This document shows positions 1 through 64,000 of a stretch of 64,000 nucleotides of DNA, in pieces (position 1 is the stretch's first letter; each line of letters begins with the position of its first letter). The stretch comes from Rufibacter psychrotolerans (lineage in GTDB: Bacteria > Bacteroidota > Bacteroidia > Cytophagales > Hymenobacteraceae), in contig NZ_JAFFJV010000008.1 in assembly GCF_016924645.1 (NCBI RefSeq), positions 62,001 to 126,000 on the forward strand, in the 5' to 3' direction. Position numbers and translations under genes: made by a program. The notes beneath the pieces are model-generated. The model was not told the DNA's origin. It saw only the letters and a list, made by a program, of their open reading frames with translations, and ran no database searches.

Positions 1-615
1 CTTCACGCCCAACTCGCCAATGAACTTGGGCAGCAGGGTAGGAGGCCCGCACACGGCCACCTCGGCGCCTTGCATCTGCAGCGCGAAAATGTTGGAAAGC
101 GCCACGCGCGAGTGCGTGATGTCACCGATGATGGCGATTTTCTTGCCCGCCACTTCACCCAGCCGCTCCCTAATGGAGAACGAATCCAGCAGGGCCTGGG
201 TGGGATGCTCATGGGTGCCGTCGCCGGCGTTCACTATGTTGGCCTTGATCTTGCGCGACAGGAAGTGCGGCGCCCCGGGGCTGCTGTGGCGCATCACAAT
301 CATGTCTACCTTCATGGCCAGGATGTTGTTGACGGTGTCCAGCAGGGTTTCACCCTTCTTCACCGAACTGCCCGAGGCCGAGAAGTTGATCACATCCGCC
401 GAGAGGCGTTTCTCGGCCAGCTCAAACGAGAGGCGGGTGCGGGTGGAGTTCTCAAAGAACACGTTGGCAATGGTGACATCGCGCAGCGAGGGTACTTTCT
501 TGATAGGCCGGTTCAGCACTTCCTTGAACTGGTCAGCGGTTTCAAAGATCAACTGAATGTCCTGCGGGGTAATCTCTTTGATGCCCAACAGGTGCCGGAC
601 GCTAAGCTGTTGCAT
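1..615 (-). CDS. pyrB: Aspartate carbamoyltransferase catalytic chain (partial, 3' end off window)
   Basis: This enzyme condenses carbamoyl phosphate with L-aspartate to give N-carbamoyl-aspartate, the committed step of de novo UMP synthesis, in the cytosol. The first 205 residues are visible and the rest lies beyond the left edge. The carbamoyl-phosphate loop STRTR is at residues 57-61, SVKKGE at 84-89 and HPTQALLD at 137-144, all diagnostic of the ATCase family. The ATG at 613-615 lies inside the end of pyrR in another frame (14 nt overlap), so the two genes are co-transcribed and probably translationally coupled. SVKKGE and the aspartate pathway context separate it from ornithine enzymes. 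Confidence 0.96.
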   Translation of the reverse strand, partial: MQQLSVRHLLGIKEITPQDIQLIFETADQFKEVLNRPIKKVPSLRDVTIANVFFENSTRTRLSFELAEKRLSADVINFSASGSSVKKGETLLDTVNNILAMKVDMIVMRHSSPGAPHFLSRKIKANIVNAGDGTHEHPTQALLDSFSIRERLGEVAGKKIAIIGDITHSRVALSNIFALQMQGAEVAVCGPPTLLPKFIGELGVK

Positions 616-1174
616 GGGGTTGTTCTTGTTCTGGAGTAAGGGTGAGGAGCCAGATGGCGTCCTCCGCGGAATCATTGCCCTGCCAGCGTACCTCTACCCG
701 CTGCGAGTGCTGGGAGTCTACGCGCTGGCCGGTATAGGTGGCCTCAATGGGTAAGTCGCGGGTGTACTGGCGGTCAATGAGCACCAACAGCTCTACCTGC
801 GCCGGGCGGCCGTAAGAAATCATGGCGTCCAGGGCGGCCCGCACGGAGCGGCCGGTGTACAGCACATCGTCTACCAGGATCACGCGCTTGCCTTCCAGGG
901 AGAAATCTACCTTGGTGGCGTTGGGGGCCAGCGGGGTGGCGCGGCGGCGGAAATCATCGCGGTGGAAGGTGATGTCCAGGTAGCCGGTCTGGACCGTGAT
1001 GCCCAGAATTTCCTGGAGGGTCTGCTGCAGGCGGTCTGCCACAAAAATGCCACGGGGCTGCAGACCCAGGATAACGGAATCGGAAAAATCGCGGTGCGTC
1101 TCTATGAGCTGGTGCGCCAGGCGCCGGATCATGATCTGAAACAGTGCGTGCGGAACAATGAGGCGTTTGTGCAT
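602..1174 (-). CDS. pyrR: PyrR-type uracil phosphoribosyltransferase / pyrimidine regulator
   Basis: A 190-residue type I phosphoribosyltransferase of the PyrR family, which converts uracil and PRPP to UMP and in Firmicutes also binds pyr mRNA. The PRPP-binding motif VILVDDVLYTGRS is at residues 98-110, GLQPRG at 37-42, and DRQYTRDLPI near 134-143 corresponds to the family DRGHRELPI motif. It sits directly upstream of pyrB with a 14 nt overlap. The start at 1174 gives the usual family N-terminus (IMIRRLAHQLIE at 14-25). A TAnnTTTG -7 element only about 15 nt upstream leaves almost no leader, so classical mRNA attenuation upstream of pyrR looks unlikely. Whether it regulates anything here is unknown; the enzyme fold is clear. 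Confidence 0.93.
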   Translation of the reverse strand: MHKRLIVPHALFQIMIRRLAHQLIETHRDFSDSVILGLQPRGIFVADRLQQTLQEILGITVQTGYLDITFHRDDFRRRATPLAPNATKVDFSLEGKRVILVDDVLYTGRSVRAALDAMISYGRPAQVELLVLIDRQYTRDLPIEATYTGQRVDSQHSQRVEVRWQGNDSAEDAIWLLTLTPEQEQPHATA

Positions 1175-1188
1175 GGCCGGGTTTTGGG

Positions 1189-1196
1189 CAAATATA
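1189..1196 (-). promoter_or_regulatory. Candidate -7 element of the pyrR-pyrB promoter
   Basis: TATATTTG on the minus strand matches the Bacteroidetes -7 consensus TAnnTTTG. It lies 15 nt upstream of the pyrR ATG. No clear TTG box was found about 18 nt further upstream, so confidence is moderate. Confidence 0.4.
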
Positions 1197-1398
1197 AAGT
1201 TTTACGGGCAGCCGCGGCACTAAAAAAGAGAATTATCTGGCAAAAGCCCCTCGCGGCCAGTTGCTCCGCAGAAAGTGGTTAACCCCCGCATTTCCCCTCC
1301 ACTGGTAATTGGGACATTAAGGCAGGCCAGGGAAGAAAGGGGTAGCCGAAGGCGGGCGCAGCCAGCTCCACAGCCGGTAGGGGCTGGAGGGGAGAGGG

Positions 1399-1434
1399 GT
1401 TTTGGGGCTGTTTTCAGGAAAACAGCCCTAAATC
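1399..1434. repeat. Intergenic near-palindrome, copy 1
   Basis: Imperfect inverted repeat with arms TTTTGGGGCTGTTTTC and GAAAACAGCCCTAAA. It runs into the stop codon (1433-1435) of the minus-strand gene next to it. It belongs to the ~26-copy family of this window. Confidence 0.85.
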
Positions 1435-2998
1435 AAGGGGTAGCCGTTGGCTCAAACGCCATGTTCTGCAGGTAGAAAACCGTACGGGATTCCCCCTGGG
1501 CGGGCCTGATGCGCTGGAACCCGAAAGCCACGAAATTGCTGCCGTAAAAGTGGATGATGCCGTCGGTCTGGTTGGTGAGCATCTTCTCAGACTCCTCGCG
1601 CACCCTCACCTCCACTTTTTCCTCGTCTGAGAGCGAGGCGTTGGGCCGCACCGTCTTGTACCAGATGTATTCCTCGTCGGGGTACACCAGGGTAATGTGT
1701 CCCTGGGGGTTAACGCCGGCCTCAATGGTGGGCGCCAGCAAGGGGTAGGTGCGGTTTTTCAGCTTGTAGGAGTTGTCCCACACCAGCTTGCCTTCCTTGT
1801 CAAAGACGCACACAATGGCGTGGGTAAACCTGAACCCGTCTACCCGGCTCCTGATGTCCCTGAGCTCGGGGTAGCGGCCGGCAAGGGGCGAGTACTGGTA
1901 CAGGTTGTTGTCGCGGTACTGCGGGTAGTAGACCTCGCCCACCACGGCGTAGCCCAGCGGGTGCGGAATGACCGGGTGCAGCAGCATGCGGTACCGCAAA
2001 ACCAGCGGCTTGCCTTTGGCTTCCTGCCGGGCAAACTTGGCCTTCATGCGCCGTTCTGCCCTGGGCGAGAGGTACTCAAAAAAGTGGCTCAGCTTGCTGA
2101 AGTCATAGTACTGCAGGTTGCCGGCCAGGTCACTGGTGAACAAGCCCTTGGCGAAGATGGAGGTGCGGTGCCCGTAGGTGCCAATGAGCCGCTTGGTGAG
2201 CGTGTCGCCGGGGGTGAGGCGGCCCGCCTGCAGGGTGTTGTCGTTGCGGTAGTCCATCTCGGGCTGGATGAAGTACGTGCCAATCACCTCGCCTTTGGTG
2301 TTCATGCGCTTGGTCTGCACCCGGGAGCGCCACCCGTTGGACTCTTCCACCACAAACTCCACGGCCCTGGTGAGCGTGTCTACCCTAAACTCGCCCAGGT
2401 CTTCTTCCATGCCAAACACCGCCGGCAGCAGCTTGATGGCTTCTTCGCTGGGGTTGAGGTGCAGCATGTTCAGGTTCTGGCGGTCTAGCCCGCTCAGGAA
2501 CACCTGGCCGTCCAGGGCCGCCATTTCCCTTATGTTGATGTAGGACGAAGGCAGCTCGTGCTCACTGAAACTGCCCTTGCCGGTGGCAAGGCGCAGCTGG
2601 TAGAGCACCAGTTTTTTGCTGGAGGCCGTGGAGAACAGCAGGTAAATCAGGTTCCGGTCGGCGGCTATGTGCAGCAGGTCGTGGCTGGGCTTGTGCTCGT
2701 ACTTTTCCTGCCAGACCAGCTGCAGTTGCCGGTCATACTTAGAGACCACAAAGTCTGCTTTGCCAAACCAGGAGCTGTTCTTGGTAGAGACCACCAGCAG
2801 GGAACTGTCGGGCAGGGCCCGCACGGTGTGGTCATCGTCAAAGGAGTTGCTTTCTATCTCGGCCCGGTAGGTCTGGGCAGGGGGCGCGGGCTTCTCCTTG
2901 TCTTTGTTCCTTTGGCGGGCGTGGGCAGAGAAGGTCCCGCCCCAGCAAAGCAGCAGGAGCAGGAACGGGCACGTAAAGCTTCTGATCTGTGCGATCAT
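1433..2998 (-). CDS. Secreted protein of unknown function (521 aa)
   Basis: No family recognised. The N-terminus has a typical signal peptide: IAQIRSF, then a hydrophobic core (FLLLLLCWGG) and a cleavage region near residue 27 (SAHARQ). The mature part begins with a Lys/Pro-rich linker and is then rich in beta-strand patterns and aromatic residues, with repeated motifs of the form D-x-x-L/V followed by a query on stored values. This suggests a periplasmic beta-propeller-like or outer-membrane-associated protein, but that is inference. A second basic, charged stretch lies near residues 310-325. Its stop codon is contacted by a palindromic repeat. It is probably a lineage-specific Cytophagales protein, and the EVE gene lies upstream on the same strand 67 nt away. 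Confidence 0.8.
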   Translation of the reverse strand: MIAQIRSFTCPFLLLLLCWGGTFSAHARQRNKDKEKPAPPAQTYRAEIESNSFDDDHTVRALPDSSLLVVSTKNSSWFGKADFVVSKYDRQLQLVWQEKYEHKPSHDLLHIAADRNLIYLLFSTASSKKLVLYQLRLATGKGSFSEHELPSSYINIREMAALDGQVFLSGLDRQNLNMLHLNPSEEAIKLLPAVFGMEEDLGEFRVDTLTRAVEFVVEESNGWRSRVQTKRMNTKGEVIGTYFIQPEMDYRNDNTLQAGRLTPGDTLTKRLIGTYGHRTSIFAKGLFTSDLAGNLQYYDFSKLSHFFEYLSPRAERRMKAKFARQEAKGKPLVLRYRMLLHPVIPHPLGYAVVGEVYYPQYRDNNLYQYSPLAGRYPELRDIRSRVDGFRFTHAIVCVFDKEGKLVWDNSYKLKNRTYPLLAPTIEAGVNPQGHITLVYPDEEYIWYKTVRPNASLSDEEKVEVRVREESEKMLTNQTDGIIHFYGSNFVAFGFQRIRPAQGESRTVFYLQNMAFEPTATP

Positions 2999-3065
2999 AC
3001 GGTGTTTTTAAAAGACTTCAAGGAAACATTAAAAACGCCGGCTACCTGCCTGAAGACGGGTTGGG

Positions 3066-3470
3066 TTACTGCCCCAGGCTCAATAACACCTCAAACTCCT
3101 CGGGCCGCAGGGGCATGACAGACAAGCGGGACTGCCGCAGCAGCGCAATGTTCTGCAGCCGCTCGTCTTTCTTGATCTGGTCAAGGGTAACCGGTTGGGC
3201 AAAGGCCTGCTCGGGCACCAGGGTCACGGCCACCCATCTGGGGTCGTCGGCGGTGGGGTCTGGGTAGGCTTCCTTGCTCACTTTGGCCACGCCCGTGATG
3301 GCTTTCTCTGAGACGCTGTGGTAGTACAACACCAGGTCTCCGGCTTTCATTTGCTGTAAGTTGTTTCTTGCCTGAAAATTGCGGACCCCGTCCCAGGTAG
3401 TTTGTCCGTCGCGCAGTAAGTCAGACCAGGCGTACTTCTCGGGTTCAGTTTTTACGAGCCAGTAGTTCAT
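3066..3470 (-). CDS. EVE domain-containing protein
   Basis: A 134-residue single-domain protein of the EVE (PUA-like, thymocyte nuclear protein 1-like) family. It starts MNYWLVKTEP and carries WDGVRNFQARN at about 25-35 and GDLVLYYHS near 44-52, both family hallmarks. EVE domains bind modified nucleobases in DNA or RNA in the cases studied; the ligand here is unknown. The start at 3470 is preferred over an in-frame ATG 12 nt upstream because family members begin with MxYWL. It lies in the same orientation as the secreted unknown gene and may share a transcript with it. No restriction or defence genes lie nearby, so a housekeeping role is as likely as defence. Confidence 0.92.
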   Translation of the reverse strand: MNYWLVKTEPEKYAWSDLLRDGQTTWDGVRNFQARNNLQQMKAGDLVLYYHSVSEKAITGVAKVSKEAYPDPTADDPRWVAVTLVPEQAFAQPVTLDQIKKDERLQNIALLRQSRLSVMPLRPEEFEVLLSLGQ

Positions 3471-3537
3471 ACGTAATAACAAGCAGGCGCCTGCCCAGCA
3501 GGCAAGCCCTTGCTTAGCTTAAAATAATAAAAGATTT

Positions 3538-3933
3538 CTACTCTTGAGTGGTTTTGCGCCGAATTTTGAGTTTTTCTGGCGAAACGGAGATAATCTCCAG
3601 CACCTCGGGCTTATGCTTGGGGTTGTCAAAGGTGACGCGCAGCTGGTCTTTGCCCGAGGCCTCCCATTTGCCGGGTTGTTCTTCCAGGCCATCGGCGGGG
3701 GCAATGCCGTAGCGCGTGAACCTGCCGTCTTCCTGCAGCAGGAAGCCGGTGCGCCCGCGCGAGGGCGGGAAATCAAAGGTGTTGGGGCGGTAGGTCCGCA
3801 CATCGGCGGAGTCCTCTTCATAGGAGTACAGCCAGGTCTGGCCGTACACCGTGGCCGGCAAATCTGGCCGGGCCCCGCATTTGGTACCCATGAGCACCAG
3901 CGCCCCCAAACCCAACAGAAATGATTTTTTCAT
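3538..3933 (-). CDS. Small exported protein of unknown function (131 aa)
   Basis: The protein begins MKKSFLLGLGALVLMGTKCG, a signal peptide with a Cys at residue 19. The residues before that Cys (GTK) fit the lipobox poorly, so lipidation is uncertain. The mature domain resembles small periplasmic lipocalin-like or copper-resistance-NlpE-like proteins in general layout (FLLQEDGRFTRYGI, GKWEASGKDQLRVTF, ending in a basic strand), a pattern seen in many Bacteroidetes 'lipocalin-like' lipoproteins. I infer a small beta-barrel or sandwich. The start at 3933 is chosen because it puts MKKSFLL at the N-terminus; an upstream ATG (3957) would add 8 charged residues before it. Confidence 0.75.
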   Translation of the reverse strand: MKKSFLLGLGALVLMGTKCGARPDLPATVYGQTWLYSYEEDSADVRTYRPNTFDFPPSRGRTGFLLQEDGRFTRYGIAPADGLEEQPGKWEASGKDQLRVTFDNPKHKPEVLEIISVSPEKLKIRRKTTQE

Positions 3934-3993
3934 GCGTTTATCGGCTTGCCCGTGCATTCACCCACCGGCAATCCTGGCACAATATAAGAAATA

Positions 3994-4189
3994 GTCCTGA
4001 GTTCTGAGTCCAGAGTCCTGAGTTGGCAAAATCACCCGGAATCCCGGCCAGCCTCAGCCATGAGGGCTTTCCCTTTTTGAGCCCTTTTTCCAGAAACAGG
4101 CCTACATCGGCGGAGCCGAACACATGCTCTGACTCAGGACACAAGACACAAGACTCAAGACTCAGAACTCAAGACTCAAGACTCAGGAC
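3994..4189. repeat. Inverted pair of heptamer arrays
   Basis: Right array 4134-4189: eight consecutive 7-bp units (TCAGGAC, ACAAGAC, ACAAGAC, TCAAGAC, TCAGAAC, TCAAGAC, TCAAGAC, TCAGGAC). Left array 3994-4021: four units GTCCTGA, GTTCTGA, GTCCAGA, GTCCTGA, which are reverse complements of the right-hand units. The two arrays face each other across 112 nt that hold a copy of the palindromic repeat. They lie between the divergent small exported protein and polX. Confidence 0.85.
4075..4106. repeat. Intergenic near-palindrome, copy 2
   Basis: Arms TTTTTGAGCCCTTTTTCC and GAAACAGGCCTA; a degenerate copy placed between the two inverted heptamer arrays. Confidence 0.6.
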
Positions 4190-4209
4190 TAACATACGCC
4201 GTATGTTCC

Positions 4210-4217
4210 TATCTTTG
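4210..4217 (+). promoter_or_regulatory. Candidate -7 element of the polX promoter
   Basis: TATCTTTG matches TAnnTTTG exactly. Transcription from it would begin near 4222-4225, downstream of the ATG at 4203. This supports translation from the GTG at 4245 instead. Confidence 0.5.
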
Positions 4218-4244
4218 CTTACCACTATTCACAGACCCAATACC

Positions 4245-5957
4245 GTGGAGAATAAAGAACTCATCCGTATGTTCCGGCTCACGGCTTCCCTGATGGAGCT
4301 GCATGACGAGAACCCGTTTAAAATAAGGTCCTACACCAGCGCCGTAATGGTGCTGGAGCGCATAGAATCACCCATCCACCAGATGAGCCAGGCCCAACTG
4401 GAGAAGCTGGACGGCATTGGCAAAGGCATGGCCGCCAAGATCATGGAAGCCATCCAGACCGGTACCCACGCTGATCTGGCCCGCCTTCTGGAGACCACCC
4501 CTGAGGGCGTGGTGCAGATGCTCAACATCAAAGGCATCGGCCCCAAGAAGATCAAAACTATCTGGAAAGACCTGGGCGTGGATACCATTGAACGGCTGCG
4601 CGAGGCCTGCGAGAAAAACGAGGTGTCTAAGCTGAAAGGCTTCGGGGCGAAAACCCAGGAGACCATTCTGCAGGGCCTGCAGTACACCGAGGCCAACAAA
4701 GGCAAGGTGCTCTGGGCCGAGGCAGAACCCCTGGCGCTGGAACTGCTCTCTTTCCTGAAAAACAGGCCAGAAACCACCGCCGCCGAGATTGTGGGCGAGA
4801 TTCGCCGCAACATGGAGACTGTGGAGACCCTGCAGTTCCTGTTGAGTTTGAACGATGACGCCATTTGGCCCAACTTCCTGACCGAACTGCCGGGTATCTC
4901 GCCGCAGGAATCGGTATCCGGGCCGTTTGTGTGGCGTGGACTGGTTGACACGACTGGCCTGAAGGTAGAAGTGCGTTTGGTGCCGGAGCGCCGCTTCGCC
5001 AACCAGGTGTTGTTGTACTCGGCTAATCCGCTCTGGCTCACCCAACCCCTGAACGACAACGGCGACACGCTCATGGCCGAAGCCTACGGCGAACCGGCCG
5101 CTTCTGAGGAGGAAATCTTTCAACGCGTGAACCTGCCCTACATAGCCCCGGAACTGCGCGAAAGCCTGCGCGTGCTGGAACTGGCCCGGGAAAACAAACT
5201 GCCCACGCTACTCACCGATGCAGACCTGAAAGGCACCGTGCACAACCACAGCACCTACTCAGACGGCGCGCACACCCTGGAGCAGATGGCCGTGCACTGC
5301 CAGCAACTGGGCTACCAGTACCTGGGCATCTGCGACCACTCCAAATCGGCGTATTATGCCAACGGATTGAACGAGTTCCGGATCAAGGAACAGCACAAAG
5401 AGATTGACCACCTGAACCAACAGCTGGGACCGTTCCGCATCTTCAAAGGCATTGAGTCTGATATCCTTTCCGATGGCTCCCTGGACTATGACAATGACGT
5501 GCTGGCTTCCTTTGACTTCATTGTGGCCTCCATCCACAGCAACCTGAAAATGGATGTAGTGAAAGCCACAGACCGCTTGCTCACGGCCATTCAGAACCCG
5601 TACACCACTATGCTGGGGCACCCTACCGGCCGCCTGCTGCTGCGCCGCGAAGGTTACCCCATTGACCACAAAGCCGTAATTGACGCCTGCGCCGCCAACC
5701 AGGTGATCATAGAAATCAACGCCAACCCGTGGCGGCTGGACCTGGACTGGCGCTGGGTAGAATACGCCCTCAGCCAGAACGTGCTCCTGAGCATCAATCC
5801 CGATGCCCACAGCATGCGCGGCTACGAAGACATGCGCTACGGCGTGCTGGTAGGCCGTAAAGGCGGCTTAACCCCAGAAATGACCTTCAATGCTAAGACC
5901 CGGGAAGAAGTAGCCACGTATTTCGAGGAACGTAAGCGGGCGAAGGGGATTCTGTAA
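4245..5957 (+). CDS. PolX-family protein: HhH motifs, degenerate polymerase domain, intact PHP domain
   Basis: A 570-residue protein with the PolX layout. A helix-hairpin-helix region spans residues 1-150 (LDGIGKGMAAKI at 55-66, IKGIGPKKIKTI at 95-106, LKGFGAKT at 130-137), followed by a pol-beta-like palm and a C-terminal PHP phosphoesterase. Family members start like MxNKEIARxF, matching VENKELIRMF from the GTG at 4245; an ATG at 4203 lies upstream of a promoter match. The palm lacks the catalytic aspartates: the family motif RRGxETVGDxD reads RRNMETVETLQ (187-197), and the third Asp is Glu242 in VEVR. All nine PHP metal ligands are present (H333, H335, D340, H365, E404, H431, H459, D520, H522). 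Inference: a DNA-repair 3'-5' exonuclease or phosphoesterase without polymerase activity. Confidence 0.9.
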   Translation: MENKELIRMFRLTASLMELHDENPFKIRSYTSAVMVLERIESPIHQMSQAQLEKLDGIGKGMAAKIMEAIQTGTHADLARLLETTPEGVVQMLNIKGIGPKKIKTIWKDLGVDTIERLREACEKNEVSKLKGFGAKTQETILQGLQYTEANKGKVLWAEAEPLALELLSFLKNRPETTAAEIVGEIRRNMETVETLQFLLSLNDDAIWPNFLTELPGISPQESVSGPFVWRGLVDTTGLKVEVRLVPERRFANQVLLYSANPLWLTQPLNDNGDTLMAEAYGEPAASEEEIFQRVNLPYIAPELRESLRVLELARENKLPTLLTDADLKGTVHNHSTYSDGAHTLEQMAVHCQQLGYQYLGICDHSKSAYYANGLNEFRIKEQHKEIDHLNQQLGPFRIFKGIESDILSDGSLDYDNDVLASFDFIVASIHSNLKMDVVKATDRLLTAIQNPYTTMLGHPTGRLLLRREGYPIDHKAVIDACAANQVIIEINANPWRLDLDWRWVEYALSQNVLLSINPDAHSMRGYEDMRYGVLVGRKGGLTPEMTFNAKTREEVATYFEERKRAKGIL

Positions 5958-5980
5958 ATTCTTAGAGCAAATTCTATTTC

Positions 5981-6046
5981 GCTACCACAAAGCCCCTGCA
6001 GGAAAAACTATCATACAGCTTTCCTGCAGGGGCTTTGTGATGTAGC
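5981..6046. terminator. Bidirectional intrinsic terminator
   Basis: A perfect 20-bp stem (5986-6005 with 6020-6039; CACAAAGCCCCTGCAGGAAA and its complement) with a 14-nt loop, extended by GCTAC/GTAGC. A T-rich stretch follows on the plus strand. It separates the convergent polX and TonB-C genes. Confidence 0.88.
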
Positions 6047-6068
6047 AATTTTTTGATTTATGGTAGTT

Positions 6069-6902
6069 TCACAAGTTCTTATTATCATACTCTGATGGAG
6101 TAAACTCCTTAAAGGTTGCCTTTCCTTTCACCACCAGGAATTCTACTGTTCGTTTTACCTTTTGAGGCTGTCCCTTGTACATTCCTGGTTGCCATTTGGG
6201 CATTTTACCTATCGCCTCCATCAGGTTTTCTTCTATACCATGCCCTAAATCTGAGAGCGCTTTTATTTTGGTTACTTGACCATCTGGCGAAACAATGAAA
6301 GAAAGCTTAGCGGTACCATTTATTCTTTGATTCAATGCCTGCTCTGGTACTTGATAGTTTTTCTTAATATAGGATTTGAAAGCTTTTTCGCCGCTTAAAA
6401 ATTTTGGAGCCGTTTCAATATTTAGGAATACACCCGTTTCATAGGCTTTCTCATCATAAGTAAAGTTACTAAAGGCTAATTTGCCGAGTAAAAAGCTGGG
6501 AACAGACCTTGGGGCGGGCACTCTAATTGGGAGAGTATACTTTACATTCACGGTTTTGCCGTCATGTCTACCCGGTTTCCATTGCGGCATGCCTTTAATT
6601 AAGTTTACTGCATTTTCATCTACCAAGGGATGCACTCTGCTTAGTAACTCAACATCCTGTACAAAACCAAAATAGTCTACGGTAAAAGTCAAATACAAAG
6701 TGGCTAAAGAGTCTTCAGTGTATTGGTACCTGGGAGGTCCAAAATTCTCTTTGATGTAATGGAACAAAGAGTCCACTCCTCCTGGAAACTCTGGCATTTC
6801 ATCTACAGCAATGTAAATTTTAGCTTTCGATGATTGCTCTTTTTGTGCAAGGGAAGGAATACTAATAGAGATGAATAAAATGAGGATGTAAAGGTGCCGC
6901 AT
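6069..6902 (-). CDS. Secreted protein with two TonB C-terminal-like domains
   Basis: A 277-residue protein with a signal peptide (LYILILFISISIPSLAQ) and two copies of the TonB_C fold. The first covers roughly residues 35-130 (MPEFPGGVDSLFHYIKENF, then VDENAVNLIKGMPQWKPG) and the second roughly 160-260 (FLSGEKAFKSYIKKNY, then LMEAIGKMPKWQPGMYKG). Canonical TonB has an N-terminal membrane anchor and a Pro-rich linker; both are missing, so this is not a normal energy transducer. Such tandem TonB_C proteins are common in Cytophagales and their role is unknown. The gene is visibly richer in A+T than its neighbours, which suggests recent acquisition or relaxed constraint. Confidence 0.82.
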   Translation of the reverse strand: MRHLYILILFISISIPSLAQKEQSSKAKIYIAVDEMPEFPGGVDSLFHYIKENFGPPRYQYTEDSLATLYLTFTVDYFGFVQDVELLSRVHPLVDENAVNLIKGMPQWKPGRHDGKTVNVKYTLPIRVPAPRSVPSFLLGKLAFSNFTYDEKAYETGVFLNIETAPKFLSGEKAFKSYIKKNYQVPEQALNQRINGTAKLSFIVSPDGQVTKIKALSDLGHGIEENLMEAIGKMPKWQPGMYKGQPQKVKRTVEFLVVKGKATFKEFTPSEYDNKNL

Positions 6903-7110
6903 AGGGGAATGTTACAATTATATATTTTGCCGCACAAGATAGTCAAAAGCACATATTCTCTTTACTTGCCTTTAAACAGAACAAACTAAAACAGGTTAAA
7001 TGGTTGAAATCAGAAGTATGTGATGAATAGGTAAATAAGTATGCTTTCTTGCAGCAGCTTTCCCTCATATACGTATAATTCTATATTAAACGGGCGTGCC
7101 AGCTTTTACC

Positions 7111-7434
7111 ATGGTTAATCCTTCACCCCGCATCAGGTCTTTTAAGGAGTTCTATCCGTTCTACCTTTCAGAACACCAGAACACCACCAGCCGCGTGCTG
7201 CATTTCACGGGGACGGGGTTGTTGCTGCTGCTCATGATCGTGGCATTTGCCTTTGGGCAATATGGTTGGTTGTGGTGGCTGCCGGTGATTGGCTACGGTT
7301 TTGCGTGGGTGGGGCACTTCTTCTTTGAGAAAAACAAACCCGCCACTTTCAAATACCCGCTCTACAGCCTGGCCTCAGACTTTATGCTGTTCTTTCAGTT
7401 GCTCACCGGCAAGCAGAAGTTTAAAGTGAAGTAA
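7111..7434 (+). CDS. DUF962 / Mpo1-like membrane protein
   Basis: A 107-residue protein of the DUF962 (YGL010w/Mpo1) family. Yeast Mpo1 is an iron-dependent dioxygenase in 2-hydroxy fatty acid alpha-oxidation; the bacterial role is not established. Seen: FYLSEHQNTTSRVLHFTGT at residues 16-34 with the two conserved His, two transmembrane segments (LLLLLMIVAFAFG and WLWWLPVIGYGFAWVGHFF) with the His of VGHFFFEKN, and a third segment at the C-terminus (LASDFMLFFQLL). The start MVNPSPRIRS at 7111 places the family motif at the expected distance; an ATG 15 nt upstream is possible. It stands alone. Confidence 0.87.
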   Translation: MVNPSPRIRSFKEFYPFYLSEHQNTTSRVLHFTGTGLLLLLMIVAFAFGQYGWLWWLPVIGYGFAWVGHFFFEKNKPATFKYPLYSLASDFMLFFQLLTGKQKFKVK

Positions 7435-7444
7435 CTCAACCTAT

Positions 7445-7541
7445 CATTTGTCATCTTGGAAAGATCTTGTGAACAAACAAGACAGGCTTCGCATAAACGC
7501 CAGAACAGTTGGCTCACAAGATCTTTCCAAAATGACAAATG
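7445..7541. repeat. Long inverted repeat with AAAGATCTTG core
   Basis: Arms 7445-7474 (TTGTCATCTTGGAAAGATCT core) and 7513-7541 (AGATCTTTCCAAAATGACAA core) can form a ~27-bp hairpin with a 38-nt loop. The same arms form the inner part of the larger nested repeats near 14.6, 19.6 and 25.7 kb. It may also end transcription of the DUF962 gene. Confidence 0.8.
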
Positions 7542-7590
7542 GGGGGATTCTTGATAGTTTACCTGTAGTTAGATTCTGAATTTTAATCCA

Positions 7591-7625
7591 TTTCCAGCTT
7601 CTTTTCCCGAGAACAGGCCTGAAAC
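7591..7625. repeat. Intergenic near-palindrome, copy 3
   Basis: A degenerate left arm (CCAGCTTCTTTTCCC) and a good right arm (GAGAACAGGCCTGAAAC), 12 nt beyond the stop of the sugar dehydrogenase gene. Confidence 0.6.
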
Positions 7626-7636
7626 AGCAGCAAGGC

Positions 7637-9235
7637 CTATTCTTTCCGTCTTTGTCTTGGAAGGTTGGCTGCTTCTTTTGCCCCTGTCACCTTCTTCTCG
7701 GGTACTGCGCCGGTAGCGTTTTTCAGAGCAGTTCCGCCTTTCACGTACGTAAACTCCAGTAAGGAACCTTTGTATTGGCTGCCTTTAGGGTCTTCGCCCG
7801 ATGGCCCGGAAGTCACCGAGGAACTGTCTACCACCGCGTACAGCTTTTTGCCGTCTGGGGAGATGGCCAGGTCACGGTAGCGGGTCTGCTTTTTGTTGAA
7901 GTAGGAGAGCGTATCGCCGGTGGTGCCGGTGCCGTTGGCGTTCAGTTTCACCCGTACCACTTTCCCGGTTTTGAGCATGGCAACAAGCAGGGAGTTCTGC
8001 CAGCCCGGTATGGCCGAGGAAGTGTACACGGCAATGCTGCTGGGCGCATCAGAGGTCCACTCAGGCGAGGCTTTTTCATCGTTCCGGGATTGCGTCATGA
8101 CATTCCGGATAAAGGCGTTGGAATTGGGATAGAAGCTGAGAATAGGGTCCTGATAGAGTTCTTTCCCGATAGCTTTCGCGTTGTCGTTTTCGCTCTGGAT
8201 GGTGGGATAGGTAGTGTTCCACTCGCCGGGCAGTTGGGTGTGGCTGCTCACGCCCGCCGCCAGGCCGTTGTAGTTATTGTCATTGTAGCCAATCACCAAC
8301 GGGTGCCCGTAATTTTTGCCCCGTTCTATGATGTTGATCTCGTCATCAGAGAAAGGCCCGTGTTCGCTGGAATAGATCCGGCCAGTGCCGCCTATCACGG
8401 CATAGGCCAAGCCTTGCGCATTCCTATAGCCGGTACTCCAGACCGCACTCTGCCGTTGGGTTGAGGTGAACGGATTATCATTCGGAATCCAGCGGTCAAA
8501 GGGACCTTTATCAGCATCTGGCTCCAGGTTGAAGCGTAGTACTTTGCCTTCATAGCTGCTGGTCAGTTGCGCCCGATTAGGTCGGCCCACGTTATGGAAC
8601 TGCCCCGCGCCCATGTCGCCTACGGTGTAAAAGAGGAAATCTTTGCCGTTCACCGGGGCAATAAGCAAGCGGCCGGAGTTGTGGTCATTGCTGCCCGGGA
8701 TGCTGTCGCAGAGCACCATAGGATGGGTTAGTTTCTGGGATTTCGGCTCATAATCGTAGCGCACCACGCGCATGGTGTAATGGCAGCCGGCAAAGTTGGG
8801 ATCACAGCCATCGCCCGGTTTGTTTGCCCCGGCAAACTGGTACGCGTACGCCAGGTACACATACGGTTTGCCCGTGAGAAGCTGGGGATGCAGCGCCATG
8901 CCCATGAGTCCGCCCTGTGGCCAGGATTTACCGCCGTCTATGGAGTCTGGCACCTTGTCATAGCGCGGAAACTGGCGGAGGTTGTTCAGGTCCAGGACAA
9001 CCGTTTGGGCTCCGGTGGTAGGATGAATGCGGCTCACGCGGTAACCTTTCGCCTCGGTGACCCACAGGTGGTGGTCGGGGCCGTAAGTCACTTCCCACGG
9101 ATCGCTAAGTTTGTCTTTGACCACCCGCACCGTGAACACCTCGCCCTGCGGGCCGGTTAAGTTCTGGGCCCAGGCAGGGAGGGCGGCACTAAACGCCAGG
9201 AGCAGGAAGAGGAGCGAAGCTGCAAATCGTACCAT
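7637..9235 (-). CDS. PQQ-dependent sugar dehydrogenase-like protein (GSDH family)
   Basis: A 532-residue secreted six-bladed beta-propeller of the soluble glucose/sorbosone dehydrogenase family. Family members oxidise sugars or similar alcohols with PQQ and calcium in the periplasm; the substrate is unknown. A signal peptide (FAASLLFLLLAFSAALPAWA) starts at MVRFAAS (9235), preferred over an ATG 27 nt upstream. Family motifs in order: DPWEVTYGPDHHLWVTE, GGLMGMALHP (substrate-side His), DHNSGRLL, YRNAQGLA and SSEHGP. The C-terminus has an extra basic tail (AANLPRQRRKE) after the propeller. It is alone on its strand, and the AraC regulator upstream runs in the same direction. No PQQ biosynthesis genes are in the window. 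Confidence 0.88.
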   Translation of the reverse strand: MVRFAASLLFLLLAFSAALPAWAQNLTGPQGEVFTVRVVKDKLSDPWEVTYGPDHHLWVTEAKGYRVSRIHPTTGAQTVVLDLNNLRQFPRYDKVPDSIDGGKSWPQGGLMGMALHPQLLTGKPYVYLAYAYQFAGANKPGDGCDPNFAGCHYTMRVVRYDYEPKSQKLTHPMVLCDSIPGSNDHNSGRLLIAPVNGKDFLFYTVGDMGAGQFHNVGRPNRAQLTSSYEGKVLRFNLEPDADKGPFDRWIPNDNPFTSTQRQSAVWSTGYRNAQGLAYAVIGGTGRIYSSEHGPFSDDEINIIERGKNYGHPLVIGYNDNNYNGLAAGVSSHTQLPGEWNTTYPTIQSENDNAKAIGKELYQDPILSFYPNSNAFIRNVMTQSRNDEKASPEWTSDAPSSIAVYTSSAIPGWQNSLLVAMLKTGKVVRVKLNANGTGTTGDTLSYFNKKQTRYRDLAISPDGKKLYAVVDSSSVTSGPSGEDPKGSQYKGSLLEFTYVKGGTALKNATGAVPEKKVTGAKEAANLPRQRRKE

Positions 9236-9337
9236 AGGGGAAAAAGCTAAGTCTGAGACCAACGGACACAGACTCTTTAAACCCCCGGCGGGTTGCTTTG
9301 GTTGTGGAAAACTGTCTGCGGTTGCGTAAAGCTGGGG

Positions 9338-10210
9338 CTACCCGCGCTGTCTGAACTGCTCCGGGGTGTTTCCGGTGTGTTTTTTGAAAAATCGGCTGAA
9401 ATAGGAATTGTCCTCAAAGCCCAGGGCATGGGCCACCTGCGTAATGTTGAGGTGCGGGGAGTGGGTGAGCAGGCGTCTGGCTTCCAACACCAGCCGTTCC
9501 TGCAGCAGATCAGAAGTAGTCTTGCCCAGGTTCTGTTTGCACAGCTCGTTCAGGTACTTAGCCGACAGGTGCAGGGCATCGGCGTAGAATTTCACGGGGT
9601 GGTGCTCCCGGTAGTGCTGCTCTACCAGGGCTTCCAGCTGGTAAAGGTAAAAGGGCCAGTTGGCGTTGTCCTGCGCGGCGTGGGCGGCGGGGTACAGGCG
9701 GGCTAAAAAGATGAGCAGAAGGCGCAGATAGGCCCGCAGGGCCTCGGTCTGCAGGGAGAGCGGCTGGGCGTACTCCCGCAAGAGGTCCTGCAGCAGGTTT
9801 TCAACGGGCGTGAGCTGGGCAGCCTCAGCGTAAAGCACCGCGGGGTTCTGCCAGGCCCTGAAGAACGGAAACTGGCGGAGCTGTTCGCTGCCGGGGGCTT
9901 CCTGGTAAAAGTCGGGGGAGAAGAACAGCAGCGTGCCCTGGGTATCTGGCGAGAGGTCCCAGGCATGCACCTGGCCCGGCGTCAGGAAAAAGACGCTGTT
10001 GGGCCTAAGGTCATAGGTGGTGAAATCAATGGTGTGGGTACCCTGGCCCTGCCTGATGTGCAGCAGCAGGTAAAAGTCATGCTTGTGCGGCGCTTGCACA
10101 AAGGCATGCTTCTGCCGGTGGGCCTGCAGGTCTACCACATGGAAGCCGTGGGTGAGCGCCCGGGCGGCGGTAAAATCAGGAATACGGTAAACGGGAAGTT
10201 TTTCGGGCAT
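9338..10210 (-). CDS. AraC-family transcriptional regulator
   Basis: A 290-residue cytosolic regulator with an N-terminal cupin sensor and a C-terminal AraC HTH. Cupin strands include APHKHDFYLLLHIRQGQGTH near residues 40-60 and FFLTPGQVHAWDLS near 74-88, the usual ligand-sensing layout. The double helix-turn-helix covers about 190-288, with LHLSAKYLNELCKQNLG and ITQVAHALGFEDNSYFSRF followed by the FKKHTGNTPEQFR signature. The ligand is unknown. It is co-oriented with the sugar dehydrogenase gene downstream (about 100 nt away), which is a plausible but unproven target. Confidence 0.92.
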   Translation of the reverse strand: MPEKLPVYRIPDFTAARALTHGFHVVDLQAHRQKHAFVQAPHKHDFYLLLHIRQGQGTHTIDFTTYDLRPNSVFFLTPGQVHAWDLSPDTQGTLLFFSPDFYQEAPGSEQLRQFPFFRAWQNPAVLYAEAAQLTPVENLLQDLLREYAQPLSLQTEALRAYLRLLLIFLARLYPAAHAAQDNANWPFYLYQLEALVEQHYREHHPVKFYADALHLSAKYLNELCKQNLGKTTSDLLQERLVLEARRLLTHSPHLNITQVAHALGFEDNSYFSRFFKKHTGNTPEQFRQRG

Positions 10211-10284
10211 AGGCCAAGCGGCGCCGGCCGCACTGTTTCTGCCCCAAATTGCAGAAAATAACGCGAAATCCGCGCACGCGCCCG

Positions 10285-10689
10285 CTAATGTCCCCGGGCC
10301 TGCGGGGTAGCGGCGGCCGTTGGGTCATAGCTGATGAAGATGTTGATCCAGATGGAGCGGGACAGCTTGAAGATGGCCGGCAGGAACAAGACCAGGGCCA
10401 GCACCAAGGCCCCTACAAACATCCAGGTGGTGATTTCGTCTGAGAACAGCATCATCAGGGCTACAATGCCAAGGGTGGGGCCGGTGGTGAGGGCGTAGCT
10501 CACAAACATGGCTCCGTAGTAGTAGCCGGGCTCGGGCTCGTACAACTGCTGGCACACGGGGCACTGGTCTTTCATCTGGGAGAAATTACTCCAGCTCAGC
10601 AGACTGTTGTTCTCAAACAGGTTTCCCTCATGGCAGCGAGGGCACTTCAGCCTGAAAACGCTATATAGTTTAGATCCTTTTCCTAACAT
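10285..10689 (-). CDS. DUF983 family membrane protein with zinc-ribbon-like N-terminus
   Basis: A 134-residue protein of the DUF983 family, function unknown. The N-terminal part holds two Cys pairs, CPRCHEG near residues 15-21 and CPVCQQ near 43-48, consistent with a small zinc site. Then come EPGYYYGAMFVSYAL and two transmembrane helices (LGIVALMMLFS and MFVGALVLALVLFLPAIF). The start at 10689 is chosen as giving a normal distance from a TACCTTTG promoter element; an ATG at 10701 is also in frame. DUF983 proteins sit next to cytochrome oxidase genes in some genomes, but not here. Confidence 0.88.
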   Translation of the reverse strand: MLGKGSKLYSVFRLKCPRCHEGNLFENNSLLSWSNFSQMKDQCPVCQQLYEPEPGYYYGAMFVSYALTTGPTLGIVALMMLFSDEITTWMFVGALVLALVLFLPAIFKLSRSIWINIFISYDPTAAATPQARGH

Positions 10690-10712
10690 CGTTCTCTGCA
10701 AATTATCTTTTA

Positions 10713-10720
10713 CAAAGGTA
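10713..10720 (-). promoter_or_regulatory. Candidate -7 element upstream of the DUF983 gene
   Basis: TACCTTTG on the minus strand fits TAnnTTTG, 23 nt upstream of the chosen start. No clear -33 TTG was found. Confidence 0.4.
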
Positions 10721-10965
10721 CGTGCCCCATGCTTTTATGGATAGGACAAAAGGCGGTTGTTAAGGTGATTTTTGCCCCGGCCCCGCCCCATTGTAGGGGA
10801 GCAGCAAGCCGCCACCTCCGGAATGCTCCAATTCACCAGCCCTGCAGAATGGTCTCCATCACCAGCCGTTTACACCCTAGTTCTGCCAAAATAGCCCAGA
10901 AACCTACCTGCAGGGCTACAACCTCTGTAGGCTGATGCAGATCTATGCGTTCTTAAGGGCAGGTG

Positions 10966-12723
10966 CTAGCGCTTGATGACCAGCCGGTGCACCACAGGGC
11001 CTTGGTCGGTTTGCAGGTAAAGCAGGTGCAGGCCCGGGGGCAGGGCGCGTACGTCCAGTGTCCAGCCGTGGGCAGCTTTGAGGGGCTTCAGCTGGGTTGT
11101 TTTCTTGCCGGTTACCCCCACCGCCTGCACCGACAGCAAGCGTACCGAGGCCGGGGCCTCTATGGTCACCAGGTCCGTGGCCGGATTTGGCCGGAAGGTG
11201 AGCTGCTGCGCTTGGCCTTCGGGAGTTCCAGTGAGGGTTGAGACAGCCACCTCATTGGAGGCCAGGCTGCTTCCCCCGGCGGGCTCCTGCATGGCGGCGT
11301 AAATGCGGTAGTGGTACTGCTGGTTCAGGTCAAGTCCCTGGCCGTTGTTGTTGTCCAGGAACGTAGAGGTGCCCGCGGGCACCGTGCCCACCAGCGTGTA
11401 CCCCGCCGAGGCGGGAATGCCCACCTGGCAGGCCGTGGGCGAGAAGGCCGAGGCGTTCACCTTGCGGTAGATGTACATGCGACCAAAGTTGGGGCAGGTG
11501 TAGTTTTGCCAGGTAAGCCGCACGCTGTTGCCGCCCTGCGGAACCGCCGAGAGGAGCACCGGAGGCGGGGCCACTACCGTGACGTTCCAGGTTTGCACGT
11601 GAGCCAGCTTGGTAGCGCCCGCCGAAGGCTGGTCCTCGGCCCTGAACACTACCTGGTAAGGAGCCCGGCGCACGTCTTCACACCTGGGCTGCCACTGAAA
11701 GGCGCGCGTAACGTCATCTACCCGGGGAAATTCAATCCTGGACATCATCTCGCCATACACCAGGACTATGGTAGGATCATTGTCTGGGTCCCGGGTCATG
11801 ACGGGGGCCTGCAGCAGGGTGCTGGCCACCGCGCAGGTATCGCGGGGAGCTGTTATAACCGGCGGACGGTTGCCGTTCTCGCCTATCAGGAGTTGCATGT
11901 CGCGCACAATTTGCCCAATGAGGCGCCCGTCGCGCCACTCTTCCACCCCCAGGGCAATGTTGTATTCGCCCAGAATGCCTGGGGTGTTCCAGGTGAGCTG
12001 GCCGGTGATTGGGTCCAGGGTGTAGCCGGTGGGGCTACCGGGTTGCTGGGGACCCAGGAAGTGCTCCAGCCCCCTGAACCCGGGGGCGGTCTGCACAACG
12101 GGGTTTCCGCAGGGGTCAAAGCTGTTGCTGGTTTTGAGCGGCACCAGTTTGTACGCCAGGCTGTCGCCGTCTGGGTCATACGCCACCGGGTTGTGCACCA
12201 GCGTCTGGTTCCGGACGGCGGCTTCCAGGGGAGCCTGCGAAAACATGGGTGAGCGGTTAACCCCCAGGAAGGGATCAACGGTGACCGTGGTCTGCAGCGT
12301 AAAGACTTGCTGGACGGAGGTGTTGAGGTTCACCACCCCCATATTTCGGCTCATGGCCACGTAGGTGACCGTGTATGTGCCGGGGCCCGGAAACGTGTGC
12401 TCAAAGTGGTACTCATTCACCAGGGTGTTGTTCTGGCCGTTGGCCAGAATGGTTCTGGACGTGCGGGCAACTTCCTGGCTGGTGCAGTCGCCAAAATAGA
12501 GGCGGGCCGAAAGATCCTCAAAGGCAGGCGGAGCCACGGTATAGGTGACCAGGGTAAAGTGGAACTTCAGAGGGTTGCGGTCCGGTCCGGTTTCTCCCTT
12601 TGCCAGAATATTCCCGGCCCTGATGTGGGTTGCCCCAGCCTGAAGAGCCGTGAGAAGAAGCGCCAACAGCAGGAGAGGCCAGCCAAGGGCCCTTTGGTTT
12701 TTGGGGGGTAGGGGTGTTGCCAT
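10966..12723 (-). CDS. Large secreted adhesin-like protein with T9SS C-terminal sorting domain
   Basis: A 585-residue exported protein. The signal peptide is WPLLLLALLLTALQAGA after a short basic start, and the mature part begins THIRAGNI. This opening and the following PKD/Ig-like beta domains are typical of Cytophagales surface proteins; YDPDGDSLAYKLVP near residue 185 and RDPDNDPTIVLVY near 325 look like cadherin/Ig-type loops. A fibronectin-III-like domain (SVRLTWQNYTCP) follows. The last ~80 residues (FRPNPATDLVTIEAPA to LHLLYLQTDQGPVVHRLVIK) form a T9SS type A sorting domain, which directs export through the type IX system and surface attachment or release. The start at 12723 is preferred since the longer reading frame adds 27 residues before the signal peptide. 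Confidence 0.85.
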   Translation of the reverse strand: MATPLPPKNQRALGWPLLLLALLLTALQAGATHIRAGNILAKGETGPDRNPLKFHFTLVTYTVAPPAFEDLSARLYFGDCTSQEVARTSRTILANGQNNTLVNEYHFEHTFPGPGTYTVTYVAMSRNMGVVNLNTSVQQVFTLQTTVTVDPFLGVNRSPMFSQAPLEAAVRNQTLVHNPVAYDPDGDSLAYKLVPLKTSNSFDPCGNPVVQTAPGFRGLEHFLGPQQPGSPTGYTLDPITGQLTWNTPGILGEYNIALGVEEWRDGRLIGQIVRDMQLLIGENGNRPPVITAPRDTCAVASTLLQAPVMTRDPDNDPTIVLVYGEMMSRIEFPRVDDVTRAFQWQPRCEDVRRAPYQVVFRAEDQPSAGATKLAHVQTWNVTVVAPPPVLLSAVPQGGNSVRLTWQNYTCPNFGRMYIYRKVNASAFSPTACQVGIPASAGYTLVGTVPAGTSTFLDNNNGQGLDLNQQYHYRIYAAMQEPAGGSSLASNEVAVSTLTGTPEGQAQQLTFRPNPATDLVTIEAPASVRLLSVQAVGVTGKKTTQLKPLKAAHGWTLDVRALPPGLHLLYLQTDQGPVVHRLVIKR

Positions 12724-12892
12724 GAAGCTCAGGAGTTGGGGATGGAACAAAAGCAACCGGTTTACCAGAAAGGTAGAGAAGTTGCCGGCAAACGCAAAAT
12801 ACAACTTGTAGTTTTTGAATATTAGTTTGTTATACGCAGGTAGCCCCCGCTTGGCTTACCCTGGTACTTTGAAATAGATTATCTTGCTCCCC

Positions 12893-12927
12893 GTTTGCCG
12901 GGTGTTTTCGGAAAACCTGGCCCAAAC
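12893..12927. repeat. Intergenic near-palindrome, copy 4
   Basis: Arms GTTTGCCGGGTGTTTTC and GAAAACCTGGCCCAAAC, 15 nt upstream of the symporter start. Confidence 0.75.
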
Positions 12928-12942
12928 TAGAACCAGTAGCCC

Positions 12943-14352
12943 ATGCTCGTCTTTTTTGTTCTGTTGTACCTGGTGCTCAACGTGCTGGTGGGGCTCTGGG
13001 CCGCCCGGCGCGTGCACAATACCTCTGACTTTATGCTGGCCGGCCGGGCCCTGCCGCTGCCCATGGCCACTGCCGTGGTGTTTGCCACCTGGTTTGGCTC
13101 CGAGACCATTCTGGGCGCCTCGGCCGAGGTTGCCGAGGAAGGCCTGATGGGCATGGTGGAAGACCCCCTGGGCGCCGCCCTGTGCCTGGTGCTGGTGGGC
13201 CTGTTTTTCGCCAGAAAGCTGTACCGCATGAACCTGCTCACCTTCGGCGATTTTTACCGGATCAAATTTGGCCGTTCGGCCGAGGTGGTGGCTTCCGTCT
13301 GCCTGGTGGTGTCATACTTCGGGTGGGTGGCCGCGCAGATGGTAGCCCTGGGCATTGCATTCAACCTGCTGCTGGGCACCACGTTGGTGCAAGGCGTTCT
13401 GGCGGGGAGCTTTCTGGTGGTGCTCTACACGTACTTTGGCGGCATGTGGAGCGTGAGCGTCACCGATTACGTGCAAACCATCATGATCATTCTGGGTCTG
13501 CTGGTGGTAACCTGGTGGGTGATGCGCGAAAAGCCCCTGGCCGAGGTTGCCGCCACGCTTCCCCCGGATTTTTACCGGCTCACGCCGAAGGAGGGCACTA
13601 CTTTCTCGGGTTGGCTCAACTACCTGGCCCTCTGGATGACCATTGGCCTGGGCTCCATTCCGCAGCAGGACGTGTTTCAGCGGGTCATGGCGTCTAAGTC
13701 TGAAAACGTGGCGGTGGGGGCCTCCCTGCTGGCCGCGTTTCTGTACGTGACGGTGGCCCTGTTGCCGCTTATTCTGGCCATTTACGCCAAAGTGCTGCAC
13801 CCAGAACTAGCCTCTAAAGACGCCCAGATGCTGGTGCCCAGCCTGATTCTGGGTTCCAGCCCCTTGCTCATCAAGGTACTGTTTTTCGGGGCCCTTATTT
13901 CGGCCATCATTAGTACGGCCAGCGGCGCTATCCTGGCCCCAGCCTCCATCCTGAGCGAAAACCTCCTGCGCCCCCTCTTCAAAGAAATGACCGACAAAAA
14001 ACTGCTGGCGCTGTCCCGGGCGAGCGTGCTGGTGGTGGCAGTGATTTCCCTGGGGTTTGCCTTGTCCCGCAGCAACATCCATGAACTAGTCAGCGAGTCA
14101 TCGGCACTGAGTCTGGTAAGTCTGCTGGTGCCCCTGGTAGCCGGAATTTACCTGAAACAAGCCTCGGCCCGTGCCGCTATCCTGTCCATGGTGCTGGGCA
14201 TGGGCACCTGGCTTTTTTGCCGAATTTCTGGAACCGAGGTGGAGCCTTTGTGGTACGGGTTGGCCGGAAGTGTGCTGGGGTATCTGGCTGGAATGGTGAC
14301 CCAACCCCTGGCCCTGACCCAAAGAGAATCAGAACCCCTTGACACAGTTTAG
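12943..14352 (+). CDS. Sodium:solute symporter (SSS family)
   Basis: A 469-residue inner-membrane transporter of the SSS/LeuT-fold family, which couples Na+ entry to uptake of a small solute that cannot be named from sequence. About 13 transmembrane helices alternate through the protein. Diagnostic stretches are TSDFMLAGRALPLPMATAVV (residues 27-46), FATWFGSETILGAS (residues 47-60), the TYFGGMWSVSVTDYVQ loop (residues 164-179) and ALISAIISTASGAILAPAS (residues 317-335), the Na+-site helix of the family. It is more distant from the two tandem SSS genes near 50 kb than those are from each other. The stop codon lies inside a palindromic repeat. Confidence 0.92.
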   Translation: MLVFFVLLYLVLNVLVGLWAARRVHNTSDFMLAGRALPLPMATAVVFATWFGSETILGASAEVAEEGLMGMVEDPLGAALCLVLVGLFFARKLYRMNLLTFGDFYRIKFGRSAEVVASVCLVVSYFGWVAAQMVALGIAFNLLLGTTLVQGVLAGSFLVVLYTYFGGMWSVSVTDYVQTIMIILGLLVVTWWVMREKPLAEVAATLPPDFYRLTPKEGTTFSGWLNYLALWMTIGLGSIPQQDVFQRVMASKSENVAVGASLLAAFLYVTVALLPLILAIYAKVLHPELASKDAQMLVPSLILGSSPLLIKVLFFGALISAIISTASGAILAPASILSENLLRPLFKEMTDKKLLALSRASVLVVAVISLGFALSRSNIHELVSESSALSLVSLLVPLVAGIYLKQASARAAILSMVLGMGTWLFCRISGTEVEPLWYGLAGSVLGYLAGMVTQPLALTQRESEPLDTV

Positions 14353-14381
14353 CGCCGTTTTACGGAAAGCAGGCCTTAAAC
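14347..14381. repeat. Intergenic near-palindrome, copy 5 (contains a stop codon)
   Basis: Arms GTTTAGCGCCGTTTTAC and GAAAGCAGGCCTTAAAC. The symporter stop TAG (14350-14352) is part of the left arm. Confidence 0.8.
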
Positions 14382-14502
14382 AGAAATGTAGCGGCGTAAC
14401 CCTGTTACGCCGTGATTCCCTACCGAAGTACGTTTCCCATTCTTCGGCACATTTTCCACGGAGGTAGGTAGATCTTCACTGGGAAAGCGTCTTATTCTTC
14501 AT

Positions 14503-14775
14503 CGCTGGCGCGAGCGTTCCGCTCGTGTCCGCACGCATTCCTGGTGAGTTAATGAATTCATAACTCAGCACCACTCTCTCTGTCATCCTGAAAGGATCTT
14601 GGTGGCGAACGGCAAATTCGTTTCTTCCAAGCTTTTCTAATTCGCCCACCAGATCTTTCCAAGATGACAGAATGGGTTCGGAAACATTGGAAGAGCCGGA
14701 GTTCCGAAGTTCAAAAAGGGAAGCGCAGAACACTCAGCAATGCGTGCGGACACGAGCTGCAAGCTCGCGCCAGCG
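14503..14775. repeat. Nested inverted-repeat element B
   Basis: Outer arms 14503-14539 (CGCTGGCGCGAGCGTTCCGC...) and 14739-14775 are inverted copies. Inner arms 14580-14608 and 14641-14671 (GTCATCCTGAAAGGATCTTG type) form a second hairpin. The outer arms each carry a small internal hairpin: GAGCG-TTC-CGCTC on the left and GAGCT-GCA-AGCTC on the right. No gene lies in 14353-14869. Confidence 0.85.
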
Positions 14776-14780
14776 GGAAA

Positions 14781-14837
14781 TAAAACCGCAAAAGCCCTCA
14801 CAGGTTTTCAATACCTGTGTGGGCTTTTGCGGTTTTA
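14781..14837. terminator. Terminator downstream of argH
   Basis: A 25-bp stem (14781-14805 with 14813-14837, one mismatch) with a 7-nt loop. It lies 33 nt beyond the argH stop, and on the minus strand it is followed by TTTTATTT-like sequence. It abuts the element B arm and overlaps palindrome copy 6. Confidence 0.75.
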
Positions 14838-14866
14838 GCCTGTTTTCAGCAAAACGAGCCGTAAAC
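14832..14866. repeat. Intergenic near-palindrome, copy 6
   Basis: Arms GTTTTAGCCTGTTTTC and CAAAACGAGCCGTAAAC, ending 3 nt before the argH stop codon (14870-14872). Confidence 0.8.
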
Positions 14867-14869
14867 GGA

Positions 14870-16201
14870 TTATGCCAGCAACTCAGCAATCGCCTTATCT
14901 ACTTTCTCAAACTGGAAGCCGCTCAGTACCTCGTCCATCAAGCCTTTAATCTTCTCAGTGCACAAGTTGCCAATGCTACCCTCGTGCGTGTGGTTCAGCG
15001 TTTCCGGCCGTTCAAATTCCCCTTTTTCAATGGCTAAGCCTACGTTTTTGTACGCATCTCTAAACGGCACACCGTTGAGCACCTGGTTGTTTACCACTTC
15101 CACGCTGAAGAGGTACTGGTATTTCTCATCTTTCAGGATGTCTTCGTTTAGCTTCAGGTGCGGCAACATGAACGTCATCATCTCCAGACAATTCCTAATT
15201 TCGCCAAAAGCCGGGAAGAAGCTTTCTTTGAGCAACTGCAACTCACGGTGATAACCGGAGGGCAGGTTGCCCAACAGCATCTGAATCTCGGTGGGTAGGG
15301 CTTGTAGGCGGTTGCACTTGCCGCGCATGATTTCAAATACGTCGGGGTTTTTCTTGTGCGGCATGATGCTGGAACCGGTGGTCAGTTCATCGGGCAAGGT
15401 CACGAAGGCGAAGTTCTGGCTCATGTACAGGCATACGTCCATGGCCATGCGGCCGAGGGTGCTGGCAATAGACGCAAGGCCCATGCTCACGCTGCGCTCG
15501 GTCTTGCCACGGCCCATTTGCGCGTACACCACGTTGTAGTTCAGTGCCTCGAAGCCCAGCAAATCCGTCGTCATTTGGCGGTTGAGTGGGAACGAACTTC
15601 CGTACCCAGCCGCCGAGCCCAACGGGTTCTTGTTGCTGATTTTATAGGCCGCTTGCAGAATTTGTAGGTCATCTACCAGACTCTCGGCGTACGCGCCAAA
15701 CCATAGCCCGAACGAAGACGGCATAGCTACCTGCAGGTGCGTGTAGCCTGGTAGTAAAATATGCTTGTTCTTTTCGCTGAGCTCCTGTAAGGTGTTGAAC
15801 AGGGTGTGCACCGCTTCAACCGTCTCACGGATTTCATGGCGGATGAACAGCTTGAGGTCTACCAACACCTGGTCGTTGCGGGAACGGCCGCTGTGGATTT
15901 TCTTGCCTGCCTCGCCCAAACGGCGCGTCAGAAGCAGCTCCACCATAGAGTGCACGTCTTCCACACCGGCCTCTATTTCAAACTCGCCGCGCTCAATGGT
16001 TCTGTAAATCTCCTTGAGTTCGCGCTGCACGGCGGTCAGGTCTTCCGGTTCCATCAACCCGATGCTCTCCAGCATGCGCGTGTGTGCCAGGGAGCCCAGC
16101 ACATCAAAAGGAGCTAATTGCAAGTCCATTTCGGCGTCTTTGCCCACGGTGAATTTCTCAACGTTCTGCGCGACGGAGGTTTCTTTCTGCCAAAGTTTCA
16201 T
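14870..16201 (-). CDS. argH: Argininosuccinate lyase
   Basis: This 443-residue enzyme splits argininosuccinate into arginine and fumarate, the last step of arginine synthesis. It belongs to the fumarase/aspartase superfamily and works as a tetramer in the cytosol. HSGRSRND is at residues 103-110 and the superfamily signature GSSIMPHKKNP at 276-286, which contains the catalytic Ser loop. It is the last gene of the arginine operon; its ATG is 1 nt beyond the end of argE, so the two are coupled. It ends at a strong hairpin terminator and a palindromic repeat. Confidence 0.97.
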   Translation of the reverse strand: MKLWQKETSVAQNVEKFTVGKDAEMDLQLAPFDVLGSLAHTRMLESIGLMEPEDLTAVQRELKEIYRTIERGEFEIEAGVEDVHSMVELLLTRRLGEAGKKIHSGRSRNDQVLVDLKLFIRHEIRETVEAVHTLFNTLQELSEKNKHILLPGYTHLQVAMPSSFGLWFGAYAESLVDDLQILQAAYKISNKNPLGSAAGYGSSFPLNRQMTTDLLGFEALNYNVVYAQMGRGKTERSVSMGLASIASTLGRMAMDVCLYMSQNFAFVTLPDELTTGSSIMPHKKNPDVFEIMRGKCNRLQALPTEIQMLLGNLPSGYHRELQLLKESFFPAFGEIRNCLEMMTFMLPHLKLNEDILKDEKYQYLFSVEVVNNQVLNGVPFRDAYKNVGLAIEKGEFERPETLNHTHEGSIGNLCTEKIKGLMDEVLSGFQFEKVDKAIAELLA

Positions 16202-16202
16202 G

Positions 16203-17267
16203 CTAAGCGGTAATAACAGGAGTCAATAATTGTATGTAAAGGGCAATACCCTCTTCTAATTCTGAAAGGTAAATAAATTCATCGGCGGTATGCGAACGAG
16301 CCGAGTCTCCCGGACCCACTTTCACCGACGGGATGTTCAACAGCGCCTGGTCCGAGGTGGTAGGGGAGCCGTACAGGTTCCTACCCAGTTGAATGCCCGA
16401 CTGCACAATGGGGTGATTCTGATCAATGCACGAAGGCCGCAAACGCGTAGAACGTGGCGTTACCCCACTTTTCACGTGCTCCCGAATGATGCTCAACACT
16501 TCCTCAGGCTGATAGGCATCGGTCATGCGCACATCCACGGTAAATTTGCATTGATCTGGCACCACGTTGTGCTGTGAGCCTGCCTGAATGATGGTCACGC
16601 TCATTTTCACCGGACCTAGGAAGCTAGACTCCTTTGGGAAGCGGAATGTGCGGAACCACTCAATATCAGGCAATGCTTCATAGATGGCATTTAAACCTTC
16701 CTCGCGGGCAGCGTGGCCGCCTTGTCCGTGGGCCATGCAATCTAGTACCATCAGGCCTTTTTCGGCCACAGCCAGGTGCATCTGGGTAGGTTCCCCCACA
16801 ATGGCAAACTCCAAGTCACCCAGTTCTGGGTACACCAGTTCAATGCCGTTTCTTCCCGAGATTTCTTCCTCAGCCGTAGCGGCCAGCACTAGGTTATAGG
16901 TTAAATCCTGACGCTCATAAAAGTGCAGGAACGTAGCGATGAGCGACACCAGGCAACCACCCGCATCATTGCTACCCAAACCAATGAGTTTGCCGTCTTG
17001 CAAGGTAGGCGTGAACGGGTCAAAGGTCCAACTGGGGTGTGGCTTTACGGTATCATGGTGCGAGTTCAGCAGTACCGTAGGCAGGGCCGTGTTGTAGTAC
17101 TTGTTAAACGCCCAAACGTTGTGCTCCCTGCGGTGAATCTCCACGCCTCTGGCCTGCAAAAACTGCGCAATTGCCTCCGCCGTTCCTGCCTCCTCACGGC
17201 TGAAGGATTGGATGGAGATAAGTTGCTGGAGTAACGCGAGGGCGTCTTGGTATAAGGTATTGTTCAT
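16203..17267 (-). CDS. argE: M20-family acyl-ornithine / acyl-citrulline deacylase
   Basis: A 354-residue zinc hydrolase of the M20/ArgE-DapE family. In operons with an acylornithine carbamoyltransferase, as here, the substrate is expected to be N-acyl-citrulline rather than acetylornithine. Metal and catalytic residues are visible: H70 and D72 in SHHDTV, D101 in GSNDAGG, E133/E134 in TAEEEISG, E159 in VGEPTQ, and a late His in SARSHTADEF. The dimerisation domain lies between about residues 175 and 290. It is tightly followed by argH. Acetyl- versus succinyl-specificity cannot be read from this protein alone. Confidence 0.9.
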   Translation of the reverse strand: MNNTLYQDALALLQQLISIQSFSREEAGTAEAIAQFLQARGVEIHRREHNVWAFNKYYNTALPTVLLNSHHDTVKPHPSWTFDPFTPTLQDGKLIGLGSNDAGGCLVSLIATFLHFYERQDLTYNLVLAATAEEEISGRNGIELVYPELGDLEFAIVGEPTQMHLAVAEKGLMVLDCMAHGQGGHAAREEGLNAIYEALPDIEWFRTFRFPKESSFLGPVKMSVTIIQAGSQHNVVPDQCKFTVDVRMTDAYQPEEVLSIIREHVKSGVTPRSTRLRPSCIDQNHPIVQSGIQLGRNLYGSPTTSDQALLNIPSVKVGPGDSARSHTADEFIYLSELEEGIALYIQLLTPVITA

Positions 17268-17282
17268 TTCTATTTCTTTTTC

Positions 17283-17452
17283 CGCTGGCGCGAGTTTGTA
17301 ACTCGTGCCTACAGATGATGAGTAGTCTTTGACTACTCTCGCTGTGTAGCAGCGACTTCACGTATTGCTGAAGTGAGCATTTCCAGCTCGTGGTTCCCGG
17401 CGAGTCTGGAGACTCGCTTCATCCTTTGTCACGAGACTTCAGTCTCGCGCCA
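17283..17452. repeat. Nested inverted-repeat element C (cluster of mini-hairpins)
   Basis: A divergent member of the nested family. The outer arms (17283-17309, CGCTGGCGCGAGTTTGTAAC; 17430-17452) carry mini-hairpins GAGTT-TGT-AACTC and GAGACT-TC-AGTCTC. Between them lie at least four more: GAGTAGT/ACTACTC, CGCTG/CAGCG, CTTCA/TGAAG and GCGAGTCTGGAGACTCGC. It occupies the argE-proC gap. Confidence 0.75.
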
Positions 17453-17461
17453 TTTATTTGA

Positions 17462-17496
17462 GTTTTGAGCCTATTTTTGGAAAAACAGGCCAAAAC
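17462..17496. repeat. Intergenic near-palindrome, copy 7
   Basis: Arms GTTTTGAGCCTATTTTT and GAAAAACAGGCCAAAAC; right after nested element C. Confidence 0.85.
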
Positions 17497-17530
17497 CAGC
17501 AATGCGTGGAGACAAGGCGGTGCCTGGTCT

Positions 17531-18352
17531 CTACTTTTCGTCTGTATATAACTTTTCCGCTTTGTTAGCCGAAGTCCGGATGCCTTTGATCATGGCAGAG
17601 CTAAAGCCGTTGTGCTCCATTTCGTTCAGACCGGCAATGGTGCAGCCTTTTGGCGAAGTCACTTTGTCAATCTCGTTCTCTGGGTGACTCCCGAAGTGCA
17701 GCAGGAGGGAAGCGGCGCCTTTGGCTGTCTGAGCGGCCATACGAAGAGCATCTCCAGCATGGAACCCGATCTCGGTGCCGCCCTGGGCCGCCGCCCGGAT
17801 AGAACGTAAAAAGAAGGCAATGCCGCAAGCCACCAGCGCCGTAGCTGAGGACATGAGTTCTTCCTCAATTTCCACGGTTTCGCCCACGGCGGAGAAGATT
17901 TCTTTCACCAGCTTAATGTTTTCAGGCGAGGCGTTCTTGCTGGTAATGCATGTCATAGACTCCCGGATGGCGATAGCTGTGTTGGGCATAGCACGCACCA
18001 CTTCCACCACTTTGCCCAAACGGGTAATAATGTCTGTTACAGCCACACCAGTCACGATGGAGATGAACAGATGGCGGCTCGGGTCTATGCTCTCCGAGAT
18101 GTTGTCCAGCACGCTATCCAGTTGCTGCGGCAGGATACTCAGGACTACAATATCAGCATCGGCTACGGCCAGGGCGTTGTTGCTGGAGGCGCGGTAGCCT
18201 TGCTCCACCATTGCATCCAGCAGTTTGGTGTTGCGGCGGGTTAGGGTGATGTCCTCGGCGCGGTATTTCCCGGAGGCCACCATGCCTTTCGCCAGCGCGA
18301 TGCCCATGTTTCCGCCGCCCAGAATGGCTATTTTCTTGTACTGTTCACTCAT
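17531..18352 (-). CDS. proC: Pyrroline-5-carboxylate reductase
   Basis: This 273-residue NAD(P)H-dependent enzyme reduces 1-pyrroline-5-carboxylate to proline. The Rossmann motif AILGGGNMGIALAKGM is at residues 9-24. The family C-terminal signature region is present (residues ~220-260: SPKGCTIAGLNEMEHNGF, with TSPKGCT typical of ProC). Its place inside the arginine operon links proline and arginine synthesis from glutamate, an arrangement I recall from other Bacteroidetes. Both flanking gaps (263 and 335 nt) are filled by repeats rather than genes. Confidence 0.96.
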   Translation of the reverse strand: MSEQYKKIAILGGGNMGIALAKGMVASGKYRAEDITLTRRNTKLLDAMVEQGYRASSNNALAVADADIVVLSILPQQLDSVLDNISESIDPSRHLFISIVTGVAVTDIITRLGKVVEVVRAMPNTAIAIRESMTCITSKNASPENIKLVKEIFSAVGETVEIEEELMSSATALVACGIAFFLRSIRAAAQGGTEIGFHAGDALRMAAQTAKGAASLLLHFGSHPENEIDKVTSPKGCTIAGLNEMEHNGFSSAMIKGIRTSANKAEKLYTDEK

Positions 18353-18435
18353 ATCTCTTTAGGTTGCAGCCGGCACACCGGCATCGGTACAAATGTTCTC
18401 CCTGCAAGAAAGGTATTTTGCAGTTTCCTCAAATC

Positions 18436-18471
18436 GTTTCCGGCTTGTTTTCTGAAAATCAGGCTGAAAAC
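18436..18471. repeat. Intergenic near-palindrome, copy 8
   Basis: Arms GTTTCCGGCTTGTTTTC and GAAAATCAGGCTGAAAAC in the proC-argB gap. Confidence 0.85.
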
Positions 18472-18552
18472 GAGATTTAGCGCAGACGCTTGCAGGTCCT
18501 TGCGCACGCTACGAGGTCTTTGGAGCAGGCGTCTGCTGCGTGGTGTTTGGCT

Positions 18553-18585
18553 AAACCTGTGAGGTTTCCAAAACCTCACAGGTTT
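18553..18585. terminator. Strong hairpin in the proC-argB gap
   Basis: A perfect 15-bp stem, AAACCTGTGAGGTTT paired with its complement, and a 3-nt loop. It is symmetric, so it could act in either direction; being inside an operon it may attenuate or protect mRNA rather than end it. A looser inverted pair, GCAGACGC...GCGTCTGC, lies at about 18482-18538. Confidence 0.7.
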
Positions 18586-18590
18586 TTGCA

Positions 18591-18625
18591 TTTAATGCCT
18601 GTTTTCTGAAAATTGGGTCGAAAAC
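18591..18625. repeat. Intergenic near-palindrome, copy 9
   Basis: Arms TTTAATGCCTGTTTTC and GAAAATTGGGTCGAAAAC. Two family copies (8 and 9) flank the hairpin in this 335-nt gene-free gap, which otherwise holds no gene. Confidence 0.75.
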
Positions 18626-18687
18626 GCAGTACTTAGCATTAATGCTGATTTACTTGACCTCGTAGTGTGCATAGCTCCTACGAGTGT

Positions 18688-19485
18688 CTACAGCGTGATC
18701 CTCGTTCCCGCCTTTTCACCTGCTGCTATTCCCTTGATTTCCGCTGCATCTCCAATAATGACTGCTTTCACGCCCTGCTGAAGCGCGGCAAACGCATTAT
18801 CCAGCTTGGGCAGCATCCCCGCGAAAATGGCACCTTGCTCTTTCAGTTCAGCATAATACTGCGGTTGCAGGTGGTGAATCACGCTGGTTTCATCCTCTAC
18901 ATCTAGCAGCACGCCTTTCTTCTCGAAACAGTAAATCAAGTTTACCTCAAACTGGTGGCTCAGCGCTACGGCCAAAGTGGAGGCGATGGTATCGGCGTTG
19001 GTATTGAGCATGTTTCCCTGGCCGTCATGCGTGAGCGCCGCGAAAACCGGAGTCAAGCCCTGCTCGGCCAAAGAGGCCAGGAACGTCACGTTCACCTGTT
19101 CAGGGCTTTCCACATCGCCTACAAAGCCGTAATCAATGTCTTTCACCAGGCGTTTACGGGCCGGAATAACATTGGCATCAGCACCTGTCAAGCCGAGGGA
19201 ATTACAGCCGCGGGCCTGCAGTTGCGCCACCAGGTTTTTGTTTAGTAACCCGCCATAGACCATGGTGACCACGCGCAGGGTATCAGCATCGGTAATGCGG
19301 CGACCGTTCACCATGTTGGGTTCAATGCCCAACTGTTTGCTCAGTTCCGAAGCAATTTTCCCGCCGCCGTGCACCAGCACTTTCGGACCTTGTACTGAGG
19401 CGAAATCAGTGAGGAATTGTTCCAGCTGCGCCGGGTTGTCCAGCACGTTTCCCCCTATTTTGATGACGTTGATTTTGGTAGACAC
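18688..19485 (-). CDS. argB: N-acyl-L-glutamate kinase
   Basis: A 265-residue amino-acid kinase that phosphorylates N-acetyl- or N-succinyl-glutamate, the second step of arginine synthesis. KIGGNVLDNP at residues 9-18 and VHGGGKIAS near 38-46 are the phosphate-binding loops, and NTNADTIASTLA near 161-172 contacts the nucleotide. The basic N-terminal extension of arginine-inhibited ArgB enzymes is missing, so feedback inhibition at this step is less likely (inference). It lies in the operon between proC and argF' with repeats on both sides. Confidence 0.95.
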   Translation of the reverse strand: MSTKINVIKIGGNVLDNPAQLEQFLTDFASVQGPKVLVHGGGKIASELSKQLGIEPNMVNGRRITDADTLRVVTMVYGGLLNKNLVAQLQARGCNSLGLTGADANVIPARKRLVKDIDYGFVGDVESPEQVNVTFLASLAEQGLTPVFAALTHDGQGNMLNTNADTIASTLAVALSHQFEVNLIYCFEKKGVLLDVEDETSVIHHLQPQYYAELKEQGAIFAGMLPKLDNAFAALQQGVKAVIIGDAAEIKGIAAGEKAGTRITL

Positions 19486-19504
19486 TTGGTGTTAGGTTTT
19501 CTGC

Positions 19505-19708
19505 CGCTGGCGCGAGCTTGCAGCTCGTGTCCGCACGTATTTCTGATGACTAATTATGGACATCCTGAAAGGATCTTGTGTGCGAACTAATAAAGCCTTT
19601 CCAAGCGGTACTACTGTTGGCAACCAAGATCTTTCCAAGATGACATTGAGAGGATGAATAATGTATGCAGGAATGCGTGCGGACACGAGCTGCAAGCTCG
19701 CGCCAGCG
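19505..19708. repeat. Nested inverted-repeat element D
   Basis: Outer arms 19505-19541 and 19672-19708 (CGCTGGCGCGAGCTTGCAGC and its inverse), inner arms about 19561-19587 and 19620-19645 (CATCCTGAAAGGATCTTG and CAAGATCTTTCCAAGATG). It fills nearly the whole argF'-argB gap. Confidence 0.88.
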
Positions 19709-19715
19709 ACTCCTT

Positions 19716-20672
19716 TTATTGAATGCCTTCTAGCAACCGCTTCAGCACCGCTTGGGCGGCGAATTCACGGTTGGCGGCTTCGTGCACTACCAAGGAGTTC
19801 GGGCCGTCCAGAATTTCATCGCTGAGTTCCACGTTGCGGCGAACCGGCAGGCAGTGCATCACTTTGGCGTTGTTGGTGTTGGTCAAGTGCTGATTGGTAA
19901 GCATCCAGCTGGCGTCTTGGGTGAGCACCTCACCATAGTTGGGCTGAAAAGTGGACCAGTTCTTCACGTAGATGAAATCGGCGCCTTCCAGGGCTTCCTG
20001 CTGGTTGTAGGTGATGGTGGCGCCGTTGGTGAACTGTGGGTCCAGTTCGTAGCCTTCTGGATGTGTAATCACAAAGTCTACATCCGCGGCGCACATCCAT
20101 TCGGCAAACGAGTTGGGTACGGCCTGCGGAAGCGCTTTCACGTGGGGAGCCCAGGTTAATACCACCTTTGGGCGACGGCCTTTGGGGGCGTGCTCGGTGA
20201 TGGTGATTAGGTCAGCGAGGCTCTGCAGCGGGTGGCGGGTGGCAGATTCTAAACTCACAAACGGCACGTTGGCGTACTGGATGAACTTCTTCAGGATCTC
20301 CTCGGAGTAGTCTTCCTCCACGTTCTGCAGCTTCGGGAAAGAGCGCATGCCCAGCACATCGCAGTATTGGCCCATTACGGCGGCGGCATCTTTGATGTGC
20401 TCCACGGTGGTGCCGTTCATAATGGCCCCATCCTGCGTTTCCAGCGCCCAGCCTTCCTGCCCCATGTTCATCACCATCACGTTCATGCCCAGACTTTGGG
20501 CGGCTTTCTGCGTGCTGAGGCGCGTCCGTAAACTAGGATTCAGGAAAATAAGGCCCAAGGTTTTGTGTTTGCCTAGACTTTCATGAGCATAAGGGTGCTG
20601 CTTCAACACCAGCGCTTCCCGCACCAGTGACTCTAAATCTTCTACGTCGTGAACGGAAGTGAATTGCTTCAT
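19716..20672 (-). CDS. argF': N-acylornithine carbamoyltransferase, probably N-succinylornithine-specific
   Basis: A 318-residue carbamoyltransferase that makes N-acyl-citrulline from N-acyl-ornithine. SLRTR at residues 47-51 binds carbamoyl phosphate, RHPLQSLADL (near 146-155) and HCLPVRRNVELSDE (near 276-289) are family motifs, and the protein aligns without gaps to Bacteroides fragilis succinylornithine transcarbamylase as I remember it. That enzyme has Pro90 and the Xanthomonas acetylornithine enzyme has Glu92 at the site that sets specificity; here it is Val90 (TTVEH, 88-92). Published E92V-type swaps (recalled) gave succinylornithine activity. Hence succinyl-specificity is the prediction. 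It is followed by argB. Confidence 0.93.
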   Translation of the reverse strand: MKQFTSVHDVEDLESLVREALVLKQHPYAHESLGKHKTLGLIFLNPSLRTRLSTQKAAQSLGMNVMVMNMGQEGWALETQDGAIMNGTTVEHIKDAAAVMGQYCDVLGMRSFPKLQNVEEDYSEEILKKFIQYANVPFVSLESATRHPLQSLADLITITEHAPKGRRPKVVLTWAPHVKALPQAVPNSFAEWMCAADVDFVITHPEGYELDPQFTNGATITYNQQEALEGADFIYVKNWSTFQPNYGEVLTQDASWMLTNQHLTNTNNAKVMHCLPVRRNVELSDEILDGPNSLVVHEAANREFAAQAVLKRLLEGIQ

Positions 20673-20681
20673 TTTATTGAT

Positions 20682-20807
20682 GGTATCATGTATCGAGTAT
20701 CAGGTAGCACGACACAAGTATTGTAAAATCGTTTGTCCTAAATGAATTGAGTTGAAAATACAAAATCAACTAAAAGTCTTGATACCTGCTACTTGCTACT
20801 TGATACC
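20682..20807. repeat. Inverted pair of heptamer arrays between argF' and argD
   Basis: Left array 20682-20716 has units GGTATCA, TGTATCG, AGTATCA, GGTAGCA, CGACACA. Right array 20780-20807 has TGATACC, TGCTACT, TGCTACT, TGATACC, the inverse of the left units. The argD stop codon (20789-20791) and the last ArgD codons (V-S-S-S-K) are written in the right array. Confidence 0.85.
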
Positions 20808-21925
20808 AAATTTGCAAACGCCTCTAAGAATCTATCCAACTCGGCCTGTGTTACGTTCAGGGCGGGCAGAATGCGTATGGTGTTTTTGTTGGAGGCGGAG
20901 CCGGTAAAGATGCGGTATTCGTCCAGCAGGGCCTTGCGGAGGGGAGCGCAAGGGTTTTCCAACTCAATACCTACCATCAGGCCTTGTCCTCGAACTTCTT
21001 TTACACCTGGCAAGGCTTTGGCTTTTTCCATCAGGTACTCACCCATTTTGGCGGCGTTCTCTACCAGGTTCTCCTGCTCCATCACTTCCAGTACTGCTAA
21101 GGCAGCAGCGCAAGCCAGGTAATTGCCCCCGAAGGTGGTACCCAGCATGCCGTGTTTGGCTGGAATCTCAGGAGAAATCAACACACCTGCTACCGGGAAA
21201 CCGTTGCCCATGCCTTTGGCGATGGTGATTAAGTCTGGCTTGATACCCGCGTGCTGGTGCGCGAAGAATTTACCGGAACGTCCGTACCCTGACTGAATTT
21301 CGTCCAGGATCAGCAGCGCGCCGTGTTTCTTGGCTAGTTTTTCCAAATCCTGCAGAAACTGGATAGTAGGGATGTTCACACCGCCCACGCCCTGGATGCC
21401 TTCCACAATAATGGCGGCAACCTCGTTCGTAGCTAAGGCTTCTTCCACCGCAGCAGCATCATTGAAGGGTAGGAAGATGATGTTCTCGGTTTCATTCACG
21501 GGGGCCACAATGCTGCGGTCATCGGTGGCCGCTACTACCGCCGAGGTTCTGCCGTGAAACGACTTGCTGAACGAGATCACCTTCTTGCGGCCCGTATGGA
21601 ACGAGGCCAATTTCAGGGCATTCTCGTTCGCCTCCGCGCCGGAGTTGATCAGGAACAATTGGTAATCTTCGTAACCGCTTAATTTGCCCAGTTTATCGGC
21701 CAGTTCCTGCTGCTGCGGAATCTTTACTGAATTAGAGTAAAAACCCATGTTGTTCAGTTGTTCGGTAAGGCGCTGCACGTAATGTGGGTGGCTGTGGCCA
21801 ATGGAAATCACCGCATGGCCGCCGTACAAATCCAGGTACTCGGTGCCGTTCTCGTCCCACAGCTTGGAGCCGAGGGCCTTCACGGGCGTTATATCAAAAA
21901 GAGGGTAAACGTCGAAGAGATTCAT
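20789..21925 (-). CDS. argD: N-acyl-ornithine aminotransferase
   Basis: A 378-residue class III PLP transaminase that converts N-acyl-glutamate semialdehyde to N-acyl-ornithine with glutamate as donor. The PLP lysine is K237 in TIAKGMGNGFPVAG, LDEIQSGYGRSGKFF (208-222) binds the cofactor phosphate, and NSGAEANENALKLA (94-107) is typical of the family. The start MNLFDVYPLF (21925) is used rather than a more upstream ATG that falls in a heptamer repeat. Its C-terminus is repeat-encoded (see the array at 20682-20807). Succinylornithine aminotransferases are close relatives, so substrate acylation is not decided by sequence. Confidence 0.95.
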   Translation of the reverse strand: MNLFDVYPLFDITPVKALGSKLWDENGTEYLDLYGGHAVISIGHSHPHYVQRLTEQLNNMGFYSNSVKIPQQQELADKLGKLSGYEDYQLFLINSGAEANENALKLASFHTGRKKVISFSKSFHGRTSAVVAATDDRSIVAPVNETENIIFLPFNDAAAVEEALATNEVAAIIVEGIQGVGGVNIPTIQFLQDLEKLAKKHGALLILDEIQSGYGRSGKFFAHQHAGIKPDLITIAKGMGNGFPVAGVLISPEIPAKHGMLGTTFGGNYLACAAALAVLEVMEQENLVENAAKMGEYLMEKAKALPGVKEVRGQGLMVGIELENPCAPLRKALLDEYRIFTGSASNKNTIRILPALNVTQAELDRFLEAFANLVSSSK

Positions 21926-21930
21926 TTTGT

Positions 21931-21965
21931 AGATGTAAGATTCAAGACGTAAGACATCAGACTCC
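21931..21965. repeat. Heptamer array upstream of argD
   Basis: Five 7-bp units AGATGTA, AGATTCA, AGACGTA, AGACATC, AGACTCC, directly before the argD ATG. Unlike the other arrays it has no clear inverted partner. Confidence 0.65.
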
Positions 21966-21972
21966 AATTTCT

Positions 21973-22008
21973 GTCTTGGGCCTGTTTTTCTGAAAACAGC
22001 CTGGAAAC
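21973..22008. repeat. Intergenic near-palindrome, copy 10
   Basis: Arms GTCTTGGGCCTGTTTTTC and GAAAACAGCCTGGAAAC, between argD and nested element E. Confidence 0.85.
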
Positions 22009-22025
22009 GCTGTCATACTTTCATT

Positions 22026-22131
22026 CGCTGGCGCGAGCTTGCAGCTCGTGTCCGCACGTATTCCAGATGGCTTCTGCTGTAAAACTAAATCAGCAACGCT
22101 TGAGGACACGAGCTGCAAGCTCGCGCCAGCG
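22026..22131. repeat. Nested inverted-repeat element E (short form)
   Basis: Outer arms 22026-22062 and 22098-22131 (CGCTGGCGCGAGCTTGCAGC type) enclose only 35 nt and lack the AAAGATCTTG inner hairpin. Located between argC and argD. Confidence 0.85.
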
Positions 22132-22147
22132 GTAGGTTGGAGAGGTT

Positions 22148-23149
22148 CTAAAACCCGATGGCTTTCAGCTGCAAGCCAGCCCTTTCGTCCAGCCCGAACA
22201 ACAGGTTCATGTTTTGCACCGCTTGGCCCGAGGCACCTTTCAGAAGGTTATCAATCATGCTAGTGATAACTAACTGATCATCGTGCTTCTCTATATATAA
22301 TATGCACTTGTTGGTGTTCACTACCTGCTTCAGGTTTGGGTTCTTGTCAGTAATGAGTGTGTACGGATGGCCTTCATAGAATTGCCTGTACAATTGTTGG
22401 GCTTCTTCCAGGCTTAGGTCTGAGCGCAAATACGTAGTACACATAATGCCACGGCTAAAGTTGCCACGGTATGGCACAAAGCGGATGGCAGTATTTAAGT
22501 CTGATTGCAATGATTGCAGGCTTTTCGTAATCTCATGCAAGTGCTGGTGTCCGAACACTTTGTAGCTGGAGATATTATTATTGCGCCAGCTGAAGTGCGA
22601 GGTCTCGGCCAGTTTCTGACCTGCGCCGGTAGAACCGGTGATACCGCTTACGTGTACTTCCTGTGCTAAAGAACCATTCTGAGCGAGCGGGAGCAAGGCC
22701 AGCTGAATAGCCGTGGCGAAGCAACCTGGGTTGGCTACGTTAACCGCGGTTTTGATTTGCTCGCGGTTTAGCTCCGGCAAGCCGTACACAAATTGACGGT
22801 TACCAGAAGTTGACTTTGCCGTGAGGCGGAAGTCCTGGCTCAAGTCAATAATTTTAACTGTGTCCGGAATAGTATTAGCGTCTAAGAACTTCTTAGCATC
22901 GCCGTGGCCTACGCAAAGGAATAGAACGTCTACATCGGTGCCCAGTTCATTGGTGAAGACTAAATCAGTATCGCCTAACAAGTCTGTATGTGTGTCTGTT
23001 ACTGGTTTGCCGGCCTGGCTATTGCTGTGCACAAAAGCTATCTGTACATGCGGGTGGTGCACCAGCAGCCGAAGCAGCTCACCACCGGTGTAGCCTGCTC
23101 CGCCTACTATGCCCACTTTTATAAGATTACTCTGCGCCATCTTCGCCAT
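22148..23149 (-). CDS. argC: N-acetyl/succinyl-gamma-glutamyl-phosphate reductase
   Basis: A 333-residue NADPH-dependent reductase that makes N-acyl-glutamate semialdehyde, the third step of the pathway. The nucleotide-binding motif GGAGYTGGELL is at residues 16-26 and the catalytic Cys is C143 in ANPGCFAT. The first ATG (23149) lies 23 nt inside argG, with a second in-frame ATG at 23140 (MAQSNLIKVGIVGG) that fits family N-termini slightly better. The overlap with argG means translational coupling. It is followed by the nested repeat that separates it from argD. Confidence 0.95.
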   Translation of the reverse strand: MAKMAQSNLIKVGIVGGAGYTGGELLRLLVHHPHVQIAFVHSNSQAGKPVTDTHTDLLGDTDLVFTNELGTDVDVLFLCVGHGDAKKFLDANTIPDTVKIIDLSQDFRLTAKSTSGNRQFVYGLPELNREQIKTAVNVANPGCFATAIQLALLPLAQNGSLAQEVHVSGITGSTGAGQKLAETSHFSWRNNNISSYKVFGHQHLHEITKSLQSLQSDLNTAIRFVPYRGNFSRGIMCTTYLRSDLSLEEAQQLYRQFYEGHPYTLITDKNPNLKQVVNTNKCILYIEKHDDQLVITSMIDNLLKGASGQAVQNMNLLFGLDERAGLQLKAIGF

Positions 23150-24323
23150 TGATTAAGCGGTACATCATGGTCTGGTTCCCGAAGATTTTAGAGAAACCTT
23201 TCACATCTTCGCCGGTCCAGGCGTTGTTCATCTCGCCGTACGAACCGAATTTAGAAGACATCAAATCATGCTCAGACTCAATGCCTTCTACCTGGAAACG
23301 GTACGGAGCCAGCCACACGTGTACTTTCCCGGTCACGGTTTTCTGCGTGTCGGTTAAAAACGTCTCGATGTTGCGCATGGTAGGGTCTAGAAACTGGCCT
23401 TCGTGCATCCAGTTACCGTACCAGGTAGCCAAGCTGTCTTTCCAGTATAACTGCCATTTGGTTAAGGTATGTTTCTCCAACGCATGGTGCGCTTTGATGA
23501 TAACCATAGGGGCAGCCGCCTCAAAGCCAACTCTTCCTTTGATACCAATAATAGTATCACCTACGTGAATGTCACGGCCAATCGCAAAGCCACCGGCAAT
23601 CTCCTGCAGCTTCTGGATCACATGCACCGGATTGTCGAATAGCTCATCGTTCAAGCCCACCGGCTCACCGTTTTTGAAGTGCAGCGTAATGCGCTCTGGC
23701 GTTTCTTTAGAAAGCTGAGTAGGGTAAGCAGATTCTGGTAGTGCCTGGTGCGAAGTCAGGGTTTCTTTTCCACCTACAGAAGTACCCCAGATGCCTTTGT
23801 TGATAGAGTATTGCGCCTTCTGGAAGTCCATCTCTACGCCCCGCTCTTTCAGGTAAGCAATTTCTTCCTCGCGCGACAATTTCAGGTCACGGATAGGCGT
23901 AATCACCTGCACATTAGGTACCAGAATGTTGAATACCATGTCAAAACGTACCTGGTCGTTACCAGCACCAGTGCTGCCATGCGCTACGGCTTCGGCACCA
24001 ATCTGCTGAGCGTACTTAGCAATAGCTACCGCCTGAGAGATACGCTCGGCACTCACCGACAGCGGATAAGTGTTGTTTTTCAGCACATTCCCGAAGATGA
24101 GGTACTTCAGGCAGGTCTGGTAGTAGTTGTCGGTTTCGTCTAAGGTTACGTGCTGTTTCACGCCCAGATTCTCCGCCCTTCGGGCAATCTCGGCTAACTC
24201 CTCTTCAGAGAAGCCGCCGGTATTCACGATGGCCGAATAGATTTCATAACCTTGTTCCAGCAGGTACTTCACACAGAAAGATGTGTCTAAGCCGCCACTG
24301 AACGCGAGAACTACTTTTTTCAT
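23127..24323 (-). CDS. argG: Argininosuccinate synthase
   Basis: A 398-residue ATP-dependent ligase that joins citrulline and aspartate. The PP-loop AFSGGLDTSF is at residues 8-17, AHGSTGAGNDQVRF near 114-127 binds citrulline/ATP, and GKETLTSHQ is the later conserved loop. In this pathway the deacylase is expected to release citrulline before this step. It is the second gene of the operon, after the GNAT gene and before argC, which overlaps its end. It is an ordinary, full-length ArgG. Confidence 0.97.
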   Translation of the reverse strand: MKKVVLAFSGGLDTSFCVKYLLEQGYEIYSAIVNTGGFSEEELAEIARRAENLGVKQHVTLDETDNYYQTCLKYLIFGNVLKNNTYPLSVSAERISQAVAIAKYAQQIGAEAVAHGSTGAGNDQVRFDMVFNILVPNVQVITPIRDLKLSREEEIAYLKERGVEMDFQKAQYSINKGIWGTSVGGKETLTSHQALPESAYPTQLSKETPERITLHFKNGEPVGLNDELFDNPVHVIQKLQEIAGGFAIGRDIHVGDTIIGIKGRVGFEAAAPMVIIKAHHALEKHTLTKWQLYWKDSLATWYGNWMHEGQFLDPTMRNIETFLTDTQKTVTGKVHVWLAPYRFQVEGIESEHDLMSSKFGSYGEMNNAWTGEDVKGFSKIFGNQTMMYRLINGEDGAE

Positions 24324-24329
24324 GTTGGT

Positions 24330-24441
24330 AATGAGTGATTGAGAGAATGAATTTTATTGGATGATTGAGTGATTGCATGATTGAGAGAATGAGTAAAATA
24401 GAATCTATTCACTCATTCTCTCAATCATTTAATCACTCATT
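24330..24441. repeat. Inverted pair of octamer-like arrays between argG and the GNAT gene
   Basis: Left part includes TGATTGAG, TGATTGCA, TGATTGAG, AGAATGAG (24362-24393), preceded by a shorter relative at 24330-24350. The right part (24409-24441) is their inverse, CACTCATTCTCTCAATCATT and AATCACTCATTG. The GNAT stop codon (24433-24435) lies inside it. Confidence 0.8.
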
Positions 24442-25041
24442 GTCTTTGGGCGGAACGAACAGCATGGCCGTGCAGAGACAGTTGCTGCGGTTTTTGGCTG
24501 TGAGAATGTCAAAGTTGACGCAGCTGCGGCAGCCTTTCCAGAACTCCTCGTCATCGGTTAGTTCTGAATAGGTCACGGGACGGTATCCCAGGTCTGAGTT
24601 GATCTTCATCACCGCCAACGCTGTGGTAAGGCCAAAGATTTTCGCCTCCGGGTACTTGGTGCGGGACAGTTCAAACACCTTCTGCTTGATGCGTTTGGCC
24701 AGTCCGCTTTTGCGCAGGTGCGGCGACACAATCAGGCCCGAGTTGGCCACGTACTCGCCGTGGCCCCACGTTTCAATATAGCAGAACCCAGCCCAATTGC
24801 CTTCCCCATCAAACGCGATCACGGCTTTGCCTTCCCGCATCTTCTGAGCCACGTAGTCTGGAGAGCGCTTCGCAATGCCAGTGCCGCGGGCCTTCGCCGA
24901 AGACTCCATTTCATCACAAATCTGCTGCGCAAAGGGGGTGTGCTCCTCAGTAGCTACCACTACTGTGAAAGCGTTATTAGAAGTTTCCATGGAAACGGGT
25001 GCAATAGGCTGCAACTCTACAGCCGAAGCGTATGTACGCAT
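24433..25041 (-). CDS. GNAT acyltransferase, likely N-acylglutamate synthase of the arginine operon
   Basis: A 202-residue GNAT-fold protein at the head of the arginine operon. The operon has no classical argA or argJ, so this is the best candidate for acylating glutamate. I recall that genetic screens assigned such a role to related Bacteroidetes GNAT proteins, with succinyl-CoA as a possible donor. The acyl-CoA loop is in NSGLIVSPHLRKSGLAKRI (near 100-118). SDLGYRPVTYSEL (near 155-167) and a C-terminal cluster of four Cys (CRSC near 175 and CLC near 190) are conserved in Bacteroidetes homologues; a metal or redox role is possible. The upstream 995-nt gap should hold the operon promoter. Confidence 0.82.
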   Translation of the reverse strand: MRTYASAVELQPIAPVSMETSNNAFTVVVATEEHTPFAQQICDEMESSAKARGTGIAKRSPDYVAQKMREGKAVIAFDGEGNWAGFCYIETWGHGEYVANSGLIVSPHLRKSGLAKRIKQKVFELSRTKYPEAKIFGLTTALAVMKINSDLGYRPVTYSELTDDEEFWKGCRSCVNFDILTAKNRSNCLCTAMLFVPPKDNE

Positions 25042-25189
25042 TGCTAAACGTTTGAAAAAATTAAGAAAGAAATAGGGGTGCTGTTACCAACCCCAAAGGG
25101 TGGTATACAGGGATGCATCCGGTTTAGTTGTAAATCACAACCTGAGCCGGTGGCCTAGCGCCTGGATCGGGTAAGGTAAATGGGTTCAC

Positions 25190-25245
25190 AAAAAACTGTT
25201 CTGGGAAGAACAGAAAAAAGCGCACTCCTGAAAACGGAGCGTTTT
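25190..25245 (-). promoter_or_regulatory. Tandem terminator-like hairpins in the arginine operon leader
   Basis: Read on the minus strand: first a weak hairpin (GCTCC/GGAG, about 25221-25240) followed by a run of six T, then a 7-bp hairpin (CTGTTCT/AGAACAG, 25196-25213) followed by a T run. Both lie about 150-200 nt before the GNAT ATG and point towards the operon. A third hairpin, AAAAAATGAA/TTCATTTTTT, lies at 25354-25389. Candidate attenuators; unproven. Confidence 0.4.
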
Positions 25246-25476
25246 ACCGTTGCCATAACAACTGATAAAAGCGACTTTTTATTCATTGACTTAGAAGGAT
25301 ATCGGAAAACTGGTAAGACTTCTACTGTGAGTCTCTCCACAAAGGTTTCGCATAAAAAATGAAAATACCAACGGATTGGTTCATTTTTTACTGATAATTG
25401 ATTTAAAAAGTAAAGCCTTTGCCGAAAAAATGCCCCCTCTGCTTGTTTTCTGCTGATTTTAAATGTGTTTGTGGCT

Positions 25477-25512
25477 GTTTATGAGGTGGTTTCTGGAAAA
25501 TGCAGTGAAAAC
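25477..25512. repeat. Intergenic near-palindrome, copy 11
   Basis: A degenerate copy, arms GTTTATGAGGTGGTTTC and GAAAATGCAGTGAAAAC. Confidence 0.6.
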
Positions 25513-25572
25513 GCTATGCTGGATTCTGGACTTCTGATGCCGTAGGGACAAAGCCGTGCCTTGTCTCTACCG

Positions 25573-25609
25573 GTTTTTCGGCGCGTTTAAATGAAAACAG
25601 GGTGAAAAC
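25573..25609. repeat. Intergenic near-palindrome, copy 12
   Basis: Arms GTTTTTCGGCGCGTTT and GAAAACAGGGTGAAAAC, just before nested element F. Confidence 0.7.
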
Positions 25610-25612
25610 CAT

Positions 25613-25959
25613 CGCTGGCGCGAGCGTCCCGCTCGTGTCCGCACGCATTGCTGAGAAGCTTACAGTTTAGCGGTCGCATTCACTCTTCCACTCTCTTTGT
25701 CATCTTGGAAAGATCTTGTGGGCGAGCTAGAAAGACGCTGAAGAAACGACTCTACCGTTTGTTCACAAGATCCTTTCAGGATGACAGAGAGGGGGAAATT
25801 ATGTGCTCAGCATACTCCAATGCTACTTTTACTATGGCACGGATTTACTTCCGTGACTTGCGATCAAAAGTCACGGAAGTAAATCCGCGCCATAGAGGTT
25901 TCAGTAAAATAGAGACATCAGGAATGCGTGCGGACACGAGCGGGACGCTCGCGCCAGCG
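25613..25959. repeat. Nested inverted-repeat element F (largest, three nested pairs)
   Basis: Outer arms 25613-25649 and 25923-25959 (CGCTGGCGCGAGCGTCCCGC and inverse). Second pair: 25693-25724 and 25761-25793 (CATCTTGGAAAGATCTTG type). Third pair: 25832-25858 and 25869-25895 (CACGGATTTACTTCCGTGAC type), a 27-nt arm hairpin with a 10-nt loop. Confidence 0.88.
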
Positions 25960-25980
25960 AAAAGGAATTAGCCTAAAAAC

Positions 25981-26012
25981 AAAAGAGCCGGGGAGTGTTT
26001 CCCGGCTCTTTT
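25981..26012. terminator. Terminator of the beta-propeller/amidohydrolase gene
   Basis: A 12-bp stem, AAAAGAGCCGGG (25981-25992) paired with CCCGGCTCTTTT (26001-26012), with flanking A- and T-tracts, 25 nt beyond the stop codon. Confidence 0.85.
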
Positions 26013-26036
26013 GGTGAAATAAGGTCCTAAACAGGA

Positions 26037-29000
26037 TTAGTGGGTATGGCCATGGCAACCACAGGCCTCCCCGGCGATGCCGTAGAAGCGGGTGTTCAGG
26101 TCTTCGTGCCAGTCAAAGGTGCTGGTGTTGTTGTCCCAGTAGAACTTGCCCATGGGCTTGTTGTAGTTGCCTACTTCAGTAAGGGTTTCGGCATCGTACA
26201 GGCGTCCGTTCACCATGGTGTAGCGCACGCTCTCGGAGTTCTGGATATTTTCCAGCGGGTTTTTATCCAGCACAATCAGGTCGGCGAGCTTGCCTTGCTC
26301 TAGTGAGCCCAGTTGCTGGTCCATGCCCAGGTAGTGCGCACCGTTAATGGTGGCGGCTTGCAAAGCTTCCAGATTGGTCATGCCGCCTTGCTGCAGCATC
26401 CAGAGTTCCCAGTGGGCACCCAAGCCTTGCAGCTGTCCGTGCGCGCCCAGGTTCACTTTCACGCCTTTGTCGGTGAGGGCTTTCAAGGTACGGGACGTGG
26501 CGATGTAGCCGTCGTTGTATTCCTCATCAGGCACTAACGTCACACGGCGGGAGCGTCCGTCAATCACGGCTCTTGGCGTGAAACGCAGGAGACGGTCTTT
26601 GGCCCACACGTTTGTTTTCTGGTACCAGTAGTACTCGCCGGAGTTTCCGCCGTAATTCACGATAAGAGTAGGGGTGTAACCGGTTTTGCTGGCTGACCAA
26701 AGCTGAATCACATCGTTGTACACCGGCGCTACCGGGATGTTGTGCTCAATGCCGGTGTGGCCGTCCAGAATCATGGTCATGTTGTGGAAGAAGGTGGAAC
26801 CACCCTCGGGCACCACCGACATGTCCAGTTCACGGGCGGCTTGGATGATTTGCTGGCGCTGCTCCCGACGTGGCTGATTGTAGCTTTTCACCGAGAACGC
26901 GCCCACGGCTTTCAAGCGGCGCAGGTGCGAACGGGCATCGTCCAGGCTGTTCACCACGGCTTTGAAGTTGCCATCGGCGCCGTACAGAATGGTACCGGTA
27001 GAGTAGATGCGAGGACCTACCATGTGCCCGGCTTTCACCATCTCACTCTGGCTGTATACCATCTCGGTGCTGGAAGATGGGTCGTGGGTGGTAGTCACGC
27101 CATAAGCCAGGTTGGCCAGGTAGGACCATTGCTTTTTCGGGCTCATGCCCAAACGGAACGTACCCAAGTGCGCGTGCACATCTACCAAGCCTGGCATGAT
27201 GGTTTTGCCTTGCGCATCAATCACTTTGGCCCCGGCCGGAACCTGAACCGAGCCCGCGGGACCAACGGCCACAATGCGGTTTCCGTCTACCACCAAGGTG
27301 CCGTTCTCAATCACCTCGTTGCCTTTCATGGTGATAATACGGGCGTTGGTGAAGGCTACTTTGCCTTGCGGCACATCGGTGTTCAGTTGCAGGCCTACTT
27401 TGATGCCCACCGTATCGATGGGTGGAATGTTGGCCACAGCCCCGTCTACAAACTTGAAGCGGTTTTTCAGGTCATTGGTGAAGTATTCCTCGCCCAGCAT
27501 CCAGTGCAGTTTCTTGCTGTCGGCGGACCAGTGCACGCTGGTGCCGGCATCGCGGGTCACGCGCGCTACGGGCACCGATTCGGTATCAGCACCTAACTCA
27601 AGACCCCTGCCGGCGGCCGGGAACGGCGCGATGTACACGTTGAAGAGCTCGGTCCAGGCTACCCATTGGTTATCAGGACTAGCCACAAACTGATTCGCGT
27701 ACTTGGAGGTAAAGTGCGATTGCACGTCTTTGCCGTTCAGGTCAGCGCTTCTGAAGGCTATGCCATCGCCCTCGCCGGCCATGAAGAAAATGCGGGAGCC
27801 ATCGCGGTTGAAGCTAGGCGATACGCCTTGTTTCTGCACCAAGGTAGCGGCTCCGCCTTTAACCGGAATCACGTAGATGCCCGGGTCTTTGGCAAAGGTG
27901 TAGCCTTGGTGGTCGTTACCTCGGTCTTTCTGGAACACAATCTGCTTGCCATCCGGCGAGAAAGCCGGATTGGTGAAGAAGCCTTTCTCCTGTGTGATTT
28001 TGCGCGGTTTTTTAGAATTTAAGGCTAAAACGTACAGGGCGCCGTGCTTGTCATCGTCCCAGGTACTGTACACGATTTCCTTGCCGCTCGGGCTGAAAGC
28101 GGGATAGAACTCAAAGTCGGTGCCGTTGGTAAGGCGCTCGGGTTTTCCGTTGGGCAGCTGCTTTTTCCAAAGGTACCCGGCCGCGTTAAACACCAGCGTT
28201 TTGCCGTCCGGTGAGGTAACCGCGTTGCGAATCATTTTGGAGGTGAACTGCTTGGGCGCTACTTCCTCGGGCTTGGCAATGTGCCGCACGGCTTCGGCCA
28301 GGGAATGCTGCGCCGAGGCGGTAAACGGAATTTCCTTGGCGTTAGCCTTGGCCACGTCTACGTTCCAGAGTTTGCCCTTGGCCCACACAATAATGTTCTT
28401 GCCGTCTGGCGTGAAATCAAAGTTAGGGTACACGCCAAAAATAGCCCAGGCTTCCTGCTGGTCTTTGCTCAGTTGGTCGTACACGGGGCGCTCCTCGCCG
28501 GTGGCCAGGTTGTGCACGTAGAGCACGGTTTTGGTGCGTACGCGGCGCACGAAGGCCAGCGTTTTGCCATCGGGCGAAAGAGTAGGGCGCATGGCGCTTC
28601 CGTTTCCGCCAATGATGTTCTCAATTTCGCCGGTCTGGCGGTTCACCCGCCGGATGATGTAAATCTGTCCGTTGGGGTCTTTGTTGTACTCAAAGGTGGT
28701 GCCGCCGCTCATGTCCTCGGCAAAGTACACGTACTTGCCGTCCGGCGATACGAAGGGCTCGCCTACGTCTTGCTGCTCGTTTTTGCGCTTGGTGAGCTGC
28801 ATGCCGGTACCGCCGCTGAAATGGTATTGCCAGATTTCACCGGCCCCCAAAGAGCGCTTTTCGGTGAAGTGCTTGCGGGCGATGATATACTGGCCATCGG
28901 GCGTCCAGACGGCGTTGTTCAGCAGCCGGAAGTTCTCTTTGGTGATGGCTTTGGGGTTTGCGCCGTTCGCGTCCATGACCCAGATGTTGTCACCGCCTTC

Positions 29001-29321
29001 TTTGTCTGAGGTGAAGGAGATTTTCTTGCCATCGGGGCTGAAGCGGGGCTGCACCTCGTAAGCCGGTCCGCCCGAGAGCAACGTGGCCTGACCACCCGTG
29101 ATGGGCAGTTTGTAGATGTCCCCCAGTAAGTCGAAGACAATTTCTTTGCCGTCCGGGCTCACGTCCAGGTTCATCCAGGTGCCTTCAGAAACAGCGATGT
29201 TGATTTGTTTGGTAGGTCCGTGATTCTCGGTCACAGACCATTTCTTTTTGTCTTCCTGCCCCTGCGCCATGCTTGAGAAGCCACACGCCACAGAGAGGAA
29301 AAGAAGAAAGGGTTTACGCAT
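26037..29321 (-). CDS. Secreted WD40-like propeller / amidohydrolase fusion
   Basis: A 1094-residue exported protein, signal peptide about residues 1-19 (FLLFLSVACGFSSMAQ). Residues ~40-640 contain TolB-like propeller repeats with SPDGK signatures (VSPDGKEIVF, FSPDGKKISF, LSPDGKTLAF and more). Residues ~670-1060 form an amidohydrolase domain. Its HxH metal motif is MPGLVDVHAHLG, later ligands are in FSVKSYN (Lys), GIEHNIP and NLGAHGQ, and a C-terminal GKLADLIVLDKNPL precedes the end. The usual Asp ligand (GTD in many relatives) is not apparent; His sits at that position, as I recall for this fusion family. The tail CGCHGHTH looks metal-binding. Substrate unknown; a dipeptidase- or imidazolonepropionase-like activity is only a guess. 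A SusC/SusD pair lies upstream. Confidence 0.88.
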   Translation of the reverse strand: MRKPFLLFLSVACGFSSMAQGQEDKKKWSVTENHGPTKQINIAVSEGTWMNLDVSPDGKEIVFDLLGDIYKLPITGGQATLLSGGPAYEVQPRFSPDGKKISFTSDKEGGDNIWVMDANGANPKAITKENFRLLNNAVWTPDGQYIIARKHFTEKRSLGAGEIWQYHFSGGTGMQLTKRKNEQQDVGEPFVSPDGKYVYFAEDMSGGTTFEYNKDPNGQIYIIRRVNRQTGEIENIIGGNGSAMRPTLSPDGKTLAFVRRVRTKTVLYVHNLATGEERPVYDQLSKDQQEAWAIFGVYPNFDFTPDGKNIIVWAKGKLWNVDVAKANAKEIPFTASAQHSLAEAVRHIAKPEEVAPKQFTSKMIRNAVTSPDGKTLVFNAAGYLWKKQLPNGKPERLTNGTDFEFYPAFSPSGKEIVYSTWDDDKHGALYVLALNSKKPRKITQEKGFFTNPAFSPDGKQIVFQKDRGNDHQGYTFAKDPGIYVIPVKGGAATLVQKQGVSPSFNRDGSRIFFMAGEGDGIAFRSADLNGKDVQSHFTSKYANQFVASPDNQWVAWTELFNVYIAPFPAAGRGLELGADTESVPVARVTRDAGTSVHWSADSKKLHWMLGEEYFTNDLKNRFKFVDGAVANIPPIDTVGIKVGLQLNTDVPQGKVAFTNARIITMKGNEVIENGTLVVDGNRIVAVGPAGSVQVPAGAKVIDAQGKTIMPGLVDVHAHLGTFRLGMSPKKQWSYLANLAYGVTTTHDPSSSTEMVYSQSEMVKAGHMVGPRIYSTGTILYGADGNFKAVVNSLDDARSHLRRLKAVGAFSVKSYNQPRREQRQQIIQAARELDMSVVPEGGSTFFHNMTMILDGHTGIEHNIPVAPVYNDVIQLWSASKTGYTPTLIVNYGGNSGEYYWYQKTNVWAKDRLLRFTPRAVIDGRSRRVTLVPDEEYNDGYIATSRTLKALTDKGVKVNLGAHGQLQGLGAHWELWMLQQGGMTNLEALQAATINGAHYLGMDQQLGSLEQGKLADLIVLDKNPLENIQNSESVRYTMVNGRLYDAETLTEVGNYNKPMGKFYWDNNTSTFDWHEDLNTRFYGIAGEACGCHGHTH

Positions 29322-29326
29322 TGTTT

Positions 29327-29362
29327 GTTTTAGATGTGTTTTCCAAAAATAGGCAGAAAAAC
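29327..29362. repeat. Intergenic near-palindrome, copy 13 (contains a -7-like element)
   Basis: Arms GTTTTAGATGTGTTTTCC and AAAATAGGCAGAAAAAC, 6 nt upstream of the amidohydrolase start. TATTTTTG on the minus strand (29344-29351) matches TAnnTTTG and lies inside the repeat. Confidence 0.65.
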
Positions 29363-29437
29363 GGACTGCTTCCCTACCAACGAAAAAACGGGGCGCTTAT
29401 GCTTCAGACCCATAGGAAAATGCTGCTAACTATAAAC

Positions 29438-29470
29438 AACAAAAGGGCGCTGCAGCAGCGCCCTTTTGTT
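29438..29470. terminator. Terminator of the first SusD/SusC pair
   Basis: A 15-bp perfect stem, AACAAAAGGGCGCTG (29438-29452) paired with 29456-29470, loop CAG, 26 nt beyond the susD-like stop. Confidence 0.88.
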
Positions 29471-29495
29471 AGGGGTAAAACCTAGCTGAGCTTGG

Positions 29496-30869
29496 TTACA
29501 GGGTGCCTCCCCAGGCGGTCTCGTTGAACGGAACCCGTAACTGCGCCCACACCTGGTCTCCGGTCCGGTCCAGCGGAAGTTGGTTCAGGCGGTTGTACCT
29601 CCGCATGTCTACCCAGCGGTGGCCTTCATACCAGAGGGAGTACTGGCGCTGTTTCAGCATTTCGTTGATCAGGGCATCTTTGCTGGCTCTGGGGCCAGCG
29701 TACGGGGCCAGGTCGCCGGCCACCGTCCGGATGGTGTTCAGTGCCGAGATGGCGTCTTCATACTGGCCCAACTGGATTTTGGCCTCGGCATAGATCAGGA
29801 TCAACTCCTCGTTCCGGATGATGGAGATAGGCGTGGTGTTGGTGGCGTACAGGGTAGGATCGTGGGTACCGGTCAGGTCGCCCAGGGTTCTGGGTGTCGT
29901 ACGCGGCTCTGTTTTCTCCTCTACCCGCCGGTCACCGGGCTCGGCGTTGGCCAGAAAACTGGGATGCACAAAGGCCAACGTGGGCGAGTTAGCGTTCCGG
30001 TTCTGGTAATAGTAGTTGAACACGTCTGGCGCGGCGCCGAAGGTGTGTCTGGGCCCCACCGCAAGGTCAGCGGGCGTGGCAGCGTTCAGGTTCAGGAAAG
30101 ATTCATTGAGAGCGGCCAAGGCCCCTGCCCAGTCTTCCTGGTACACTGCCACCCGGGCAGTAAGGCCCCGGTTGAACTGCCGGAAAGTGGTGGGCGTGTT
30201 AAAGCCCGAAAACCCGCCGGGCAAGGTGAACGCGAAAGCAGTGCCCGCGTCGTTCAACTCGGTGGCAGCCAGGTCAAGCCTTTCCCTAATCTCCGCCAGG
30301 GCTTCATCATAGGGCACAAACGGGCCGGGGCCCGGATTGCGCGGATCGTTGGGGTTGCCGTACTCAATCCGGATGCCGTTTTCGCCCATCAGGTTAAGCA
30401 GGTGCAGCATGGCCCAGGCCTGTACCGTGTTGGCAAAGCCGCTCACGCCTTTCTTCTCTTCCTCAGAGAGGAAGGTGCTGCGCTGGCTGGCTTCCTGCAG
30501 GTTCTGGGCGGCCCTACGGGCCAGCGAAATCTGGTTGAAGGCCCCCACGCTGTAGAAGGAGATATCGTCCAGCGGACGGGCCCCCAGCAAGTCATTGTAC
30601 CACTTGCTCTCATTGGTGGCCAGCACGTAGACCTCGCGGCCCAGCACACCGGTTACCTGATTGTAAGGGGCGTTGCTGCCGTAGGCGTTGCGCATCTGGG
30701 CCACCACGCCCACCGCTAACTGATTGATCTGCGACCGGGAAGGATTCTGGATAGACTCAATGGCGGCCCGGTTGGGGTCCTGGGAGTCGTCTACCTCAAA
30801 GTAGCTGCAGGAGGTACCGCTGAGCAACAGCAGGCAAGCGGCATATATAGATACTCTTATACGTTTCAT
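29496..30869 (-). CDS. SusD/RagB-family outer-membrane lipoprotein
   Basis: A 457-residue lipoprotein that caps its partner SusC and helps capture ligand. The signal peptide ends at the lipobox LSGTSC (Cys near residue 21). The TPR-rich fold of RagB/SusD is indicated by the C-terminal RQYSLWYEGHRWVDMRRYNRLNQLP stretch (split as RQYSLWYEGHRWVDMR then RYNRLNQLP), which is a family signature, and by IRNEELILIYAEAKIQLGQY. The ligand cannot be predicted: no polysaccharide-degrading enzyme is near. It is 21 nt downstream of its susC-like gene on the same strand. Confidence 0.93.
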   Translation of the reverse strand: MKRIRVSIYAACLLLLSGTSCSYFEVDDSQDPNRAAIESIQNPSRSQINQLAVGVVAQMRNAYGSNAPYNQVTGVLGREVYVLATNESKWYNDLLGARPLDDISFYSVGAFNQISLARRAAQNLQEASQRSTFLSEEEKKGVSGFANTVQAWAMLHLLNLMGENGIRIEYGNPNDPRNPGPGPFVPYDEALAEIRERLDLAATELNDAGTAFAFTLPGGFSGFNTPTTFRQFNRGLTARVAVYQEDWAGALAALNESFLNLNAATPADLAVGPRHTFGAAPDVFNYYYQNRNANSPTLAFVHPSFLANAEPGDRRVEEKTEPRTTPRTLGDLTGTHDPTLYATNTTPISIIRNEELILIYAEAKIQLGQYEDAISALNTIRTVAGDLAPYAGPRASKDALINEMLKQRQYSLWYEGHRWVDMRRYNRLNQLPLDRTGDQVWAQLRVPFNETAWGGTL

Positions 30870-30890
30870 GTTCTGGAGCTTTGGGGTTTG

Positions 30891-33881
30891 CTAAAAGTCA
30901 AAGGATAAGTGGAAGAACACGCGCTTGGTGTTGGGGAAAGACCCCACGTCTACCTGCGCGCCCAGGGGCGTGTTCCCGAAGTTGGACACCTCAGGGTCAA
31001 AGCCCTCATAGTCGGTCACGGTGAACAGGTTGTTGGCCGAAACCCCTATTCTGGCGTTCTGCACATAGCCCTTGAAAAGACTCTGCCGCACCACGCTGGG
31101 GAGGCTGTAGTAAAGGGCCACCTCGCGCAGGCGCAGGTAAGAGCCGTCCTGGATGCGGTACCTGGCCGAGGCCCCCGTTCTTTCTTCGCCGTTCACCACG
31201 CCGTCGCCGTTGTCATCCTCAGACCAGTCATGGGTGGTCCCGCCTTCGTCGCGCAGCAGCATGTTCAGGTTGCTGATGTAGCCGCCTTCTTTCCAGTGGA
31301 GGAGGAACGAAAGGTCAAAGTTCTTCAGGAAGGTGAGCGTATTGGCGAAACTCATCTGGAAGTCGGGCTGGGCCTCTTCATACCGGGTGTACCCGGTGGG
31401 GTGCTCGGGCACGCGCGGGTTGCCGTACCAGCGGGTGGGTGACTCGCCCAGCATGAAGAAGTTGGTACCGTAGGCGGCGCCAAACCCGGTCCTGAACTCC
31501 TGCACCGGCACGTTGATCTTGGTTACCTTGGTGCGGTTGTGCCAGTACTGCACAGACCCGCTCCAGGAGAAATTCTCGGTCTGGATGGGGGTGTAGCCTA
31601 AGCTCAGCTCTACTCCGCGGTTGCGCAGGTCGCCCAACGGGAAAGCCTCAATCTGGGTGATACCGGTACTGTTAGGAATCTGAAAAATACCAATCAGGTC
31701 TTTCACCTCTTTGTTGTAGTAGGTGGCCTCCAGGGTGAGTTTGTTGTCAAAGAAGCCCAGGTCAATGCCCATTTCCAGTTCCTGGGCGCGCTCTGGCTCA
31801 ATGGCCTCGTTCCCGATGATGAGCGTGGGAACAATCCCGATCATGCCCCCGATGATGTGCGGGTCAAACGACACGAAGGTGGCGCCGTACACCGGCATGC
31901 CGCCGGTCTCGCCGTAGGCGGCCCGCAGTTTTACCTGGTTTATCTGCTCAACGGGCCAAAAACCGAAGTTGGCCAGGTTCACGGCCAAAGACGCCTTGGG
32001 GAAGGTGTAGAACTTCTCATGGTCGCCCAGCAGGCTGGATTTGTCAAACCTGATGCCCAGCGTACCAATGATTTTGTCTTCAAAGTTTACCTCCTGCTGG
32101 CCAAAGATGCCCACGTCCTGGTAAGAGGTGAGGCGCTGGTAGCGGGAGGGAACCTGGGCGTTGTTGGGGTTGCGCTGCTCGGCAATGAGGCCCAGCCCTT
32201 GCTCGTGGCTCAGGTCGGTTTCATTGGTGAGGCGGCTGGTGCCCACCTGCGTGGTCATGTGGAACCGGTTGTCCAGCAGGTTATAGTTATACACCAGGGC
32301 GGTCTGCAGGTTGGTGTTGAACACCCGCGAGCGCGAGTTCCTGACGGCACCCGGGTTGGCCAAATCCCGCTGCGACTGCAAATCTACCGGCAGGTAGAGT
32401 TGGTTCTCGGTGTTGGAATAGTCAATGCCCCCGGAGATGGAGAACCGTAACTGGCTGTTTTCCTCATTGATGAGGTTAATGTCAAAGGTGCCCGCCTGGA
32501 TGAAGCGGTTGGTTTGTTCATCGTTCACGGCCCTTTCCACAATGGCCAGCGGGTTGTCGCCGGTGTTGCGGGCATCGGGGAAAATACCCTGCTCGTTGGG
32601 GTGCAACTGGTGGTAGTTGGGCGTGTAGGCCAGGTTGTAGGACAAGGCAATCCCGTTGTTGTCGTTGCCCGTAAAGCCACGCTGGTTGCTAGACCTGATG
32701 TAGTTGGAGCTCAGGCTCAGGTCAAACCGGCGGGAGATCTGGTGGTCAATGTTGGCCCTGATGGAATTTCGCTCAAAGCCGGTTCTCTTCACAATGCCGG
32801 TCTCGTCGTTGCGGGCGGCGGCCAGGTAGAACTTGGTCTTCTCATTACCCCCCGATACGCTTAGCCTGGTGTTGTACACGGTACCCGTGTTCCCGAAGAC
32901 TTCTTTCTCATAGTCATGCAGGTTGCCTGAGGCCGTGGCGGCCTGCCACAGGGCGGTTTCTTCGGCCAGGCGGGCGGGGTTGCTTCCGTAAATGGCCTGG
33001 AGCCGGGCCTCGTCCCAGTTAGAGGTGCCGGGCAAATGGGTGGCGGTGACAAACCCAACGTCCTGGGCCAGGTTCACGGTGGTTCTGCCCTGCCGGCCGC
33101 GTTTGGTGGTGATGATGACCACCCCGGCGTTGGCCCTGGCCCCGTAGATGGCGGCGGCGCTGGAGCCCTTCAGGATCTCAATGGTCTCAATGTCTGCCGG
33201 GCTGATGTCAGACAGGCGGTTCACCGTCTGGTCCTGGGTGGTGCGGTGCGTGGTGGAAGAGGCCCCGGTAAAGGCCGGGGAGCCGGAGCCGTTGCCCAGC
33301 TGCTCGTTGTTGGCGTACACCCCGTCAATGATGATGAGCGGTTGCGAGGCACCGGTTAGGGTAGAAACGCCCCGGAGTTGCATGGAGATACCCCCGCCGG
33401 GCGCGCCGCTGTTCTGGGAGATGACTGCACCGGCTACTTTGCCTTGCAGGGCGGCATCAACGGTCTGGGGACGGGTGCGGCCCACCAGTTCCTCGGCGGA
33501 GACCGTGGCCACGGCATTGGCCAGGTTAGACCGTTTTATGCTACTGGCCAGGCCGGTCACTACTACTTCCTCCAGTTGTTGCGCGCCACCAGACCGCATG
33601 GCCAGGTTAATGGTGGTACGGTTGCCCACCGGCACCTCCTGGGTAGCCATGCCAATGTACGTGAAAACCAGGGTGGCATTTCCGGGTACGCTAATGGTGT
33701 ACCGCCCGGAGCCATCGGTGCTGGCGCCGTTGCTGGTTCCCTTTTGCACCACGCTCACCCCGGGGAGTGGTGTGCCTTCTTCAGCAGAGGTAACAACGCC
33801 GGTTACCGCAACATTCTGCGCCCATGCCTGGCCTATCAGGCAGACAAGGGCCGTCATGGTAATTAGTAAACTTTTTTTCAT
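30891..33881 (-). CDS. SusC/RagA-family TonB-dependent receptor (pair 1)
   Basis: A 996-residue outer-membrane transporter. In order: signal peptide (about residues 1-21, LVCLIGQAWA), carboxypeptidase-D-like regulatory domain (VTGVVTSAEEGTPLPGVSVV at 26-45), a linker with QQLEEVVVTG, a plug domain with the SusC motif (IIIDGVYAN, then TIEILKGSSAAAIYGARANAGVVIITTKRG as two family blocks) and a ~700-residue beta-barrel ending in ...FHLSFDF, with the terminal Phe needed for BAM insertion. It imports an unknown ligand with TonB energy. It is the first gene of the pair; SusD follows after 21 nt. Confidence 0.95.
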   Translation of the reverse strand: MKKSLLITMTALVCLIGQAWAQNVAVTGVVTSAEEGTPLPGVSVVQKGTSNGASTDGSGRYTISVPGNATLVFTYIGMATQEVPVGNRTTINLAMRSGGAQQLEEVVVTGLASSIKRSNLANAVATVSAEELVGRTRPQTVDAALQGKVAGAVISQNSGAPGGGISMQLRGVSTLTGASQPLIIIDGVYANNEQLGNGSGSPAFTGASSTTHRTTQDQTVNRLSDISPADIETIEILKGSSAAAIYGARANAGVVIITTKRGRQGRTTVNLAQDVGFVTATHLPGTSNWDEARLQAIYGSNPARLAEETALWQAATASGNLHDYEKEVFGNTGTVYNTRLSVSGGNEKTKFYLAAARNDETGIVKRTGFERNSIRANIDHQISRRFDLSLSSNYIRSSNQRGFTGNDNNGIALSYNLAYTPNYHQLHPNEQGIFPDARNTGDNPLAIVERAVNDEQTNRFIQAGTFDINLINEENSQLRFSISGGIDYSNTENQLYLPVDLQSQRDLANPGAVRNSRSRVFNTNLQTALVYNYNLLDNRFHMTTQVGTSRLTNETDLSHEQGLGLIAEQRNPNNAQVPSRYQRLTSYQDVGIFGQQEVNFEDKIIGTLGIRFDKSSLLGDHEKFYTFPKASLAVNLANFGFWPVEQINQVKLRAAYGETGGMPVYGATFVSFDPHIIGGMIGIVPTLIIGNEAIEPERAQELEMGIDLGFFDNKLTLEATYYNKEVKDLIGIFQIPNSTGITQIEAFPLGDLRNRGVELSLGYTPIQTENFSWSGSVQYWHNRTKVTKINVPVQEFRTGFGAAYGTNFFMLGESPTRWYGNPRVPEHPTGYTRYEEAQPDFQMSFANTLTFLKNFDLSFLLHWKEGGYISNLNMLLRDEGGTTHDWSEDDNGDGVVNGEERTGASARYRIQDGSYLRLREVALYYSLPSVVRQSLFKGYVQNARIGVSANNLFTVTDYEGFDPEVSNFGNTPLGAQVDVGSFPNTKRVFFHLSFDF

Positions 33882-34180
33882 GGGTGTTTACGGGTTTGGT
33901 AAGCATTGTAGAATATGGTTAAAGCGTTAGAAGGGGCTTGAATTGAAAACAGTTAGATGCCTCTAACCGGTAAGCTGAATAGGTAAATGGGTATGTATAA
34001 ATATATAAAATTTCTATTTCCTTCTTTGTTAAATGACAGATTTATTTAGGCGGCAAAAGGTTGCATGTGTGGATAATTAAAGTAAAAAATATATTGTTAA
34101 AATCTAATATAAGGATAGAGGAAGGAGCTTGTGAAAAGAAGGGTATCAGGCTTGTTTCCTGCTCCTTATCTTGCAAGATG

Positions 34181-34215
34181 ATTTGGGGCCGTTTTCTGTA
34201 AAATAGGCTAAAAAC
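34181..34215. repeat. Intergenic near-palindrome, copy 14
   Basis: Arms ATTTGGGGCCGTTTTC and TAAAATAGGCTAAAAAC; in the middle of the divergent intergenic region. Confidence 0.8.
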
Positions 34216-34630
34216 GGAAGGCAGCCAGAAAGCAGTTGCCAGTGAGAGGGTTTAAAATTTTAACAATATCAATTTGCATTATCCTATAACCTTTTCGGTA
34301 AAAATAAGTTTATAGGTGTATAGGGCTACCTATATACAATGGAGGTGCTATCCTGGCTGTACCAGGTCCGGCACCCTAGGGCAATACAAACAAGATTGGC
34401 AGAAAAGAGGCAGCAGCGGTAGGTAGCCACCCACGACAAACCAACACTTTATCGGATTCCTGATCTGGCCCCCCAAGCAGAGGGCCCGGACACCTGTGGC
34501 CCCATGATGGACCCCGCCACTAGTCAGAAGCTGCCAGGCTTCAAACAGGTACTTCTTACCCGACTGCTGGTGCTGCGGTAGAACAGGCTGCAAGAACAAC
34601 CGCCTACGCGGGCCTGCACCTGTTGATTGT

Positions 34631-34638
34631 TAGGTTTG
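34631..34638 (+). promoter_or_regulatory. Candidate -7 element for SusC pair 2
   Basis: TAGGTTTG matches TAnnTTTG, but 204 nt lie between it and the susC start and no TTG box was found, so this is a weak call. Confidence 0.25.
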
Positions 34639-34841
34639 TTTGCATTGTTGTCTCCCGTCAAAACCAGACCCCGTGATTTGTGGCCAAAGTCCGCAAGATG
34701 CTGACCCCGGTAAAGCTAGGGCACAGAAACGATCCGGAATGGGGGCACACACCCGGCATTCGCCCAAAGCCCCTCTTCCGGCAAGGCCGTCCTTCCCTTG
34801 CTTTGGTAAGCCTCACGTCTATTTTTTCCCAAACATTACCT

Positions 34842-37800
34842 ATGAAGAAGATTCTACTAATCAAATTCATGTTACTGTTCTGTCTGTTGAGCCAGGTTTG
34901 GGCCCAGACCAGAACCGTGACAGGAAGAGTGACATCGCCCACCGGCGAGACCATGGCCGGTGTCACCGTGCAAGTAAAAGGCACCGCCACGGCCGTGCCA
35001 ACCGGCTCAGATGGCAATTACTCCATTCAGGTGCCCGCCACGGGCGGAGCGCTGGTATTCACCTATATAGGTTATCTGAACCGCGAAGTGGAGATAGGGA
35101 ACCAGAGCACCATCAACGTGACCATGCAGGAAGACTCAGAGCAACTGAGCGAGGTAGTGGTAACGGCGGTGGGGATTGAGCGCCAACGCCGGGAGGTGAA
35201 CTACGCGGTGCAGGATGTAAAGGGAGAGCAGCTCGCCCAGAAATCTGAGCCCAACGTGGTGAACGCCCTGCAGGGGAAAGTGGCCGGGGTGGAGATCATT
35301 TCCTCCAGCGGGATGCCGGGTTCGGGGTCCCAGATTTTCATCAGGGGGCTTTCTTCGGCTACCGGCAATAACCAGCCGCTGTTTGTGGTAGATGGGGTGC
35401 CCATCAGTAACAACACCACCTATTCTTCTAACCCTACGGTGGGGGGAGCCTCTTACTCCAACCGGGCGCTGGACATCCACCCCAATGACATTGAGTCCAT
35501 GACCGTGCTGAAAGGGCCGGCCGCCGCGGCCTTGTACGGCGCCAGGGCCAGTAACGGGGCCGTGATCATCACCACCAAACGGGGCCGGGCCGGCGACGTG
35601 GAAATAACCGTGACCTCTTCCTACAACATCCAGAGAGTGTATGGGCTGCCCAAATACCAGAACGAGTACGGTCAGGGAACCAACGGCCGCTACAACTCCG
35701 CTTCAACTGACAGTTGGGGCCCTCGGTTTGGCACTCCCGGGCTTGACTCTGTGCCCAACGTGAGCGGGAACCCCATGACCAGGCTCGCTTACAGGGCCTA
35801 CGAAGACAACGTGAAGGATTTCTTCCAGACCGGGCGCATCTGGGACAACGGGGTAACGCTTTCCAGCGGGAACGAGAAGATGCGGTACATCTTCAGTGCC
35901 AACACCACCAACCAGGAGGGGATTATTCCTAACAGTGGCCTGGACAGGTATACGCTGCGGGCGGCAGGGAACGCCACCCTGGGGCACGGCTTCTCCGTGG
36001 ATGCCTCGGTACTCTACGCAAAAACCAACCAGGAAGGCTCCTTGCAGGGAAACTCAGGGTCCAGCCCCTGGTTTACGCTACCTTTCATCCCCCGCAGCTT
36101 TGATATCATGAATGTTCCCTACAAGCTGAGGGCAGGCGTGCAGGCCCCTACTTTGTTTACTGAGCTTAACCGGGATAATCCTCTGTGGAGCGTCAATGAG
36201 TCGTTCTATGAGAGTGAGGTAAACCGGTCTATCGTGAGTGCCACCTTCAACTACAATCCGGAGTTCTTCAAAGAGTTCACGGCCACCTACCGCATTGGTC
36301 TGGATCAGTATTCAGATGATCGCCTGCAGGCGTATGCGTACGGGTCCTACAACTCTAACGGGAACACGGCCACCAGCCAGAAGGGATCTCAGCTCTATGA
36401 TAATATCGGCTTTCAGTCCATCAACCATGACTTGTTTGGGGTATACCAGAAAGACCTTACCCCCGATTTCAATGTCAGGGCCCTGCTAGGAACCCAGGTG
36501 AACATGGTGGAGACACGGCAGAATACCATTAGGGCGGAGAATCTGGTGGTGCCTGAATATTATAACCTGGCCAACCACCTGCCTACCACTACGTTCACCA
36601 CCAACTTCAATACTGAAAGGCGTTTAGTGGGGGTTTACGGACAATTAGGGTTAAACTATAAAAACTGGCTGTTTACAGAGTTTACCGCCAGAAATGACTG
36701 GTCTTCTACCTTGCCCACGGGCAATAACAGTTATTTCTATCCATCGGTGAGCGTGGGGTTTGTTTTCACAGATGCGCTGGGCTTGAGCAACAACATCCTG
36801 AGCTATGGAAAACTGCGGGCCAGTTACGCCATGGTGGGCAATGACACCAACCCGTATCTCACCAGTACCTATTACGTGACCCAGGACTTTGGCAACAACG
36901 TGGCAGGGCTTGATTTCCCTTTCAATGGTTCTATTCTGGCCTTCACCAGAAATGACCGGCGCGGTAATCTGAACTTAAAGCCAGAGAACAAAAAGTCCTA
37001 TGAGATAGGGGCGGAGTTTACCTTCTATAATGGGCGGGGTACGCTGGATGTAAACTACTTCAACAACAGTACTACAGACCAGATCCTGAACCTGACCGTT
37101 CCGGGTTCTACCGGTTTTACCACGTTCACCACCAATGCCGGTAGAATTGACAACAAAGGCTGGGAAATTGCGGCCAATGCCACGCCCATTCAGTTTGAAG
37201 AGGGATTCCGGTGGGATGTGGGCGCCAACTTCACCAAACTGGAGACCGAGGTAGTGGAACTTGCCCCGGGGCTGGACCAATTCACCTTGACTACCGGGTA
37301 TATAGACCCTACCACCGGCAGCGCCGGGGCGGGCTTTTCTGGGCTAAGCCCGTTGCTGCAGCCAGGCCAGCCTTTTGGGGTTCTGCAGGGCACTACCTTT
37401 AAAAGGACACCAGAAGGACAACTAATCATCAACCCAACCAATGGCTTGCCTGTGGTGGATTCAAACCCACAGATCATTGGCGACCCTAACGCCGACTGGT
37501 GGGGCAGTTTATCCAACACCATCTCCTTTAAAGGGTTTAGTCTGAGTGCTCTGGTGCAATACGTGCACGGCGGCGACTTTTACTCCCGGCAAGCCCAGAT
37601 TGCCCGTTTAAGAGGCGTTTTGGAAGAAACTGCCGAAAACCGCGAACAGCCCTATATGTTTGAGGGGGTGCTGGCCAATGAGGCGGGCGAGGCTACCACC
37701 ACGCCCAACAACATCCAGATCACGGCGCAGCAATACTGGACCCACTTCAACAACGCTTCAGAATTCGCGGTGTTTGACGCCTCGGTGCTGCGGTTGCGCG

Positions 37801-38021
37801 AGGTAAGCCTTGGGTACACCTTGCCCACCAGTATTCTGACCAGGACCCCATTCAAGGCTGTGAATGTGTCGGTGACCGGGCGCAACCTGCTTTTCTACGC
37901 ACCCAACCTTCGGCACGCAGACCCTGAGTCAAACCAGCTTGGTTCCAATACCAGGGGCTTTGAGTTTAACTCACCACCCTCTGTGCGCAATTATGGATTG
38001 AATCTTCGGTTCACCTTCTAA
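34842..38021 (+). CDS. SusC/RagA-family TonB-dependent receptor (pair 2)
   Basis: A 1059-residue outer-membrane transporter, starting MKKILLIKFML with a signal peptide (ending QVWAQ). In-frame codons continue 162 nt upstream but are not preceded by signal-like residues, so 34842 is used. Regulatory domain: VTGRVTSPTGETMAGVTVQV, near residues 24-43, followed by LSEVVVTAVGIERQRREV, a plug with LFVVDGVPISNN and TVLKGPAAAALYGARASNGA, then a long barrel ending NLRFTF. The ligand is unknown. It is the first gene of a three-gene unit with a SusD-like lipoprotein and a small lipoprotein. Confidence 0.94.
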   Translation: MKKILLIKFMLLFCLLSQVWAQTRTVTGRVTSPTGETMAGVTVQVKGTATAVPTGSDGNYSIQVPATGGALVFTYIGYLNREVEIGNQSTINVTMQEDSEQLSEVVVTAVGIERQRREVNYAVQDVKGEQLAQKSEPNVVNALQGKVAGVEIISSSGMPGSGSQIFIRGLSSATGNNQPLFVVDGVPISNNTTYSSNPTVGGASYSNRALDIHPNDIESMTVLKGPAAAALYGARASNGAVIITTKRGRAGDVEITVTSSYNIQRVYGLPKYQNEYGQGTNGRYNSASTDSWGPRFGTPGLDSVPNVSGNPMTRLAYRAYEDNVKDFFQTGRIWDNGVTLSSGNEKMRYIFSANTTNQEGIIPNSGLDRYTLRAAGNATLGHGFSVDASVLYAKTNQEGSLQGNSGSSPWFTLPFIPRSFDIMNVPYKLRAGVQAPTLFTELNRDNPLWSVNESFYESEVNRSIVSATFNYNPEFFKEFTATYRIGLDQYSDDRLQAYAYGSYNSNGNTATSQKGSQLYDNIGFQSINHDLFGVYQKDLTPDFNVRALLGTQVNMVETRQNTIRAENLVVPEYYNLANHLPTTTFTTNFNTERRLVGVYGQLGLNYKNWLFTEFTARNDWSSTLPTGNNSYFYPSVSVGFVFTDALGLSNNILSYGKLRASYAMVGNDTNPYLTSTYYVTQDFGNNVAGLDFPFNGSILAFTRNDRRGNLNLKPENKKSYEIGAEFTFYNGRGTLDVNYFNNSTTDQILNLTVPGSTGFTTFTTNAGRIDNKGWEIAANATPIQFEEGFRWDVGANFTKLETEVVELAPGLDQFTLTTGYIDPTTGSAGAGFSGLSPLLQPGQPFGVLQGTTFKRTPEGQLIINPTNGLPVVDSNPQIIGDPNADWWGSLSNTISFKGFSLSALVQYVHGGDFYSRQAQIARLRGVLEETAENREQPYMFEGVLANEAGEATTTPNNIQITAQQYWTHFNNASEFAVFDASVLRLREVSLGYTLPTSILTRTPFKAVNVSVTGRNLLFYAPNLRHADPESNQLGSNTRGFEFNSPPSVRNYGLNLRFTF

Positions 38022-38040
38022 CCCTTCAGCAATCTGTGCC

Positions 38041-39576
38041 ATGAAAAGATTTATAAAAGTTTCAAAGACTATGCTGTTGGCAATAGCTCTGGCGGTGGTT
38101 AGTTCCTGTGATGATTTCCTGGATGTCAACACCAACCCCAACAACTTGCCTACTTCTGGGGTGCAGTACATCCTGCCCGGGGCCGAGCTGGGGGTAGGGT
38201 TTGTGATGGGCAACACCATTCAGTTGGTCAGCTCCCTATGGATGCAGCAGATGGCGGGCACCGGTACCCAGTCAGACCCGTATGACCGCTACAACATTGG
38301 CCCAGCAGATCTGAACAATGAATGGAACACCATCTATGCGAATCTCCTGGATGACCTCCGCCAGATCAAGGTGCAGGGCAGGGAGGAGGGGAACTTCATC
38401 CATGCGGGCATAGCGGGTGTTCTGGAAGCCTATGTCTGGGCGGTTACTACGGATATTTGGGGGGATGTGCCCTTCCAGCAGGCGCTTGCCTTTGATGAAG
38501 CCCTCAACCCAGAGTATGATCCGCAGCAGGAGATTTATCCGAGTATCATTACTATACTGGATGAAGCCATTGCCGACCTGAACAAGACAAATGTACTTAC
38601 AACTCCCGCGGGTGATCTCATTTTTGGAGAAAGTACTCCCATGAGTACTACCATAGATAAATGGACCAGGGTGGCTAATTCCATTAAACTAAAAGTCTAC
38701 CTCCAGAGCCGCAAGAAAAATCCTGCCGCCGCTGCCACCCGCATAAATGAACTTATTGCCCAGGACAGGCTCATCACCTCCAACGCAGATAACTTCAACG
38801 TGCCCTTCTTTGCTTCGGCAGGGGCTCAGAACCCCTTGTACATGTACAACCACCTGACCCGCCCCAATGACATGATTGTGAGTACGCGGTTCCTTGATTC
38901 TATGCAGGTGCTGAACGATCCCCGGTTGCCCACCATCATCACCCAAGCCGGGGGAAACTATGTGAGCTATGACAATGGATTGTACACAGTGCTCAATTTC
39001 ACGTCCGCAAACCGGTCTAGGTGGGGCTTGTACATTGTGGGCCGGGGGCAGACGGCCAGCAACGGAACCGTAACCGTGGGGAACGCCAATGATCAGGCAC
39101 CCATGCGCCTGATTACGGCCTCTACGGTGTACTACTGGCTAGCGGAGGCGGCGTTGACCCTGGGCACCACCGGAAATCCGGCGGCCCTTTACCGGCAGGC
39201 CCTGGAGGCCAACTTCTCAGACATCTCCACGTTCCTGGGGTCCACCTATACTCCGGCCAACTTTGAGGCAAATGGACAGGCTTATATCAGTTCCAGGGTG
39301 GCGGCCTTTACGGCAAACCCCAGCACAGAAGGCAAGCTGAACGTGCTCATCAGAGACAAATGGGTGTCTTCTGCCGGAAATGCCTATGAAGCCTACAACG
39401 ACTACCGCCGCACGGGCTATCCACAACTGGCGTTGCCGCAGAATGCGTTGGCCGGGGTGAACCGCATCCCCACCAGGTGGCCTTATGTGCAGAATGAAAT
39501 CCAGGCGAACCGCGAGAACGTGCCTCTAAGAGACTATCCGGCGGGCTTACTGGTTCCCGTTTGGTGGATGGAGTAG
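38041..39576 (+). CDS. SusD-like lipoprotein (SusD-like_2 type, pair 2)
   Basis: A 511-residue outer-membrane lipoprotein that likely caps the neighbouring SusC. The signal peptide ends VVSSCDDFLDVNTNPNNLP, with a clear lipobox (VSSC) and the DxNxNPNNxP motif that defines the 'SusD-like_2' subfamily. FHAGIAGVLEAYVWAVTTDIWGD-type sequence (IAGVLEAYVWAVTTDIWGD) is a conserved helix of the family, and YNDYRRTGYPQL near the C-terminus matches the typical EAYNDYRRTGYP motif. It lies 19 nt after susC, co-transcribed. Confidence 0.92.
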   Translation: MKRFIKVSKTMLLAIALAVVSSCDDFLDVNTNPNNLPTSGVQYILPGAELGVGFVMGNTIQLVSSLWMQQMAGTGTQSDPYDRYNIGPADLNNEWNTIYANLLDDLRQIKVQGREEGNFIHAGIAGVLEAYVWAVTTDIWGDVPFQQALAFDEALNPEYDPQQEIYPSIITILDEAIADLNKTNVLTTPAGDLIFGESTPMSTTIDKWTRVANSIKLKVYLQSRKKNPAAAATRINELIAQDRLITSNADNFNVPFFASAGAQNPLYMYNHLTRPNDMIVSTRFLDSMQVLNDPRLPTIITQAGGNYVSYDNGLYTVLNFTSANRSRWGLYIVGRGQTASNGTVTVGNANDQAPMRLITASTVYYWLAEAALTLGTTGNPAALYRQALEANFSDISTFLGSTYTPANFEANGQAYISSRVAAFTANPSTEGKLNVLIRDKWVSSAGNAYEAYNDYRRTGYPQLALPQNALAGVNRIPTRWPYVQNEIQANRENVPLRDYPAGLLVPVWWME

Positions 39577-39604
39577 TGAATGAACGTAATGATATAAGAA
39601 AGTT

Positions 39605-40189
39605 ATGAAAATGAAGAAGCTATACGTAAGCCTCCTAAGCATGGCGCTTGTGGCTTTTAGTGCGTGTGAGAACGATGATTATGATGGGTTAACGGATCCT
39701 GATCCCATTCCGGCCGCCGCTATCACTTTTCCGCAGTCGGTAGAGTCCAACGGGGTGGCCCGGATGGAAGACAACGCCTACATCATCAAGCAGAACTCTA
39801 TTGCGGCGGGAGAGGTAACGGTGCAGATAAAGGTGCCGGAAGGCCGCACCATCCAGGGGCTGACCAGGGTAACGGGGCAACGCTATAGGGCTGCAGCTCC
39901 GGTGCCGCCAAACTACAGCCCTGCCCCTCCTACGGCAGCCGCCAGCCTGGCACCCAATACAACCATCACCCGGAACACGGCAGGTAACCTGCCCACCACC
40001 CTCACGGGGGCACCTGGCAACATGGTGACCTATACCATCTCTACCACTGATCCACCGGCGGTCCTCACCGATGCCGAGATGCCCACCTTTGCCGTGGGCG
40101 ATGTGGTTCGGTTGTTCTTCAGAGTGCAGGTAGACAACTCTGACCAGGAGCAGCGGGCCATTGAAGTAAGGGTGTACATTACGGGGTGA
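39605..40189 (+). CDS. Accessory lipoprotein of the second SusC/SusD unit, unknown function
   Basis: A 194-residue lipoprotein with a signal peptide ending VAFSACENDD (lipobox FSAC) and a short acidic start typical of surface-exposed Bacteroidetes lipoproteins (export signal right after the Cys). No family recognised. The mature part has few aromatic residues and is rich in T, P, A and I, suggesting an Ig-like or other beta-sandwich domain. Third gene of the unit, 28 nt after susD. By position it may be a surface glycan- or ligand-binding protein, but that is an inference. Confidence 0.7.
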   Translation: MKMKKLYVSLLSMALVAFSACENDDYDGLTDPDPIPAAAITFPQSVESNGVARMEDNAYIIKQNSIAAGEVTVQIKVPEGRTIQGLTRVTGQRYRAAAPVPPNYSPAPPTAAASLAPNTTITRNTAGNLPTTLTGAPGNMVTYTISTTDPPAVLTDAEMPTFAVGDVVRLFFRVQVDNSDQEQRAIEVRVYITG

Positions 40190-40403
40190 TGGGGGCTGAA
40201 GACTATGCTCCGTTGCTTTTGCCACGGTCGTGGAAGAGGAGACAGCGTACTACCGTCCTAAGATGTTAGGTTTCTGTTTGACTTGAAATGAGTTGCCCGG
40301 TTCTGATGCATCTTTTTCTATGGCGTTATTGCCCGTTCAACGGTTAGGCTAGACCTTTCATTGACAAGTAGCACCAGGTTCAGGGACCAGGCAGCGCATA
40401 AAA

Positions 40404-40429
40404 AAAGGCTACCCAAGTGGGTAGCCTTT
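40404..40429. terminator. Shared terminator between convergent Sus units 2 and 3
   Basis: An 11-bp stem, AAAGGCTACCC (40404-40414) with GGGTAGCCTTT (40419-40429), and a 4-nt loop, A-tract before and T-rich after; fits both directions. Confidence 0.85.
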
Positions 40430-40450
40430 CTCTTAAGTAAGTGGCACCAA

Positions 40451-41515
40451 CTAGTCGCGTGGTCCAGTATAGGTGTAGGTCTCAGTCCAGGTAGTTCTTG
40501 GAGAACCGGCCTGAATCATGGTGTAGGTAACTTCCATTGTTTTAGGAGTTCCATCCTCATCAAATGTGAAGGTGTTTACACCAGTTGCCTCTATTGTAGC
40601 TGCTCTTGCAGTAGCGCCAGGGGCAGGCTGACCATAGTTGTTAATTACACTTGCCACCGGATCAGTTAGGTCAGTGGTGTTTGAGTTGTCAAAGTTGAAA
40701 ACCGCCTGGAAGTTACCATAGTAGCTAGCACCTGATCCTGTGTCAAAGATGTGGCCATCAATGTCAAAGTCAATGTCATAGTACTCATTTGTATTAACAT
40801 CCAGCGTACGCAGCTCAATTGTTTTAGGATAGTAGCCCACAAAAGCAGGGTTGGTACGGTCTACCATGGTACCTTCAACGGTGTAAACACCATCATAGGC
40901 ATTCTTGGCTCCAATAGCGAAGATAGCTCTACCAAAGTTTCCGCTTACCGTTGCCTGGTTGGTGCTCAGTTTCAGCGGAATACCATACTTGAAGGCAAAG
41001 TCAAACAACTCTGGTTTAACGGTTACCGTCATGGTAGTGGCTCTTTCTCCCTTTTTAATGGTTACCTGGTTGGTAGAAAGGCTGTACACGCTTGCAGGCG
41101 CCACATCAAACAACTGCTCCTGCACTTCCTCTTCCGCATGGTCAGCTTCTTCCTCTGCTTCCTCTGGGTCTTCAATGCCCTCCATGGCGGCAGCCCGTGC
41201 ATCTGCTACAATTTTATTGTTGTAGGCACTGATGATGGTTGGATCAACGGTGACATCTACCACAATATCCTCAGGTGCTTGGTTGGTGCCAGAGTAACTA
41301 ATGGTTACATCGAACTCATCTTGAGGAACCACCGCAAATGATCTGGAGTAAACCGGATAGATGTATCCAGAAGAAGCATTGACCGTTGCCACGTCTGCAA
41401 ACTCTACCGTATTAGGCATTTCATCACTGTTGCCAGTGCGGTACTCATCGTCTAAGCAAGAGGTTAGTCCCAGGCAAAGGAGCGCTAAGGGAAATATATT
41501 TTTTAATGCTTTCAT
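40451..41515 (-). CDS. DUF1735-type lipoprotein of the third Sus unit
   Basis: A 354-residue outer-membrane lipoprotein, lipobox GLTSC then LDDEYRTG. The first half follows the pattern of the DUF1735 / BT_3987-like domain found in Sus-associated surface lipoproteins (FDVTISYSGTNQAPEDIVVD and SVYSLSTNQVTIKKGERATT). The second half is beta-rich and probably a ligand-binding or jelly-roll domain. Between the two is an acidic stretch (EDPEEAEEEADHAEEEVQEQ, near residues 112-131), unusual for this family. It is the last gene of the unit, after susD-like. Enzyme activity is not indicated. Lower GC than neighbouring genes. Confidence 0.78.
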   Translation of the reverse strand: MKALKNIFPLALLCLGLTSCLDDEYRTGNSDEMPNTVEFADVATVNASSGYIYPVYSRSFAVVPQDEFDVTISYSGTNQAPEDIVVDVTVDPTIISAYNNKIVADARAAAMEGIEDPEEAEEEADHAEEEVQEQLFDVAPASVYSLSTNQVTIKKGERATTMTVTVKPELFDFAFKYGIPLKLSTNQATVSGNFGRAIFAIGAKNAYDGVYTVEGTMVDRTNPAFVGYYPKTIELRTLDVNTNEYYDIDFDIDGHIFDTGSGASYYGNFQAVFNFDNSNTTDLTDPVASVINNYGQPAPGATARAATIEATGVNTFTFDEDGTPKTMEVTYTMIQAGSPRTTWTETYTYTGPRD

Positions 41516-41532
41516 TTTTATTTCTTTAAAGA

Positions 41533-43044
41533 TTATCTATCCCAGAATACAGTTGCAGTTTGGTGGTTGATCGGACCCTCGGCATTCACGTTAGCCGCGT
41601 TGTAGTTAAACTCAGCCTGCGGGTACATTAAACGCTTAGGAATCACGCGGCCGCTGCGGCTTACGTTTTGAGACAATGGAACGTTAGCTGGTACTCCAAG
41701 TCTTCTGTAGTCAGCCCAGGCCTCAAAGTTGTTGATACCTACCATGGCCAGGTATTTCTGAGTAACAATCAGCTCAATTTTATCTGCCGGCGTGGCATTG
41801 TCCTCTGCATCCCAGTCTACAATAGGTAAGCTCTGGGCCAGATACGCGTTTGCAGTGGCAACTGCATTGGGAACGCCTAACCATACGAAAGACTCAGTCA
41901 CAGCAGCTTCATACGCGGCTCTCGGATCGCCGGCAAGCCAGCCTCTCTGAATGGCTTCCGCTTGCAGGAACATGCTTTCTACCGAGGTGAAGAACCACTG
42001 TGGTTGGGTAGCGCTCTTGGCCAGGCCTGGACCTGCTACGCTGGAAGACTGAGACGCACTTGGTGAGGTAGACTCAAACAAGCCAAATTCAAAGCCTCTC
42101 CACTCCAACGGAGGGTTACCGGTTGGTTCAGCAGCTCTGGCAAAGAAGTACTGGTAACGAATGTCGTTAGAGCTCTTCATGGTGTTCAGCACAAAGTTGT
42201 TGGCTCTGTTGAAATCATCAGCAGAACTACCGCTAACCGTTTGCTTGTATGCATTCCAGAATGGGTTTTGCTTGCCTTCAGTCTGCGCGTAAGCTACGTT
42301 AACAGCAGCTGTCTCGCCAGAGGTCAGGAACCCGCCACCATCGGCCACAATTTTGTCTACTTCAGCCTTGCCGTTAAAGCCTGGTACCTGAGACTGACGC
42401 AGGATTAACTTCAGGCGCTGCGAGTTGATCAGTTTTCTCCACATGGCTTTGTCACCAGAGAAAACGGCATCGGCGTTCTCCATTTCTGTGGTTACGTTGG
42501 CAGCAGCCATCATGTCATTGGCGGCATCCAGCTCAGCCAGGAGGCTGTTGTAGATATCCTGGCCTTTGTCATACTTAGGCAGGATGTGCTCAGCCACGTT
42601 GAAGGCCTCTGTGTAGGGCACGTTGTTGTACTGGTCAACCAGGTACATGAAACCAATGGCTTTGTAAAGCTTGGCAACGGCTACGTAGAACGTTTCACCA
42701 GAAGCCTCGGCTTTGTTTTCCATGATATCAACGTCCATCAGAATGTCATACCAGCCAGTCCACTCATCGGTCTCATAGGTACTGGTGATGTCATAGTTCT
42801 CTAGCGGAAGGCTTTGCCCGAATGTTCCGGAACGTGCCCAATATCCCATCCAGTGGCCGGCAAACATGTAAGAGGTAGCCATTCTGGCGGCCGTGCTGTG
42901 CTGTACCCTAGGCAGGATCAACGCCGGGCCTACAGACTCTGTGGTAGGGGCGTTAGGGTTATCGTTAATATCAAAGAAGTCGTCACTGCAGCCAGCTGAG
43001 AACAGCATGAGCAATGCAAAAACGGAATATATTATTTTTTTCAT
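41533..43044 (-). CDS. SusD-like lipoprotein (SusD-like_2 type, pair 3)
   Basis: A 503-residue outer-membrane lipoprotein, lipobox FSAGC followed by SDDFFDINDNPNAPT (the family DxNxNPNxP motif). AVAKLYKAIGFMYLVDQYNN and FEAWADYRRLGVP are the other conserved blocks. It is expected to form the lid of the SusC channel. The gene follows its susC after 21 nt and precedes the DUF1735 lipoprotein by 17 nt, so all three form one transcript. Sequence is lower in GC than the rest of the window, like its partners. Confidence 0.92.
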   Translation of the reverse strand: MKKIIYSVFALLMLFSAGCSDDFFDINDNPNAPTTESVGPALILPRVQHSTAARMATSYMFAGHWMGYWARSGTFGQSLPLENYDITSTYETDEWTGWYDILMDVDIMENKAEASGETFYVAVAKLYKAIGFMYLVDQYNNVPYTEAFNVAEHILPKYDKGQDIYNSLLAELDAANDMMAAANVTTEMENADAVFSGDKAMWRKLINSQRLKLILRQSQVPGFNGKAEVDKIVADGGGFLTSGETAAVNVAYAQTEGKQNPFWNAYKQTVSGSSADDFNRANNFVLNTMKSSNDIRYQYFFARAAEPTGNPPLEWRGFEFGLFESTSPSASQSSSVAGPGLAKSATQPQWFFTSVESMFLQAEAIQRGWLAGDPRAAYEAAVTESFVWLGVPNAVATANAYLAQSLPIVDWDAEDNATPADKIELIVTQKYLAMVGINNFEAWADYRRLGVPANVPLSQNVSRSGRVIPKRLMYPQAEFNYNAANVNAEGPINHQTATVFWDR

Positions 43045-43065
43045 TTTACTGGATCTAGGTTTGTT

Positions 43066-46000
43066 TTAGAATCTTACTGTAACGCTTCCACCAAATGTTC
43101 TGGTAGGAGGATTGATCTGAGAGTTGGTGATACCTGAGGTGTTACCAGTAGTGGCGAAGTTGAAGTCAGGATCCTGGAACTCGTTGGTCTTAGGCACCCA
43201 CAGGAACAGGTTTCTACCGGTCAACGCAACGGTTACTCCTTTCACTACTTTCAGTCTGCTTAAGAAGGTGGTTGGAACCTCATAGCTAAGCGCCAACTCA
43301 CGCAGTCTCCAATGGTCTGCACTGGTGATGAAGTTAGCTCCCACATCCTGGAATACACCGGTATAGAAACTGTTGATGTCGTTTACAGTAACAGTGGTGT
43401 TAGGGATGTAAGTTCCTGGGTTTTCTGGGTCTTGGTACACTGAGTTAGGGAACACAAATCTCTCCCGGTTGTTACGGGCGGTAGCCACAGAAACACCGGT
43501 CCAGGCCATGTCAGCACCAATGTTGTGGTAAGCCACGTGACCTCCTTTGTATTCAAACAGGGCAGATAAGTTAAGGCCTTTCCAGGCTACAGATGGGTTA
43601 AGACCTACAATCCATTTAGGAAGTGAGCGGCCAAACTGCTGCAGGGTAGAGTTCTGAGTTGGCAAACCAGTAAAGGCATCAACAATCACGCGGCCTTGCT
43701 CATCTCTGTTGTAATCAGTTGCCTTGATAGCGAAAGCGGGCTGGCCCACAATAGCGTAGTTGGCGGTACCAGTGGTGTAACCACCAATAAAGATCTCATC
43801 CAACCCTTGGAAGATGCTCTTGATTTCGCTGTCCAGGTAAGTAGCGTTGGCTCTGAACTCAACTTCAACATCGCCTAATTGTACCAATGGAGTTAAGCGT
43901 AAGTCTAACTCAAGTCCTTTGTTCACGAAAGAGGCGGCATTCACATACGCATTGTTGTAACCTGTGGCAGAAGAAACTGCAACCGGGATGATCTGGTCAT
44001 CCATGTTTTGGTGGTAGTAAGTAGCCTCCAGGTTGATTCTACCGTCTAAGAAGCCAGTCTCAACACCAAGTTCTTTACTTTCAATAAACTCAGGCTTCAG
44101 TTCAGCGTCATACGTGGTGTTACCGGCTGTGAAACCTGGCACATCACCGTAAGGGAACCCGGCTCCCTGAGAGAAGGTTGGCGCTAGCTGATAAGGATCA
44201 ATGTCGGCGTTACCGGTCTGGTTCCAGGAACCTCTCACTTTCAGGTAGGAGATGATTCTGTTGTCCTGTAACATAGGAATAGCGTCTGACAGCACCAAGG
44301 ATGCACTCACGCCTGGGTAGAAGAAAGAGTTGTTGTTGGCACCCAGTACAGAGGTTTTGTCGTTACGGCCGGTTAATTCAACGTGTGCCCACTCACGGAA
44401 GTGGAGACCTACGCTACCGTACACAGAGAACAGTCTTGATCTGCTGAAAGGAGAAGAACCGTTCAGCTCACCAGTACGGTTGCTTACGTTGAACAATTCA
44501 GGAACCACCAGGTTGGCGGCACCCACTCTGGTGTCACGGGCTTCGGTCTGGCGTACGTACGTACCCACTATTCCGTCAACTTTGAAGTCTTCAGTGAACT
44601 GGTAGTTCAAGCTGGCGAAAGCCTCAGAAGAAAGACGGGTGCTTCTGTAAGATCTTTCCTGCACTGAACCCGGGATGATGTCTTTCCCACGGCTAATACC
44701 AAAGGCATTTGGCATTTCACCTTTTGAGGTAAACCGCTCATTGATGAAGCGAGACGTTAAACCGGCTCTGTACGTGAATGACAGCCAGTCAGCGGCTTTG
44801 AAGTTCAGATCAAGGTTAGATAATAAATCTTCGCGCTTGCCGTCATTTCTCCAGTTATCCAGGGCAAAGTATGGGTTAAGACCATAATCATTGAACCAGG
44901 TGTTGTAGTCAGCAAACGGAGCGTTGATGTTTTTGTACTTTGAAATTGGAATCTGGGCAGGGGTGTTGAAGATCTGGTCCATCAGGCCGCTGTTACCGCC
45001 TACGCCAAGGCCAATGTAGAAGTCAGACATTCCCTGGTCATGGAATACGTCATAGTTCTGCTGGATGTAGTTGGTGTTCAAGCCAACTTTCAGTCTGCCG
45101 TATTCTCTGCCGGCGTTCAATCTGATACCGGTTCTGCGGTTTTCATCATCTGGAACAATGCCCTTGATCATGGCGTCCTGGAAGCTCAGGTAGAAATCTT
45201 TCGCGCCAATGGACACGTTGTTCTGGGTAGTAACCCCGGTGTTGAAGAAGTCTTCGCGCTCATCTGTAGGGCTGTAACGAACTTCTTCTATGCTGCCATC
45301 GGGCAGGGTTCTACCAGTCTGGCGCATAGTACCGTCAAAAGCCGGTCCCCAAGACCAGTTCTCATAAGGAATGTACGTGCCAGGGGCACCGCTACCAAAC
45401 TGCTTCTGCAGTTTAGGGAAGAAAGAGATTTGAGAAAGCTGGGTAGAGTGGCTAACCGTTACAGATGGTTTCTCATCCAGCGTGCCTCTCTTGGTCTGTA
45501 CAATGATAACCCCGTTACGGGCATCTGGACCGTAGATAGCCGCACCGGAGGCACCTTTCAAGACAGTTACATTGTCAATGTCGTTGGGGTTGATGGAAGA
45601 CAGGTAGTTGATATCTGCCGGTACACCGTCCAACAAAAGGAGGGGGTTGTTGTTACCAGTTAAGGAGCGGATACCGCGAAGGTTGATTCGCACGTTCTCA
45701 AAAACCCCGTTGTTCACCGATGTAATGTTCAAACCAGATACCTTTCCCTGTAAGCCGTTGGCTACGTTTACCGGGTTGGCTCTGGTCACAATTTCATCCG
45801 TAACGGTAGTGGCCGCATATCCCACTTCTTTTTTCTGTCTTTCAATACCCAAGGCAGTTACCACTACCTCGCTCAGGGCACGCGCGTCTGTTACCAGGCG
45901 TACGTTAATGGTGGTTTGGTTGCCAATGGCTACCTCCTGGTTGGTGTACCCAATAAAAGAGAACACCAGAGTACCACCGGTGGCGGGTACAGTGATGGAG

Positions 46001-46182
46001 TAACCACCGTTCACATCTGTGGGGGCAGCTGTGCTGGTGCCTTTGAGTTGGACTGTTACCCCAGGCATGCCTTCGCCGTTGGCGGCGTCAGTCACTCTTC
46101 CTGTGATAGTCTTTGTTTGAGCCATGGCTTCATTGAGAAGCACAGACATCAAGAAAAGACTCAATAGTAAGATTTTCTTCAT
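43066..46182 (-). CDS. SusC/RagA-family TonB-dependent receptor (pair 3)
   Basis: A 1038-residue outer-membrane transporter. Signal peptide (about residues 1-21, LSLFLMSVLLNEAMA), regulatory domain beginning KTITGRVTDAANGEGMPGV, then LSEVVVTALGIERQKKEVG, a plug with LLLDGVPADINY and VTVLKGASGAAIYGPDARN, and a barrel ending VTVRF. It shares the ALGIERQ-type linker with the receptor of pair 2, so these two are closer to each other than to pair 1. The gene's base composition is clearly lower in GC than pair 1, suggesting separate acquisition or different expression-level selection. Confidence 0.95.
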   Translation of the reverse strand: MKKILLLSLFLMSVLLNEAMAQTKTITGRVTDAANGEGMPGVTVQLKGTSTAAPTDVNGGYSITVPATGGTLVFSFIGYTNQEVAIGNQTTINVRLVTDARALSEVVVTALGIERQKKEVGYAATTVTDEIVTRANPVNVANGLQGKVSGLNITSVNNGVFENVRINLRGIRSLTGNNNPLLLLDGVPADINYLSSINPNDIDNVTVLKGASGAAIYGPDARNGVIIVQTKRGTLDEKPSVTVSHSTQLSQISFFPKLQKQFGSGAPGTYIPYENWSWGPAFDGTMRQTGRTLPDGSIEEVRYSPTDEREDFFNTGVTTQNNVSIGAKDFYLSFQDAMIKGIVPDDENRRTGIRLNAGREYGRLKVGLNTNYIQQNYDVFHDQGMSDFYIGLGVGGNSGLMDQIFNTPAQIPISKYKNINAPFADYNTWFNDYGLNPYFALDNWRNDGKREDLLSNLDLNFKAADWLSFTYRAGLTSRFINERFTSKGEMPNAFGISRGKDIIPGSVQERSYRSTRLSSEAFASLNYQFTEDFKVDGIVGTYVRQTEARDTRVGAANLVVPELFNVSNRTGELNGSSPFSRSRLFSVYGSVGLHFREWAHVELTGRNDKTSVLGANNNSFFYPGVSASLVLSDAIPMLQDNRIISYLKVRGSWNQTGNADIDPYQLAPTFSQGAGFPYGDVPGFTAGNTTYDAELKPEFIESKELGVETGFLDGRINLEATYYHQNMDDQIIPVAVSSATGYNNAYVNAASFVNKGLELDLRLTPLVQLGDVEVEFRANATYLDSEIKSIFQGLDEIFIGGYTTGTANYAIVGQPAFAIKATDYNRDEQGRVIVDAFTGLPTQNSTLQQFGRSLPKWIVGLNPSVAWKGLNLSALFEYKGGHVAYHNIGADMAWTGVSVATARNNRERFVFPNSVYQDPENPGTYIPNTTVTVNDINSFYTGVFQDVGANFITSADHWRLRELALSYEVPTTFLSRLKVVKGVTVALTGRNLFLWVPKTNEFQDPDFNFATTGNTSGITNSQINPPTRTFGGSVTVRF

Positions 46183-46235
46183 GTTGGTATAGGTTTTTGT
46201 TTGTTAATGAACGGTTAATAATAAGCGTTTTCTCT

Positions 46236-46252
46236 CACAAATAAAATTTGTG
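46236..46252. promoter_or_regulatory. 17-bp dyad upstream of the third SusC
   Basis: CACAAAT-AAA-ATTTGTG is a perfect inverted repeat 53 nt before the susC ATG; a possible operator. No matching regulator is in the window. Confidence 0.3.
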
Positions 46253-46921
46253 TTAATTTTCACAACACCGGTTTAAACTGAGTTTTCATGGTTAAATGCA
46301 AATTGGTTAAAGGTTGGTTTGGTTTGTAGTTAGGATGATATTGAAAGGCGTAATTGCATGCAAATGTGGTAGTTGCATTTAGGTAAAAAGTTGTAAATGC
46401 AAAAGCGGTGGGCGTGGGCAATAAGGTTTTATATCACAGCTATTCTATTATTCAAAGGAAAAGCTTACGCCTTAAAATAATGAAGAAATAGGGGTGATGA
46501 GAGGGCTGCGTATTTATTGGTGAATTGCGTATTAATAAATCATAAACCCGAGCAATAATATGTTAACCGAATCTTCTTGACTCCAAAGCAAGCAGATCCT
46601 CTAGCGCGCGATCTGATGGGTGGGCAGAAAAACATAGTCCTTGTAAAAGGTGCTGACCTTTTAGTGCAAGATGGAATGAAGCAAGGGGCGAGGCGGAGGT
46701 GTTGACCTGCTGTAAGGTCATCGGGACAAGGTTGCTGGGCTAGATTCTAATTCTTCCTTCTTCATTCCAACGCGTTATGAATGGTAATGTTCCACCCGTG
46801 ATACGTGCATCTATGAAGAAGGTTGCGCGGGCTGGCTGGGGTATTTGCTTTTTCTTCTCCCTGGTGAAAACAAATAGCGTTTGCGAGGAAAATAAGCTCA
46901 GGAGTTGCTGCCCGGTGCGGG

Positions 46922-46955
46922 GTTTCGGGGCTGATTTTACGAAAAAGCAAAAAAG
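46922..46955. repeat. Intergenic near-palindrome, copy 15 (weak)
   Basis: GTTTCGGGGCTGATTTTAC then GAAAAAGCAAAAAAGG; the right arm is badly degraded. Confidence 0.4.
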
Positions 46956-46980
46956 GCAGGACCGGTAAGGTCCTGCCTTT
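46952..46980. terminator. Intrinsic terminator downstream of the ABC exporter
   Basis: A 12-bp stem, AAAGGCAGGACC (46952-46963) with GGTCCTGCCTTT (46969-46980), loop GGTAA. It is 94 nt past the ABC transporter stop on the minus strand. Confidence 0.8.
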
Positions 46981-47002
46981 CCGGGCCGCAAACCAAGGAC
47001 CT

Positions 47003-47038
47003 GATTTGCGGCCGTTTTAGGAAATAGGGCTCAAAAAC
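47003..47038. repeat. Intergenic near-palindrome, copy 16
   Basis: Arms GATTTGCGGCCGTTTTA and GAAATAGGGCTCAAAAAC, downstream of the ABC exporter. Confidence 0.7.
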
Positions 47039-47074
47039 CGCATGCCTTTGGCAAGGCGTGTGGTGGAGGGGGCG

Positions 47075-48895
47075 TTAATGCACGTCAAACTGTAGCTTGA
47101 GCAAATTGGCGTAAATGCCCTCAGGGTTGTTGGCCAGTTCCTCGTGCGGGCCTTGCTCCACAATCTGCCCCTTGTCAATGACCAGGATCTTGTCCACTTT
47201 CCTGATGGTGGCCAGGCGGTGGGCAATGATAATGGTGGTTCTGTTCTTCATCAATTCATCCATGGCCTCCTGCACCAGCATCTCAGACTCAGAGTCTAGC
47301 GAACTGGTGGCCTCGTCCAGGATCAGGATGGCGGGGTCCTTCAGGATGGCGCGGGCAATGGCGATGCGCTGGCGCTGCCCACCCGAGAGCTTGATGCCGC
47401 GTTCGCCCACCACCGTGTTAAAGGCGTCTGGGAACGACTGAATAAACTGCAGCGCGTTGGCTTTCTGGGCCGCCATTAATACCTCTTCATCGGTGGCATC
47501 GGGCCGGCCGTAGGCAATGTTCTCCCTAATGGTTCCGCCAAACAGCAGCACCTCCTGCGGCACAATGGCCATGTTGCCCCGCAAGTCGTGCAGGTGCAGG
47601 AGGTTGATGTTCTGGCCGTCCACAAAAATAGCGCCCTGGTCTACCTTGTAGAACTTCATGAGCAGCTGCGCAATGGTAGACTTGCCGGCCCCGCTGGAGC
47701 CCACCAGGGCAATCTTCTCGCCGGCCCTTATCTCAAAGTGGATGTTCTGCAGGACCTGAATGTCCGGGCGGGTAGGGTAGGAGAAGCCCACGTGCTCGTA
47801 CCGAACGTTGCCGTTGAGCTTGATAGCCGAGGAAACCGGCAGCGACAAATCTTTCTGCTCCAGCGGAAGATCCAAGATCTCCAGGATGCGCTCAGACGCC
47901 CCAATAGACACCTGAATCTTGGCGTACAGGTCGCCCAGACCCGCCACCGAGGCCCCGATAAAGGAGGTGTACAGGATAAAGGAGGTCAGTTGGCCAAACG
48001 TAAGGTCGCCGCGCTGCACCAGGGTGGCCCCGTACCAGATCACCAGGATAATGCCCCCGAAGAGCCCGATGATGATAAAGGAGATAAACGCCCCACGGTA
48101 AAAGGAGGTAGAAATGGCCGTGCTCACCGAGCGGTTGAGCGCCTGCTTGTAGCGGTTAATCTCAAACAGCTCATTGGTGAACGCCTTTACCACCTGAATG
48201 GCCTGCAGGGTCTCCTCCACAATCACGTTGGTGACCGCCAACTCATCCTGCGTCTTGCGCGAGAGCTTTTTGAGCTTTTTTCCGAAAACCACCGCCAAAA
48301 TGACCAAGACCGGAAACGTGGCCAGCATGAACAGAGAGAGTTTCACCGAGATGAACATGATAAACCCAATGCCCACCAGCAAGGTGGTCACCTGCCGGAA
48401 CAGCTCGGCCAGCGTGATGGAGAAGCCGTCCTGGATATAACTCACGTCTGAAGTGATGCGGCTGGTAATTTCCCCCACCCGGCGTTGCTCAAAAAAGGTG
48501 AGCGGCAGACCCATGAAGTGGCTGTAGAGGCTCTGGCGCACATCGGCAATGGCGCGCTCGCTTACCTGCGCAAAGAAGTACACCCTAAAGAAGGAGAAAA
48601 TCCCCTGCAGGGCAATCACGCCAAACAAGAGCAGGGCAATGAGGTCAATGTCCTGGGTGAAAGCGGTGGGTTTGCCTACCGCCGCATCAATGAGCATGCC
48701 GGTCACCGCCGGAAACGCCATGAAAGTAAGGCTGGAAAAAAGCAGAAAAACCAAGCCCGTGTAAAACTTGCCCCGGTACGGAAGGAGAAATCTAAAGATC
48801 TGAAGACCGCGGCGCAGGCTTTCTTTGCTCAGCCTGGCTTTGCCTTCTGTTTCAAGTCCGGATGCCGCTCCCGGCCCGAATCCTCGTTTTGCCAT
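47075..48895 (-). CDS. ABC exporter, fused permease and ATPase (MsbA/LmrA type)
   Basis: A 606-residue half-transporter acting as a homodimer in the inner membrane. Six transmembrane helices lie within residues 40-330 (ABC_membrane domain), the ATPase domain follows. Walker A GSSGAGKST is at 399-407, Q-loop Q447, signature LSGGQ at 503-507, Walker B ILILDE at 523-528 and H-loop His559. Family members export lipids (MsbA) or drugs; the substrate cannot be told from sequence. The N-terminal ~20 residues are Gly/Ala-rich and disordered. The gene stands alone on its strand. Confidence 0.95.
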   Translation of the reverse strand: MAKRGFGPGAASGLETEGKARLSKESLRRGLQIFRFLLPYRGKFYTGLVFLLFSSLTFMAFPAVTGMLIDAAVGKPTAFTQDIDLIALLLFGVIALQGIFSFFRVYFFAQVSERAIADVRQSLYSHFMGLPLTFFEQRRVGEITSRITSDVSYIQDGFSITLAELFRQVTTLLVGIGFIMFISVKLSLFMLATFPVLVILAVVFGKKLKKLSRKTQDELAVTNVIVEETLQAIQVVKAFTNELFEINRYKQALNRSVSTAISTSFYRGAFISFIIIGLFGGIILVIWYGATLVQRGDLTFGQLTSFILYTSFIGASVAGLGDLYAKIQVSIGASERILEILDLPLEQKDLSLPVSSAIKLNGNVRYEHVGFSYPTRPDIQVLQNIHFEIRAGEKIALVGSSGAGKSTIAQLLMKFYKVDQGAIFVDGQNINLLHLHDLRGNMAIVPQEVLLFGGTIRENIAYGRPDATDEEVLMAAQKANALQFIQSFPDAFNTVVGERGIKLSGGQRQRIAIARAILKDPAILILDEATSSLDSESEMLVQEAMDELMKNRTTIIIAHRLATIRKVDKILVIDKGQIVEQGPHEELANNPEGIYANLLKLQFDVH

Positions 48896-48961
48896 GTATG
48901 ACTACCTGTTTGGAAAAAAGAGCGCCCCTTTGGCCATCTCTATGCTTACTCTGGTAACCCC

Positions 48962-49009
48962 AACTTTGTTTTGGGGCGGTTTCCCGTGAAACTGCCCCAA
49001 AACAAAGTT
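48962..49009. terminator. Palindrome copy 17, extended to a 22-bp terminator-like hairpin
   Basis: Left arm 48962-48983 and right arm 48988-49009 pair over 22 bp (one G-T), loop CCGT. The core TTTTGGGGC...GCCCCAAAA is the repeat family core, and the outer AACTTTG/CAAAGTT extends it. It lies between the convergent-by-position ABC and SSS genes, both minus strand. Confidence 0.85.
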
Positions 49010-49099
49010 TGCGCGGCGTTACCCACTCGGCAACCCGCAAAGGTAGGTATTACAACTGAATCCATGGTTACCCACGGGGAGAGATTAGGGCCGTCCGCT

Positions 49100-50542
49100 T
49101 TATTTTCGGGTAGAAAACAGCCACAGGCCCAAAAACATGAGCAAACCGTTCAGCAGGAGCACCTCAAACCCAAACTGATAGCCCCAGAACCATTCGGCGG
49201 AGTTCTGGCTGAGAATGTAGGTAAGCACCGGTGAGAGCACGCCCAGGGCCGGCACCACGCCATCGCGCACGCGGCGTTTGGTGAGCAGGCCAAAGCTGTA
49301 CATGCCCAGCAGCGGCCCGTAGGTGTAGCCCACCAGGGTGAACAGCGTGGCAATGATGCTTTCATCATTGTACAGCCTGAACAACAGGATCACGGCCAGT
49401 AGCAGCAGCGAGAAGCCCAGGTGCACCCAGTGGCGGTACTTCACGCGCTGTGCCTCAGGGCGTTTCTCAAAGGCCAGGAAGTCTACGCAAAAGGCGGTGG
49501 TCAAAGAAGTGAGGGCAGAGTCGGCTGAGGCATACGTGATGGCCGTGATGCCCAGGATGAACGCCAGGGCCGCCACCGCCGGGAAGTGCTGCAGCGCCAG
49601 GGCCGGGAACACGTCATCGCCTTTGGCGGGTAGGGCAATACCTTGTTCGGCGGCGTAGAGGTAGAGGAGCGCGCCCAGGCCCAGGAACAAGACGTTCACC
49701 AGCACCAGGATCACCGTGAACCAGAACATGTTTTTCTGGGCTTCGGGCAGGTTGCGGCAGCTCAGGTTCTTCTGCATCATGTCCTGGTCCAGGCCTGTCA
49801 TGGAAATGGTGATGAAGGCCCCGGCCAGCAGTTGCTTAAGGATGAAGTTAGGGGCCTTGGGGTCCCAGACCCATACCTGGGCGTACGCGCTGCCGGTAAT
49901 GGCGGGGCCAAGTGCTGGTAAGGAAAGGTGCATCTCCTGGGCCACCACCCAAATGCTCAGGCCCAGGCACACCAGCATGGCCAGGGTCTGCAGGGTATCG
50001 GTCCAGATAATGGTTTTCATGCCGCCCCTGAACGTGTACACCCAGATAAAGGCGATGGCGATGCCCACGGTGCCGGCAAACGGAATGCCCAGGGGACCAA
50101 AGACGGCCAGTTGCAGTACCCCGGCCACCAGGTACAGGCGCAGGGCCGCGCTCATGGTGCGCGACAGCAGGAAAAAAGCGCTTCCGGTCTTGTAAGACCA
50201 GAAGCCCAGGCGCTGCTCCAGGTAGGTGTAAATAGAGACCAGCTGGAGGCGGTAATACAGCGGCAGCAGGAAAAGCCCGATCACCAGGTACCCCAAGGCG
50301 TAGCCCAGCACCATCTGCAGGTAGGTAAACCCGGTTTTCTCCACCATGCCCGGAATAGACACAAACGTAATGCCCGACAGCGTGGTCCCGATCATGCCGA
50401 ACGCCACCACGTACCAAGGCGAGGCTCGGTTGGCCAGAAAGAAGTTGGTGGTAGATTCGCCTTTCTTGCTGGTGGCAAAAGAGACCAGCAGCAGCAGAAA
50501 AAAGTAGGCAATGATAATGCCCAGGGAAAAAATAGGAGACAT
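49100..50542 (-). CDS. Sodium:solute symporter (SSS family), tandem copy 1
   Basis: A 480-residue inner-membrane Na+-coupled transporter with about 13 helices. It is very similar to the next gene: both share TSKKGES, NFFLANRASPWYVVAFGMIG (this copy; SFFLANRAS in the other), FRGGMKTIIWTDT, TGLDQDMMQKNLSC (VGLDQDMMQ in the other), ITYASADSALT and YTYGPLLG. This marks a tandem duplication. The family includes carriers of sugars, sialic acid, iodide and carboxylates; the substrate here is unknown. A TACTTTTG element (50573-50580) could be its own promoter, so the pair may not be one operon. Confidence 0.93.
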   Translation of the reverse strand: MSPIFSLGIIIAYFFLLLLVSFATSKKGESTTNFFLANRASPWYVVAFGMIGTTLSGITFVSIPGMVEKTGFTYLQMVLGYALGYLVIGLFLLPLYYRLQLVSIYTYLEQRLGFWSYKTGSAFFLLSRTMSAALRLYLVAGVLQLAVFGPLGIPFAGTVGIAIAFIWVYTFRGGMKTIIWTDTLQTLAMLVCLGLSIWVVAQEMHLSLPALGPAITGSAYAQVWVWDPKAPNFILKQLLAGAFITISMTGLDQDMMQKNLSCRNLPEAQKNMFWFTVILVLVNVLFLGLGALLYLYAAEQGIALPAKGDDVFPALALQHFPAVAALAFILGITAITYASADSALTSLTTAFCVDFLAFEKRPEAQRVKYRHWVHLGFSLLLLAVILLFRLYNDESIIATLFTLVGYTYGPLLGMYSFGLLTKRRVRDGVVPALGVLSPVLTYILSQNSAEWFWGYQFGFEVLLLNGLLMFLGLWLFSTRK

Positions 50543-50572
50543 GTACTAAACCGCGCAGGGTAAACGCGCGCA

Positions 50573-50580
50573 CAAAAGTA
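50573..50580 (-). promoter_or_regulatory. Candidate -7 element of the SSS copy 1 promoter
   Basis: TACTTTTG on the minus strand fits TAnnTTTG, 30 nt upstream of the ATG. Confidence 0.4.
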
Positions 50581-50611
50581 CGGCGAACGGCGGAGAAAAC
50601 GGCTCTCTTGT

Positions 50612-50647
50612 GTTTTGGCCCCGTTTCCTGAAAAACAGGCCCTAAAC
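50612..50647. repeat. Intergenic near-palindrome, copy 18
   Basis: Arms GTTTTGGCCCCGTTTCC and GAAAAACAGGCCCTAAAC, followed after 22 nt by copy 19. Confidence 0.85.
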
Positions 50648-50669
50648 GGGGCAGAACCCATCCGCAAAA

Positions 50670-50728
50670 AAAAGCCCCCTGGTTTTAGCGCCGTTTGGGT
50701 AAAACAGCGCCAAAACCAGGGGGCTTTT
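50670..50728. terminator. Palindrome copy 19, extended to a ~27-bp terminator hairpin
   Basis: Core 50681-50717 (GGTTTTAGCGCCGTTT and AAAACAGCGCCAAAACC) is flanked by AAAAGCCCCCT and AGGGGGCTTTT, giving a stem of 50670-50696 with 50701-50728. It ends SSS copy 2, whose stop is 17 nt away. The flanks look like a normal terminator built around a repeat copy. Confidence 0.88.
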
Positions 50729-50744
50729 ATGTAAAAGCGTTGGG

Positions 50745-52214
50745 TTACGCGGCGGTGATGTCTACAAACTCAGTGCTTTTTCTGGAGATGGAGTACAAGC
50801 CCACAAAGGTCAGGAAACCGTTCAGGAGCAGAACCTCAAACCCAAACTCATAGCCCCACAGCCACTCCACGGAGTTGGCACTGATGATGTAGGTGAACAA
50901 GGGCGCCAGCACGCACACCAGCGGCACCAGGTTGTCGCGCACAATGCGCTTGTTGAACATTCCAAACGAGTAAAGGCCCAGCAGCGGACCGTACGTATAC
51001 CCAGCCACTTTGAACACCGCCTGCACCACGCTCTCATCGTTCACAATCTTGAAGATAATGATTACCAAGGCCATGAGGGCCGAGAAACCCAGGTGTACCC
51101 AGTTCTTCATTCGAATGCGCTGCGTCTCGGGGCGGTTCTTGAAATCAAGGAAGTCTACGCAGAACGAAGTGGTTAAGGCGGTTAGCGCCGAGTCAGCTGA
51201 GGCGTACGTGATGGCCGTGATTCCTAAGATAAAGGTGATGCCCGCGAAGGCGGTGAAGTGGTTCAGGGCCAGTTCTGGGAATACCAGGTCGCCTTTGGCC
51301 GGCAGGGCGATGCCCTTGGCGTCGGCAAACAGGTATAGTAACGCGCCCAGGCTCAGGAACAGGATGTTCACCAGCAAGATGATGAAGGTAAAGGAAAGCA
51401 TGTTCTTCTGGGCTTCCTTCAGGTTCTTGCAGCTCAGGTTTTTCTGCATCATGTCCTGGTCCAGGCCCACCATTACAATGGCAATGAACATCCCAGACAG
51501 GAACTGTTTCAGGAAATAGCGCTGGTCTTGCCACTCCCAGAAGAATACCTGCGAGTACTTGCTTTGTTCAATGGTGGTGACTATGCCTTGGAAAGAAAGG
51601 TTCAGGGCATCGGAAATCATGACAATGCTGATGCCCACGCAGATGAGCATGGCCAGGGTCTGGAAAGTATCGGTCCAGATAATGGTCTTCATACCGCCCC
51701 TGAACGTGTATACCCAGATAAGCGCGATGGTGATGATCACCGATACCTCAAACGGCACTCCCATGGCGTCAAACACCGCCAGTTGCAGCACGCCGGCCAC
51801 CAGGTACAGCCTGAAGGCTGCCCCCAGGGTACGGGCCAGCAGGAAATACGCTGCCCCCGTCTTGTACGACCAATGCCCAAACCGCTGTTCCAGGTAGGTA
51901 TAGATAGACACCAGGTTCAGCCGGTAGTACATGGGCAGCAGCACCATGGCCACCACCACGTAGCCCAGCATGTTGCCCAGAATGAGCTGCAGGTAAGAGA
52001 ACTGTGCTTTCTCCACCATGCCAGGCACCGAGATAAAGGTAACCCCCGAAAGTGAGGTCCCGATCATGCCAAACGCCACCACGTACCAGGGCGAGGCCCG
52101 GTTGGCCAGAAAGAAGCTGTCTGTGGATTCTCCTTTTTTACTGGTGAGGAATGAGATAAAGATGAGGATACAGAAGTAAGCGGCAATAATGACCAGAATA
52201 AGCGAAGAAGACAT
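50745..52214 (-). CDS. Sodium:solute symporter (SSS family), tandem copy 2
   Basis: A 489-residue inner-membrane Na+-coupled transporter, the paralogue of the gene downstream (49100-50542). Helix pattern and motifs are the same over the whole length, with an additional C-terminal tail (SRKSTEFVDITAA). A TATATTTG element at 52259-52266 gives it its own promoter. The terminator between the copies also argues for separate transcription. Specificity may differ between the copies; the shared Na+-site helix (ITAITYASADSALT) is intact in both. Confidence 0.93.
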   Translation of the reverse strand: MSSSLILVIIAAYFCILIFISFLTSKKGESTDSFFLANRASPWYVVAFGMIGTSLSGVTFISVPGMVEKAQFSYLQLILGNMLGYVVVAMVLLPMYYRLNLVSIYTYLEQRFGHWSYKTGAAYFLLARTLGAAFRLYLVAGVLQLAVFDAMGVPFEVSVIITIALIWVYTFRGGMKTIIWTDTFQTLAMLICVGISIVMISDALNLSFQGIVTTIEQSKYSQVFFWEWQDQRYFLKQFLSGMFIAIVMVGLDQDMMQKNLSCKNLKEAQKNMLSFTFIILLVNILFLSLGALLYLFADAKGIALPAKGDLVFPELALNHFTAFAGITFILGITAITYASADSALTALTTSFCVDFLDFKNRPETQRIRMKNWVHLGFSALMALVIIIFKIVNDESVVQAVFKVAGYTYGPLLGLYSFGMFNKRIVRDNLVPLVCVLAPLFTYIISANSVEWLWGYEFGFEVLLLNGFLTFVGLYSISRKSTEFVDITAA

Positions 52215-52258
52215 GGATGGGAGAAGTGCGTTAGTTGTTTTATGTGCTTAGGTGCGGG

Positions 52259-52266
52259 CAAATATA
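52259..52266 (-). promoter_or_regulatory. Candidate -7 element of the SSS copy 2 promoter
   Basis: TATATTTG on the minus strand fits TAnnTTTG, 44 nt before the ATG; no convincing -33 TTG. Confidence 0.4.
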
Positions 52267-52331
52267 ACCAAAAAACAATATGGCGTCTTTAGAAGAATGG
52301 CAGTAAAACCGGCGGTCTGGTTAAAAAATAA

Positions 52332-52356
52332 GCCCTTCGGGTAGTACCAGAAGGGC
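52332..52356. terminator. Probable terminator of the outer-membrane-like protein gene
   Basis: A short stem GCCCTTC (52332-52338) with GAAGGGC (52350-52356), followed on the minus strand by a T-rich run (TTATTTTTTAA), 32 nt past the stop. Confidence 0.55.
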
Positions 52357-52388
52357 CAGGTTATGAGATAGGGAAAAATCAGGACTGC

Positions 52389-53009
52389 TTAATAGCCCCA
52401 GGGCGAATGGAAGCCCGCGCCCGGGTAGCCGTAGCCCCACAGGTTGCCATTGGCCCCGTTGCTGTACCGCACCTCGCCCGAAATAGTCACATTGGGCGCC
52501 ACCTGGTACTGGGCCTGAAAGTGGAATCCCTGGTTGGGCATACGGCCATAGACGAAGGGATTGCTGTTCCAGCGGTTCCCGGAAGAAGGGCCCAGGTCTT
52601 TCCAGACGCTGCCGCTCAACAGGAGCCGCTCGCTCATGGCGTAGGTGCCGCCCACGTGCAGCAGGTACTGCCGCGAGGGAGCGGCGGTCATGAGGGTAGA
52701 GGAGCCTTCGCCGGTGGCGGCCCTGAACGTGGGGCCACCCCAGGTTTGTAGCATGGTCAGGCTACTGAAGACCTGGAAACGGGGCGTAACCCGGTACTGC
52801 ACCCGCGGCTCCACATACGAAACCGAGCCCAGGTTGCTGAACCCGGCGCCCGCGTTCAATCCGTAGCTTACCCGGGGCACAAAGGGAGCCGCTACCTGCC
52901 CCGAATCGGACCGGGAGGTGGGGGCGGGTACTTCCTGCGCCAGGCCGGGCAAGGCACTGGCGGCCCAGGTGAGCAGGGCGAAAAGGGGTATAAAAAGTTT
53001 TCTTGACAT
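52389..53009 (-). CDS. Putative outer-membrane beta-barrel protein, unknown function
   Basis: A 206-residue exported protein with a signal peptide (LFIPLFALLTWAASALPGLAQ). The mature part is rich in alternating hydrophobic/polar strands (VQYRVTPRFQVFSSLTMLQT, YAMSERLLLSGSVWKD, FQAQYQVAPNVTISGEVRYS) and ends in an aromatic residue (WGY), which suggest a small outer-membrane barrel. No family is named. A repeated glycine/aromatic tail (GYGYPGAGFHSPWGY) is unusual. It lies alone on the minus strand. Confidence 0.72.
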   Translation of the reverse strand: MSRKLFIPLFALLTWAASALPGLAQEVPAPTSRSDSGQVAAPFVPRVSYGLNAGAGFSNLGSVSYVEPRVQYRVTPRFQVFSSLTMLQTWGGPTFRAATGEGSSTLMTAAPSRQYLLHVGGTYAMSERLLLSGSVWKDLGPSSGNRWNSNPFVYGRMPNQGFHFQAQYQVAPNVTISGEVRYSNGANGNLWGYGYPGAGFHSPWGY

Positions 53010-53116
53010 CTGGTTCTGGTCTACTTGCTGCCGGAGGGTTCCATGGCCCGCAGGGCACGCCCTCCTAAGGTAAGGAATTCCTCCTTTAAACGAAATAACC
53101 CGCGGCTTAGTCTATG

Positions 53117-53166
53117 GGTTCTGTTTCAGGCTTGTTTTGGGTAAAACCGGCCTGAAACAGAACCTA
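53117..53166. terminator. Palindrome copy 20, extended hairpin downstream of the M61 peptidase
   Basis: Core GTTTCAGGCTTGTTTT and AAAACCGGCCTGAAAC (53123-53158) is extended outwards by GGGTTCT and AGAACCT. It lies 20 nt past the peptidase stop (minus strand). Confidence 0.82.
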
Positions 53167-53185
53167 CCCCTGCCTACAGGACCCA

Positions 53186-55003
53186 TTACGCTTTTTTGCG
53201 GAGCCAGGCTTCGCGGCGGGCCCGGGCGGCTTTTGTGGCTTTCTCCTGCGGTACCAGCTGTAGCTCAGGGTCTCTTGCCAGGGTAACCGACACGGTTTTT
53301 TTGGTGCCCTGCTGCAGTACCTCCAGCTGCACCTGGTCGCCGGGTTTGTGCTGGGTCAGGAGGCTGTCCAGCGTCTTCTGGTCGGTGAGTTTCTGGCCGT
53401 TCAGGGTGAGGAGCGCATCGTCGCGGTCCAGCCCGGCTTGGTAGAGCGGCCCGTTGGAGAAGGTGCCCTGTGCAACAATGGCCTGGTCGTTCTGGAACCG
53501 GAGCCCTTCCCAGCCCAGCACGGCTGCATTGGACGCTTGTAAGGTCAGCCCCATCTGGTTGGCCAGGGCCTCGTAGGGCAGCATCTCCTTGCCGTAAATG
53601 TGGCGTTTAAAGAAATCCTGGGCAAAAGCGGCATCCTTGGTCAGGTCGGCCAGGGCTTTCTCCAGGTCGGGCAGGGTGTAGGGCTTCTCGGCTTTGCCGT
53701 GGCGTTGCCAGAGCAGGCGCATGTAATCGTCCAGGCTCAGGTTCTTGAACCGGGTGCGCAGGGTGAAGTCCAGCCCCAGGGCGATGGCGTTGCCGTAGGT
53801 GTAGTACGAGATATAGGTGTTGGTGCGGTTGGTAGGGTCCACGGAGCGGGAGGCGTCTACAAACGGGGCCTGCTGGCTCATCTCCACCGGCGAGAAATAC
53901 TCCTTGCCCGGCGAAACGGCCACGGCCATGATGGGGTACGCCGCGCTTTTGAGGTAATCTGCGACGGAGGTGACGCCGGCCCGGTGCATCAATAACGTGC
54001 CGTAGTAGCTGGTGAAGCCCTCGGCCAGCCACAGCTCGCCGCTCATGTTGGCATCGGCGAAGTTGAACGGCTCCAGGCTCTGCGGCCGGATGCGCTCCAC
54101 GTTCCAGGCGTGGAAGAACTCATGGGAGAGCGTGCTCAGGTGAGGGGTCATGCCGCTCTTGAGCGGACGGGAGCTGGTGATCACGGTGGAGTTGCGGTGC
54201 TCCATACCGTCGCCGGGCGTGCCGGGCAGGTAGCAGGCAATGAAGGTGTACTCGCCAAAGTCAAAGGCCGGCAGCTCGCCAAAGACCGCCTGGTTTTCCT
54301 GCACAATGCGTTGGGCTTTCTGGGTGTACTCGTCCAGTTCCTCGGGGGTGCCGCCGTGGTGCAGGCCAATCCTGATCTTCTGGCTACGGCCTTTGTCCTG
54401 CACCGTCCACTCGCGCCACTGCAGGGAAGCCAGCTCAATGGGGCTGTCCATGAGGTACTGAAAGTGGGGGGCCGAGAAGGTGAAGGGGGCGGTCTCTGGC
54501 TTCAGTTGGGTTGCCGCAGTCCAGTTCTGGCCCGCCGGCGGCGTGAACTGCACCCGGATGGGGGCCTGCTCCAGCCCAAGGGCGTACATGAAGGTGGCCG
54601 GCGCGTTGAGGTGGGCGTGGGTGAGGTTCACGCCCGCGTAGGTACCGTCGGGGTGGTCGGCGAACAGGGTGTATTTCACTACCACGGTTCCGTCATGGCC
54701 GGTTACGTTCCACTGGTGCAGGTTGGGGCGGCCGGGCGTGAGCGGGTTGCCTTTGCCATCGGTGACGCGCACCCCGTACACGTTCTTGGCGAACTCGTGC
54801 AGGGCGTAGCGGCCGGGCGAGGAGCGGGCCATGCGCACTTCCAGCACCGGCGTCTGTACGCCTTTGAAGGTGGCCGTAACGGAGGCTTCGTGGTGCACCG
54901 CGTTTTCAAACGAGACCTGATAGCTGACGCTCTGCTGCGCCATGACCGGGGAAGCGAACGCCAAAGCCACAGCGGCCAAGGCGGTGAAGAGGGTTTTCTT
55001 CAT
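53186..55003 (-). CDS. M61-family zinc aminopeptidase with PDZ domain
   Basis: A 605-residue exported peptidase of the glycyl aminopeptidase (M61) family, which frees N-terminal residues from peptides in the periplasm. Signal peptide about residues 1-22. HEFFH (294-298) is the zinc motif and E328 in LWLAEGFTSYYG the third ligand. The N-terminal beta domain (residues ~30-200) precedes the thermolysin-like core, and a PDZ domain (residues ~500-595, LTLQASNAAVLGWEGLRFQ to QLEVLQQGTKKTVSVTL) may bind partner C-termini. Normal length for the family. It is a single gene. Confidence 0.92.
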   Translation of the reverse strand: MKKTLFTALAAVALAFASPVMAQQSVSYQVSFENAVHHEASVTATFKGVQTPVLEVRMARSSPGRYALHEFAKNVYGVRVTDGKGNPLTPGRPNLHQWNVTGHDGTVVVKYTLFADHPDGTYAGVNLTHAHLNAPATFMYALGLEQAPIRVQFTPPAGQNWTAATQLKPETAPFTFSAPHFQYLMDSPIELASLQWREWTVQDKGRSQKIRIGLHHGGTPEELDEYTQKAQRIVQENQAVFGELPAFDFGEYTFIACYLPGTPGDGMEHRNSTVITSSRPLKSGMTPHLSTLSHEFFHAWNVERIRPQSLEPFNFADANMSGELWLAEGFTSYYGTLLMHRAGVTSVADYLKSAAYPIMAVAVSPGKEYFSPVEMSQQAPFVDASRSVDPTNRTNTYISYYTYGNAIALGLDFTLRTRFKNLSLDDYMRLLWQRHGKAEKPYTLPDLEKALADLTKDAAFAQDFFKRHIYGKEMLPYEALANQMGLTLQASNAAVLGWEGLRFQNDQAIVAQGTFSNGPLYQAGLDRDDALLTLNGQKLTDQKTLDSLLTQHKPGDQVQLEVLQQGTKKTVSVTLARDPELQLVPQEKATKAARARREAWLRKKA

Positions 55004-55080
55004 GGGAGATTGGTTTCAGCTTCCAAGATACATAGGAAACCAGAATCTGCCACACCCTGCCCCCATTTGCTTGCCAGGGA

Positions 55081-55734
55081 CTAAACGGACTTCTGCAGCA
55101 CCTGCGCCCGGATGAAGCCGTTGGAAAAGAACTTCTCTTGCCTGGTCTCATACCCCAACCCAGAAAACAGCGTCCCGAACGAAGGAAGCGTTTTGCCCGT
55201 GATGCCGCTCACCGCCCCAAAGAACCGGTACATGCCCCACAGCAGGGGCTTTTGCCACCACCGGTGCCCGCGCGAGGAAGACAGGTGGAAATCGGTGTGC
55301 AGCCACTGGCCCTCGGGGAGCAGGACCCGGTCTAGCCGCTGCATGATGTTCAGGGCTTGGTCTGGGGTGAACAGGTCCAGCACAAACGGCGTGATGACCA
55401 CGTGAAACGTCTCATGCGGTAGCAGGTCTTCCTGGGTGCCTACCCTGAACTCCACCGGCTGATGGGCCGAGAGGGAGTTGAGCCTTGCTTGGGCGCGCCG
55501 CACCATTCTGGGGGAGGCCTCCAGGAACAAAACCTGGGCCGGACAGCTCTTTTTGAGTAGTTCAGGTAAGATCCAGCCGCTGCCCCCGCCTAAGAGGAGC
55601 ACCCGGCCCCCCGCCGGAATGCAGGCGAGAAAATGGGCCTGGGCCAGTAACTGCGCCTTGCCGAACACCACCCGCGCCAAGGCATCGTACACCGGGGCAA
55701 TCAGGTTGAAGTCAGGGGCGGGAGGCGAGGACAT
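55081..55734 (-). CDS. Class I SAM-dependent methyltransferase
   Basis: A 217-residue protein with the class I methyltransferase layout: FNLIAPVYDALARVVFGKAQ near the N-terminus (as in UbiE/MenG-like enzymes), motif I RVLLLGGGSGWILPELL near residues 46-62, and DRVLLPEGQWLHTDFHL further on, followed by a C-terminal hydrophobic part (LLWGMYRFFGAVSGITG). Substrate unknown; the end fits lipid or quinone methyltransferases. The start ATG at 55734 is chosen because the longer frame upstream runs through a palindromic repeat (55837-55876) and has no protein character. Confidence 0.82.
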   Translation of the reverse strand: MSSPPAPDFNLIAPVYDALARVVFGKAQLLAQAHFLACIPAGGRVLLLGGGSGWILPELLKKSCPAQVLFLEASPRMVRRAQARLNSLSAHQPVEFRVGTQEDLLPHETFHVVITPFVLDLFTPDQALNIMQRLDRVLLPEGQWLHTDFHLSSSRGHRWWQKPLLWGMYRFFGAVSGITGKTLPSFGTLFSGLGYETRQEKFFSNGFIRAQVLQKSV

Positions 55735-55836
55735 GGACGGGGCGGTTTGGGGAATGGCAACCTGGTTAGCGTTCAATCTTTCCCCCTTCTTATATAATAG
55801 TAGAGAATCCACTGGCGCAGACGGGCGCTGCCGCCT

Positions 55837-55876
55837 CTGTTTTGGGGCTACTTTCTGCAAATCGGGCCTAAAACAG
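55837..55876. repeat. Intergenic near-palindrome, copy 21
   Basis: Arms CTGTTTTGGGGCTACTTTC and GCAAATCGGGCCTAAAACAG. The 315-nt gap 55735-56049 around it holds no gene. Confidence 0.8.
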
Positions 55877-56049
55877 GAACGCCCATTCCTCAAAGGGACC
55901 GGCAGGCGCCGAGGCAGGGCAGGAACAAGAAAGTAAGACTTCAACCAGCTGTTACGGCTCCTAAAGTTACAGGAAAACTGTTTTGCAGGAAGACTCAGGC
56001 CCCTGAGCCAACCAAGGCCTTTCGCGCTTGAGGGTGAAGCAGCAGCGCC

Positions 56050-56544
56050 TCAGGCGTGCTGGAAATGGCGGTCTACGGTTTCCTCCAGTTTCTGGAAGAT
56101 AAAGTCCTGGGCTTGCTCGCGCATCTTTTTGGCATCGCCCTTGAACACCTGGCGGTACTCCTCCACTTTGTCTTTAAAGAGGATGGAGACAAACGTGGTA
56201 CCCACCGGTTTTTCGGGGTTTTCTGAGCCGCCCTGCCCAAACAGGCCGGTCACGGCCACGCAGACATCGGCTTTCAGGAGTTTGTGCAGGCCCTGCACCA
56301 TCTCGTTGGTGACCTGCTGGCTCTCGGCGGTGTAAAGTTTGAGGGTTTCGTTCTTAACGCCCAGTACTTTGTTCTTGGCCACGGCGTCATAGGTGACCAT
56401 GCTGCCCAGGAACACATCGGCGGTGCCGGTGGCCTCGCTGAGGGCGGCGGCCAAACTTCCGCCGGTACAGCTTTCGGCGAAGGCCAGGGAAAGTCCCTTG
56501 TCCTTCAGTTTCATCATGAGCTGGGTTAAGTCTTCTGGTTTCAT
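56050..56544 (-). CDS. CinA C-terminal domain protein (nicotinamide-nucleotide amidase)
   Basis: A 164-residue stand-alone CinA C-terminal domain (PncC-type), which deamidates NMN to nicotinic acid mononucleotide in NAD recycling in the studied cases. The family motif AESCTGGSLAA is at residues 24-34, GSMVTYDAVAKNKVLGV near 47-63 and VTGLFGQGGSENPEKPVGT near 98-116 carry the other conserved blocks. Length matches free PncC proteins rather than full CinA (about 410 residues). In Bacteroidetes the isolated domain may serve NAD metabolism or competence; no competence genes are adjacent. Confidence 0.92.
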   Translation of the reverse strand: MKPEDLTQLMMKLKDKGLSLAFAESCTGGSLAAALSEATGTADVFLGSMVTYDAVAKNKVLGVKNETLKLYTAESQQVTNEMVQGLHKLLKADVCVAVTGLFGQGGSENPEKPVGTTFVSILFKDKVEEYRQVFKGDAKKMREQAQDFIFQKLEETVDRHFQHA

Positions 56545-56651
56545 AGCGATTGGGGATCAGCGTAAGGCTGCATACTGCTTTTAGGGCCGGGAAGTTGCCG
56601 CGGCCCCCGGCCAAACACAGGGTAGGGCGGCTACGTACTTTAGTACAGTTT

Positions 56652-56694
56652 GCCGGTTTTGGGGCCGTTTTCTGGAAAAGGGGCCCAAAACCGG
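56652..56694. repeat. Intergenic near-palindrome, copy 22
   Basis: A very good copy: arms CCGGTTTTGGGGCCGTTTTC and GAAAAGGGGCCCAAAACCGG, 22 nt upstream of the PAP2 start. Reading through it produces a spurious N-terminal extension. Confidence 0.9.
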
Positions 56695-56715
56695 ATTGAG
56701 AGAGGCACAATACGC

Positions 56716-57435
56716 ATGAAAAAAGCATATAGAAAGATGGTGGCTTCGCTGGCCCTGTTTACGGTGGAGCTGGTGGTGATCTGGGCGGTGTTCCTTCTGT
56801 GCCTGCTGGTGTTCTTCTGGCTGGCCAGGGAAGTGCTGCCGGGGCAGGAGCTGAAGTTTGACAGTCGGGCCTTTGCCTGGGCCGATGAGCGGGCCACCCC
56901 CCAACTCACCGAGTTTATCAAGGGCATCACGTTCCTGGCCTCCCGCAACTTTATCACCGGGGCCGGGCTTATGTTGATTGGGTACTTCCTGTTTGTGAAG
57001 AAGCACAAGTGGTACTCCCTCAAAGTGCCCGTGATTGCCCTGGGCAGCATCTCCTTAAACCTGCTGCTCAAGTACCTGTTTAACCGGCCCCGGCCCCTGG
57101 TGCCGCACCTGGTAGAATCCTACGGGCTAAGTTTCCCCAGCGGGCACGCCATGATCAGCGCCTCGTTTTACGGGCTGCTCATTTACCTGGTCTGGAAGAA
57201 CGTGGAAGTGCCCGCCTGGCGTTTCCTGCTGGTGACCCTGCTATCGCTGCTGATCCTGTTCATTGGGTTTAGCCGGGTGTACCTGCACGTGCACTACGCC
57301 ACCGATGTGCTGGCCGGGCTGGCCGCCGGCCTGGGCTGGGTAATCCTGGCCAACGCCCTGCTCAGCCGCATGGAGAAATTCTCCAAGCGCAACCTGCACC
57401 CGGTGGTGAAAGGCGAGCAGCAACCGGTGCCCTGA
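56716..57435 (+). CDS. PAP2-family membrane phosphatase, copy 1
   Basis: A 239-residue inner-membrane phosphatase of the PAP2 superfamily, acting on lipid phosphates such as phosphatidylglycerol phosphate, undecaprenyl diphosphate or phosphatidic acid (not decidable). The three catalytic motifs are complete: K119-x6-R126-P127, PSGH at 141-144 and S186-R187-x5-H193-x3-D197. There are five or six transmembrane helices. The start at 56716 (MKKAYRKMV) excludes an extension that is repeat sequence. A paralogue lies 293 nt downstream, with a tRNA gene between. Confidence 0.93.
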   Translation: MKKAYRKMVASLALFTVELVVIWAVFLLCLLVFFWLAREVLPGQELKFDSRAFAWADERATPQLTEFIKGITFLASRNFITGAGLMLIGYFLFVKKHKWYSLKVPVIALGSISLNLLLKYLFNRPRPLVPHLVESYGLSFPSGHAMISASFYGLLIYLVWKNVEVPAWRFLLVTLLSLLILFIGFSRVYLHVHYATDVLAGLAAGLGWVILANALLSRMEKFSKRNLHPVVKGEQQPVP

Positions 57436-57465
57436 AAAATATTTTAAAAAAAGTTGGGCCAGGTA

Positions 57466-57494
57466 TTGCACGTAAATAAAAAGTAGTATCTTTG
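57466..57494 (+). promoter_or_regulatory. Promoter of tRNA-Leu
   Basis: TTG at 57466-57468 and TATCTTTG at 57487-57494 with an 18-nt spacer fit the Bacteroidetes -33 TTG / -7 TAnnTTTG promoter; the tRNA starts 33 nt further. The clearest promoter in the window. Confidence 0.75.
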
Positions 57495-57526
57495 TGCACC
57501 CGATAGAAATAACGGGAACACCTGAT

Positions 57527-57606
57527 GCGCAGGTGGCGAAATTGGTAGACGCACTGTCTTCAGGCGGCAGCGGGCAACCATGGGAGTTCGAGTCTCCCCC
57601 TGCGCA
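57527..57606 (+). tRNA. tRNA-Leu (anticodon CAG)
   Basis: An 80-nt gene that folds as a cloverleaf: acceptor GCGCAGG / CCTGCGC, D-stem GCG / CGC with AAATTGGTAGA loop, anticodon stem CTGTC / GGCAG with loop TTCAGGC (CAG at 34-36), T-stem GGGAG / CTCCC with loop TTCGAGT and discriminator A. CCA is not encoded. The D-loop pattern is typical of Leu tRNAs. The variable arm is only about 11 nt, short for a class II tRNA. Confidence 0.96.
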
Positions 57607-57610
57607 CGTA

Positions 57611-57647
57611 AAGCCAGCTTCTTTTGAGGCTGGCTTTTTTTGTTTTT
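57611..57647 (+). terminator. Terminator of tRNA-Leu
   Basis: Stem AAGCCAGC (57611-57618) with GCTGGCTT (57629-57636) followed by a T-run, 4 nt after the tRNA. Confidence 0.9.
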
Positions 57648-57681
57648 ACCCGGCTGGGGCAGGACCGGGCCGGCGGTGCAT

Positions 57682-57721
57682 CTGTTTTGGGGCGTTTTTT
57701 CGTAAAACCCCAGAAAAACAG
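57682..57721. repeat. Intergenic near-palindrome, copy 23
   Basis: Arms CTGTTTTGGGGCGTTTTT and GTAAAACCCCAGAAAAACAG, 7 nt upstream of the second PAP2 gene. Confidence 0.85.
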
Positions 57722-57728
57722 TCTCTCT

Positions 57729-58439
57729 ATGCAGCTAAAGGAAGAACAGACCAACCAAAAAGCCAAAACCGCCCTCTCGGTGGTGACCCTGCAGATGGTA
57801 ATTGCCTGGGTGGTGTTTGTGGGGTCGGCGCTGCTGTTTTTCTGGATGGCCACCGTGGTGTTTGTGGAGCAGGAGAAAGACCTGGACCAGGCAGCCTTTG
57901 AACTGGCCGAGGAGATGACCACGCCCCAGACCACCCAGGCCATGTACTTTGTTACCTTCTTCGGGTCTAAAAACTTCCTCATCTTCGGGTCATTGGGGCT
58001 GGCGGTGGTGTTTCTGCTCTTCAAGAAGTGGCGCTTTTACTCGCTCAAGGTCATTGCCATCTCGGCCACTACCACGCTGTTCAACCAAAGCATGAAGTTC
58101 CTGTTTGGTCGTCCCCGGCCCGAAACGGCGTTCCTGGAGCAGGGCGGTAATAGTTTCCCCAGCGGGCACGCCATGATTGGCGGCGCTTTCTGGGGCTTGC
58201 TCATGTACCTGCTCTGGACCAACGTGGAGCGTACCTGGCTGCGCTGGCTCCTGAGCCTCCTGCTGGGCGGGTGGATTTTCCTGATCGGCTTTAGCCGCGT
58301 GTACCTCAACGTGCACTATGCCTCAGACGTGCTGGCCGGCTGGGGGGCGGGCATCTTCTGGCTTATGCTCTCTATTTACCTGCTCAACCGCCTGCAGCAG
58401 CATCTGGGCAAAAAGGTAGACCGGCAGTTAGAATCGTAG
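57729..58439 (+). CDS. PAP2-family membrane phosphatase, copy 2
   Basis: A 236-residue inner-membrane phosphatase, similar to the copy upstream in length, topology and core sequence, so the two are paralogues from a tandem duplication. Motifs complete: K123-x6-R130-P131, PSGH at 144-147 and S189-R190-x5-H196-x3-D200. Substrate unknown; both are probably lipid phosphatases. The start at 57729 excludes 35 residues that a longer frame would take from the terminator and repeat. It may have its own promoter. Confidence 0.93.
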   Translation: MQLKEEQTNQKAKTALSVVTLQMVIAWVVFVGSALLFFWMATVVFVEQEKDLDQAAFELAEEMTTPQTTQAMYFVTFFGSKNFLIFGSLGLAVVFLLFKKWRFYSLKVIAISATTTLFNQSMKFLFGRPRPETAFLEQGGNSFPSGHAMIGGAFWGLLMYLLWTNVERTWLRWLLSLLLGGWIFLIGFSRVYLNVHYASDVLAGWGAGIFWLMLSIYLLNRLQQHLGKKVDRQLES

Positions 58440-58570
58440 CGGGGAGTGGGGCAGCCCGCAGGCGGAGGGGTAAAAACCGGGCGGGAGATGTTTTGTTAAG
58501 AAAAAATAACCAATTTACGGCTGCAAATTGCAGCATATCTTACAGCAGAAATCTGTAAAACCATTTTTCC

Positions 58571-59761
58571 ATGATCATTACGCCAAGAGTACGCGGGTTT
58601 ATCTGCCTAACGGCCCATCCGGTAGGGTGCGAGCAAAACGTAGTAAACCAGATTAACTATGTAAAGTCTAAGGGACAGATTGAGGGCCCTAAAAAGGTAT
58701 TAGTGATAGGAGCCTCCACCGGGTTTGGGCTGGCCTCCAGAATCAGCAGCGCGTTTGGCGCCAACGCCGCCACCATTGGGGTGTATTTTGAGAAGCCCTC
58801 GGCCGCCGGCAAGCCCGGCTCGCCCGGTTGGTACAACACCGCCGCCTTTGAGAAGCACGCGCATGAAGCCGGCCTGTACGCCAAGAGCATCAACGGCGAC
58901 GCGTTCTCTGACGAGATCAAGCAGAAGACCCTGGACCTGATCAAGGCCGATCTGGGGCAGGTGGACCTGGTCATCTACAGCCTGGCCTCGCCGCGCAGAA
59001 CCAACCCCAGAACCGGCGTCACGCACAACTCGGTGCTGAAACCCATTGGGCAGCCGTTCACCAACAAAACCGTTGATTTCCATACCGGCAACGTGACCGA
59101 GGTGTCTATTTCCCCGGCCACCGAGGAGGACATTGAGAACACCGTGGCCGTGATGGGCGGCGAAGACTGGGAAATGTGGATAGACGCCCTCAAGGCCGCC
59201 GATTTGCTTGCGCCCGGCGCCACTACCGTGGCCTACTCGTACATTGGGCCGGCCCTGACCGAGCCGGTGTACCGCAAAGGAACCATCGGCCGCGCCAAGG
59301 ACCACCTGGAGGCCACCGCGTTCACCATCTCAGACAAGCTCAAGGACCTGAACGGAAAAGCGTACGTGTCGGTGAACAAGGCGTTGGTGACGCAGGCCAG
59401 CTCGGCCATTCCGGTGATTCCGCTGTACATTTCGTTGCTGTACAAGGTAATGAAGGCGAAGGGCATCCATGAGGGCACCATTGAGCAGATGCAGCGTCTG
59501 TTCCAGGAGAGGCTCTACACCAACGGCGCAGTGCCCATAGACGAGAAAGGCCGCATCAGGATTGACGACTGGGAAATGCGCGACGATGTGCAGGCCGAGG
59601 TAGCCCAACTGTGGGAGGAAGCCACCACCGAGAACCTCTCCGAGATTGGCGACCTGCAGGGCTACCGTACCGATTTCTTCAACCTGTTCGGGTTTGAGGT
59701 AGCCGGCGTGGAATATGAGACCGATGTGAACGAAGTGGTAGAGGTACCCGGTTTGGTATAA
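58571..59761 (+). CDS. fabV: Trans-2-enoyl-CoA / enoyl-ACP reductase FabV
   Basis: A 396-residue NADH-dependent reductase of the FabV/TER family, which reduces the trans-2 double bond in fatty acid elongation, in the cytosol. The nucleotide-binding motif GASTGFGLASRI is at residues 47-58, the catalytic pair Y234-x8-K243 lies in PVYRKGTIGRAK, and AYSYIGPALTEP precedes it. FabV is often insensitive to triclosan, unlike FabI (family knowledge). It is full length and ends in a hairpin terminator. It stands alone on the plus strand. Confidence 0.95.
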   Translation: MIITPRVRGFICLTAHPVGCEQNVVNQINYVKSKGQIEGPKKVLVIGASTGFGLASRISSAFGANAATIGVYFEKPSAAGKPGSPGWYNTAAFEKHAHEAGLYAKSINGDAFSDEIKQKTLDLIKADLGQVDLVIYSLASPRRTNPRTGVTHNSVLKPIGQPFTNKTVDFHTGNVTEVSISPATEEDIENTVAVMGGEDWEMWIDALKAADLLAPGATTVAYSYIGPALTEPVYRKGTIGRAKDHLEATAFTISDKLKDLNGKAYVSVNKALVTQASSAIPVIPLYISLLYKVMKAKGIHEGTIEQMQRLFQERLYTNGAVPIDEKGRIRIDDWEMRDDVQAEVAQLWEEATTENLSEIGDLQGYRTDFFNLFGFEVAGVEYETDVNEVVEVPGLV

Positions 59762-59805
59762 GCCTTTACTTTTGAAAGCGGCCCTGTTGTAGCCTGCTTT
59801 TCTGG

Positions 59806-59870
59806 AAAGATCTTGCCGAGGAATAGGAGAGGCGTTTGAAAGCGCTTTCCCGTTCTTCGGCAAGATCTTT
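59806..59870. terminator. Hairpin terminator downstream of fabV (AAAGATCTTG type)
   Basis: Arms AAAGATCTTGCCGAGGAA (59806-59823) and TTCTTCGGCAAGATCTTT (59853-59870), followed by a T run. The arm core is the AAAGATCTTG core of the inner hairpin of the nested elements. Confidence 0.8.
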
Positions 59871-59974
59871 TTTTATCGGGTTGCAGCTGATTTCCTGGGT
59901 TGTGGCTGAGGTAAATTTTGGAAACCCGAAGCGCGGTGGCTGTTACAAGGGCGGAATCTTGTGCCGGGAATAGC

Positions 59975-60505
59975 TTACGCCAGTTCCTGCTCGTACAGCC
60001 GCAGGTTCTCCTCGTCAAAGACCACAAAGATCACTTGCTGGGGTAAGCTGTTCTGTGCCAGGAAATCCCGTACGGTTTTTACCGCCACAGCGGCCGCCTG
60101 GGCTTTAGGGTAGCCGTACACCCCCGTGCTGATGTTGGGGAAGGCAATGGTGTTGAGGCCGCGTTCCCGGGCCAGCCGCAGTGAGTTTAGGTAGCAGTTG
60201 GCCAGTAGTTCTGGTTCGCCCCGGTGGCCGCCGTTCCAGACCGGGCCCACGGTGTGAATCACAAACCGGGCCGGAAGGTTGCCGGCGGTGGTCATGACGG
60301 CCTCGCCGGTAGCGCAGCCGCCTTGCCGTGCCACAATCTGGCGGCATTCCTGCAAAATGGCCGGCCCGCCCGCCCGATGAATGGCCCCGTCAACGCCGCC
60401 CCCGCCCAGCAGGCTGGAGTTGGCCGCGTTCACAATGGCATCGGCGGTTACGTTGGTGATGTCTCCCTTCAGAAGTTGGATGCGGTCAGAAGTTGCAGCA
60501 GGCAT
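59975..60505 (-). CDS. Macrodomain protein (O-acetyl-ADP-ribose deacetylase-like)
   Basis: A 176-residue single macrodomain, as in YmdB/MacroD enzymes that remove ADP-ribose from proteins or deacetylate O-acetyl-ADP-ribose. [18 protein letters not shown] near residues 26-43 is the ADP-ribose-binding loop, GGCATGEAV near 64-72 the second loop and [11 protein letters not shown] near 123-133 the third. All catalytic loops are intact. It lies on the minus strand, 141 nt upstream of the GAF protein gene's end. No sirtuin or ADP-ribosyltransferase is visible nearby. Confidence 0.94.
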
Positions 60506-60507
60506 AA

Positions 60508-60545
60508 CGTTTTAGGGCTGTTTTCAGCAAAATAGGCAGGAAATG
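60508..60545. repeat. Intergenic near-palindrome, copy 24
   Basis: Arms CGTTTTAGGGCTGTTTTC and CAAAATAGGCAGGAAATGG, starting only 3 nt upstream of the macrodomain start codon. Confidence 0.8.
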
Positions 60546-60621
60546 GTTAAAAGGAAAGAGAGACAGATCAGCCCACCAACGCTACTGCCTTGCAACGCTC
60601 CTTCACCTATTCGCACAAGCA

Positions 60622-60653
60622 CCCAATCACTCATTCACACATTCACTCAGGAC
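60622..60653. repeat. Octamer-like array at the end of the GAF-domain gene
   Basis: CCCAATCA, CTCATTCA, CACATTCA, CTCAGGAC; the GAF gene stop codon (60647-60649) lies in the last unit. Confidence 0.6.
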
Positions 60654-62983
60654 TTTACCTTTACCCGCAGCGCTTTGAGGCCGCTTACGCCCTGCAGGTC
60701 TTCTACTTCTACCTGCTCAATTTCCTCGGTGAGCACGCCTTTGTTCTGGAGGTACTCAATGTACTCCAGGTACTCGTTGGCCTCGCGGGCCTGGGAGTAC
60801 ACAATGGCCACTTTGCCGGGCTGGGTGAGGCGTTCCTCCGTATCGCGGATCATGGCTTTGTCAATGCGTTTTTTCACAATCTCATAGCGGATGTTGTAGG
60901 CCCCGTCTACGTCAAACTTACGCTCGTCTTGCCTGAACCGGATGGCCAGGGGCTGGCTGTGGATCAGGATGAGTTGGGTGGTATCCAGCGGCACCTGGAG
61001 TTTGGGTTTGAGGGCCAGGGTACGGCGGGTAATCTCGCACACCACCATGAGCTGCCACAGGCGCAGGTTGCGCAGGAACATCAGGTCGAACGGCTTGTTT
61101 TCCACCAAGGACTGGCCCACGTAGATGTTGAACTCCACGCCATCGGTCACGAAACGCTCAAAGTAGTGCGGAAACATCTGCTGGGCCTGCAGCTCTTCCT
61201 GTTCCACGTACTCAGAAATGGTCTCGTTGATGAGCGTGAGGCTTTCTTCAAAGGCCTTGCGGCGCTTGTACAAAATGCCCAGGGCCGGGTCCATGGAACT
61301 GCGGTAGTCCTGGATGTGGGCTACCAGTTCGGGGTGCGTGGCCTCCAGGAACTGGAACATGGGCTCTACCTGGGTGCGCAGCGTCTCAAAAATGGTAATG
61401 CCGTCCTGCACCAGAACGCCTTTCTTGAGCTGCCGCAGGTGCTTTGACACCGAGAACCTGAGTTCATCCAGGATGGGCAGGGAATGCACTTCCACCGCTT
61501 TCTTCAGGATGCGCTCTGCCAATTGCAGGTGCTCCACCAAATCGCCCAGAATGGCGGCGTTCCGCTCGGTGCTGGAGCCGCGCACGTCGGCCACGGCGTA
61601 GAGCGGGTACACGTCTGGAAACACAATGGGCTCCATCTCGGGGGTAGGGCTGATGGGCGAGGCGTTGATCTTGTCCAGCAGGTTGAGGGCGGCTTCCCTG
61701 AACCGCCACTCCAGCACCGGGTGAATGGCCGTAAACTTCTCCCGGATCACCGACTGTACCCGCGCCTCAATCTCTTCTGAGTTTCGGTTTACCGCCACGG
61801 AGAACAGCGGCAGGAACTGCTCCACTTTGGCAATGGAGAAGGTGTCCAGGTCGCCGGCGTTGGGCGAACCCAGCTCCAGGATGCCGATGGGCTCATTGCC
61901 GTAGCGCAGCAGGGCCAGCACAATGTTCTTGATGCCCATGCTCAGCATTTCCTCGCGTACGCCGGCGGGAAGCTGGTCGGTGGTTTCCACGTTCTTGATC
62001 ACCAGCGGATCGCCCTCGCGCACCAGCTCGTCATAAATGGCCTTGAAACCCGCGTAGCTGGAGCTGGTCACCTCACTCTGCAGCAAGAAACTGTGGTTGA
62101 TCTTGTTCCCGAAGTTCACGAACGTGCTCTTGTTCTTGTGGAAAGCCGCCACTCCCAACTGCAAATGCGGCCGCTTGAAGAGAATCCTGATCTTTTCCTG
62201 CAGCTGCTCAAAGCGGTCGGGTGCCAGCATGACGTCGCGCTCCAGCAGGTCGTTCTTGAGCGAGGAGAGCACTTCCTGGTCGGTGACGTCTACCAGGTTC
62301 ATGATGTAGAAGCCGCTCACCTCAAAGTTCTGGGGCGGCAGCAACTGCATCCAGATGTCCATGTCCCGGATGTTGTCCAGCATGGTCTGGAGGTCATCGG
62401 GCGTAAGCTGAGGCAGTGGTTCCAGCGGTACTATCTCCAGGAACTGGGTGTTGAGCACCACGTTGTAGTGGCGGTACAGGCCCAGCTGGTAATCGGGCAC
62501 GGTGTAAATCAAAAATTCCTCGTGCGGCACCTGTACCTGGTAAAACTTCTCCAGAATCATGAGGTACATCATGCGTACCCGGTTGAAGAGCATCTGGTGC
62601 TCGTCAATGTTGAGGGGGCGCTTGAGGTGGTTGTTGTCCGTAAGGATGATCTGCTTGAATGGCTGCGTGTGGTAGAAGCTGGCATCATAGCGGGGGCCCA
62701 CCGCGCCGCTGGCCTCTGAGTTATGGGTGGCCGGCGGGAAAATGGCTGTCATCAGAAAATCAATGAGGCATTGGTGGCGCTCCTCCAGGACCGACAGATC
62801 CGTGATGGGCTCCTGCAGCTCGGGCAGCTCGTTCAACTGCCGGTAGATCTCCTGTGAAGAAAGCATGAAGCTGCTCTTGCAGTCGTCCTTGAACTGCAGC
62901 CAATACGAAATAATGGGTTTAAGGCTCAGATAAGCCTTAAAGGGAAAAGACGAAACACTGATCTGGTAATCTTTAGACGGCAT
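60647..62983 (-). CDS. Large GAF-domain protein of a Bacteroidetes-specific family
   Basis: A 778-residue soluble protein without signal peptide. The GAF-like fold is suggested by residues ~240-400 (with MGIKNIVLALLRYGNEPIGILELGS near 346-370, written as blocks). The family block YPLYAVADVRGSSTERNAA near 460-478 is shared by Bacteroidetes GAF proteins of about 790 residues, as I remember them. A regulator or second-messenger sensor is possible, but no output domain such as HATPase or GGDEF was seen. Partner genes are not identified. Confidence 0.78.
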   Translation of the reverse strand: MPSKDYQISVSSFPFKAYLSLKPIISYWLQFKDDCKSSFMLSSQEIYRQLNELPELQEPITDLSVLEERHQCLIDFLMTAIFPPATHNSEASGAVGPRYDASFYHTQPFKQIILTDNNHLKRPLNIDEHQMLFNRVRMMYLMILEKFYQVQVPHEEFLIYTVPDYQLGLYRHYNVVLNTQFLEIVPLEPLPQLTPDDLQTMLDNIRDMDIWMQLLPPQNFEVSGFYIMNLVDVTDQEVLSSLKNDLLERDVMLAPDRFEQLQEKIRILFKRPHLQLGVAAFHKNKSTFVNFGNKINHSFLLQSEVTSSSYAGFKAIYDELVREGDPLVIKNVETTDQLPAGVREEMLSMGIKNIVLALLRYGNEPIGILELGSPNAGDLDTFSIAKVEQFLPLFSVAVNRNSEEIEARVQSVIREKFTAIHPVLEWRFREAALNLLDKINASPISPTPEMEPIVFPDVYPLYAVADVRGSSTERNAAILGDLVEHLQLAERILKKAVEVHSLPILDELRFSVSKHLRQLKKGVLVQDGITIFETLRTQVEPMFQFLEATHPELVAHIQDYRSSMDPALGILYKRRKAFEESLTLINETISEYVEQEELQAQQMFPHYFERFVTDGVEFNIYVGQSLVENKPFDLMFLRNLRLWQLMVVCEITRRTLALKPKLQVPLDTTQLILIHSQPLAIRFRQDERKFDVDGAYNIRYEIVKKRIDKAMIRDTEERLTQPGKVAIVYSQAREANEYLEYIEYLQNKGVLTEEIEQVEVEDLQGVSGLKALRVKVKS

Positions 62984-63151
62984 ACAGGGCTTTTAACGGA
63001 AAAAGTGCGGGCCAGATACATGAAAGCCGGTTTAGGGACTGGTTCTCCCCAGAAAGCCCCACGGAGGGCTGCCCCACCGGGAGCGCACCGTTCTCCTGTA
63101 CCCCGAAAAAGGGGAAGATTGCAGTCGGGGCGGTAGTTCTAAGGCGCGGCT

Positions 63152-63187
63152 GTTTCAGGGCCAAAATCAGGAAAGTAGGCTAAAAAC
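63152..63187. repeat. Intergenic near-palindrome, copy 25
   Basis: Degenerate copy, arms GTTTCAGGGCCAAAATC and GAAAGTAGGCTAAAAAC. Confidence 0.6.
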
Positions 63188-63242
63188 GGGTCTGTTGGAT
63201 GAATTTACCAAACCCACACTGCGCCCCGCAAATCAACGCGGT

Positions 63243-63278
63243 GTTTCAAGGCTGTTTTCAGGAAAAGCGGCCCAAAAC
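63243..63278. repeat. Intergenic near-palindrome, copy 26
   Basis: Arms GTTTCAAGGCTGTTTTC and GAAAAGCGGCCCAAAAC, 55 nt after copy 25. Confidence 0.85.
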
Positions 63279-63295
63279 GGGATTGCCTACAAACA

Positions 63296-63325
63296 AGAAA
63301 GCCAGCGCGGAAGCGCTGGCTTTCT
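63296..63325. terminator. Terminator of the M16-like peptidase gene
   Basis: Stem AGAAAGCCAGCGC (63296-63308) with GCGCTGGCTTTCT (63313-63325), loop GGAA, 23 nt beyond the stop on the minus strand. Confidence 0.9.
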
Positions 63326-63348
63326 AACGAGCATAAGCCGGAAAGGGC

Positions 63349-64000
63349 TTACCTGAAGGTTTCTTTGGTGTCTACTACCTTTACCTGGGTCACGTTCAGC
63401 TTGAAGTTGGCGATCTGGGCGTCCTCGTCCTTCACGGCCTGCGGCAGGCCTTCCTTTACTACGTTGGAGTAGCTCATGGGCGAAGGCGTGTTGTTCTGCA
63501 GGGCATCGGCCAGGGGCTGGGCTTCGCTGTCATCGGTCACAATGGTCACAAACACGTTGTCGGCGGTCCAGTACTTCTTGATGGCGCGGTTCACGTCCTC
63601 TACCGTTAGCTTGGCCAGCAGGGCATCCATTTCTTCAATGTAGTCTTTGCGGCCGTAGAAGTGCGAGTCTAGCAGGAAGCCCAGGCGTTTCTCCGGGGTT
63701 TGGATGTAGAGTTTGTTGTAGGAGCGCAGGAACTGGCGGGTCAGTTCAAAGCTCTCCTGGGGCATGCCATTCTTCACCAGGTGGTCTACCTCGCGCAGGG
63801 CCAGGCGCAGGGCAAAGTGCGCGTGCCCCACGTTGATGTTGCTCAGCTCTTTGTACTGCTGTTTCAGGCCCTCGGCGGTTTGCACCGGCCTGATCCACAG
63901 GGCGTGGTAGTTGGAGGTGCGGGGCACGCCTGGCTGGGGAAGCATGTTGCCGCCGCCGTTCTCGTACCACTCAATGTAGGAGTAGTCGCCGTAGTTCATG
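63349..64000 (-). CDS. M16-like peptidase, C-terminal fragment (5' part off window)
   Basis: The visible 216 residues look like the C-terminal half of an M16 (pitrilysin-family) protein: FLLDSHFYGRKDYIEEMDALL, split as FLLDSHFYGRK then DYIEEMDALLAKLT, followed by VEDVNRAIKKYWTADNVFVTIV are typical of the M16 C-terminal repeat. The catalytic HxxEH motif would lie upstream, so activity cannot be judged. M16 genes in Bacteroidetes usually encode secreted ~400- or ~900-residue proteins. The first Met in the visible part is probably internal. Confidence 0.82.
   Translation of the reverse strand, partial: MNYGDYSYIEWYENGGGNMLPQPGVPRTSNYHALWIRPVQTAEGLKQQYKELSNINVGHAHFALRLALREVDHLVKNGMPQESFELTRQFLRSYNKLYIQTPEKRLGFLLDSHFYGRKDYIEEMDALLAKLTVEDVNRAIKKYWTADNVFVTIVTDDSEAQPLADALQNNTPSPMSYSNVVKEGLPQAVKDEDAQIANFKLNVTQVKVVDTKETFR

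Follow-up and report, generated by a model that had tools for sequence, protein, structure and literature searches.

The window, a stretch of 64,000 nucleotides from the 5.18-Mb genome of Rufibacter psychrotolerans, contains two arrays of heptamers in the gap between polX and a small divergent gene. The gap and its borders hold the following features.

3538-3957, minus strand: small divergent ORF encoding 139 aa, bordering the array gap on its left
3978-3986, minus strand: TATATTGTG, possible -7 box for the divergent ORF, located beyond the left array, proposed from the sequence
3993-4023, minus strand: left heptamer array, 4.4 units (TRF), the left arm of an inverted repeat
4024-4130, no strand: segment of 107 nt separating the arrays, read from the sequence
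4079-4124, no strand: inner module GAGCCCTTTTTCCAGAAACAGGCC..CATCGGCGGAGCCGAA, delimited by comparison of orthologous gaps
4131-4190, plus strand: right heptamer array, 8.6 units (TRF and lag-7 identity)
4210-4217, plus strand: TATCTTTG, candidate -7 element fitting the Bacteroidota consensus TAnnTTTG, from the sequence
4248-5957, plus strand: polX, encoding the DNA polymerase/3'-5' exonuclease PolX (NCBIfam PolX, 436 bits)

Both arrays have a period of 7 and are free of indels, the left one consisting of AGTCCTG-type units (TRF score 48) and the right one of GACTCAA-type units (TRF score 78). Read on the minus strand, the left array runs ACTCAGG ACTCTGG ACTCAGA ACTCAGG ACT; the right array runs GACTCAG GACACAA GACACAA GACTCAA GACTCAG AACTCAA GACTCAA GACTCAG GACT. 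An earlier note on this DNA had described four units on the left and eight on the right, in an inverted layout and with a strict period despite degenerate units. TRF agreed with its unit counts and, to within one base, with its coordinates, and the two arrays indeed form an inverted repeat of 32 nt with 84% complementarity. The inner segment, which it had put at 112 nt, is 5 nt shorter. The strict period was equally apparent from lag-7 identity, which reached 0.85 over the 60 nt of the right array; when the whole window was randomised 60 times with a first-order Markov model, no 60-nt stretch exceeded 0.57. At the other periods from 4 to 12, identity never rose above 0.62. Chance or a low-complexity artefact is almost certainly not the explanation. 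It is refuted by this excess over the randomised windows and by the recurrence of the arrays at orthologous sites, and nothing was found in its favour. The two facing arrays upstream of polX are thus confirmed as real. A CRISPR array was rejected, as the earlier note had also concluded, since the heptamer units are contiguous and lack unique spacers. A search of Rfam matched no curated family in the arrays or in the segment between them.

The gene downstream of the right array is polX, as had been claimed, and its start was placed at the GTG at 4248, the point from which orthologues agree. The divergent 139-aa ORF had no Pfam or NCBIfam match. TAnnTTTG is the established -7 promoter consensus of Bacteroidota, and the TATCTTTG box, which begins 19 nt past the outer end of the right array, is present in the polX orthologues of Rufibacter, Pontibacter and Adhaeribacter. 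We read TATCTTTG and TATATTGTG as two divergent predicted promoters flanked by the arrays. A perfect dyad, AACATACG-C-CGTATGTT, occupies positions 4191-4207 between the right array and the TATCTTTG box. Its counterpart in relatives is ACATAC..GTATGT or ACATCC..GGATGT; since both sides have changed, the dyad looks like an operator of polX. The arrangement at this gap bears on one account of the arrays, in which they would be multivalent binding sites of a putative trans-acting protein (a regulator or nucleoid protein) that reads the heptamer class and, at polX, acts on both divergent promoters. We consider this account unlikely. In its favour, the right array ends close before TATCTTTG, the left array adjoins TATATTGTG on the other strand, and the TATCTTTG box persists in orthologues.

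The nearest named relatives of the host, judged by polX, are Sabulibacter ruber and Rufibacter species; in the polX tree, S. ruber (L047) nests inside Rufibacter as sister to the window. Most Rufibacter species carry arrays at the polX site. In five orthologous gaps (L049 and L051-L054) both arrays are present, a few hundred bases apart and with differing unit numbers; they stand ~430 nt apart in L050 and ~550 nt apart in L048. Rufibacter roseus (L056) has both arrays in another class, and one gap (L055) has the right array only. The inner module GAGCCCTTTTTCCAGAAACAGGCC..CATCGGCGGAGCCGAA is recognisable between the polX-upstream arrays of several Rufibacter species. Changes in unit number, which the earlier note had suggested looking for between strains, were thus found between species, as slippage predicts. 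In the closest relative, S. ruber, the gap retains only an eroded trace, ACACAAGCCTCATAACT, on the right side, indicating that the arrays are dispensable for the locus to exist and arguing against a protein-binding role at polX. Hymenobacter has short-looped inverted heptamer arrays of other units both upstream and downstream of polX, and Pontibacter has unpaired heptamer arrays downstream of it. The upstream Hymenobacter arrays sit past the -7 box, in the 5' leader, which also counts against the binding-site account.

The heptamer pattern is not confined to this gap. This genome alone had 95 matches, spread over about 40 sites, and the pattern occurred in all 15 other Rufibacter genomes, with 4 to 103 matches each; it was scarce in other genera of Hymenobacteraceae. 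A control with the pattern read backwards gave inflated counts because it still resembles the heptamer, and it was not used as a chance level. The layout had been called unusual and had been tied to polX, and neither description survives: arrays are found genome-wide in 16/16 Rufibacter genomes, and the ~40 sites here carry the same NACTCAR heptamers. The finding that the earlier note had named as its refutation, related strains free of heptamer periodicity both here and elsewhere, was therefore not made. The polX pair is one copy of a dispersed repeat, with nothing special to polX. A scan of 38 fetched loci revealed arrays that are mostly ~31 nt long and end in ACTCAGG or ACTCAGA followed by a last ACT. 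Of 43 arrays, 28 had ACTCAGG as their outermost unit and 29 had ACTCAAG in second place, a non-random order that is not expected from free local slippage. At five loci (L010, L012, L018, L028 and L042) a heptamer array is held within a ~490-bp dispersed repeat with ~170-bp inverted ends, which also contains an outer hairpin, CTCGTAG..CTACGAG.

We then asked how the arrays lie relative to genes, which were called with a simple codon-usage gene finder whose starts are approximate. Fifty of 53 examined arrays were outside predicted genes, and the genes on either side could be divergent, tandem or convergent. Of the neighbouring arrays no more than 700 bp apart, 28 pairs pointed outward and 1 inward (among the matches listed for four genomes). 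Among unpaired arrays, the outer (ACT) end was the one nearer a gene in 21/21 (sign p = 5e-7), with a median distance to the gene of 10 nt from the outer end and 293 nt from the inner end. The polarity rule is clear: the ACT end of an array faces a gene edge. That edge need not be a start. The gene END was faced by 31 of the 52 arrays with a scored outward gene, many of them 0-10 nt from the stop codon, and in one locus (L040) the array itself forms the stop codon. A promoter-specific role was rejected, as gene starts are faced no more often than gene ends, and the fact that most sites are not promoters weighs against protein binding as well. A separate scan of gap ends with rough start calls missed known Rufibacter pairs.

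The repeat comes in several sequence classes. In addition to class A (NACTCAR), NACTGWT and NACTAAY classes were found in several Rufibacter, and a NACTYTT class (class C) in two genomes (G005 and G006); outward pairs of class C also occur in other genera. Several classes coexist within one genome, and yet paired arrays agree: with all non-A classes pooled, 20 outward pairs were class A in both arms, 8 were of another class in both and 0 were mixed (p = 3e-7, among the matches listed for four genomes). Such concordance is what a common reader of the heptamers would impose and so favours the protein-binding account; the coexistence of several classes within one genome speaks against it.

A second orthologous gap allowed class changes to be followed. 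The ccmE-ccmF gap, which on our reading of the two proteins lies between cytochrome c maturation genes, has arrays at the same position in 15/16 Rufibacter genomes, one immediately following the stop codon of the upstream gene, the other only a few nucleotides short of the next start. In G005 and G006, both arms belong to the NACTYTT class, and any similarity of their inner segments to those of class-A genomes is slight or undetectable. By comparison, the cores of the more distant genomes G001 and G007 are still similar to that of the window genome. This pattern points to replacement of the whole set, arrays and core together, at ccmE-ccmF in G005; the case for such a replacement in G006 is weaker, because the core of its near relative G013 has also diverged. 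At both orthologous gaps, polX and ccmE-ccmF, the arrays keep their position, and a change of class affects the two arms together.

Complementary arms could also reflect a functional hairpin, either an RNA stem where the gap is transcribed or a cruciform in the DNA, whose pairing is under selection. Several observations are in line with this. The folded strand of the polX array pair gives a strong predicted stem (z = -6.0, with 0/200 shuffles equally good). At ccmE-ccmF, 88.9% of cells pair compared with 83.7% after shuffling, and 28 cells are changed on both sides compared with 14.5. Arms are complementary across genera despite unrelated units, and one Hymenobacter locus (L092) has 26 consecutive complementary bases. 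However, within class A the ccmE-ccmF arms scored 22.2 with cognate and 22.2 with non-cognate partners, and the class A pairs of the window's own genome scored 23.8 and 23.4, respectively (p = 0.24). The covariation at ccmE-ccmF is therefore real but comes from the class changes, as cognate arms are no better matched within the class. Wobble pairs were not favoured on the transcribed strand (T-G 18, C-A 27), and unit order was unmirrored, with mean z-scores of -0.1 to 0.8 obtained by shuffling the arrays alone and excluding flanking DNA. Furthermore, 21 sites have no partner array, and the polX arrays lie upstream of the presumed start sites. Fine-tuned selection on a hairpin is unsupported, given no cognate excess within a class, no wobble bias and no mirrored order, and we regard a functional hairpin as quite unlikely.

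The arms bear equally on a purely local origin, in which slippage in 7-nt steps would build up each array at its own site and fold-back (quasipalindrome) template switching would generate the array opposite. The dominance of period 7 among tandem repeats, the differences in unit number between species and the mirrored arms at a few loci (L092 and L114) fit such an origin. Against it, the same ordered module is present at many unrelated sites, arrays that have no partner show the same orientation relative to genes, and an arm resembles its own partner no more closely than it does non-cognate arms of its class. The fold-back signature that the earlier note had envisaged was generally not seen: the order of units in one arm is not the mirror image of that in the other, and cognate arms show no more complementarity than do non-cognate ones of the same class. 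We find a purely local origin very improbable.

The polX pair is instead probably a copy of a dispersed, non-coding STRR/MITE-like intergenic repeat of Rufibacter that also undergoes slippage. The basic unit would be a polar module of ~31 bp, made of four heptamers N-ACT-CAR and a final ACT, placed at a gap edge with its ACT end towards the gene. Where both edges of a gap are occupied, inverted outward-facing arrays would result, as at polX. We infer that modules spread by copying to gene edges, and the presence of the same ordered module at many unrelated sites supports this spread. Once in place, arrays, which range from 4 to about 15 units, would lengthen or shorten in 7-nt steps of slippage. 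Both arrays at a site, often with the DNA between them, may be replaced jointly, which would account for the class changes.

Signs of conventional transposition were sought, and their absence counts against the dispersed-repeat reading. Target-site duplications were not found: the best match between flanks averaged 3.0 bp compared with 2.5 bp for non-cognate flanks (p = 0.04), an unconvincing difference. A search of the genome for Y1_Tnp returned two genes only, and the loci fetched around them contained no period-7 ACT arrays. A RAYT/REP link was rejected, since neither Y1_Tnp gene is near an array. Paired sites have inverted ends, but 21 sites have a single array, so that not every copy can be described as a simple element bounded by two terminal inverted repeats.

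Beyond the genus, arrays bracket the ccmE-ccmF gap in most of the family. In other genera this gap has inverted period-7 arrays of AACTCAT, AATTATT or AATTCAG, and in some it is bracketed by AACTTTCT-like octamers. Only a few nucleotides separate ccmE and ccmF in one genome (G020), which represents an empty state, and no clear arrays were seen at the gap in two others (G029 and G036). Because the position is conserved across the whole family, beyond what would be expected of purely neutral DNA, the array position conserved across Hymenobacteraceae possibly has a function. Conservation of array sites over the family is likewise in keeping with a binding protein. It is conceivable, and we offer this tentatively, that a class-specific system (a recombinase, a mobile module or a binding protein) places or rewrites gap-edge arrays across Hymenobacteraceae, both together. 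If so, position and polarity would be inherited, and turnover would affect the sequence and even the period (7 or 8). The arrays across the family may represent either one element lineage or repeated independent origins.

Dispersed heptamer arrays have precedents. The short tandemly repeated repetitive (STRR) sequences of cyanobacteria are short tandem heptamers dispersed in gaps, with several unit classes per genome. The polX arrays resemble them in being tandem, with degenerate units and a strict period, and in belonging to ~40 dispersed sites mainly between genes; to our knowledge, inverted bracketing of gaps with a gene-facing polarity is not part of the STRR description. The Rufibacter repeat also resembles MITE and REP/BIME elements in being dispersed, non-coding, intergenic and often palindromic, and the 490-bp repeat with 170-bp inverted ends that contains an array in this genome is MITE-like. 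Unlike MITE and REP/BIME elements, however, it has no target-site duplication, no linked Y1_Tnp, variable cores and single-ended copies.

Xanthomonas, a bacterium unrelated to Rufibacter, provides a close parallel. According to the part of the account available to us (Rehm et al. 2015, PMC4692102), its GGGAATC heptamer arrays are dispersed, mainly intergenic and mostly of about four units, lie close to the preceding gene (on average 28 nt, compared with 160 nt downstream), and form inverted pairs with one array per strand, of which there are 70 and 75 in two genomes. Rufibacter similarly has close opposite-strand pairs, 28 of them outward among the matches listed for four genomes. The Xanthomonas unit, by contrast, is a G-rich GGGANTN for which a quadruplex has been proposed, and NACTCAR has no run of three G; class concordance and orthologous class change are not described in that part of the account (PMC4692102). 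The Calothrix heptanucleotides, which belong to the cyanobacterial STRR, are also cited there (PMC4692102).

TAACTGA direct repeats have been described in Beggiatoaceae, cyanobacteria and five Bacteroidetes (MacGregor 2015, PMC4679880). These arrays have few units, lie in gaps very near start codons, are split by related heptamers and are patchily distributed; they are almost always single and oriented to the downstream start codon, with one inverted repeat only in the main genome (PMC4679880). The NACTGAT class of R. roseus is nearly the same heptamer. The polX unit, however, is GACTCAA/G, and Rufibacter arrays face starts and stops alike. A survey cited there reportedly found heptamers to be the most abundant class in most genomes and proposed polymerase slippage as the cause (PMC4679880).

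Since dispersed heptamer arrays and inverted pairs are known elsewhere, the Rufibacter arrays belong to that kind. By analogy, the best reading is that they work like cyanobacterial STRR, the inverted GGGAATC arrays of Xanthomonas or spacer-filling MITE/BIME elements. In the open-access texts that were searched we found no description of single arrays being oriented towards genes, of paired arrays sharing a class or of both arrays changing class together at orthologous gaps. Reports of short heptamer arrays in cyanobacteria, Xanthomonas and Beggiatoaceae go back decades, but there is still no agreement on how they arise or what they do. In Rufibacter and related bacteria the problem becomes tractable, as the ccmE-ccmF and polX gaps can be followed through many genomes, the polarity rule is clear and the repeat type switches jointly in the two arms, and array origin, spread and replacement are directly testable in Rufibacter by comparison and laboratory passage.

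Other repeats were observed in and around the window. A second bracketed gap has inverted octamer arrays (TGATTGAG / CTCATTCT-like) at 24324-24441; they fill the 109-nt gap between genes that, judged by eye, are argininosuccinate-synthase-like and acetyltransferase-like, with the right array overlapping the stop codon of the acetyltransferase-like gene. Positions 60609-60646 hold an octamer array of ~4.8 CACTCATT-like units. A further gap, at 19486-19715, has nearly perfect inverted ends, GCTGGCGCGAGCTTGCAGCT / AGCTGCAAGCTCGCGCCAGC, that are not of period 7. Runs of the tetranucleotide (ACTC)n occur just outside the window (contig C27 of the host genome, G000, 61481-61523), on other contigs and in most of the listed Rufibacter genomes, and matches in a period-8 ACT search of Rufibacter were mostly such runs. 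In Pontibacter mucosus (G071), the same search gave 343 period-8 matches (a raw pattern count), compared with 76 of period 7, and octamer arrays seem to be the commoner form there.
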